Shown here piece after piece: positions 1 through 28,260 of a DNA stretch of 28,260 nucleotides. The first letter of the stretch is position 1. Every line of letters begins with the position of its first letter. The notes under the pieces are model-generated. The model saw only the letters and a program-made list of their open reading frames with translations. It was not told where the DNA came from and made no database searches. The DNA is taken from positions 1 to 28,260 of IMG/VR virus record IMGVR_UViG_3300009184_000155. The stretch is one strand, 5' to 3'. This stretch comes from a virus. A program made the translations under genes and the position numbers.

Positions 1-98
1 ACGAGGTTTGCAGTCTCACTATCGTTCGGGCTATTATCCAATGTACGATGATCGGTATGTGTAAGTTCTTCAAGTGTAAAGTGCTCCGTTAAGTTCAT
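1..98 (-). CDS. M15-type peptidase endolysin, N-terminal part (cut by window edge)
   Basis: An open frame starts at ATG 98-96 and runs off the left edge of the window, giving about 32 residues. It begins MNLTEHFTLEELTHTDHRT and continues LDNSPNDSETANLV. The L-[ST]-E-H-F-T-L-E-E-[LF]-T opening followed by an N-x-P helix is the usual start of the peptidase M15A (zinc DD-/L,D-carboxypeptidase-like) domain found in phage endolysins and cyanophage structural genes. The zinc-binding His/Asp residues would lie beyond the window, so catalysis cannot be checked here. The ATG overlaps the stop of the upstream holin gene by 4 bases (ATGA). Position directly after the holin supports a role in cell-wall degradation at lysis. 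Confidence 0.72.
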   Translation of the reverse strand, partial: MNLTEHFTLEELTHTDHRTLDNSPNDSETANL

Positions 99-493
99 TT
101 CTTACCCTTCATATCCATGATTTTCTCAAGTGTACGACCACCAAAGTAAAAGGACATTATAAGCATACCCCACTGCCCAAGCAACTCAACATAGTTATTG
201 TTTACTTCAATATCCCATGCACTCATCATAGCAAAGGTAGTGTAAGTCATTAGAATAAATACAAGCGTCATGGGTCGTATGTTCTTACTAAGCCAAGAGT
301 CCGACATCATGTCGGCTTGCAGTCGTTTAGTCAGTTCTTGCTGTTCGCTTACATCTGCCTGTAATTGAGCAAGTTCACCGTTCTGAGCTAGTGTTGCTAA
401 ATCTAGCTGTGCCTTAGCCTTGGCTTCTGGGTCGGGGATTAGCTTATCAATTAACTTACCACCAATATTAAGTATTGCGTCAAGTCCTAACAT
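95..493 (-). CDS. Holin, GTA-type 3TM family
   Basis: This 132-residue protein opens with an amphipathic helix, followed by a charged P-D-P-E-A-K-A-K-A-Q-L linker at residues 20-30. A conserved block, SDSWLSKNIRPMT, sits at residues 64-76. Two clear membrane segments follow at about 74-92 and 101-119, and the tail is FGGRTLEKI. This arrangement matches the 3TM holin family first described in gene transfer agents. The expected role is to permeabilise the inner membrane and let the endolysin reach peptidoglycan. The start shares one base with the stop of the upstream gene, and its own stop overlaps the endolysin start (ATGA). Together these make a compact lysis operon. Family assignment is by motif recognition, without a search. 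Confidence 0.82.
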   Translation of the reverse strand: MLGLDAILNIGGKLIDKLIPDPEAKAKAQLDLATLAQNGELAQLQADVSEQQELTKRLQADMMSDSWLSKNIRPMTLVFILMTYTTFAMMSAWDIEVNNNYVELLGQWGMLIMSFYFGGRTLEKIMDMKGKK

Positions 494-762
494 TATTTTT
501 TCCCATATTTTTCACGTTCTTCAAGCAATTGCACTTTGACTTGAAGTTGGTGTATGTCTGTGTAAATTTCATTTCTCAGTTTATGTCTTGCCTCTGCACT
601 TAAAGGCGAGTCAGTCGGCACATTTTCTTTGGTAATTAGTGCTGGCATCTGCCCTTCAATCTTAGTCAGCCGTGTAGAGAAGTCAGACACTTGACCGAGT
701 AGCCAAGCCAAACACGCTACAACAATTGGCAATACCGCTTTTAGAATGTCTTGAATGTTCAT
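493..762 (-). CDS. Small membrane-anchored coiled-coil protein of the lysis region
   Basis: The protein is 89 residues long. One hydrophobic segment lies near the N-terminus, residues about 9-24 (VLPIVVACLAWLLGQV). After it come a heptad-like region FSTRLTKIEGQMPALI, a Pro/Ser turn (NVPTDSPLSAEARHKL) and a charged C-terminal helix ending EEREKYGKK. Similar proteins sit beside holins in many podovirus genomes, but their function is not established. An N-terminal anchor plus helical domain would be compatible with an inner-membrane spanin subunit or a holin regulator. That is inference from topology only. The start overlaps the upstream 48-residue gene by 4 bases (ATGA). Confidence 0.7.
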   Translation of the reverse strand: MNIQDILKAVLPIVVACLAWLLGQVSDFSTRLTKIEGQMPALITKENVPTDSPLSAEARHKLRNEIYTDIHQLQVKVQLLEEREKYGKK

Positions 763-905
763 TTCTTATTCCAAAGTTCAAACAGCGTCTTCACTTTTTC
801 TTCAAGGACTGACACTTTATTATCCATTTTGGCAAGCACAATAACAAGCGTTACGAACCCCACAAGCAGGGGCCAAATCTTTGCTAGTATGTCTACGGTA
901 TCCAT
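759..905 (-). CDS. 48-residue membrane protein with C-terminal coiled coil
   Basis: Translation from ATG 905-903 gives 48 residues starting MDTVDILAKIWPLLVGF. One membrane helix covers about residues 6-27 (ending TLVIVLAKM). It is followed by a short heptad helix, DNKVSVLEEKVKTLFELW. It has the same layout (anchor then coiled coil) as the 89-residue product of the next gene and may be a relative or partner. The start is coupled to the upstream stop (TAATG, one shared base) and the stop overlaps the next start (ATGA), so it fills an otherwise empty slot in a tightly packed operon. No function is assigned. A holin or antiholin role is possible from its location. Confidence 0.68.
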   Translation of the reverse strand: MDTVDILAKIWPLLVGFVTLVIVLAKMDNKVSVLEEKVKTLFELWNKK

Positions 906-1111
906 TATTTGATTACTATAGCTTGTAATAACTCCATAAAAGTGTCTTTACCAAAAAAAGTAAATACCATGATTGCATAGAGCATATACTCGATGCGAGC
1001 CATACGCTTAGAACCTCTTTCAAAAGCCTCCTCTATTCGCTTGTATCGTTGTTCACAAACTTGTTCATGAATGCTAATTCTTTTATCGTTTTCAGCTATT
1101 AAAAATTCCAT
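905..1111 (-). CDS. Small XhlA-like membrane protein, possible lysis accessory
   Basis: The product is 68 residues. The N-terminal two thirds is charged and helical (KRISIHEQVCEQRYKRIEEA and following), ending RMARIEYMLYAIMV. A hydrophobic C-terminus (about residues 43-67) ends with LLQAIVIK. A charged helix followed by a C-terminal membrane segment is the topology of XhlA-like lysis accessory proteins, but sequence similarity is too weak to claim membership. It is the first of four consecutive membrane proteins between the collar fiber and the endolysin. The ATG at 1111-1109 lies one base after the fiber stop codon at 1113-1115. Confidence 0.65.
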   Translation of the reverse strand: MEFLIAENDKRISIHEQVCEQRYKRIEEAFERGSKRMARIEYMLYAIMVFTFFGKDTFMELLQAIVIK

Positions 1112-1112
1112 A

Positions 1113-1868
1113 TTAAGTCTTTTGAATATATGCTAATGCGTAATATGGAGGAAGATTTGCACCTGTACCACTTGTTCCAGCAGTTGTATTAGTTGTAGCT
1201 GTTGCTACAGTAACTCCAGTAACTTGAGTTGATGTATTAATAACAGATACTTCAGGAGCTGCATTTTGTGCTTTAAGATATGCACTAGAACCTCCGCCAC
1301 CTGAAGACCATCCTGAAGCATGAAAGTGTCCAGGATCTGTAACAGTTGATGTTGATGTAGCTGTATGAGTGTGGCTAACAACAATTGCATCAGCAGAACC
1401 ACCTGTTTGACCTACTGTATAAGTATTTCCAGCACCTAAAATAAAAGAATTTCTAAGATCAGGAGTACCGTTATTACCATCACAAAGTAAAAATCCAGTA
1501 GGAATAGAACCAGTTGAACCTGACCAAATTAAAATACAACCAGTAGGAACGCTAGGAGTAGCAGTTGGTATTTGCGTTAAAATGCCTGCAATATTATCGT
1601 AAGTTTGGACAGTAACATTAGATGCTGTTTGTAAAACAAATTTATAAGAAAACCCTGCTTGTAACCATAATTCTTGTGGAAGTTTTCCATCAGTACCTAA
1701 AACAACAGGATTTGTATTAGCAATTGTTCCATTAACTGTTGTATAAGTAGTTAAAGGTGTTGAACTGCCTGCTTGATAAGTATATACCAAACCACCGGCT
1801 AATATAGCTCCTGTACTATCAAAATTGGTTATCCCATTAAATAATGGTGATAGATTTACGCTTGCCAT
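1113..1868 (-). CDS. Tail fiber protein with tail-collar domain
   Basis: This is a 251-residue protein. Its N-terminal part (about residues 1-95) has the VNLSPLFNG ... AILAGGLVYTYQAG ... NTNPVVL pattern common to head-binding or attachment regions of podovirus tailspikes. Residues about 108-157 form a phage tail-collar domain: PTGCILIWSGSTGSIPTGFL, then LCDG and TPDLRNSFILGAG. After this come two H-x-H motifs (H166-T-H168 and H181-F-H183), Gly/Ser-rich sequence, a Thr-rich strand region and the typical terminus LPPYYALAYIQKT. The expected role is a receptor-contacting fiber or fiber tip on the virion. It lies between the ejection-protein block and the lysis genes. Confidence 0.8.
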   Translation of the reverse strand: MASVNLSPLFNGITNFDSTGAILAGGLVYTYQAGSSTPLTTYTTVNGTIANTNPVVLGTDGKLPQELWLQAGFSYKFVLQTASNVTVQTYDNIAGILTQIPTATPSVPTGCILIWSGSTGSIPTGFLLCDGNNGTPDLRNSFILGAGNTYTVGQTGGSADAIVVSHTHTATSTSTVTDPGHFHASGWSSGGGGSSAYLKAQNAAPEVSVINTSTQVTGVTVATATTNTTAGTSGTGANLPPYYALAYIQKT

Positions 1869-1869
1869 A

Positions 1870-4491
1870 TTATTTTCCTATATCAGACAGTTTAATATTC
1901 TTTTTCAATTGTTCTTGTAATTTAGCAGCTTCTTTTTCTTCTGCCCTAGTAGTTAATTTTCTTTCACCAAACTCACCAGCTTTTCTACCACCCATACTAA
2001 CTAAAGGATTTCCAGTCATTGCTCCTAATGCTTCTAATGATGCAGGCAATCTACTAGCTATTGCTCCTACTCGTCTACCTTGCAAGCCAGCACCTTCATA
2101 CTCGTGTTTAGGTTGTAAAAAGTGACCACCATAATTTAATGTATGAAATGCTTTTTGTTCTTCAGGAGAAAACCCATGTTTAATCTTTTCAGCCCTAGCA
2201 TTTAATACAGTACTTACAGCGTTTTTATTCCATTCACCAGCATTTTTAGCACCAGATTGATATATTTCTCTAGCTAAACCACCAAGCATTTCTGCTTTAG
2301 CAACTCTAGCATAATCTTGTATTTCTTTAGGTACTTGCACTTCAAACTTTTTAGTTTTAACTAAACCATTTTCCAATAAAGATAATGTATCAAAAACGTG
2401 TTTCCATTGATCAACAGGCATTTGATTTAATTTAGTAATCATTTTTTCAAATGGAACACCTTTTTGTATACCATTAGGGTCTAATTGACCAAACAATTCT
2501 TTCATGCCTTTTGATTCAAATAAAGTCTTTTCTGCTTCGTGTAATCTATCACCTTTTTTATATAATTCTTGACCACCGGCAGATGCTATATCTTGATCAA
2601 TTGCACGATTTATACGACCAATAATTGATGCGTTTTCAGGTGACCAACCAGAATTTAATGATTTTTTAACTGCATCATAAGCACTAATACTGCCTGCTGG
2701 ATGTGTAACTCCAAATTCATCTTTAAATCCTACTTCTTTAGCTAATCTAATTAATTCTTCAGCACTTGCAGCAACTCCTTCATTTTTCTTTAATCCTAAT
2801 CCAGCTTTAAATTGTGGGTCAGATAATAAATCATTTACATGAGTTGTTGTTATAGGCTTATCACCTACCATGTTTTTAGCTTCTTGGAATGTTTCTTGTT
2901 TTTGTTTTTTAAAATAACCTAACAAGCCTTCTTCACTAGCCATTGCATCATAGATTACTTGACCACGTTCATAGTCGCTTATTAAATTTTTATTTGCACC
3001 TGTATTTTGTATTCTATTTTCTGCATAGTTATACAAAGCATTTTGTTCATTAGCAATTTGATCTTTTAATAACTGACCTTTTAAAGTAGGATTAGGATTT
3101 TTTGCTTCTGCAAATTCATTGCGTAAAGTATTTTCATTTCTAGTTTTAACACCTTCACGCAAACCTAACTGACCATTACCTATTTCATTTACAATTTGTG
3201 CTATTTTTGTTTGTTCTGTAATAGGAACATCTTTAGCAATTCTAGATAATTTAACTTGTGAAAACTCACCTTTTGATTGTATATCTTCACCAGTAAACCC
3301 TCTATATGGATTAATTTCTGATTTAGCAGCTCCAACTCCAACCATCTGAGGTTGATAATTAACACCTTCTAAAGTTACAGTACCAGTTGTATCTTTTGGC
3401 TTTTTCATTTCGCCAATAGCCTCTTGCAAAGAAGTTGCCACATTTCCTACGGCTTCTAAAGGTTTCTTAATTATTTTAGTGGGTTCTTGTCCAGCTTTAA
3501 TCAATGCCATGTCTGTAAAAAACTGAACATCGTTCTTATTCATGTCAAGATTCTTGGCAATCCATTCATCACCTTTTTCTTTATTTTCCCCAATAAATTC
3601 CATAATCTTGCCAAGTGCTTGATTTTGATAAACAGGGTCATTAGTAATGCCAAATGCCTTGCCTAATGGCTTATCTACATAACTAACTAACTTATCTGAA
3701 ATCTCAGCAGCTTGTTCTGCACCTAAGAATCTTGTGCCAGCTTGAGTAATTTTCTTAGTAAAAAATGGCAATACACTACCAACAGTATTATCAAATAATG
3801 CTGCTAAATCTTTTGCTACAAATGCTGGATTAGTTAAATCTTTACCTGTTTGTTCTAAAGCTGGCCTTGCTTGACTAGGTACAGCATTTTGAGCTTGTCT
3901 TGTTAATGTTGGGTAACCTATAAACGCACCAGTTTGATCAGTTGTAGGTTGTGTTGTTGGTTGATTTACCGGCTGACTAACTTGTTGTGTAGTATTTACA
4001 ACTGGTTTTTTAGGTAAAGGAGTACCCATTATTAATGCACTTACTTCATCTTTAGGAGCATCTAAAACATTTAAAAATTTATCTTGATGTTGTTTGGCAG
4101 TTTCATTTTTAATAATAGCTCTTGTTACTGCTTGTATAGCATCAGGTGAATTAGGAATACTTCCATCAGGATTTAATTTAAGCCCAACAGAAAACAATTC
4201 TTTTCTGATATTTTCAGCATACTTACCATTTTGTGGGTTTTGAGTTGCATCACCTGTAACCCAATTACCTGCTAATCGTTCAGGAGTATTAAAACCTTTT
4301 GTAGTAATTTTTTGTTGGATAGCATTCATAGTCTCATTAACACCTTCTTCAGGAGTTTCATAAGCCTTCCAAGTCTTACCATCATAACCATAACCACTTG
4401 GGTTATTTAAATCAGCAGCATATCTAATATTAGATTTTGCTGATTTTGGTTGAGGTGTTCCTAGTATTAAAGAACTAATTTCATCGGTCAT
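1870..4491 (-). CDS. Large ejection/internal virion protein with peptidoglycan-hydrolase-like N-terminus
   Basis: The 873-residue product is the largest in the window. Residues about 20-140 resemble small lysozyme/transglycosylase-like domains of phage structural proteins. Visible elements are a W-K-A-Y-E-T-P-E-E-G-V block, a GFNTPERLAGNW block, a Y-A-E-N-I-R-K segment and a terminal AIIKNETA helix. A Q/T/P-rich linker follows at about 165-190 (repeated QPVNQPTTQPTT). The remaining 680 residues are Lys/Glu/Gln-rich helical sequence without an obvious domain. In short-tailed phages the last and longest ejection protein often carries cell-wall-cleaving activity used during DNA entry (T7 gp16 is the model). 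The start overlaps the upstream gene by 4 bases. The catalytic Glu has not been pinned down. Confidence 0.68.
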   Translation of the reverse strand: MTDEISSLILGTPQPKSAKSNIRYAADLNNPSGYGYDGKTWKAYETPEEGVNETMNAIQQKITTKGFNTPERLAGNWVTGDATQNPQNGKYAENIRKELFSVGLKLNPDGSIPNSPDAIQAVTRAIIKNETAKQHQDKFLNVLDAPKDEVSALIMGTPLPKKPVVNTTQQVSQPVNQPTTQPTTDQTGAFIGYPTLTRQAQNAVPSQARPALEQTGKDLTNPAFVAKDLAALFDNTVGSVLPFFTKKITQAGTRFLGAEQAAEISDKLVSYVDKPLGKAFGITNDPVYQNQALGKIMEFIGENKEKGDEWIAKNLDMNKNDVQFFTDMALIKAGQEPTKIIKKPLEAVGNVATSLQEAIGEMKKPKDTTGTVTLEGVNYQPQMVGVGAAKSEINPYRGFTGEDIQSKGEFSQVKLSRIAKDVPITEQTKIAQIVNEIGNGQLGLREGVKTRNENTLRNEFAEAKNPNPTLKGQLLKDQIANEQNALYNYAENRIQNTGANKNLISDYERGQVIYDAMASEEGLLGYFKKQKQETFQEAKNMVGDKPITTTHVNDLLSDPQFKAGLGLKKNEGVAASAEELIRLAKEVGFKDEFGVTHPAGSISAYDAVKKSLNSGWSPENASIIGRINRAIDQDIASAGGQELYKKGDRLHEAEKTLFESKGMKELFGQLDPNGIQKGVPFEKMITKLNQMPVDQWKHVFDTLSLLENGLVKTKKFEVQVPKEIQDYARVAKAEMLGGLAREIYQSGAKNAGEWNKNAVSTVLNARAEKIKHGFSPEEQKAFHTLNYGGHFLQPKHEYEGAGLQGRRVGAIASRLPASLEALGAMTGNPLVSMGGRKAGEFGERKLTTRAEEKEAAKLQEQLKKNIKLSDIGK

Positions 4492-5906
4492 TCTAATGTA
4501 CCTGTAGATTCAAGTTTTCTAAGATTCTGATACTTTTCGTTAAATGTTTTCCTAATTTGTTTTTGCTCTTTATCAGATAAACTAGGTGTTATCCCTAATA
4601 GTTTATCAACTCTCATTTTCTTTTCAATAGGACTTAAATTAGGGTCTTGACCAACTGTAATTGTTTCAAATATTTTAGAATCAGCATTTTTAGCCCATTC
4701 TTGTTGAAACTTTTTCATGTTGTTATCACCATAACGATTAGCAAAATTCTGTGCTCCTGTAGCTTGCATATCTATATTTGTCATATCAGCTTTTGCACGA
4801 AAAGCAATACTCTTTAATACTTCAGGTGGATAAGTTTCATCACCATTAGCCATTTTAGCTAATTGTTGCCCGGCAACAGTATCTAAAGAACCACCTTGTG
4901 ATCGAATATTTGCCATTTGTACATTAGCTAAATCTTTGCTTAATTGTTTATATGTTGGGTCACCTAACCAAGTAGATACATTTCTAGTTATTCCACCCAA
5001 TACACCGGATGTAGGTTTCCATGACTTTTCTAATTCATCAGCAGTTTTAATTACTTCATCAATATTTCTACGATCAGTTGTTAATTGACTTTGCCTGTTT
5101 ACTATGCCTGTTCTAAATGCTGAACCAGCTTCTTTATCTATTGCCTCAGATGGTCCTGGTGCATAAGGTGTTCCAGCCTGTCTTGGTGGATATAATAATG
5201 GTATTGGTTGGCTATAAATAGGTAAATTTTTATTTACAATATTTTGTGCAACATTTTGATCAGGTACTAATGGTTGAACATTAGGTGCAACAGGTGCATT
5301 AGGATTAACAGGTGGTGCATTTGGATTTTGCCCTGCAGCATATGCTTGATATGGTTGAGTAGGTTGCAATGTTGCATATTGTGAAGCAGCTCCACCAGCT
5401 TGTTGTACACCATTTTTAATATTTTGATATAACGCTTTTGGGTCAGTCTTAGCTAATTCCATCATTTTTTCAGCTTCTGGGTTTTCTACATTAACACCTA
5501 AATTTTTTAAAAAATCTTTTGCCGAACTTAATTTTTTTACAATTTCAGCACTATTGCCATTAATAAAATCAGGGTCAGATAAATAACCACCTAATACACT
5601 TTTAGACATATTTTGAAAATGCAAATTAGCATCTACACCAGCTCTTTTTGCTTCAGTTTGTACTCTTTCAGATTCTGCCAATTTACCAGCAATAGTTGAA
5701 CCTAATGTTTGTTCACCAATATTTGCTGCAATTTGAGCAGATTTAGACCTAGCTTCTTCACCAGCAATCATTGCTGGATACAATTCTTTTAATTTAGATA
5801 ACTCATATTGGGACTTCTGAATACCCAACATTTCAGATAAAGACATACCCTTTGGTGCTTGTAAATTGCCAAATATACTTGTATCAGCTCTTTGAACTTC
5901 TGCCAT
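4488..5906 (-). CDS. Ejection/internal virion protein (P22 gp20- or T7 gp15-like position)
   Basis: The protein has 472 residues and no signal peptide or membrane segment. Residues 1-165 are helical and rich in Ala/Lys/Glu. A Pro/Asn/Gln low-complexity hinge at about 175-250 contains PNAPPVNPNAPVAPNVQP. A second helical half follows, with RQSQLTTDRRNIDEVIKTAD and a lysine-rich C-terminus. Two helical blocks joined by a disordered hinge suit a protein that must unfold through the portal during ejection. It has clear upstream and downstream partners in the ejection block and is coupled to the following large gene (ATGA overlap). I do not recognise a named family. The assignment rests on position and composition. 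Confidence 0.6.
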   Translation of the reverse strand: MAEVQRADTSIFGNLQAPKGMSLSEMLGIQKSQYELSKLKELYPAMIAGEEARSKSAQIAANIGEQTLGSTIAGKLAESERVQTEAKRAGVDANLHFQNMSKSVLGGYLSDPDFINGNSAEIVKKLSSAKDFLKNLGVNVENPEAEKMMELAKTDPKALYQNIKNGVQQAGGAASQYATLQPTQPYQAYAAGQNPNAPPVNPNAPVAPNVQPLVPDQNVAQNIVNKNLPIYSQPIPLLYPPRQAGTPYAPGPSEAIDKEAGSAFRTGIVNRQSQLTTDRRNIDEVIKTADELEKSWKPTSGVLGGITRNVSTWLGDPTYKQLSKDLANVQMANIRSQGGSLDTVAGQQLAKMANGDETYPPEVLKSIAFRAKADMTNIDMQATGAQNFANRYGDNNMKKFQQEWAKNADSKIFETITVGQDPNLSPIEKKMRVDKLLGITPSLSDKEQKQIRKTFNEKYQNLRKLESTGTLE

Positions 5907-5936
5907 GATTTTTCCTAAATAAAATAATTTAAACCA

Positions 5937-6767
5937 CTAGGCTTGTACATAACCACCATATGCTTGAGTAGTACCACCTCCACCACCACCTAACATATTT
6001 GGATTTTGTTGAACTTGTCCTTGACCTAAACTTGATAAAAAAGCTAAATTTCCAACATTAGTTGCAGCTCCACCATAAGCATTTGCAGCACCTATTTGTC
6101 CAGCAGCCAATGAATTACCTATACCTGTTGATAAGTTTGCAATATTAGTTCCTGTACCAAGCATAGCATTAGCAGCTCCAGTAGTACCTCGCATACCTAT
6201 ATCAGTTATACCTGATAAACGATTATAAAGATTTGTTTGATTTGCATTGTAATTATTAAATGCGTTTTGATAAGCATTAGACGCAAAATTTTGCGTATAG
6301 TCTTGTAATCCCCTTAAAGCATTACCACTTACCATACCACCTGTTGCATTAGCTGCTGCATTTGTTGCACCTTGCCCTTGTTGTAATTGAAAAGCATAAT
6401 TTGGTGCTAATTGAGCATTTAAATCACGATTACTAAACTGACTGGTTAAATACGGCATATTTGTATTTAATTGATTTAAACCAGTTTGCCCTATATCTTG
6501 ATAAGGCTGATACATTCCAGCAGCTCTTTGACCAGTTTCTAATATTTGGTTTTGAGCTCTAGCTTGTGCATCTGCTTGAGTTTGTGCAGCACCTCTTGCT
6601 CCACTTGCACTTATTGATGAGCCAATTAGACTACTACCAACGACAACTGCAGCCGTCACAGGGTCATTTCGTTCACCATAAGCAACACCACCAAATGGGT
6701 CACCTATAGGTTCATGTAACCCCATTGATCTAGTTTGTGACCTACTTGCATAGACTTTATTAAACAT
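5937..6767 (-). CDS. DNA transfer/ejection protein (P22 gp7-like class)
   Basis: This is a 276-residue Ala/Gly/Asn/Gln-rich protein. A hydrophobic stretch (VTAAVVVGSSLIGSSISASG) lies at about residues 37-56. It is followed by AQTQADAQARAQNQILETGQ and MYQPYQDIGQTGLNQL, then PNYAFQLQQGQGATNAAANA and LYNRLSGITDIGMRGTTGAA. This order is the hallmark of the family usually annotated in prophages as DNA transfer protein, thought to be packaged in the head and ejected into the host. A GGGGGG run near residue 263 precedes the C-terminus. The start ATG overlaps the upstream stop by 8 bases (ATGTTTAA), fixing the start. Confidence 0.75.
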   Translation of the reverse strand: MFNKVYASRSQTRSMGLHEPIGDPFGGVAYGERNDPVTAAVVVGSSLIGSSISASGARGAAQTQADAQARAQNQILETGQRAAGMYQPYQDIGQTGLNQLNTNMPYLTSQFSNRDLNAQLAPNYAFQLQQGQGATNAAANATGGMVSGNALRGLQDYTQNFASNAYQNAFNNYNANQTNLYNRLSGITDIGMRGTTGAANAMLGTGTNIANLSTGIGNSLAAGQIGAANAYGGAATNVGNLAFLSSLGQGQVQQNPNMLGGGGGGTTQAYGGYVQA

Positions 6768-7128
6768 ATTTGCACCTGTCGCATTTTAAATTAATTTTAC
6801 CTTGTTCTTGACCAATTTCATAGAACCCTAAACGCTTGCAAAAATTTAATCCATTTTGATTATCTTGCATAACTGTAGTAATTGCCGAGCCATATTGATC
6901 TAAAACTTTTTTAAGAGTTTTGCGTAAATGATAACGAATAGAAGCTGTTGGTTGTTTTTTATAACCTATATGAACTTCATTTTCTTTTTGTATAACGCAT
7001 CCAATCATTTCATTTTCTTCAAATAAAGGAATAGTATTCCAATCTTTTAAATTCTCAGCAAAAACTGCATAATCTATTTTTATGCGATTTTCTACAGACT
7101 GATAAAGAACTTTTAATGGTTCAGACAT
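6760..7128 (-). CDS. T7 gp13-like internal virion protein with GNAT-like fold
   Basis: I take the start at ATG 7128-7126 (MSEPLKVLYQSVENR), overlapping the upstream stop by 8 bases. An in-frame start at 7170 would bury 42 bases more in the previous gene. The product is 122 residues. NEMIGCVIQKENEVHIGYKK looks like the paired central strands of an N-acetyltransferase fold. RYHLRKTLKKVLDQYG resembles the following helix. NGLNFCKRLGFYEIG matches the C-terminal GNAT signature (N-x-x-x-x-F-x-x-x-G-F). T7 gp13 (138 residues) shows the same order, including a charged R/K helix and an N-x-x-x-x-F-L-K-x-x-G-A-x-F block. Position before the ejection proteins agrees. Acetyl-CoA binding is uncertain because no clear Q/R-x-x-G-x-G/A loop is visible. 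Confidence 0.62.
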   Translation of the reverse strand: MSEPLKVLYQSVENRIKIDYAVFAENLKDWNTIPLFEENEMIGCVIQKENEVHIGYKKQPTASIRYHLRKTLKKVLDQYGSAITTVMQDNQNGLNFCKRLGFYEIGQEQGKINLKCDRCKYV

Positions 7129-7363
7129 TGTAATAAGGCACTTTATAAGACCTTCCATTAACAGTAACATTAATAAAACCTTCAGGATTTGTAGGTAATG
7201 TTCCAGTACCCTTAGTTGCTGTTGTTGCTGAACTAAAATTCAATAAATTTAAAAACCATTGTTGCCATGCCCTAGTAGGCATTTTATTGCCTTCATCTAA
7301 TAATGGTGTTTGTGGATAAGGATTATTTACTCCTGTTCCCCAAAGATTGCTATTTTGAGACAT
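7121..7363 (-). CDS. Small virion-associated protein (80 aa)
   Basis: The product is 80 residues with no membrane segment. The N-terminus is polar and Asn/Pro-rich (NLWGTGVNNPYPQTPLLDEG), then comes PTRAWQQWFLNLLNF. The C-terminus is a beta-like stretch ending GFINVTVNGRSYKVPYYNV. This short protein with a tryptophan-rich W-Q-Q-W-F-L-N-L-L motif and a closing Y-K-V-P-Y-Y is often found next to gp10-like genes in podoviruses. Its function is unknown. It shares one base with the stop of the gp10-like gene and overlaps the following gene by 8 bases, so it belongs to the same translational unit. A head-tail connector accessory or fiber adaptor role is possible. Confidence 0.66.
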   Translation of the reverse strand: MSQNSNLWGTGVNNPYPQTPLLDEGNKMPTRAWQQWFLNLLNFSSATTATKGTGTLPTNPEGFINVTVNGRSYKVPYYNV

Positions 7364-9573
7364 TAGTTTTCTCCTACACTAGCTTTTAAATTTGCTGAAA
7401 CAATTACGCATTTTATTGGGTCAGTAACAACAACTTCAAATACCTTATCTCTTGACCAACCTAATCTTCGCCAAATAATACGATTTCTATATTTACCTAA
7501 TTGACCAATAGAACTCCAATATTCTTTTGACCATGTAGAACCACCATCATTTGACCACCTTAACATTGCTTGAGGATTTTCAGTAGTCATATTTTGAGTA
7601 TTTAAACCAATATATAACAATTCTTTTGGTTTGATTGCTAATATTTGATTTGGATTAATAACTAATGGAGTATTTACCGTTACACCTAAATCATTTGATA
7701 AACCTGTTGTTCCTACTCCTGGTTGAAACTGTATTTGGAATTCATCAAAATATTGTCGTTGTAAATCAGAAACTAAATGTGGTGCTCGTCTTAATCTGCG
7801 TATAGTTCCACCATTATCGGTGTAATTATTTAAATCTAATTGATAGATTTGCCCATTTTGCCAATCTCCAGCCAATACTATGCCTTGAAACAATGCTGAA
7901 CATTGTGTTCTATGTCTATGATACACATTATTACTATCTACCCATAACCATTTATGCCACAATCCTGTTGTTATATCGTATGCCCATGTTAAATCTAAAG
8001 TTGGGAATGAAATTACATATGTTTCATGACCTTCTAACTGGTATGTATAAGCAACAGCATCAGCAATATATTGATTAACTAATGTATTTTCAACTGCGTG
8101 AGTAGAAATTCTAGTTGGAAAATAACCATTCATCATCACAATTACTGCTTGACCACGAATATTTCTACTTAAATATGCAAAAGAATTGCCTAATCTAGCT
8201 ATTGAAAATGGAGAAGCAATACCTTGCTGACTAGCAGAACCAGGGATTCTTTGAAAAGGAAATGGGAAAGTACCAACATCAGCCCATACTTCTGATGTAT
8301 TTTCACCCAATAAATAGACTTGTCCATGATCGCAAATTAAAGAAACTAAATTATCAGGACCAGTAAATTTACTAGCAAAACTTAATGAATAAGTAATAGG
8401 GCTAAGAATATTAGTTGCTGCCCATTGTTGCGTATTTGGATAGTTATATACAAAATAATTATCTACTATATCAACAACAGTTCCACCACTAAATGCACCA
8501 TCAGTTGTTGGTAAAACACTAAAATTTAGTGCGTACATTGTTCTAGAAGTTACTGTTTGAGAACCACTAACAACATAATTACCTGTGTTGCCTGTACCTG
8601 TACCAAATGTTAATGTTAAAGTTAATCCTGTTCCAGCATTATTAGTACTAGTAGAAACTGGATTGGCAGGGTTTGAAGTATATTCACCAGCAAATGTTTG
8701 AGTTAATGCCGTTACTACACCAGATGATACTGTTGTAACTGTAAATGTTGCAGGACTATTTCCGTAAACACCACCCAAAACTGTAACAATGTCGTTTACA
8801 GCGTATCCTGTACCGCCTGTAGTAATAGCAGCACTAAGTACAGTTCCATTGCCTAGAGCCGTTATAATCGTGTTTGCAGCTACAGTTGAACCTGTTATTG
8901 TTTGACCTGTAAATAAACTACCTGATGCAACAGCAGATACCGTTAAAGTGCTTGTAGCTATAGATGCTGTAATTACACCAGCAACTGTTGCTGAATTCAT
9001 TTGTATTGCAGTACCAATAGAAGCAGATGTATTAATTGTCCAACTTGTTCCTGAACCGGCAGTTATTACCGTTGCATTAGGTATTCCAAAACCAAATAAT
9101 GCTTGATTAATTGCAATAGTTCCACTAATTACTATTGTAATTGTTAATGTACTCCCTGATATTGTTCCTTGAAATATAGCTGAACTAGGATTAGAAATTC
9201 TCCATGTATAACGATAAGTTCCATCAGTTATATAAACATTAACTCCATTATCACTAATTCCAACACGACCAGTAGAACTATTTAATTGACCAATAATTGT
9301 TGGTGTAAAAGTAGAATTTAAAATATAAACATAATATCCACAAACGGCATCCATGTAGTTACCACCACTTAATGTTTTCATTCCTCTTACTTCAGCTTGA
9401 GGAGATAAAGCAACAATAGAAGTCAGCCCAGGAGTAGGATATAAAGCAATAACTCCTCTAGAACCTTGTGGTTTAGTTGGGTCTATTTCAGGATACCAAT
9501 TAATACATTCTTGAGTATCTTGATAAATACTTGGAGCTTCGTAACTAGCTCCTACGAATCCAAAGTCTGGCAT
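7363..9573 (-). CDS. P22 gp10-like packaged-DNA stabilization/tail hub protein with inserted domains
   Basis: The protein has 736 residues, against 472 for P22 gp10. The N-terminal 125 residues (ECINWYPEIDPTKPQGSRG; ALYPTPGL; ISDNGVNVYITDGT) and the region after residue about 350 (LICDHGQVYLLGENTSEVW; FSIARLGNSFAYLSRN; YDITTGLWHKW) are the family's repeated beta-propeller-like strands. gp10 binds gp4 and closes the portal channel after packaging, then anchors tail proteins. Residues about 130-345 are additional: Gly/Thr/Ser-rich Ig-like sequence such as QGTISGSTLTITIVISGTI. A different block lies inside it (TTGGTGYAVNDIVTVLGG), and the outer pattern resumes at GNYVVSGSQTVTSRT. Removing the insert restores a length near the family norm. 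Confidence 0.85.
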   Translation of the reverse strand: MPDFGFVGASYEAPSIYQDTQECINWYPEIDPTKPQGSRGVIALYPTPGLTSIVALSPQAEVRGMKTLSGGNYMDAVCGYYVYILNSTFTPTIIGQLNSSTGRVGISDNGVNVYITDGTYRYTWRISNPSSAIFQGTISGSTLTITIVISGTIAINQALFGFGIPNATVITAGSGTSWTINTSASIGTAIQMNSATVAGVITASIATSTLTVSAVASGSLFTGQTITGSTVAANTIITALGNGTVLSAAITTGGTGYAVNDIVTVLGGVYGNSPATFTVTTVSSGVVTALTQTFAGEYTSNPANPVSTSTNNAGTGLTLTLTFGTGTGNTGNYVVSGSQTVTSRTMYALNFSVLPTTDGAFSGGTVVDIVDNYFVYNYPNTQQWAATNILSPITYSLSFASKFTGPDNLVSLICDHGQVYLLGENTSEVWADVGTFPFPFQRIPGSASQQGIASPFSIARLGNSFAYLSRNIRGQAVIVMMNGYFPTRISTHAVENTLVNQYIADAVAYTYQLEGHETYVISFPTLDLTWAYDITTGLWHKWLWVDSNNVYHRHRTQCSALFQGIVLAGDWQNGQIYQLDLNNYTDNGGTIRRLRRAPHLVSDLQRQYFDEFQIQFQPGVGTTGLSNDLGVTVNTPLVINPNQILAIKPKELLYIGLNTQNMTTENPQAMLRWSNDGGSTWSKEYWSSIGQLGKYRNRIIWRRLGWSRDKVFEVVVTDPIKCVIVSANLKASVGEN

Positions 9574-10562
9574 TATCTAAAGAAACCTCCACTTAGTATC
9601 CAACCAGCATCTTTTGCACGACCTACCAACATAGCATCAGGGTATCCAGCAGAAGCAATCGGTTGCATATTACTGCGTTTAATTGTTGATTTAGATTGTG
9701 CAGCGTACTGTTGAATCATTGCTATTTGGGTTGGTGAAGCCTTACCATACATAGGCATTAATCGTTCAGCCAAACACCATCTAAGAGCCATTGAATAGCC
9801 TTGTGGCAATACTATTGTGTCGTATAAACCGTTGTAATTACTAAAAATGGTTGATGCAAACATATGCATTTCACCTTGTGCTGGATTAGGCCATACAAAT
9901 ACATTTCCTGAATCAGCATTAGGGTTGTAATACAAGGCTTTAGGCCAAGGACCATTTAAAGTTTTTAATCCAATTTGATTGTAATTAGATAAAGCTAAAA
10001 TACCAACTTGATAATCTAGTCCACCATTTAATACAGGCTGTCCATTACTTTGCGTGTTTATCCTTACATAGGCTTCATTAATTAATAAAGGTTTTTGATA
10101 ATATGCTGTTATTGATGTAGATGCTGCTGGAGTTGTATAAGTAATATTTAATTGATATGTACCTACTTCATTAACATTACCACCAGAACCTGTTAAAAAC
10201 TGCACAATTTTAGTTCCAGCAACTATTCCAGTACCTTTTAATGTTTGACCTTGAGCAACAGCACCACTAGTTATTCCTGTTACTGTAAGAATATTACCTG
10301 AAATAGAACCTGTAAAGACTGAACCAATAAAATTAGCAGTTGATGGAGTTGGTCCTATTGTATATTCAATTTGACCAGGAATTAACGGAAATATAATTTC
10401 AGTAATGTTGTAAACCATCATATCTTCATTTGACCATTGATCAATGAGATCATTCAACATTTCAAAAGCATCTTGTGCAGCTTCAGGAGTAGGAGTTTCT
10501 CCAGCCTCTAATGCGCCAATGTCTTTTAATGCTCTAGAAACAATTTCTATTGGTTGCGTCAT
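9573..10562 (-). CDS. P22 gp4-like head completion protein with inserted Ig-like domain
   Basis: The protein has 329 residues, about twice P22 gp4 (166). The N-terminus ([40 protein letters not shown]) is the characteristic helical start of this family. The second half has [44 protein letters not shown], a [19 protein letters not shown] helix and a long C-terminal helix with [12 protein letters not shown]. gp4 forms the first ring below the portal and plugs the channel. Between residues about 82 and 153 lies an extra beta-rich unit ([34 protein letters not shown]). It resembles the inserted units of the downstream gp10-like protein. The gene is followed directly by gp10 with one shared base. 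Confidence 0.83.
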
Positions 10563-10568
10563 ATTGTA

Positions 10569-10880
10569 TTACCAAGGTAATGGAGGTGTAACTACAGGTG
10601 GGTTTGCTAAATTAGCTAACTGATTTCCTACTGCTGTTTCTGTTTCATCTTTATCTACACCATTAGTCCAACACCATCCAAGGACTTGTTCTTGCGTTAA
10701 GTTTGCGTAAGGTGTGAATGTACCTGTTGGTGGTTGAAATGAGCAAGTAGAGTATACAGATGCGTTATATGTGCCATCTGTGCCACTACAAGTCCAATGT
10801 GCTGTTATAACAGTATCAGGATTAGTCTTTGTTGTAGAACAATCCATTGCTGTTATTGTCCATGTGTAAACATTTGCCAT
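10569..10880 (-). CDS. Small fiber-linked protein (DUF7936-like), 103 aa
   Basis: The product is 103 residues. It starts MANVYTWTITAMDCSTTKTN, continues VITAHWTCSGTDGTYNASVY and STCSFQPPTGTFTPYANLTQ, and ends EQVLGWCWTNGVDKDETE plus NPPVVTPPLPW. This is a widespread small phage protein found just after tail fiber genes; I recall it as DUF7936, with no proven function. Its five cysteines could form disulfides or bind metal. The start shares one base with the stop of the 692-residue fiber gene (TAATG), suggesting coupled production with that fiber. Its order of blocks also matches the 101-residue protein after the other fiber, which suggests a fiber-dedicated role such as an assembly or tip protein. 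Confidence 0.72.
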   Translation of the reverse strand: MANVYTWTITAMDCSTTKTNPDTVITAHWTCSGTDGTYNASVYSTCSFQPPTGTFTPYANLTQEQVLGWCWTNGVDKDETETAVGNQLANLANPPVVTPPLPW

Positions 10881-12958
10881 TATTTATTCTCCAAAGTTTC
10901 AATGCGTTGTTTAAGTTCTTCAATAGTGTTTAAAGCATTTTTTAATGACATCACAGCTATAGCTAAAACTGACCTGTCATGGTAACCCCAAGGTTTTCCT
11001 TCTTGAGGTGTAGGTGCTGCTTCTTCGCCAATAGCCTCATGTACATTTTGTGCATAAAAACCTAATTGTCTTTCTTCACCAAAAGTAGGTGCTTTTTCTT
11101 CGTTATAAAACCAATAGCCTGGTTCTAATTTTTGTAACATTGCATCTGTATTAGTCGGAACACCATCTTTTGTTTTCCAAGTTTCATCAGATACAGAAGA
11201 TATGACACCAGTAGCACTAAATGTGGCTGCACCAGCACCATAAGCAGACATTGTTACTATGCCAGCAGAACTTATACGCATCCGTTCTGCGCCAGTTGTG
11301 TTCCAGTAAAAATTACCGCCACCCGAACCAAAATACGAGTTGTAAGTTACCGAGTCCGTAAATTGAATGGTTGCGTCTGCTCCAGAACCGTTTGACCGAA
11401 GTTGAAATATTTGATTTGCAAAAGGAGTTGTGCTGGTAGCTGCTGAATCTAAAATATCTAATTTTTTGCCAGGTGAACTTGTACCAATACCTACATTACC
11501 ACTAGAATCAATACGCATCCGTTCTGTGTTGCTAGTCAAAAAGGTCGTTGCACCAGCAAACTCATTACCAAACGCAACTACACCCTCATAGCCTTTAATA
11601 TATTGAGTGCCACTTCCAGAGCCACCCATAATTATGTAATTACCACCACGAGCAACTTTAAATGCGTCACCAGTTGTACTTTGTTCTACATGAAGTTTTG
11701 TAGATGGACTAGTAGTACCTATGCCTACATTACCATTATCTAGCATAGTAGTTGTTGTAGTACCACTACCATTTGTAAATGTTAAAGCACCAATAACATA
11801 ATAATTTGAACCAATATTCCAGCTATAAGGACCACCTGTAATATATAATCTTGTAGCGTTTAAACCTCTAATATAGGCATCTGTATTTCCAGTTGAATAA
11901 ACATCTAATAAGCCAGTAGGACTACTAGTACCTATTCCTACATTACCAGCACTAGTAATACGCATTTTTTCTGATGGTGCTGCATTTAATGTACTTGATG
12001 TTAAAAAGGCTAATTGCCCAGTAGGATACTGAGCATTTGTTCTTGCACCAAAGATAGCGGAAATAATTGCTGATGAATATTGGCTTGTAGATGCCCCAGT
12101 AATTGCAGCAAAGTTTAACTGTGCAGTATTGCTAGTTGTAGTATCACCATTAGAAATAGTAATAGATGCTGTACTTCCACCAAGAGTTGTACTTGTATCT
12201 GATTTTTGTACTAATAAAGGTCTTGCCGCTCCAACTTGGTCAAATACATTATTTACTGTAGCACCTATATAAACATTACCACTTGTATCTATGCGTAGTC
12301 TTTCGCTACCGCCTGTGTACATTGTTATAGGTAAATAAGAACCTGTGCCTGTAATGGTTGCTAATATTCTTGCCTCTGTACTAAGGCTATTTAAAGATAG
12401 AAGCGAGGCGTTATTTATATCTGAGTTATTCCCTGCAGTAAAACCAGAAGCGTTACCTGTACCATTTGGAAGGATTTGAAGTATTGTATTTCCATTAGTT
12501 GTGCTTGTTTGAAAACTAACACGACTAGAATTTGTAGTATTACTAAAATCACCAGTAATACGATTACCTGTACCTGTAAATGTTAAGTTGCCTGAATCTG
12601 ATAATCCAGCAGTAGTTAAAGTAGTGCCATTAAATGTAAGGTTGGCTGAGTCTACTAGTAATCCACCTGTACTTGCATAAGTTACTCGACCACTTGTTAA
12701 TCCTGAATCAGTTATAACAGAACTAGTTAATCCAGTTAATCCAGCTAATGTAGTAGATGTTCCACCTAAACTAATAGCAGTTGAGCCTATAGTCAAAGAA
12801 CTATTAACAAGCATTGTATTTGTGACTGTGCCTGTATCGCCTGTGGTTACTAAATTACCATTAACAGTAGGAATATTTAATGTATAACTTGAGGCTGTAT
12901 TTGGACCGACTAATGCGACCTGTCCACCTAAAGTTGCTTGAAATATTAATTGACCCAT
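10880..12958 (-). CDS. Tail fiber with S74-type C-terminal intramolecular chaperone
   Basis: This 692-residue protein starts with a beta-rich region (GQLIFQATLGGQVALVGPNT; TTLAGLTGLTSSVITDSGLT). Repeated fiber units follow: SERLRIDTSGNVYIG, SEKMRITSAGNVGIGTSSP, NGNVGIGTTSPSTKLHV, TERMRIDSSGNVGIGTSSP, AERMRISSAG. The last about 105 residues resemble the peptidase S74 chaperone that trimerises a fiber and then cuts itself off. The Ser-Lys pair corresponds to S590 and K595 in S-D-E-T-W-K. QLGFYAQNVHEAIGEE and a C-terminal coiled coil (NTIEELKQRIETLENK) follow. The Arg of the usual S-D-x-R-x-K is Thr here. The expected role is receptor binding on the virion, with the C-terminus released after assembly. 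Confidence 0.83.
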   Translation of the reverse strand: MGQLIFQATLGGQVALVGPNTASSYTLNIPTVNGNLVTTGDTGTVTNTMLVNSSLTIGSTAISLGGTSTTLAGLTGLTSSVITDSGLTSGRVTYASTGGLLVDSANLTFNGTTLTTAGLSDSGNLTFTGTGNRITGDFSNTTNSSRVSFQTSTTNGNTILQILPNGTGNASGFTAGNNSDINNASLLSLNSLSTEARILATITGTGSYLPITMYTGGSERLRIDTSGNVYIGATVNNVFDQVGAARPLLVQKSDTSTTLGGSTASITISNGDTTTSNTAQLNFAAITGASTSQYSSAIISAIFGARTNAQYPTGQLAFLTSSTLNAAPSEKMRITSAGNVGIGTSSPTGLLDVYSTGNTDAYIRGLNATRLYITGGPYSWNIGSNYYVIGALTFTNGSGTTTTTMLDNGNVGIGTTSPSTKLHVEQSTTGDAFKVARGGNYIIMGGSGSGTQYIKGYEGVVAFGNEFAGATTFLTSNTERMRIDSSGNVGIGTSSPGKKLDILDSAATSTTPFANQIFQLRSNGSGADATIQFTDSVTYNSYFGSGGGNFYWNTTGAERMRISSAGIVTMSAYGAGAATFSATGVISSVSDETWKTKDGVPTNTDAMLQKLEPGYWFYNEEKAPTFGEERQLGFYAQNVHEAIGEEAAPTPQEGKPWGYHDRSVLAIAVMSLKNALNTIEELKQRIETLENK

Positions 12959-12961
12959 AAT

Positions 12962-13267
12962 TTAATCCTTTGGTGTAAATGTTTTTGGTAACCAAGGTAA
13001 ACTAACAGCTTCTTTATTTGATTTCATCTGTTCTTCTAACCTTAATTTTATAGTGCTTATACCATTTTGCATAGATTCTTTTTCTATCCAACTTGCTATA
13101 TCTTGTTCTTTTACATCATCAAATGGAGTTTTAACTAATTTATCGTTAAAATACCAATTTCCTTCTGTTTCAACCGTAAAATCCTCATTAACTAATTTAC
13201 ATACATAATGTGCATGAGTAATTACACCATCTTCTACGCTTACTTGTGTTATTTTCCAATCAAACAT
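12962..13267 (-). CDS. Small fiber-linked protein (101 aa), divergent relative of the 103-aa protein
   Basis: The product is 101 residues: MFDWKITQVSVEDGVITHAH, then YVCKLVNEDF, GNWYFNDKLVKTPFDDVKEQ, DIASWIEKES and a C-terminal PWLPKTFTPKD. I do not know an experimentally proven role. Its order of elements is W-x-I-T, D-x-V-I-T-x-A-H-[WY]-x-C, a hydrophobic strand, P-[FY], then E-Q-x-[IV]-x-x-W. This follows the 103-residue protein downstream of the other fiber gene. The start shares one base with the stop of the 625-residue fiber gene. The most economical reading is a small chaperone or capping protein paired with the fiber, but that is inference. Confidence 0.68.
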   Translation of the reverse strand: MFDWKITQVSVEDGVITHAHYVCKLVNEDFTVETEGNWYFNDKLVKTPFDDVKEQDIASWIEKESMQNGISTIKLRLEEQMKSNKEAVSLPWLPKTFTPKD

Positions 13268-15144
13268 TATGGTGCAATATAAAGGGTTGAGAACCGACCT
13301 GTTGCAGCAGTTGTTGCTCCTATGGTCGTATTATTAATCGTTCCACTTGTAATCGTTGCACCACCACTAAATACTGTTGCCGACAATGTTCCTGTTGATG
13401 AAACATAACTTAACTTTGTTGAGCTGGTATAAATACTATTAATATTGCCTGTTGTTATCCTAGCCATAGTAGGATATTCAACTGTTGCACTTGATGTGTC
13501 ATCTGTTACAGAAATAGTTGCTGAATTATTAGCCCAAATCGGTGCTGAAGTGCCTTGTGAAGTTAATACTTGTCCTGTAGAACCTACTGCTGTTAATGCT
13601 AATGCACTAGCAGTTGAATAAGGTACAGAACCAGCTGAGGCTGTTAAATTGGCATTTGTGCCACCATATGCTAGACCAATTATCCCACCATTCCATGTCC
13701 CACTAGCTATCGTTCCTACAGTTACTAAACTACTTGAGCCAGCTAAAGGACTTGCACCAATCGTATTATAAGAAATAGTTTGAGCTGCTGAACCATTAAA
13801 AGTTGTACCTGAAGTTGCTCCAGTACCACTATTATTCATGGTTAAAGCATTAGTCGTATTGCCTGTTACTGTAACTGAACCACCTAAACTAACAGAACTT
13901 CCATTAATCGTAATAGCAGAATTTTGTAAATTAGCATTTGTAATGCCAGCAGTACCACTTAAATTAGAATTAACTAAACCTGTAATAGTGTTTGAACCAG
14001 ATGCAATTGTTTTATTAGTTAATATATCTGAGGTATTTCTACCAATTAAAGTATCAGTAGAAGTCGGTAAAGTTAATGTACCTGTATTAACTATAGTCCC
14101 AATAACAGGACTTGTTAGGGTTTTATTTGTTAATACTTGCAATCCTGTAAGAGTAACAACTGTTGAATCAATAGCTATTGTTACAGGTGTTGAACCATTA
14201 AAACTTGTGCCTGATAATCCTGTGCTGATTGTTAAAGCATTTGTTGTACTTGCTGAAACAGTAGTAGAACCACCCAAAGAGACTGAATTACCATTAATTG
14301 TTATGCTTGAATTTGTTAATCCTGAATTAGCAATAGTCGCATTAATTTGACTAGGTGCAATAGATATAGTTGTATTTGTTGCAGATGTGATTTGACCTTG
14401 AGCATTAACAGCTATTACTGGAACTATTGATGCTGAACCATATGTTGCAGCCGTTACACCTGTATTTGTAATACTAAATGTATTCGATGCTAATGTTAAT
14501 CCTGTGCCTGCAAAATATGTATTAACAACAGAAAACTGCACCCAAGGCATAGCAGTTACATTGATCGTGCCTGTTGCTGATGCTGTACATACCCAACCTG
14601 TGTTTGCTTGTGTACCATTTAAAAGAACTGTATATGCACCTGAAACTTCCGACCATACATCCATGTCAGTTGCTCTAGTCCATGTACTTGCTGATGCAAC
14701 ATAAATACCATTAAATTGGCTAGAACCTTGGTTCTTAACTAGAACTCTATCACCTGATAAGGTAGTGTACCCATCAATAGATTGTAGCCCTGATAGCGTT
14801 ATATTTACTGTTGTTCCAACTGCACAAGCTGCTTTTGGTCCTAGTCCTTGGGCTACAGTATCAACATAAAACTTATTAGCAATATCTGTATTAGCACTAG
14901 GAGTTGTACTTATTGTTCCTGTAGTCGTACTAATGTTTGTAAAAACACCAGTTGATGGAGTTGTAGCACCAATAGTTGTACTATTAATTGTACTATTGGT
15001 TATGTTTAACCCTGATTGACTAGGGTTTAATGTTGCGTAAAAAGGTTGCCCTTGCCCAATGAAAGTCTGAAAGTTTCCATAGACATCAAAGTATGCCTGA
15101 ACAGGCAGTAGATTTTGGTCTACTGTAGCATTAGGGCTTCCCAT
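13267..15144 (-). CDS. Long tail fiber/structural repeat protein (625 aa)
   Basis: The protein has 625 residues and is very rich in Thr, Ser, Asn, Gly and Ile. The N-terminus (VQAYFDVYGNFQTFIGQGQP) probably attaches to the virion. Residues about 50-70 carry TINSTTIGATTPSTGVFTN. Residues about 84-205 form a recognisable fiber module (ANKFYVDTVAQGLG; DGYTTLSGDRVLVKNQGSSQ; NGIYVASASTWTRATDMDVW; W-V-Q-F at the end). After that come serial repeats (SSITINGNSVSLGGSTTVSA, SAITINGSSVSLGGSVTVTG, LTNKTLTSPVIGTIVNTG, ILTNKTIASGSNTITGL). The C-terminus (GTINNTTIGATTAATGRFST LYIAP) repeats the N-terminal unit and stops there, with no chaperone domain. Role: fiber shaft or adhesin. Confidence 0.76.
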   Translation of the reverse strand: MGSPNATVDQNLLPVQAYFDVYGNFQTFIGQGQPFYATLNPSQSGLNITNSTINSTTIGATTPSTGVFTNISTTTGTISTTPSANTDIANKFYVDTVAQGLGPKAACAVGTTVNITLSGLQSIDGYTTLSGDRVLVKNQGSSQFNGIYVASASTWTRATDMDVWSEVSGAYTVLLNGTQANTGWVCTASATGTINVTAMPWVQFSVVNTYFAGTGLTLASNTFSITNTGVTAATYGSASIVPVIAVNAQGQITSATNTTISIAPSQINATIANSGLTNSSITINGNSVSLGGSTTVSASTTNALTISTGLSGTSFNGSTPVTIAIDSTVVTLTGLQVLTNKTLTSPVIGTIVNTGTLTLPTSTDTLIGRNTSDILTNKTIASGSNTITGLVNSNLSGTAGITNANLQNSAITINGSSVSLGGSVTVTGNTTNALTMNNSGTGATSGTTFNGSAAQTISYNTIGASPLAGSSSLVTVGTIASGTWNGGIIGLAYGGTNANLTASAGSVPYSTASALALTAVGSTGQVLTSQGTSAPIWANNSATISVTDDTSSATVEYPTMARITTGNINSIYTSSTKLSYVSSTGTLSATVFSGGATITSGTINNTTIGATTAATGRFSTLYIAP

Positions 15145-15149
15145 AACAC

Positions 15150-15479
15150 TTAATTAATACCTTCACCAGGAGTAATCTCAACACTAGCAGCACTAGCAAT
15201 AAACCACGCATTAGGTGGAATACCACTAAATACACCAACACCATTAGCTGGCAAAGTTAATACACTAGAAATACCAGCAGCAGTAGGAGTAGTAGCAACA
15301 GGAGTAACAGTCGCATCAGATGGTTCTTGAGGAGCCCATCCTACACGAATTAAACTAGCAGTTAAATTAATAATACGATAGCTAGATGGATATACATTGT
15401 TGCTAGATTTAACCTGAATAGCAGATGTTCCTACTAAATACGTTGACCCAAAAGGTGAAAACGCTGAGTTATAAGCCAT
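15150..15479 (-). CDS. Beta-rich virion protein of unknown function (109 aa, proximal to fibers)
   Basis: The product is 109 residues, rich in Ser, Ala, Val and Pro, without a signal peptide or membrane segment. It starts MAYNSAFSPFGSTYLVGTSA, continues SSYRIINLTASLIRVGWAPQ and LPANGVGVFSGIPPNAWFIA, and ends ASVEITPGEGIN. Alternating hydrophobic residues suggest a compact beta sandwich, as in capsid decoration or neck proteins. Such short sequences occur between the coat and fiber genes in P22-like genomes, and I do not recognise a named family. A good SD (AAGGAGTAATC before ATG 15479-15477) fixes the start. It lies 9 bases after the preceding 109-residue gene. Confidence 0.66.
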   Translation of the reverse strand: MAYNSAFSPFGSTYLVGTSAIQVKSSNNVYPSSYRIINLTASLIRVGWAPQEPSDATVTPVATTPTAAGISSVLTLPANGVGVFSGIPPNAWFIASAASVEITPGEGIN

Positions 15480-15488
15480 GATTACTCC

Positions 15489-15818
15489 TTAAACTGCTGT
15501 TGTAGGTAAAGGTAGATTCTCAACACGAGTTACAGAAAATACATAAATTCCAGCAGCCGGTACAACTGCACCTGCTGTGCTATTTAAAAATGCAACTGTT
15601 AATACACCAGCAGTTAAAACATCACATTCTGCACCAGTAACACCGGCAGTTTGAGCTCCTTGTAAGCCTACATACTGAACGATGTCAGTAGTTTGTAAAC
15701 CAGCAATATTAAATGTTTGTGAAGCAGTTGTATAAGAAGCAACTGAAACAGGAGTTAAACTTGGTCCGATATAAGTTTGGGATAGAACATTTCCACGAGC
15801 AATAGTTGTAGATGGCAT
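15489..15818 (-). CDS. Beta-rich virion protein of unknown function (109 aa)
   Basis: The product is 109 residues starting MPSTTIARGNVLSQTYIGPS. SQTFNIAGLQTTDIVQYVGL follows, then LTVAFLNSTAGAVVPAAGIY and a C-terminal VFSVTRVENLPLPTTAV. It is rich in Thr, Ala and Val and resembles short head or decoration proteins encoded after the coat gene. No motif allows a precise name. It is the first gene after the strong terminator at 15864-15891, so its own transcript start may lie in the 45-base gap upstream, where a perfect TATAAT occurs. SD: AAAGGAAAAAATC before the ATG. Confidence 0.66.
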   Translation of the reverse strand: MPSTTIARGNVLSQTYIGPSLTPVSVASYTTASQTFNIAGLQTTDIVQYVGLQGAQTAGVTGAECDVLTAGVLTVAFLNSTAGAVVPAAGIYVFSVTRVENLPLPTTAV

Positions 15819-15846
15819 GATTTTTTCCTTTAAATAAGGTAATTCA

Positions 15847-15852
15847 ATTATA
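15847..15852 (-). promoter_or_regulatory. Possible -10 box (TATAAT) downstream of terminator
   Basis: Read on the minus strand, a perfect TATAAT sits 29 bases upstream of the ATG at 15818. It lies in an AT-rich stretch between the terminator and the beta-rich virion gene. No good TTGACA-like -35 box is found at a 16-18 base spacing (ATGGCT at 17), so recognition by a sigma-70 polymerase would depend on other contacts or an activator. In AT-rich DNA a single hexamer is weak evidence. Position immediately after a terminator is the main support. Confidence 0.3.
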
Positions 15853-15863
15853 GATTAATTAAG

Positions 15864-15891
15864 AAAAAAAGCCATACCTTTTGAGCATGGC
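15864..15891 (-). terminator. Rho-independent terminator after the head-gene block
   Basis: On the minus strand GCCATGC (15891-15885), a 7-base loop TCAAAAG and GTATGGC (15877-15871) form a 7-bp stem with one G-T pair. It is followed directly by seven T residues (15870-15864). This is a textbook intrinsic terminator. It lies 22 bases after the stop of the 147-residue gene and before the next block. It separates terminase/portal/coat expression from the fiber and ejection genes, either fully or as partial attenuation that lowers transcript level after coat. Confidence 0.85.
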
Positions 15892-15913
15892 CTTTTATCT
15901 TTACATTGCTTTT

Positions 15914-16357
15914 TTAGCTTGATACGCTAAAGTCGTAACCATAAACATAAACATCAAATACTGCACCAGCTACGGCTGTAGTTAGTGGAGCAGTTACGTT
16001 TAAATAAAGGTTTTGAACGGTTTGTGCAGTTGTTTGTGCAGTTGGAGCAACTAAAGAAGCACCTTGTGGAGTACTTAAATTAGCTGCTGTTATTGCACCA
16101 TACAAGCTAGAACCGCCTGCAGTAGCTGCTACACCCATTGCTAAACCTGTAGGAGTTACTGAAGCTCCTGCGTTGTTTAGATCAGTAACTATTAGACTCT
16201 GTAATAGATATACAGAACTATTAATTACTTGCAAAGGATAACTAGCTATTGCATTTGCGTTTACATTCTTCAAGGTAGCAATCACTCGTAACGTCTGTGA
16301 AGTCGTTACATTTGATGGATGTGCTGAACTTGTTACTGCTGGTCCTGGATTTGCCAT
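15914..16357 (-). CDS. Head/decoration protein candidate (147 aa)
   Basis: The protein is 147 residues, Ala/Thr/Val-rich and beta-like. It begins MANPGPAVTSSAHPSNVTTS, then TLRVIATLKNVNANAIASYP, LQSLIVTDLNNAGASVTPTG and TAPLTTAVAGAVFDVYVYGY. No signal peptide or transmembrane helix is convincing. It follows the coat gene by 18 bases with its own SD (AAAGGAAATTATC) and precedes a strong terminator, so it should be made in quantity with the coat. A capsid decoration or stabilising protein is the natural hypothesis. I do not recognise a named family. Confidence 0.68.
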   Translation of the reverse strand: MANPGPAVTSSAHPSNVTTSQTLRVIATLKNVNANAIASYPLQVINSSVYLLQSLIVTDLNNAGASVTPTGLAMGVAATAGGSSLYGAITAANLSTPQGASLVAPTAQTTAQTVQNLYLNVTAPLTTAVAGAVFDVYVYGYDFSVSS

Positions 16358-16375
16358 GATAATTTCCTTTATTAA

Positions 16376-17650
16376 TTAAGCTGCGACTCGGCAAGCGAGT
16401 TCAGGATATAGGGGAGCCCAACCGTATAACACATCAACACGAGTTGGAATACTATCGTTATTGATTGTATATTGACGGACTACACGCATTGACAACCCAA
16501 TTTCTTTGTCAGAAGCTCTACCAGCAAAATGTACACCTTCAGGCAATTCCAAATCAGCCATAGCCATTGTGAAAGCATTTCTGTGCATTACGATGTTTTG
16601 TGGAGATACGATACCATTTCCACTTGCATTGTATTGTGATGCAAAGAATGTTACAGCAGCAGTTGCTGAAGTTGTTGGGATTGATACGTTTTGGAACTGA
16701 CCGGCTGTAATAACGGCTGGAGATACAGTTACTGAAACGCTTGAACCTGAAGCAACAGATACGGCAGTTTTAACTACGAATGAACGCAGTTTGTTAGTAC
16801 CATAAGCCTGACGATTCTGTGGGTTTACTGCATATACACCAGCAATTTGGAATGTATCACCAGCATTTAAGTTGATTGTGCCTGTGTTAGCAGCAGTCAA
16901 AGTAATAGTTGAAGAAGATGCCCAACCACTAGTTAAGAAACCAGTTGCAGTTGTAGTAGCAACAGAAGCAGTAACAGTAGTTGTAGAAAAATTACCAAAA
17001 GTTTGTGAAATAATGTTTTGGTCAAGTTTCCAATTCATACCACCAGAGTCACGACCCATTAAGCCTTTAGTGTACTGTGCTGAGATTTCAGCAGTAGGTA
17101 CAAATAAGCCTTTTAAGCTATCAACAATAGTAGCTGATGTGAATGGCTCAACGATACATGATCTACGACCATCACGAGGAGCACCTTCAGAATCAAGATA
17201 TGCTTGTGCTGATAAGTATGTGAACAAACCAGTTGGAGGAGTGCCTGCAGTTCCTACGATGTTTGCTGTGTTTAATGCAGCAGTAGTTGTACCATCATAG
17301 TCAATTTTGTTAGCAATAGCAGCTACAGCTGGCTTCAAAATACGATCACTAAACATATCCAAAGATAAGGCTAAGTCTTGTGTAGTAAATTGAGTATCAA
17401 CGTGGAACTGTGTACTTAAAGTTACAGGTACTGAAGTTTCGTTCAAGTCCTCAACATTAAGTGCTGGTCCTGTAGTACCAATAAAACGACCTGGTCTACG
17501 GACGTTTACAGTTGCACCAATTTTAGCTCCGACAACAGCAAACTGATCGTCATAATTTCTATCGACTTCGCTTGTGAATGTCAATTCGTTTTCTAGCACC
17601 ATAAGTGCTTCATTAGTAATTTTACTAATGGTTAATAGCGTGTTTGCCAT
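16376..17650 (-). CDS. Major capsid (coat) protein, P22 gp5-like
   Basis: The protein has 424 residues, close to P22 coat (430). The N-terminus is MANTLLTISKITNEALMVLE, then VDRNYDDQFAVVGAKIGATV and NVRRPGRFIG. VPVTLSTQFHVDTQFTTQDL and DMFSDRILKPAVAAIANKID follow. This order is the P22 coat family signature: an HK97-fold coat with a long N-terminal arm. Residues about 215-270 are Thr/Ala-rich, where P22 coat carries its inserted I-domain, although here the sequence looks unlike it. The C-terminus has GRASDKEIGLSMRVVRQYTI and VLYGWAPLYPELACRVAA. SD is TTGGAGAAATTAA before ATG 17650-17648. It lies directly after the scaffold gene. Confidence 0.9.
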   Translation of the reverse strand: MANTLLTISKITNEALMVLENELTFTSEVDRNYDDQFAVVGAKIGATVNVRRPGRFIGTTGPALNVEDLNETSVPVTLSTQFHVDTQFTTQDLALSLDMFSDRILKPAVAAIANKIDYDGTTTAALNTANIVGTAGTPPTGLFTYLSAQAYLDSEGAPRDGRRSCIVEPFTSATIVDSLKGLFVPTAEISAQYTKGLMGRDSGGMNWKLDQNIISQTFGNFSTTTVTASVATTTATGFLTSGWASSSTITLTAANTGTINLNAGDTFQIAGVYAVNPQNRQAYGTNKLRSFVVKTAVSVASGSSVSVTVSPAVITAGQFQNVSIPTTSATAAVTFFASQYNASGNGIVSPQNIVMHRNAFTMAMADLELPEGVHFAGRASDKEIGLSMRVVRQYTINNDSIPTRVDVLYGWAPLYPELACRVAA

Positions 17651-17674
17651 TTAATTTCTCCAAAAAAATTAGGT

Positions 17675-18544
17675 TTATCTAAGCCTACCAGCTTGTCTTG
17701 CAGCTTTATACTGTGCAAATGTTCCATGAAACTGTCCATCTGTATCCACTAAAACATCTGCTCCAGCTTTGCCACCAGTCAAAGGACTAATAGGGCTAGG
17801 TGCTTTACTTCTAGTTACTGTAGCTTTCGGTTCTTCCTTGCGTTCAAACCTAACCTCTAACTTGCCTAACTCAATAAGGGCTTTTCGCAAAGGCATTTCA
17901 GTTAGCGATTGAGCAAAATCTTCATTTGATGCTAGATGATATAGAATTTGTGGTCCTACATCACTTTCTAAAATGCTATCTCTAATCTCGTCACTTACAA
18001 CGGTACTAGCAGATTGCACTACATCATCAAAATCTTTTATCTCATTCTTAGCTTGTTCAAGTTTCTTTGCCCAAGATTTTCCAATCTTTTCTTGTTCTGC
18101 TTGTAACTTACTTTGTGCTTCCTGTATATCTCTTTGCTTCAAAGCATTTTCAGTAGACCAATCTATTAATGCTTTTTCAAATTCTTGAATATCATTAAAC
18201 TGGCTTACATCAGGTTTGCCTTCTAAAGAAACTTGCGCTTGTTCAGGTGCATTCCTTGCTTCATATTCCTTTATCCGATTCTCTAGTTCTCTTGATCGGG
18301 CTTCAGCTTCCTCTGCCCTTCTAGATACTTTTTCAAATCGTTTGTTTAGCTTATCTTTCGGTTTATCAACTTCAGTATCATTAGCTTCTTCCTTTGCTTC
18401 GGGTTTACTCTGTTCTTCGACTTCTTCTGGCTCTGGATTAACAGCCTCAGTTTCATCTTGCTCAGCTAAACCTAATCTCTCTGCATAGAATTCTGCTGCA
18501 TTACTACTTGTTAATATGTTTTCTGCTTCTTTTGTATCGGCCAT
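17675..18544 (-). CDS. Scaffolding protein
   Basis: The protein has 289 residues, similar in size to P22 gp8 (303). It is highly charged, without cysteine or membrane segments. The N-terminus carries NILTSSNAAEFYAERLGL (residues 9-26), then an acidic stretch of Glu/Pro (residues about 28-60). A coiled coil follows (LNKRFEKVSRRAEEAEARSR and ELENRIKEYEARN), then a Gln/Lys/Glu helical middle. The short C-terminal segment is GGKAGADVLVDTDGQFHGTF and a basic tail AQYKAARQAGRLR. Scaffolds of this type assemble inside the procapsid, bind coat through a basic C-terminal helix-turn-helix and then leave. Location between portal and coat fits. SD: CAGGAGCTTGAGAATATC before ATG. Confidence 0.85.
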   Translation of the reverse strand: MADTKEAENILTSSNAAEFYAERLGLAEQDETEAVNPEPEEVEEQSKPEAKEEANDTEVDKPKDKLNKRFEKVSRRAEEAEARSRELENRIKEYEARNAPEQAQVSLEGKPDVSQFNDIQEFEKALIDWSTENALKQRDIQEAQSKLQAEQEKIGKSWAKKLEQAKNEIKDFDDVVQSASTVVSDEIRDSILESDVGPQILYHLASNEDFAQSLTEMPLRKALIELGKLEVRFERKEEPKATVTRSKAPSPISPLTGGKAGADVLVDTDGQFHGTFAQYKAARQAGRLR

Positions 18545-18585
18545 GATATTCTCAAGCTCCTGATGTTGTTATAAAGATTTAATAA

Positions 18586-18774
18586 TTAATTGTCAATTTC
18601 TTTTGATTTTGACTGATTTAATACTTCATTAATTAAAGATTGCTGATGTTTTAGCTCATCTTCGTTTAATTTTGCATAAGGATTAGTAGGTTCAGGTTCA
18701 TATTTCTTACCTGATTTTCTTGCCATTTCCCTTAATTTCCACTCTAAAACATTGTCACTTATGATTGTTGGCAT
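18586..18774 (-). CDS. Small protein of unknown function (62 aa)
   Basis: The protein has 62 residues starting MPTIISDNVLEWKLREMARK. A Glu/Pro/Asn/Tyr segment (KKYEPEPTNPYAKLNEDELK) follows, then a helix QSLINEVLNQSKSKEIDN. It is charged and probably helical. No motif names it. It is placed between a 137-residue protein and the scaffold. A GGAGG SD (CGGAGGAATAT before ATG 18774-18772) is strong, so it is likely expressed. It could be a procapsid accessory or a portal/scaffold adaptor; this is only positional inference. Confidence 0.62.
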   Translation of the reverse strand: MPTIISDNVLEWKLREMARKSGKKYEPEPTNPYAKLNEDELKHQQSLINEVLNQSKSKEIDN

Positions 18775-18786
18775 ATATTCCTCCGA

Positions 18787-19200
18787 TTATTTATAGCCAT
18801 GCTTTTTAAGTTCTTTTTCAGACAATTCTCCAATTGCATAATCATATTTTTTACGCATTTCGTTATAAACTTTATATGCTTTATCGTGTGTTGAAAAATG
18901 TGAATGCAATTCATCAGTTCCTGAATGATAAATACCATGTGGTTTTTCTATTGGACCACCTTCACCTGAGTGTTTTTTCTCTAATCCAAGTTTTTTAGCC
19001 ATAAAATCTGCACGATTTTCTGAGGTTACTATATTCCTAGAACCTTTTTCTTCTCGTTCTTTAGCCATCATTTCTTGAATAGCATTAATTTTATTAGCAT
19101 CAGAATGTGTAATTGCTTTTTTTGCAACAGCCATTTTTATTTCAGGATCATATTTATCTTGATTAACTAAATATCTGTATTTTGATTCAGGTTTTTTCAT
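18787..19200 (-). CDS. Head-region protein with a scaffold-like motif (137 aa)
   Basis: The protein has 137 residues, is basic (many Lys) and contains several His residues. It starts MKKPESKYRYLVNQDKYDPE. At residues 56-73 it carries NIVTSENRADFMAKKLGL, aligned without gaps to residues 9-26 of the scaffold protein. A GGPIEKPHGIYHSGTDELHS segment follows, then a helical, tyrosine-rich C-terminus (YKVYNEMRKKYDYAIGELSE). It lies immediately after the portal gene. I do not recognise a family. The shared motif suggests that both proteins dock on the same partner inside the procapsid, such as portal or coat. The ATG at 19200 directly abuts the portal stop. Confidence 0.65.
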   Translation of the reverse strand: MKKPESKYRYLVNQDKYDPEIKMAVAKKAITHSDANKINAIQEMMAKEREEKGSRNIVTSENRADFMAKKLGLEKKHSGEGGPIEKPHGIYHSGTDELHSHFSTHDKAYKVYNEMRKKYDYAIGELSEKELKKHGYK

Positions 19201-21300
19201 TTAAATTCCCCTTTCTATTGCTTCAATTTCTGCTGCTTTTTCTGCAGTTGGACTAATTTGAGCCAATATTAATGCTAACTGTGCTTTCATTTGTTCAATT
19301 TCTTTTTGAGTTTCAGATTTGATTATAGTATCGTGAGCTTGACTTTCTGTACGCATCTTACTTTCTTCAAGTCTGGCTTGTACCTTTATCTGTTCACGCT
19401 GAGTTTCAGCTTCTTGAACCTGTTGTTGTACGCTTGCTCTGTACTTAATATCTAATTGCAATGATTGTAATTCTTGTTGCAATTGTTGAATTGTTTGTTG
19501 CGACTGAGCCAACTGCATTTGAACTTGTGGTGGAATAGGTGATTTATCATTAACTTGAGCCATTGGATTACCGGCAGCTAAACGATCAGCAATCACATCA
19601 GCACCAGGGAAATCCATATTTCTTACAAGTAAATCGCCAGCAATTTGAACTAAATTAGGGTCGGCTGCAAATAGTTGTAACATTGAATCTACAGCTTCTT
19701 GCCGTTTTGATGCATATCCTGGTCCTGTTTCCATTACAACATCGTATTCACCAACAGTTACATCATTAAGAATCTTATCAATGCCTTCTTCATTTGTGCC
19801 TTTTTGATTGATATTAACCATTTCAGGCTTACCATCAGCACCAATAATACGCATTATGCGTTCTTCAGAATAAATAAAGGGAACTAAATCTAAGCAAATT
19901 CGACCACATTGCCTAATGCTACGAGTTAAATTATCGTAATAATGGAAGTTGGTCATATCACTTTGTTGTTGCTGACCATTTAATGCTTTGCCACTTATCA
20001 TGCCTGTAGGTAATTGACTTGGGTCATAAATACCCACAACAGCCATTAAATCACTATTTAAACCTTGTAATGCAGTAACCATACCGGTAGGTGGTGGCTC
20101 TGGTTGAATCCTTTGAGGAATTGGTGCTTGCCTACCTTCTGAATCAGTTTGTTTGTAACGCAATACAGGCATTGATTTAATGTTTGCTGTATTCCATTCC
20201 ATTTCATGGCCTTCATCTTGTCCTTCAGCTATTAAATATTTAGCTTTAGGTGCAAGTGCAACACTTTCAGTTAATGCAGTAGACCAAAAGTTATACATTC
20301 TTTGTGGGTCTTTTGCCATGCGAGTGAGCCCAAACTTCTTTTTCTTGCTATCAACTATTAACTGCTGACCATAAACAGGGATAACTGGAATGTATTTACC
20401 AGCCCAATCTGAACTTTCAAGAACTTGCATCCCTGTTAGTTTTACCCATTTAATCTGCTTTTTAACAGTTTCACGCTTGCTTACAACATAAATTCCACGA
20501 TCTTGTAATTCTGTTTCTTTAGGCTTTTCATCTTCAAATATTGTTGTACCGTCAGATAAAAGCAACAGTTTTGTTCTAATTCGTTCTGTATAAAAGTATT
20601 CAGCAATCCTAATATCTTCTTTTGTAATCCATTCTGACTGTGAATCACCAGTACCTCTAGGGTTAAATCCACCTCCATCATCAGCAAAAGGATACATTTT
20701 TCTAAATGCTTCTTTGCTTATAACCTCAGTAATTAAACACTTTTCAGCATCAGAACCATCAGGTTCAATAGAATTAGGGTCAAAATAAACCATAAAAGGG
20801 TTTTCAATACGCTTAATATATATTTCTTGCTGAAAACTATCTGGTCTAGGATAATCATGCGTTACTCGCCAATATCCCCATCCCATACGCACAGCAAAAT
20901 CAAACGCATTATCGTATGCAGCATCAGCATCGCTTTGGTTTTCAATGTGCCTTAAAATACCAGTAATAATTTCAGCAACTTTAGCATCCGACTCATTATT
21001 CATGCCATGACATTTCATGCGTGGTCGTTGCTGTCTTTGCTGATTGGTAATTTGTCTTATGTACGCATCAATTTTATTAATGGTTAAATAGGGTCTAGAT
21101 TCTAATAGCCTAGAGTTTTGTATCTCTACAGGCCATTGATCACCACCGGCAAATTTAAGATCATCAAGGGCTTCTACACGATTATTTGAATCATTATCAC
21201 TACAAAATCGTAAGAATTGTTTAGCTTGATCAATAATGCCTGATTCGTCATCATCATCTGTACTATAAATTCCACCATTGCTTTGAACATTAGTAACCAT
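19201..21300 (-). CDS. Portal protein, P22 gp1-like
   Basis: The protein has 699 residues, near P22 portal (725). It starts with an Asp-rich segment (YSTDDDDESG), then QAKQFLRFCSDNDSNN and LDDLKFAGGDQWP (residues about 45-57). It continues with NKIDAYIRQITNQQRQQRPR, an INDEP/ENPFMVYFDPNSIEP block and the later VVGIYDPSQLPTGMISGKAL. These are recognisable P22-family portal signatures. The C-terminal 110 residues form a very Gln/Glu-rich helix (SQQTIQQLQQELQSLQ and further heptads), as expected for the barrel that reaches into the head. The dodecameric portal is the packaging channel and docks terminase and gp4. SD: AAGGAAAATCT before ATG. Confidence 0.9.
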   Translation of the reverse strand: MVTNVQSNGGIYSTDDDDESGIIDQAKQFLRFCSDNDSNNRVEALDDLKFAGGDQWPVEIQNSRLLESRPYLTINKIDAYIRQITNQQRQQRPRMKCHGMNNESDAKVAEIITGILRHIENQSDADAAYDNAFDFAVRMGWGYWRVTHDYPRPDSFQQEIYIKRIENPFMVYFDPNSIEPDGSDAEKCLITEVISKEAFRKMYPFADDGGGFNPRGTGDSQSEWITKEDIRIAEYFYTERIRTKLLLLSDGTTIFEDEKPKETELQDRGIYVVSKRETVKKQIKWVKLTGMQVLESSDWAGKYIPVIPVYGQQLIVDSKKKKFGLTRMAKDPQRMYNFWSTALTESVALAPKAKYLIAEGQDEGHEMEWNTANIKSMPVLRYKQTDSEGRQAPIPQRIQPEPPPTGMVTALQGLNSDLMAVVGIYDPSQLPTGMISGKALNGQQQQSDMTNFHYYDNLTRSIRQCGRICLDLVPFIYSEERIMRIIGADGKPEMVNINQKGTNEEGIDKILNDVTVGEYDVVMETGPGYASKRQEAVDSMLQLFAADPNLVQIAGDLLVRNMDFPGADVIADRLAAGNPMAQVNDKSPIPPQVQMQLAQSQQTIQQLQQELQSLQLDIKYRASVQQQVQEAETQREQIKVQARLEESKMRTESQAHDTIIKSETQKEIEQMKAQLALILAQISPTAEKAAEIEAIERGI

Positions 21301-21309
21301 AGATTTTCC

Positions 21310-22596
21310 TTATTGCATCCAACTTACCACATCATAATTCATTGGCTTGCGTTTGACTACTTTCTTTTCTTGTACCATTAAAGCAATATACCTAAAAGCA
21401 TCTGCTCCATGGCTATATTGGTCATGTAAAGGCTTCATGCTAAATTTTTTAGTTTCAGGGTCTACATCATATCTGTAATGCCGTAAACATTGTAATCCTA
21501 CATCTGTATTTGTTTTATCAAAATAACAGGTTGGGAATATAGTACGAGCAGCATTAATTGAATCAGCAATAGCCACTCTTTCAATAATCCTAACATTAAA
21601 TCCACTAGAACGCACGATTTCTTCTATGCTTCTGCCATTTGCAGCTAATGTTTTATTCTGTGCATCATGAGGTAAATACAAGGTTTCATATACATAACCA
21701 AAAGTTTGTAACTTAGCCAATATTTCAGAAATAGTGGTTTGAGTAGTCTCATAATACCTAAGTAATCTGATTTCCATGCCTACAAATTGCCCTATCCATA
21801 TTGCAGTAGCATCTGCCCAACCAATATCAAAACAGGCAAATACAGGCTTAATTGGGTCATATGGAACATTACAAATTCTGCCATCTTGCTCTGCCCTAGT
21901 CATTTCCCTAGCAAATACAGCACCATCAATAGTTGATCTAGTAAACCCTTCCCATACATTTTGATAGGCTTCAAAGTCTCTATTTCTTAATGATTGCCGT
22001 TCTAAATCAAGCACTTCAGGAAACCAAGTATTATCTGACCAATTAACTTTTGTAACTATTGCATTGTCTGGTGGGCTAATTACAAAGCGTTTATAGGTTG
22101 CATCTGTAGGTAATTCAGGATTAAAAGTAATCCATATTTCACTATTTTCTTTACGAATTGTTGGTATTAATATGTCCCAACTTGTGTCCGTAACATTATT
22201 TGCCTCCTCAACCCAACAATAATCAATGCCTTCAATAGATTTAAGATTATTTATATTATTTTTAATACCGGCAAATATAAACTCTGTGCCGTTTATTCCT
22301 CTAATGGTTGATTGTGTTACCTCATAATGAGCTTCTAAACCTAAACTATATATTTGATCTACCAATAGTTTATGTACTGAATCCCTAATTGATGTTTGAA
22401 ATTCCCTTGCACAAAGGATTCTAAGTACACGTTGTACACCCATGCAAAGTAATGCACGAGCTACTGAATGTGATTTAGCAGCTCCACGACCACCATAAAG
22501 CACTCTATATCTTGAGTTTTTAGGTTCAAATAAGCACTTCAGCTTAGCTGGAAACTGAGGCCATATAAAGCCTTTATCGTCAATCTTGTTTGACAT
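21310..22596 (-). CDS. Terminase large subunit (PBSX XtmB/Terminase_3-like)
   Basis: The protein has 428 residues. Walker A is GGRGAAKS (residues 35-42) and Walker B-like IDYCWVEEA lies at about 124-132, with the catalytic Glu in the E-E pair. IWITFNPELPTDATYKRF is the coupling motif region. The nuclease half has D257 in FACFDIGWAD, D311 in LPHDAQN and D399 in SHGADAFRY, the three acidic residues of the RNase H-like active site. Length and motifs match PBSX-type large terminases. The enzyme cuts concatemers and drives DNA through the portal with ATP. Its ATG lies 17 bases inside the small-subunit gene. It is followed 9 bases later by portal. Confidence 0.93.
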   Translation of the reverse strand: MSNKIDDKGFIWPQFPAKLKCLFEPKNSRYRVLYGGRGAAKSHSVARALLCMGVQRVLRILCAREFQTSIRDSVHKLLVDQIYSLGLEAHYEVTQSTIRGINGTEFIFAGIKNNINNLKSIEGIDYCWVEEANNVTDTSWDILIPTIRKENSEIWITFNPELPTDATYKRFVISPPDNAIVTKVNWSDNTWFPEVLDLERQSLRNRDFEAYQNVWEGFTRSTIDGAVFAREMTRAEQDGRICNVPYDPIKPVFACFDIGWADATAIWIGQFVGMEIRLLRYYETTQTTISEILAKLQTFGYVYETLYLPHDAQNKTLAANGRSIEEIVRSSGFNVRIIERVAIADSINAARTIFPTCYFDKTNTDVGLQCLRHYRYDVDPETKKFSMKPLHDQYSHGADAFRYIALMVQEKKVVKRKPMNYDVVSWMQ

Positions 22597-22933
22597 TAGA
22601 ATCTACAAAAGTAATATTAATACCCTTAACTTCTGAATTTTCACCTGCTGATAGTTCAGTTACATTTGTTTCTTTCCATCCAGCCCTTGTTTTTAACCAA
22701 AAGATTGCAGCAGTCATATTACCTTTTTTAGCCTGCTGAAATAATGTAGTGGCTATTTGTGCATTAGCATCTATACGACCATCTTCTAATTCAGGCTTGT
22801 AATGCTTTCTTAATGTATCGTCTGTAATTTCTAATTTATGAGCAATATCAACATAACGAGTTCCTACAGCAGCTAAGTTTTTAACTAAACTTCTGCTTTT
22901 ATCGTCTGGTATATGCTCAATTCCTTGACTCAT
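22580..22933 (-). CDS. Terminase small subunit
   Basis: The product has 117 residues. An N-terminal helix-turn-helix is visible (SLVKNLAAVGTRYVDIAHKL, then EITDDTLRKHYKPELEDGR). The oligomerisation part follows (ANAQIATTLFQQAKKGNMTA, then AIFWLKTRAGWKETNV). This last A-[IL]-F-W-L-K-T-R-x-G-W-K is typical of small terminase subunits of many betaproteobacterial phages. It should bind the packaging site and pass DNA to the large subunit. The start overlaps the methyltransferase gene by 4 bases (ATGA) and its end overlaps terL by 17 bases, so the three are co-translated. Confidence 0.85.
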   Translation of the reverse strand: MSQGIEHIPDDKSRSLVKNLAAVGTRYVDIAHKLEITDDTLRKHYKPELEDGRIDANAQIATTLFQQAKKGNMTAAIFWLKTRAGWKETNVTELSAGENSEVKGINITFVDSNVKQD

Positions 22934-24141
22934 CCTTTTATTAACTCCGAAAGTACTGCTTGTTTACCTGTGAAATCTTCCCAACGCTTTACTATTACAT
23001 CACAATATTTAGGGTCTAATTCCATAACATAAGCGTGCCTACCATGCTTCTCAGCAGCCAACATAGTTGTTCCACTACCACCAAACAAATCTAAAACAAT
23101 ATCTCCACCTTTAGTGTTGTTTAACATTTGATATTCAAATAAAGCTACAGGCTTCATAGTTGGATGCTCCCCATTTCTGCTGGGTTTATCAAACTCTAAT
23201 ATGGTTGTTTGTTTTCTATCAGTAGCCCACAAGTGTCCAGCACCCTCTTTCCAACCATATAAACAAGGTTCATGCTTCCAATGGTAATCTTGTCTTCCCA
23301 TAACCATACTGGACTTTTTCCAAATTAAGCATTGTCTCACCTTCCAACCAGCGTCTTGTGCAGCTCCTCTGAAGTTGTAGCTTTCACTATCAGCATGCCA
23401 AATATAAAATACAGCACCAGCTTTCATAACAGTATTTGCTGAAACAAAAGCATCCCTAAGAAATTGTCTAAAATCCTCGTTGCCCATTGAATCATTAATA
23501 ATTGTTAATTTTTCCTTAGTTGCACCTTCATAAGCAACATTGTAAGGAGGATCAGTTAAAAGCATGTCAACCCCCCCCCCAACTCCCATTAACTTTTCTA
23601 CATCCGTTATGCTACAGGAATCCCCACACATAAGTCTATGATTTCCAAGGATATATATATCTCCTAACTTGGTTTTAGGTTCATCAGGTACATCAGGCAC
23701 ATCATCTTCATCTGTGAGCCCTGTAGTGCCTGTAATTGGGTTTAAAAGGGCATCAAGCTCGTTTACGTCAAATCCAAGTAAAGATAGATCAAAATCATCT
23801 GAATTTAGTTGTTGAAGCTCTAACATTAATAATTCATTATCCCAATCAGCATTTAATGCTAATTTATTGTCTGCAATAATTAATGCTTTTTTCTGTGTTT
23901 CAGTTAAATAGGCTAATTCAATAACTGGCACAGTATTCATTCCTAGCTTTCTAGCAGCAAGTAATCGACCATGACCAGCTATCAATCCATTGTCACCATC
24001 AACTAAAATAGGGTTTGTCCACCCAAATTCTTTAATTGAAGCAGCTATTTGAGCCACTTGCTCATCTGAATGTTTCCTAGAATTGTTGATATAAGGGATA
24101 AGTTTATCTATATCCCTTGATTCAATTTTAGGTTTGTTCAT
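22930..24141 (-). CDS. ParB-like/N4-N6 DNA methyltransferase fusion
   Basis: The protein has 403 residues. Residues 1-100 form a ParB/Srx-type nuclease-like domain (NPILVDGDNGLIAGHGRLLA, with the GHGR core at 56-59). A spacer of acidic residues follows at about 140-158. The C-terminal 240 residues are an amino-methyltransferase. Motif IV is LTDPPYNV (DPPY 197-200), and the SAM-binding DLFGGSGTT (351-359) comes after it, so the order is beta class. HPTMKPVALFEYQ is also present. The substrate is adenine-N6 or cytosine-N4, probably protecting phage DNA or marking it for packaging. A ten-G run encodes G188-G190 just before DPPY. The start overlaps the 64-residue gene (ATGA). Confidence 0.92.
   Translation of the reverse strand: MNKPKIESRDIDKLIPYINNSRKHSDEQVAQIAASIKEFGWTNPILVDGDNGLIAGHGRLLAARKLGMNTVPVIELAYLTETQKKALIIADNKLALNADWDNELLMLELQQLNSDDFDLSLLGFDVNELDALLNPITGTTGLTDEDDVPDVPDEPKTKLGDIYILGNHRLMCGDSCSITDVEKLMGVGGGVDMLLTDPPYNVAYEGATKEKLTIINDSMGNEDFRQFLRDAFVSANTVMKAGAVFYIWHADSESYNFRGAAQDAGWKVRQCLIWKKSSMVMGRQDYHWKHEPCLYGWKEGAGHLWATDRKQTTILEFDKPSRNGEHPTMKPVALFEYQMLNNTKGGDIVLDLFGGSGTTMLAAEKHGRHAYVMELDPKYCDVIVKRWEDFTGKQAVLSELIKG
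23571..23580 (-). repeat. Ten-base G homopolymer within the methyltransferase coding sequence
   Basis: Ten consecutive C on the plus strand (G on the coding strand) fall within codons 188-191 of the methyltransferase (Gly-Gly-Gly and the first base of Val). They lie seven codons before DPPY. In this AT-rich window it is the only long G/C homopolymer I see. With ten bases the gene is in frame. One base more or less would shift the frame before both catalytic motifs. Poly-G tracts of this length are known slipped-strand phase-variation sites in bacterial methyltransferase genes. A sequencing or assembly error cannot be excluded. Confidence 0.9.
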
Positions 24142-24332
24142 TGAACAGTTGTATCGTCAACTTCAGGAGTATTCTCAGCTATGTACTCTTGTACCTTTGC
24201 ATTGGCATCTTTAATCATTCTGTCGTGCAACTCCTGGACAACTTCCATTGGGAGTTTACGCAATCCAGCAATAATAATTTCAACTTCAGCAGTTGTATGC
24301 TCAAATGCTATTTTAACGTCTTTAAGATTCAT
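24138..24332 (-). CDS. Small helical protein of unknown function (64 aa)
   Basis: The product has 64 residues, MNLKDVKIAFEHTTAEVEII then IAGLRKLPMEVVQELHDRMI, with an acidic C-terminus ENTPEVDDTTVQ. The pattern of a variable N-terminus, a hydrophobic helix with L-x-K-L-P-[MY]-E-x-V and an amphipathic helix occurs in many small phage proteins of unknown role. There is no signal peptide or membrane segment. A good SD (AAAGGAAAACAAA) precedes the ATG. Its stop overlaps the methyltransferase start by 4 bases, so a small regulatory partner of the methyltransferase is possible but unsupported by any motif. Confidence 0.7.
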   Translation of the reverse strand: MNLKDVKIAFEHTTAEVEIIIAGLRKLPMEVVQELHDRMIKDANAKVQEYIAENTPEVDDTTVQ

Positions 24333-24393
24333 TTTGTTTTCCTTTGTTGGTGGGCTACTTGCTCGAACATATATCTGTCTTATCAGTTCTACC

Positions 24394-24417
24394 TATTTAG
24401 TGCAGACTTACTAAATA
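24394..24417 (-). promoter_or_regulatory. AT-rich hairpin in the 106-base gap
   Basis: On the minus strand TATTTAGT (24417-24410), an 8-base loop AAGTCTGC and ACTAAATA (24401-24394) can pair over 8 bp. The gap 24333-24438 between two small genes is the longest non-coding stretch in the window and has no open frame worth reporting. No T-run follows the hairpin, so it is not a classical terminator. It could be an RNA processing site, a weak attenuator or an operator. The palindromic arms are AT-rich and could also arise by chance. Confidence 0.4.
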
Positions 24418-24438
24418 AAGATTACTTTCACCCATTGA

Positions 24439-24579
24439 TTATTTAGGCTTCTTTGTTTTCTTTGCTTCTCTTGCTTCACTATAGGCAATTGCTACTGCCT
24501 GTTTGATTGGTTTGCCTGCTTTTACCTCAGTTTTAATATTTTCTTTGAATGCTTTAGGGCTTGCTGATTTCTTCAACAT
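24439..24579 (-). CDS. Tiny basic phage protein (46 aa)
   Basis: ATG 24579-24577 opens a 46-residue frame. It reads MLKKSASPKAFKENIKTEVK, then AGKPIKQAVAIAYSEAREAK and ends KTKKPK. The block A-F-x-x-N-[IV]-x-x-E-x-x-A-G-K-P-x-K-Q-A-V-A-I-A-[YL]-S is a familiar signature of tiny proteins in many tailed phages. Their function is unknown. Over a third of the residues are Lys/Arg, so nucleic-acid or capsid binding is plausible. SD AAGGAAAATACT precedes the ATG. It follows the 90-residue gene by 10 bases. Confidence 0.78.
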   Translation of the reverse strand: MLKKSASPKAFKENIKTEVKAGKPIKQAVAIAYSEAREAKKTKKPK

Positions 24580-24589
24580 AGTATTTTCC

Positions 24590-24862
24590 TTAACAATTCC
24601 AGTTTTTCAATGATGCTTTGGCTCTTTCTGCTGGTCCTTTAGCATTTTTTACAACTCCTTCCATCCTTGCACAAAAACTAGCTTTTCTGCCTGCATCTGC
24701 TTTTGTCTTTGGATTTGGTGCTGGTGCTTTTAAATTAGCATTGTTTTTAGAATTGTATTCAGCTCTGCCTTTAGCAGTCATGCCTGCACCTTTTTCAGTA
24801 GGATTATAAGTTTTACCCTTGCCTACTGTTTTATGTGGTATTGGTTTATCGTGTTTTTTCAT
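24590..24862 (-). CDS. Basic phage protein, DUF6321-like (90 aa)
   Basis: The product has 90 residues and is strongly basic. It contains GKGKTYNPTEKGAGMTAKGR near residues 14-33, then a P/N/K linker. The C-terminal part is KASFCARMEGVVKNAKGPAE and RAKASLKNWNC. The [KR]-[KAG]-S-F-C-A-R and terminal W-N-C are the signature of a small phage family I know as DUF6321, of unknown function. Two conserved Cys (in FCAR and at the terminus) may bind zinc or pair. The start overlaps the 52-residue gene by 4 bases. It belongs with its neighbours to a group of basic small proteins before the packaging genes. Confidence 0.8.
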   Translation of the reverse strand: MKKHDKPIPHKTVGKGKTYNPTEKGAGMTAKGRAEYNSKNNANLKAPAPNPKTKADAGRKASFCARMEGVVKNAKGPAERAKASLKNWNC

Positions 24863-25017
24863 TTTTTAGCCGTCTTTGCAGATTCTTTGAAATCTTTAGC
24901 AGTCGGTGCTCCTTTGCTGCCTACTTTACGCATCTTCTCAACTGGCTTGCCTTCTGCCTTTTGTCGTTCAATTCGTTCTTGTTTTTTATGAATATTTGCA
25001 TACAATCCATTAGCCAT
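24859..25017 (-). CDS. Tiny basic phage protein (52 aa)
   Basis: I choose ATG 25017-25015 (MANGLYANIHKKQERIERQK) because AGGAG lies 6-7 bases upstream and because it overlaps the GroES stop by 8 bases. An earlier in-frame ATG at 25044 has no such support. The 52 residues continue AEGKPVEKMRKVGSKGAPTA and end KDFKESAKTAKK. M-R-K-x-G-x-K-G-A-P-T-x-x-x-F-x-x-[SA]-A-x-T is a recurrent ending in small phage proteins near packaging genes. Function is unknown. Strong basicity suggests nucleic-acid or virion binding. Confidence 0.76.
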   Translation of the reverse strand: MANGLYANIHKKQERIERQKAEGKPVEKMRKVGSKGAPTAKDFKESAKTAKK

Positions 25018-25312
25018 TACTATTCTCCTGTATAAAACATACATCTTGCCAACTCATTAATAAATAACGATCTTTACCCTCAAAATATTCTGTATATTTT
25101 AAGTATTCATCGTTGCCCATATGACCATACCTGACAAATGCACCAACTTCAATAGGCATTGGTTCACGCTTACCATTAGGTAATTTTTTGCCTTGACCTA
25201 CAGCTACAACAGTTCCCATGTTGTCTTTTTCATCCATGATTACCGCAATAATCTCAGATTTAACTCGTTCAATAGGTTTTATGAGGATTTTGTCACCAAG
25301 AGGTTTAAGCAT
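25010..25312 (-). CDS. Phage GroES-like co-chaperonin (Cpn10)
   Basis: This 100-residue protein follows the Cpn10 plan. It has L-x-P-L-G-D-K-I-L-I-K-P at the start, then the loop region VKSEIIAVIMDEKDNMG (18-33), the core strand GTVVAVGQGKKLPNGKREPM, PIEVGAFVRYG and the closing YLLMSWQDVCFI. It would replace or compete with host GroES as the lid on GroEL, favouring folding of the phage coat, as T4 gp31 does. The mobile loop lacks the usual G-G-I-V-L; the closest match is I-A-V-I-M. No GroEL gene is in this window. The start overlaps the upstream stop by 8 bases, with GGGAGG 10 bases upstream. Confidence 0.88.
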   Translation of the reverse strand: MLKPLGDKILIKPIERVKSEIIAVIMDEKDNMGTVVAVGQGKKLPNGKREPMPIEVGAFVRYGHMGNDEYLKYTEYFEGKDRYLLMSWQDVCFIQENSNG

Positions 25313-25526
25313 ACTTTTTAGGCCTCCCAGCTTTCCTTTTTGGAATATTAATTAATACAGGCTCTGTCATTGATTGAACCATAAGATTTATAGATAAATT
25401 TTTAGAATTTGACGAATATTCACCACAATAATCAAGATTGTTTTTATTTACAAAATTTGGGTATCTTCGACATATACCCATTCTTTCGCCACTAGAAAAA
25501 TATTTACAATTTTCGCAATTATCCAT
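25305..25526 (-). CDS. Cys4 zinc-type small protein with AT-hook-like tail
   Basis: I choose ATG 25526-25524 (MDNCENCKYFSSGERMGICR), which overlaps the HNH stop by 8 bases and has GGGGAG 10 bases upstream. The product has 73 residues. C4, C7, C19 and C34 form C-x2-C-x11-C-x14-C with the recognisable C-[KR]-Y-F ... G-x-C-R-R-x-P ... C-G-E-Y pattern found in many small bacterial and phage proteins, likely a zinc site. The C-terminus KRKAGRPKKYA contains the GRP core of an AT-hook. This suggests binding to AT-rich DNA, but the exact role is unknown. It lies between HNH and GroES genes. Confidence 0.72.
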   Translation of the reverse strand: MDNCENCKYFSSGERMGICRRYPNFVNKNNLDYCGEYSSNSKNLSINLMVQSMTEPVLINIPKRKAGRPKKYA

Positions 25527-25995
25527 GATTTGCATACTCCCCATAGTATTTATTGCGAGCTTCAAAAGCTGCTAATTCTGCATTTTTTAAATTGTCAAAT
25601 GAACCAATGTATGTGTTTTTTACTTGAACAATCCATTTATTTCTATGTTTACATACATTTTTAATGCTTGAAGTATTGTTTTTTGCAATTCTTCTATTAG
25701 CATTATTTATTTCTCTTGTAGCTTCTCTAAGGTTTTCAATTTTGTTATTTAATTGATTATTGTCTATATGGTCAATTTCTTTAGGAAAATAGCCATATTT
25801 CATCATAAAAATAATTCTATGAACTTTATAAACTTTTTTGTTTATAGTTACTTGCCTATAACCCTGAGATGCAATACATCCAGCTTCTTTTGAATTATAT
25901 GCTTTATATTGATGGTTTTTCCAAAACAGTTTCCCATCAGAATATTCAAATAAATTGTTTAAATATTCTTTATTTAGTATAGTTTGTACAGCCAT
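25519..25995 (-). CDS. HNH homing endonuclease with AP2-like domain
   Basis: The protein has 158 residues. The N-terminal part is GKLFWKNHQYKAYNSKEAGC. The HNH core follows: VHRIIFMMKYGYFPKEIDHI (residues 58-77, with H59-R60 and D75-H76), then DNNQLNNKIENLREATREIN. The C-terminal SSIKNVCKHRNKWIVQVKN and YIGSFDNLKNAELAAFEARN resemble the AP2/NUMOD-like DNA-binding strand. This is a free-standing phage homing nuclease that spreads by cutting DNA lacking its gene. It is inserted between the recombination and co-chaperonin blocks and overlaps the next start by 8 bases. SD AGAGGTG lies before the ATG. Codon use is more AT-rich than that of neighbours. Confidence 0.9.
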   Translation of the reverse strand: MAVQTILNKEYLNNLFEYSDGKLFWKNHQYKAYNSKEAGCIASQGYRQVTINKKVYKVHRIIFMMKYGYFPKEIDHIDNNQLNNKIENLREATREINNANRRIAKNNTSSIKNVCKHRNKWIVQVKNTYIGSFDNLKNAELAAFEARNKYYGEYANHG

Positions 25996-26023
25996 TCAAG
26001 CACCTCTGATCTTGGGTGGTTAG

Positions 26024-26062
26024 AAAGCCTAGGAAATTCACGTTATCCTAGGCTTTCGCCTA
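26024..26062 (-). terminator. Nested hairpins, probable terminator or attenuator
   Basis: On the minus strand AAAGCCTAGGA (26056-26046), an 11-base loop and TCCTAGGCTTT (26034-26024) form a perfect 11-bp stem. The RNA continues CTAACC after the final TTT, so the T-run is short. Just upstream, TAGGC-GAAA-GCCTA (26062-26049) forms a second stem with a GNRA tetraloop that shares its 3' arm with the first. The two folds exclude each other. The structure begins 2 bases after the stop of the 82-residue gene and ends 29 bases before the HNH start. It may end the early transcript or control HNH translation. Confidence 0.55.
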
Positions 26063-26063
26063 A

Positions 26064-26312
26064 TTATCTTTGAGATTTATCTTCTTTTGAATACATAGTA
26101 CGATTGTGTTCATAACAAACACCAGCAGTACGACCTGTATTGAATTCTTTATCGCTGCCCATGGCATCTTCTTTGCCCATTGCAACACCGCCTACTACAC
26201 GACCCATGCGTTCACCAGACATATCTGCCTTGCCAGCATTTTTCGGAACTACAACACCTTTAGCTGGAATACCAGCCGTACTATTTGGATTTGTATCTTT
26301 ACCCATTCCCAT
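26064..26312 (-). CDS. Small Gly/Lys/Met-rich protein of unknown function (82 aa)
   Basis: I choose ATG 26312-26310 (MGMGKDTNPNSTAGIPAKGV), preceded by AAAGGAAAAATC, rather than an ATG 12 codons upstream with no good SD. The protein has 82 residues, is Gly-rich and has no membrane segment. It contains PKNAGKADMSGERMGRVVGG and ends CYEHNRTMYSKEDKSQR. It is polar and probably disordered, with no recognised family. It follows the RusA gene by 39 bases and ends at the nested hairpins, so it closes the recombination operon. Confidence 0.6.
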   Translation of the reverse strand: MGMGKDTNPNSTAGIPAKGVVVPKNAGKADMSGERMGRVVGGVAMGKEDAMGSDKEFNTGRTAGVCYEHNRTMYSKEDKSQR

Positions 26313-26351
26313 GATTTTTCCTTTAGCTAAAAGAAGTGCGAATTGCACAAT

Positions 26352-26681
26352 TTATTTTAACTCAACTTTTATTAAACCACAAATATCTTTTGCAATCTCA
26401 ATTGTGATCTTATTAAAACAACGATCATCAATCTCTAATGCCAAACACATCCCATCTAATCCTGATTTTATGGATGCTAACATATTATCTAAGTCCATCC
26501 ATCTTCGGTTGGGCTTGTAAAAAATAATAATTAATTCCTGATAATCTGCTTTCGGTATATTAGCTTCTTTTGTAGTCCAATAGCAAATATCTTTGTAAAT
26601 TGCCTTTTTTTTGGCTTTTTCGTGATAATGACAACTTGAATTTGGGTTTAACTCTTTTGGATACCAAGGGAATGTGATCAT
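26352..26681 (-). CDS. rusA: RusA-family Holliday junction resolvase
   Basis: I choose ATG 26681-26679 (MITFPWYPKELNPNSSCHYH), overlapping the Ref-like stop by 4 bases (ATGA). The protein has 109 residues (E. coli RusA 120). The N-terminal P-W-x-P-x-x-L-N-P-N is conserved, as are R-R-x-x-D-L-D-N (D63, D65) and L-E-I-D-D (D85, D86), the acidic active-site cluster. The Lys normally four residues after the second Asp is Ala69; a Lys occurs at 72, as in many phage relatives (DNxxAxxK). RusA cuts four-way junctions created by replication and recombination, leaving linear or branched DNA ready for packaging. Confidence 0.9.
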   Translation of the reverse strand: MITFPWYPKELNPNSSCHYHEKAKKKAIYKDICYWTTKEANIPKADYQELIIIFYKPNRRWMDLDNMLASIKSGLDGMCLALEIDDRCFNKITIEIAKDICGLIKVELK

Positions 26682-26947
26682 AATATAGCCAATGTTAATT
26701 CTAATAATTCTTCTTCCGTTGTTGAATACAACAACTCCCATGCTAATCTGCCTAAACCATGAATTCCTGTTTGTGAGCCTCTATGATGGATTGGGCATAG
26801 CCCTATTACAGGCGCATCTTTACGTTTGCCAGCCCTTCTTATATGATGTAGCTCCGTTGGAGTATCCTCTATTTTTAAAACAAATCGACATAAGCTGCAA
26901 CCCAGTCGTGCAACTTTGTCATAATGTTGTTTTTGTGCCTTAGTCAT
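26678..26947 (-). CDS. Ref-like HNH nuclease (RecA-dependent nuclease family)
   Basis: I choose ATG 26947-26945 (MTKAQKQHYDKVARLGCSLC), overlapping the 52-residue upstream gene by 8 bases; the earlier in-frame start at 26965 lies deeper inside that gene. The product has 89 residues. C17-x2-C20, H34-H35 (LHHIRRAGKRKD), C51-x2-H54-H55 (LCPIHHRGSQTGIHG) and H63 match the zinc and HNH core of P1 Ref, a RecA-dependent nuclease. P1 Ref has an extra disordered N-terminus, which is missing here. Its probable role is to cut DNA at recombination sites together with host RecA. It is coupled to RusA (ATGA). Confidence 0.8.
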   Translation of the reverse strand: MTKAQKQHYDKVARLGCSLCRFVLKIEDTPTELHHIRRAGKRKDAPVIGLCPIHHRGSQTGIHGLGRLAWELLYSTTEEELLELTLAIL

Positions 26948-27098
26948 TTGCCAATTTCTGAGCAAAATTTTCTAGTTTTTGAGCAATATCAGTAATATCA
27001 ACTGCTATTTCATAAGCAGCAACATGATCTTGTTGATTACAAGCATCTGAATAATTACGAATTAGATGTTGTAATACCATAAATGGATGATCAATCAT
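26940..27098 (-). CDS. Small helical protein (52 aa), translationally coupled
   Basis: ATG 27098-27096 opens a 52-residue frame. It reads MIDHPFMVLQHLIRNYSDAC, then NQQDHVAAYEIAVDITDIAQ and KLENFAQKLAND. It is predicted helical and acidic to neutral, with no membrane segment. Its ATG overlaps the 110-residue gene's stop (ATGA) and its stop overlaps the Ref-like ATG by 8 bases (ATGACTAA). Such couplings support real translation. I do not recognise a family. It could be an adaptor of the recombination nucleases or a host-takeover protein. Confidence 0.72.
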   Translation of the reverse strand: MIDHPFMVLQHLIRNYSDACNQQDHVAAYEIAVDITDIAQKLENFAQKLAND

Positions 27099-27427
27099 AA
27101 CATTCCTTTTCTACGGTTAGCACTAAGTGTCTGAAACATATCAAAAATCCTTGCCTGTGAATTGCGTTCATTATCTAAAATCTTATATTCCTCTAAAGCC
27201 TTTATCCATTCTTTGACTGCAATATCGTATGTAACGCTTGCTATGGCTTTTTCTTGTCGTTCTGCTACTGTCCCCTCAGACTTTAAAAATTCATGAGCCT
27301 TGGCTTGTTTCATGGCTTCCTTGAGGTATTCAAGATGACTATATAGTTTCCCATGTCTAATATCGGTATCTGCTAGTTTATTAAATGCTTCTGATATATC
27401 GTTTTCATCTAAGTTATTAAAGTCCAT
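27095..27427 (-). CDS. Conserved phage protein of replication region (110 aa)
   Basis: The protein has 110 residues, is charged and almost fully helical. It starts MDFNNLDENDISEAFNKLAD, continues LYSHLEYLKEAMKQAKAHEF and GTVAERQEKAIASVTYDIAV, and ends QARIFDMFQTLSANRRKGML. The G-T-V-A-E-R-[QK]-E-x-A motif with the closing S-x-N-R-R-K is common among small phage proteins next to replication and recombination genes. No function has been established that I know of. A recombination-mediator or ssDNA-binding partner is possible. SD AAAGGATAAATA precedes the ATG. The stop overlaps the next gene (ATGA). Confidence 0.7.
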   Translation of the reverse strand: MDFNNLDENDISEAFNKLADTDIRHGKLYSHLEYLKEAMKQAKAHEFLKSEGTVAERQEKAIASVTYDIAVKEWIKALEEYKILDNERNSQARIFDMFQTLSANRRKGML

Positions 27428-27430
27428 TAT

Positions 27431-27820
27431 TTATCCTTTATAAGTTTTTTTATTTATCATTTCACGCATAATTCTGAATTGTTCTTTAACAAATTCTTTG
27501 TCGTTAGATGAATAATTTGGACTATATCCAATCTCAGAATGAGGTTTACTAGGGATTCGTTCACCAGCCATACAGAGTTTTTTAACAGCTAAAGCACTAG
27601 GAATAAAAGTATCATCCATTGAATAAATAGCTTGATCAAGTTTCGGTCTGTAAGTTAAATAAATTCCTAGGACTTCTTTCCAAGTATCTCGAACAATCTC
27701 AAGATCAACTCCTTCCCAATGTCTGATAAAGGTTGCACCGTAAATAGCACCCATTCGAGCAAATAAGTAATCTAAACCTTCATCTGGTTGGCAAAAATCA
27801 CTTTCCAAGTAATCTGACAT
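27431..27820 (-). CDS. Lambda P-like helicase-loader candidate
   Basis: The product has 129 residues, starting MSDYLESDFCQPDEGLDYLF. The alignable core is LFARMGAIYGATFIRHWEG, EIVRDTWKEVLGIYLTYRPK and DTFIPSALAVKKLCMAGERI. It follows the lambda P N-terminal pattern: helix, a W-x-x-x-L block, then a P-S-x-x-x-x-x-x-C segment. Lambda P (233 residues) loads DnaB helicase at the origin; the C-terminal half is missing here, so the match is partial. Its location right after the O-like initiator supports a replication role. AGGAGG 8 bases before the ATG is strong. It overlaps the initiator gene by 23 bases. Confidence 0.58.
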   Translation of the reverse strand: MSDYLESDFCQPDEGLDYLFARMGAIYGATFIRHWEGVDLEIVRDTWKEVLGIYLTYRPKLDQAIYSMDDTFIPSALAVKKLCMAGERIPSKPHSEIGYSPNYSSNDKEFVKEQFRIMREMINKKTYKG

Positions 27821-28260
27821 CTTTATTTCCTCCTATAATCCCTCTAGTTAGTCCTGACATGACTGTGCTATTTCTTTCCCCAACTGTTTTTTTCTCTTTA
27901 ATCCAATCAGCCTTAAATCCTCTCCAACCGTTTTGGCAACAAAGAATCATTACTTGTTCAAGAGTTAAATTAGCCTTTTGTCCTTCTTTGGCTAAACCAT
28001 TAATTGCAGTTTGAGTTACAGGAGCTTTTAATCCTTTGCGTAACTTACAAAAATCTTTAAAGACTTCATCACTAACACCTTCAGGTGTAATAGTATTTAT
28101 ATTGGTTAGTGGTTCTTGGTTTATGGTTAGTGGTTTATGGTTAGTGGTTAAGGTTACTTGTGGGTTATTTTCAGAAACCATGTCGGTTATTGTTGGGTTA
28201 TCTAAGTCATTGATTTTCTTAGGTCTAGCACCTAATTTACCTACTTCTCTATTCACTTCA
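27798..28260 (-). CDS. Replication initiator (O/DUF1376-like), C-terminal part, 5' end outside window
   Basis: The frame is open to the right edge: before the GTG at 28256-28254 another codon (GAA) is read in frame, so the true start lies outside the window. The visible part begins V-N-R-E-V-G-K-L-G-A-R-P-K-K, as seen after the winged-helix/DUF1376 domain of phage replication proteins. A linker with two heptapeptide repeats (NHKPLTI, NQEPLTN) follows. The C-terminal domain is DEVFKDFCKLRKGLKAPVTQ, LAKEGQKANLTLEQVMILCC and QNGWRGFKADWIKEKK, typical of this class. The linker-coding DNA contains seven heptamers and may be the phage origin, as in lambda O. Confidence 0.8.
   Translation of the reverse strand, partial: EVNREVGKLGARPKKINDLDNPTITDMVSENNPQVTLTTNHKPLTINQEPLTNINTITPEGVSDEVFKDFCKLRKGLKAPVTQTAINGLAKEGQKANLTLEQVMILCCQNGWRGFKADWIKEKKTVGERNSTVMSGLTRGIIGGNKDVRLLGK
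28101..28149 (-). repeat. Seven tandem 7-bp repeats in the initiator gene (candidate origin iterons)
   Basis: Read on the coding strand, the 49 bases consist of seven consecutive units AACC-NNN, where NNN is ACT, ATA, ACT, ATA, AAG, ACT, AAT. A further AACC copy lies one 6-base unit upstream. Because seven is not a multiple of three, the protein repeats every 21 bases (residue heptads). On the coding strand the array is followed by an AT-rich stretch. Lambda O carries four iterons inside its own gene that form the origin. The parallel is by analogy, and low-complexity linker expansion is the alternative. Confidence 0.8.

Follow-up and report, generated by a model that had tools for sequence, protein, structure and literature searches.

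Poly-G tracts have reportedly been found in more than 100 phage genera. A described switch of this kind is that of the Campylobacter Fletchervirus phages, whose receptor-binding proteins undergo poly-G phase variation (Sorensen et al. 2021, Cell Rep, 10.1016/j.celrep.2021.109214; as reported through PMC11868660, PMC11959909 and PMC10877375). A 2025 review of phase variation cites that study for phage phase variation (PMC11868660), a 2025 gut-phage review terms the Campylobacter phage receptor-binding case exceptional (PMC11959909), and in a 2026 review of prokaryotic methyltransferases, enzymes encoded by phages and enzymes that vary in phase are mentioned apart from each other (PMC13076061). 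Two gut-phage methylome papers (PMC10477858, PMC10711547) do not speak of phase variation, slippage or homopolymers. Among the open-licence papers searched, none was found to describe switching methyltransferases encoded by phages; an earlier description may exist elsewhere, Sorensen et al. (2021) included. Poly-G switching is known in phage receptor-binding proteins and in bacterial methyltransferases; the present analysis supports a poly-G phase-variable DNA methyltransferase encoded by a phage.

Position and sequence context of the poly-G tract

The analyzed stretch of DNA, hereafter the window, comprises 28,260 bases and is a virus record from IMG/VR. Ten consecutive C on its plus strand correspond to ten G on the coding strand of a DNA methyltransferase gene (gene nt 562-571), which confirms the originally noted count of exactly ten in codons 188-191 (Table 1). 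The claim that the tract has no equal in the window also held: G/C runs of length 3 and 4 occurred 192 and 18 times, none had a length of 5-9 and one had a length of 10, while the longest A/T run was 8. GGG was the rarest glycine codon of the window (50 of 738 Gly codons, 6.8%). Dinucleotide shuffles gave a mean of 0.69 G7 matches vs four observed (overlapping, all inside the tract), and a run of at least 10 was reached in 0.2% of 2000 trials when the 37 ORFs were resampled synonymously with the window's own codon usage. A chance origin of the G10 run was ruled out by these two procedures; an in-frame tract improbable by chance, as expected of a simple-repeat phase-variable gene, was thereby found.

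The encoded protein matched Pfam PF01555 (2.5e-26) and the phrog_498 DNA methyltransferases (4.9e-176), and its DPPY motif IV and FGGSG SAM motif, which lie within the Pfam N6_N4_Mtase domain, were invariant or nearly so among relatives (alignment A1). An N-terminal ParB_N domain was recognized from a Pfam match just under the cut-off (1.9e-05; 25.1 bits against 26.3), a match of the gene to the ParB-like phrog_620 (2.3e-58) and PDB profile matches of the domain to Spo0J/Noc/ParB. In the AlphaFold2 model (mean pLDDT 81.8), the tract forms the loop that joins helix 178-185 to strand 191-196; this strand leads into TDPPY. The relatives had been said to carry a short charged loop at this place, which is broadly correct: they have a short, polar loop (DGQL, NDRK, NGEL) that varies in length as well as in sequence. 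Conservation of the loop glycine is at least 90%. Since the loop tolerates differences in length, extra in-frame glycines would be tolerated as well. According to the computed translation, G8, G9, G11 or G12 each abolishes the product, with the protein ending at 190-195 aa, 5' of DPPY; a one-base slippage (G9 or G11) would therefore remove both motifs, as had been proposed.

The gene had also been placed directly before the terminase, and its stop indeed overlaps the start of the terminase small subunit (TerS) gene by 4 nt, followed by the large subunit (TerL) and portal genes. Elsewhere in the window, a GroES-like co-chaperonin gene (25010-25312, minus; phrog_3188, 2.4e-10) and a large tail-fibre-like ORF (10880-12958, minus) were observed, and the C-terminus of the latter (SDETWKTK...) resembles an intramolecular chaperone domain as judged by eye only.

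Table 1. Coordinates of the features described in the text; positions without a contig name are those of the window.
Feature	Position	Strand	Description
64-aa ORF	24138..24332	minus	4-nt overlap with the methyltransferase start; no PHROG match
ParB_N + N6_N4_Mtase DNA methyltransferase gene	22930..24141	minus	403 aa; ON with G10
ParB_N domain	23920..24078	minus	Pfam residues 22-74; 5' of the tract, retained in OFF products
G10 tract	23571-23580	minus	codons 188-191 (GGG GGG GGG G)
Catalytic motif IV DPPY	23542..23553	minus	codons 197-200; invariant in alignment A1
SAM-binding motif FGGSG	23071..23085	minus	codons 353-357; 3' of the tract (alignment A1)
TerS	22580..22933	minus	phrog_309, 1.1e-17
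TerL	21310..22596	minus	phrog_3717, 6.1e-64
C5 tract	L025:1493; L086:6688; L097 5286; L106:6706	minus in L097
Second C5 poly-G site	L460:1452; L471:4846; L517 832; L105:720	minus in L517

Distribution of the tract among related methyltransferases

When a strict, frame-blind pattern was used (at least 8 G, a gap and the conserved DMLxTDPP codons), at least 35 viral contigs of the window's subfamily were found with G9-G15. A wider pattern gave, among the matches listed, more than 120 viral contigs with a phage methyltransferase tract, together with 26 bacterial genome contigs, which include isolates of Streptococcus equinus, Limosilactobacillus, Collinsella, Parasutterella, Desulfotomaculum and Pseudoramibacter. 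Such runs are scarce at other places: over the remainder of the fetched loci, roughly one G run of at least 8 was counted per 47-50 kb, and the 2-Mb genome of S. equinus Sb05 contains two G8 runs, one of which is the prophage methyltransferase site.

Most relatives were without the tract. Among 80 relatives of the Limosilactobacillus enzyme that were sampled without regard to the tract, the maximal G run near the site had a bimodal distribution: 1-4 in 75, 5-6 in none and 7-9 in five, one of these last lying at a neighbouring site. Javan213 (S. equinus) carries G8, and no tract was present in the phrog_498 members of S. pyogenes that were read; among 297 genomes scanned from the family to which S. 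equinus belongs, the tract was seen only in S. equinus itself. It was likewise not found in the Porphyromonas, Gordonia and Aeromonas phages or in the matches labelled 'Methyltransferase / hypothetical protein'. The search for the tract in related phages, suggested at the outset, thus had a divided outcome: it recurs at the same site with varied lengths and frames, but most relatives have unrelated codons there and no tract. Because lineages with the tract alternate with lineages that lack it (at least 21 changes, see below), this tract-less majority does not refute the prediction.

Single members of the ParB methyltransferase family have G8-G9 elsewhere in the gene (L272:3178, L297:602, L316:2953, L331:1318 and L327:2998). 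G9 runs were also seen in ORFs that, as judged by eye only, resemble PAPS-reductase/DndC-like proteins (L110, minus, 2415; L115:543), and both of these contigs bear the methyltransferase tract too.

Tract length and reading frame in near-identical copies

Tract lengths were read from assemblies, many of them metagenomic. L143 (G10) and L198 (G8) have flanks that are 100% identical over 761 bp, and their long alignment (8,747 bp) contains 15 mismatches and two indels, one of which is at the tract. L087 (G9) and L110 (G11) are 99.9% identical over 1060 bp, with a G10 copy at 98.6%, and in 1,787 bp they differ by one mismatch and a sole indel, the tract. The flanks of L127 (G10) and L204 (G11) are 99.8% identical over 1060 bp, the tract again being the sole indel in 10,036 bp with 96 mismatches. 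One group of ~99% identity comprises L129 (G11), L183 (G10), L174 (G18) and L236 (G15); near-identical phage isolates of this group were not found in the phage collection. Near-identical copies together span G8-G18, and more diverged pairs have further indels besides the tract. PCR or sequencing stutter may lie behind some of the one-G differences.

Among all tract copies, with some contigs counted twice, 90 were in frame (ON), 62 were out of frame (OFF, ~40%) and 21 were without a resolved frame. Distinct proteins with a resolved frame comprised 34 ON and 23 OFF (~60% ON), vs 33% under random frames. Assemblies of isolates contain OFF copies as well, such as L. urinaemulieris L243 (G9; contig-name coverage ~329), L250 and L252. 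Of the Limosilactobacillus prophages, L235 (G8) is ON and L243 is OFF.

Length polymorphism between near-identical copies was found among relatives and not in the window's own clade (the window, L001/L092, L081 and L082), in which all four copies are G10 and ON; flank-anchored, tract-blind scans of this clade gave G10 only.

The methylase of Streptococcus phage Javan492 (L253, 2486-3652) is annotated as two ORFs. The two-ORF methylases of Javan447, Javan476 and Javan492 were considered as OFF states and rejected, since no tract is present and the Javan492 split lies ~0.4 kb 3' of DPPY; this split is an ordinary disruption or a sequencing error.

Selection on OFF copies and phylogeny

For pairs in which both copies are OFF, dN/dS 3' of the tract was 0.009 (L093/L110 and L087/L093), 0.042 (L100/L114), 0.11 (L085/L107) and 0.14 (L224/L228), values comparable to those of ON-ON pairs. 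A region that is out of frame in both genomes and nevertheless conserved must have been translated during the greater part of its past, and pseudogene decay of the OFF copies was ruled out by the dN/dS of 0.009-0.14 in the out-of-frame part. Purifying selection on OFF copies points to reversible switching instead of decay. A quick FastTree phylogeny of the part 3' of DPPY (179 distinct sequences), in which gain and loss are indistinguishable, required the tract to appear or disappear at least 21 times and the ON/OFF frame to change at least 16 times.

Poly-G tracts in C5-cytosine methyltransferases

In unrelated C5-cytosine methyltransferases of phages, G8-G17 follows immediately on PCQD[IL]S, which contains the catalytic PCQ motif. 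The 111 distinct flanks comprised 60 ON, 22 OFF and 29 without a resolved frame, a few of the frame-ambiguous ones being off-target or having another downstream motif, which makes this collection less clean than that of the ParB enzymes. In one pair with an identical flank of 984 bp, G15 (ON) was found against G13 (OFF). The phages L025, L086, L097 and L106 have both ParB-type and C5 tracts. A second poly-G site (G13-G15) was observed further 3' in related C5 genes, after CCAGACAC.

In a small census of G runs of at least 14, DNA methyltransferases made up five of the six internal sense-strand coding cases with a recognizable domain: four C5 enzymes (L086, recognized via the PCQ motif and not by Pfam, L460, L471 and L517) and one N6/N4 enzyme (L519), the sixth case being DUF968. 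The L519 gene, from an IMG/VR record, encodes a different, type III Mod-like N6/N4 methyltransferase, and its G15 (L519:13592) stands shortly after DPPYN, apparently out of frame. Most runs of at least 14 G in the viral-contig census stood near the ends of fetched stretches, 83 of them no more than 250 nt away, which suggests that G runs of this length near contig ends are sequencing or assembly artefacts.

Discussion

The G10 tract is very probably a slipped-strand ON/OFF switch in a DNA methyltransferase that the phage encodes. At tract lengths of G10 (or G7, G13 etc.), the ParB_N and methyltransferase halves would be in frame and the enzyme would be made, whereas a tract that becomes one or two G longer or shorter as the phage DNA replicates would bring a stop a few codons further on, ahead of DPPY and the SAM motif, and would leave a fragment with ParB_N only. 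The simplest presumed mechanism is slipped-strand mispairing, as in bacterial contingency genes. The original suggestion of a possible phase-variable phage methyltransferase is supported by near-identical relatives that differ in tract length and frame and by purifying selection on their OFF copies. The window clade is uniformly G10, and switching in the window phage is deduced from relatives at ~80% protein identity; judged from sequence, phase variation is supported at the level of the family and is probable for the window phage.

Could the differences in length be artefacts, in which G runs of at least 9 were mis-sized through PCR stutter and Illumina errors and the gene is always in frame? 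The data are assemblies, many from metagenomes, and the 83 census runs close to stretch ends lie as artefacts would. Mis-sizing, however, leaves the existence of the run unexplained, namely a G10 with no other run above 4 that recurs at one site across lineages; the differences of 2-8 G between near-identical copies exceed usual stutter, and isolate assemblies hold OFF copies too, which together make this explanation very unlikely. A neutral microsatellite, in which the near-invariant loop glycine seeds GGG, slippage lengthens it and loss of frame is a deleterious load only, is unlikely. The conserved glycine and the absence of the tract from most relatives agree with such an origin, and slippage does not require selection, but the window uses GGG less than any other Gly codon, the gap at lengths 5-6, the repeated gain or loss and the parallel tracts in the C5 fold suggest maintenance, and methyltransferases predominate in the small census described above.

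Two further explanations were considered. Ribosomes that leave a truncated methyltransferase reading frame might miss the overlapping TerS start, giving OFF genomes with less terminase. The 4-nt overlap in the window clade would fit such tuning, as would the finding that 61 of 133 tract loci have a terminase homolog no more than 2.6 kb downstream; the tuning of terminase is nonetheless highly improbable, because TerS starts ~20-30 nt past the methyltransferase stop in other tract phages, the C5 methyltransferase tracts sit in other genes, and a strong loss of terminase should be lethal, yet the OFF state is common. Slippage can occur at runs of 9 or more G, and transcriptional slippage or ribosomal frameshifting would yield both full-length and truncated ParB_N products from each genome at any tract length; stand-alone ParB-like proteins do occur in phages (phrog_620 annotation). 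Slippage at the RNA level does not predict the changes of length observed in the DNA and is hardly probable as the whole explanation, although it could add leakiness to a DNA switch.

Under slipped-strand switching, a phage population would be a mixture of modified and unmodified genomes, and packaged genomes would differ in methylation, as first envisaged. Methylated genomes would survive in hosts with a matching restriction system, and unmethylated ones would survive methyl-directed restriction or escape the cost or regulatory effect of methylation. The benefit of switching is likely to be this bet-hedging between protection from restriction and methyl-directed restriction or cost. It is rather probable that poly-G switches have evolved repeatedly in unrelated phage DNA methyltransferases across many host phyla, in enzymes of the ParB-fused N6/N4 and the C5-cytosine types and at times in both within one phage, with differently modified genomes in a single clone as the result. 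They would form a phage-side counterpart of bacterial phase-variable restriction.

If this is true, DNA modification in phages would be a random, heritable and reversible trait within a clone and not a fixed property; this might account for methylation that is patchy and for plating efficiencies that vary. Surveys of phage methylomes (e.g. PMC10477858, PMC10711547) would then average over mixed populations, and bet-hedging against restriction would be readily testable. Many phage methyltransferases that databases record as 'frameshifted' may then be switches and not pseudogenes.

As regards known systems, the solved structure nearest to the methyltransferase half is that of a CcrM-type (beta class) adenine methyltransferase (6pbd, 9e-21); that match spans this half only and contains no ParB_N. 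The phrog_498 phage methyltransferases, including those of Streptococcus Javan phages, are alike in family and in their place before the terminase, but most members lack the tract. Bacterial phasevarions (Mod genes, Cj0031; PMC4889913) likewise switch a DNA methyltransferase by a simple repeat; their enzymes belong to chromosomal restriction-modification systems, often of type III or IIG, whereas the window enzyme is phage-borne, has a ParB_N domain, adjoins the terminase and has no restriction partner seen in the window. With the Fletchervirus switch it has in common a phage gene with an in-frame poly-G tract, in which a stochastic change of frame would give a mixed phage population; the Fletchervirus gene encodes a receptor-binding protein for host recognition, whereas the gene described here encodes a DNA-modifying enzyme, a methyltransferase.
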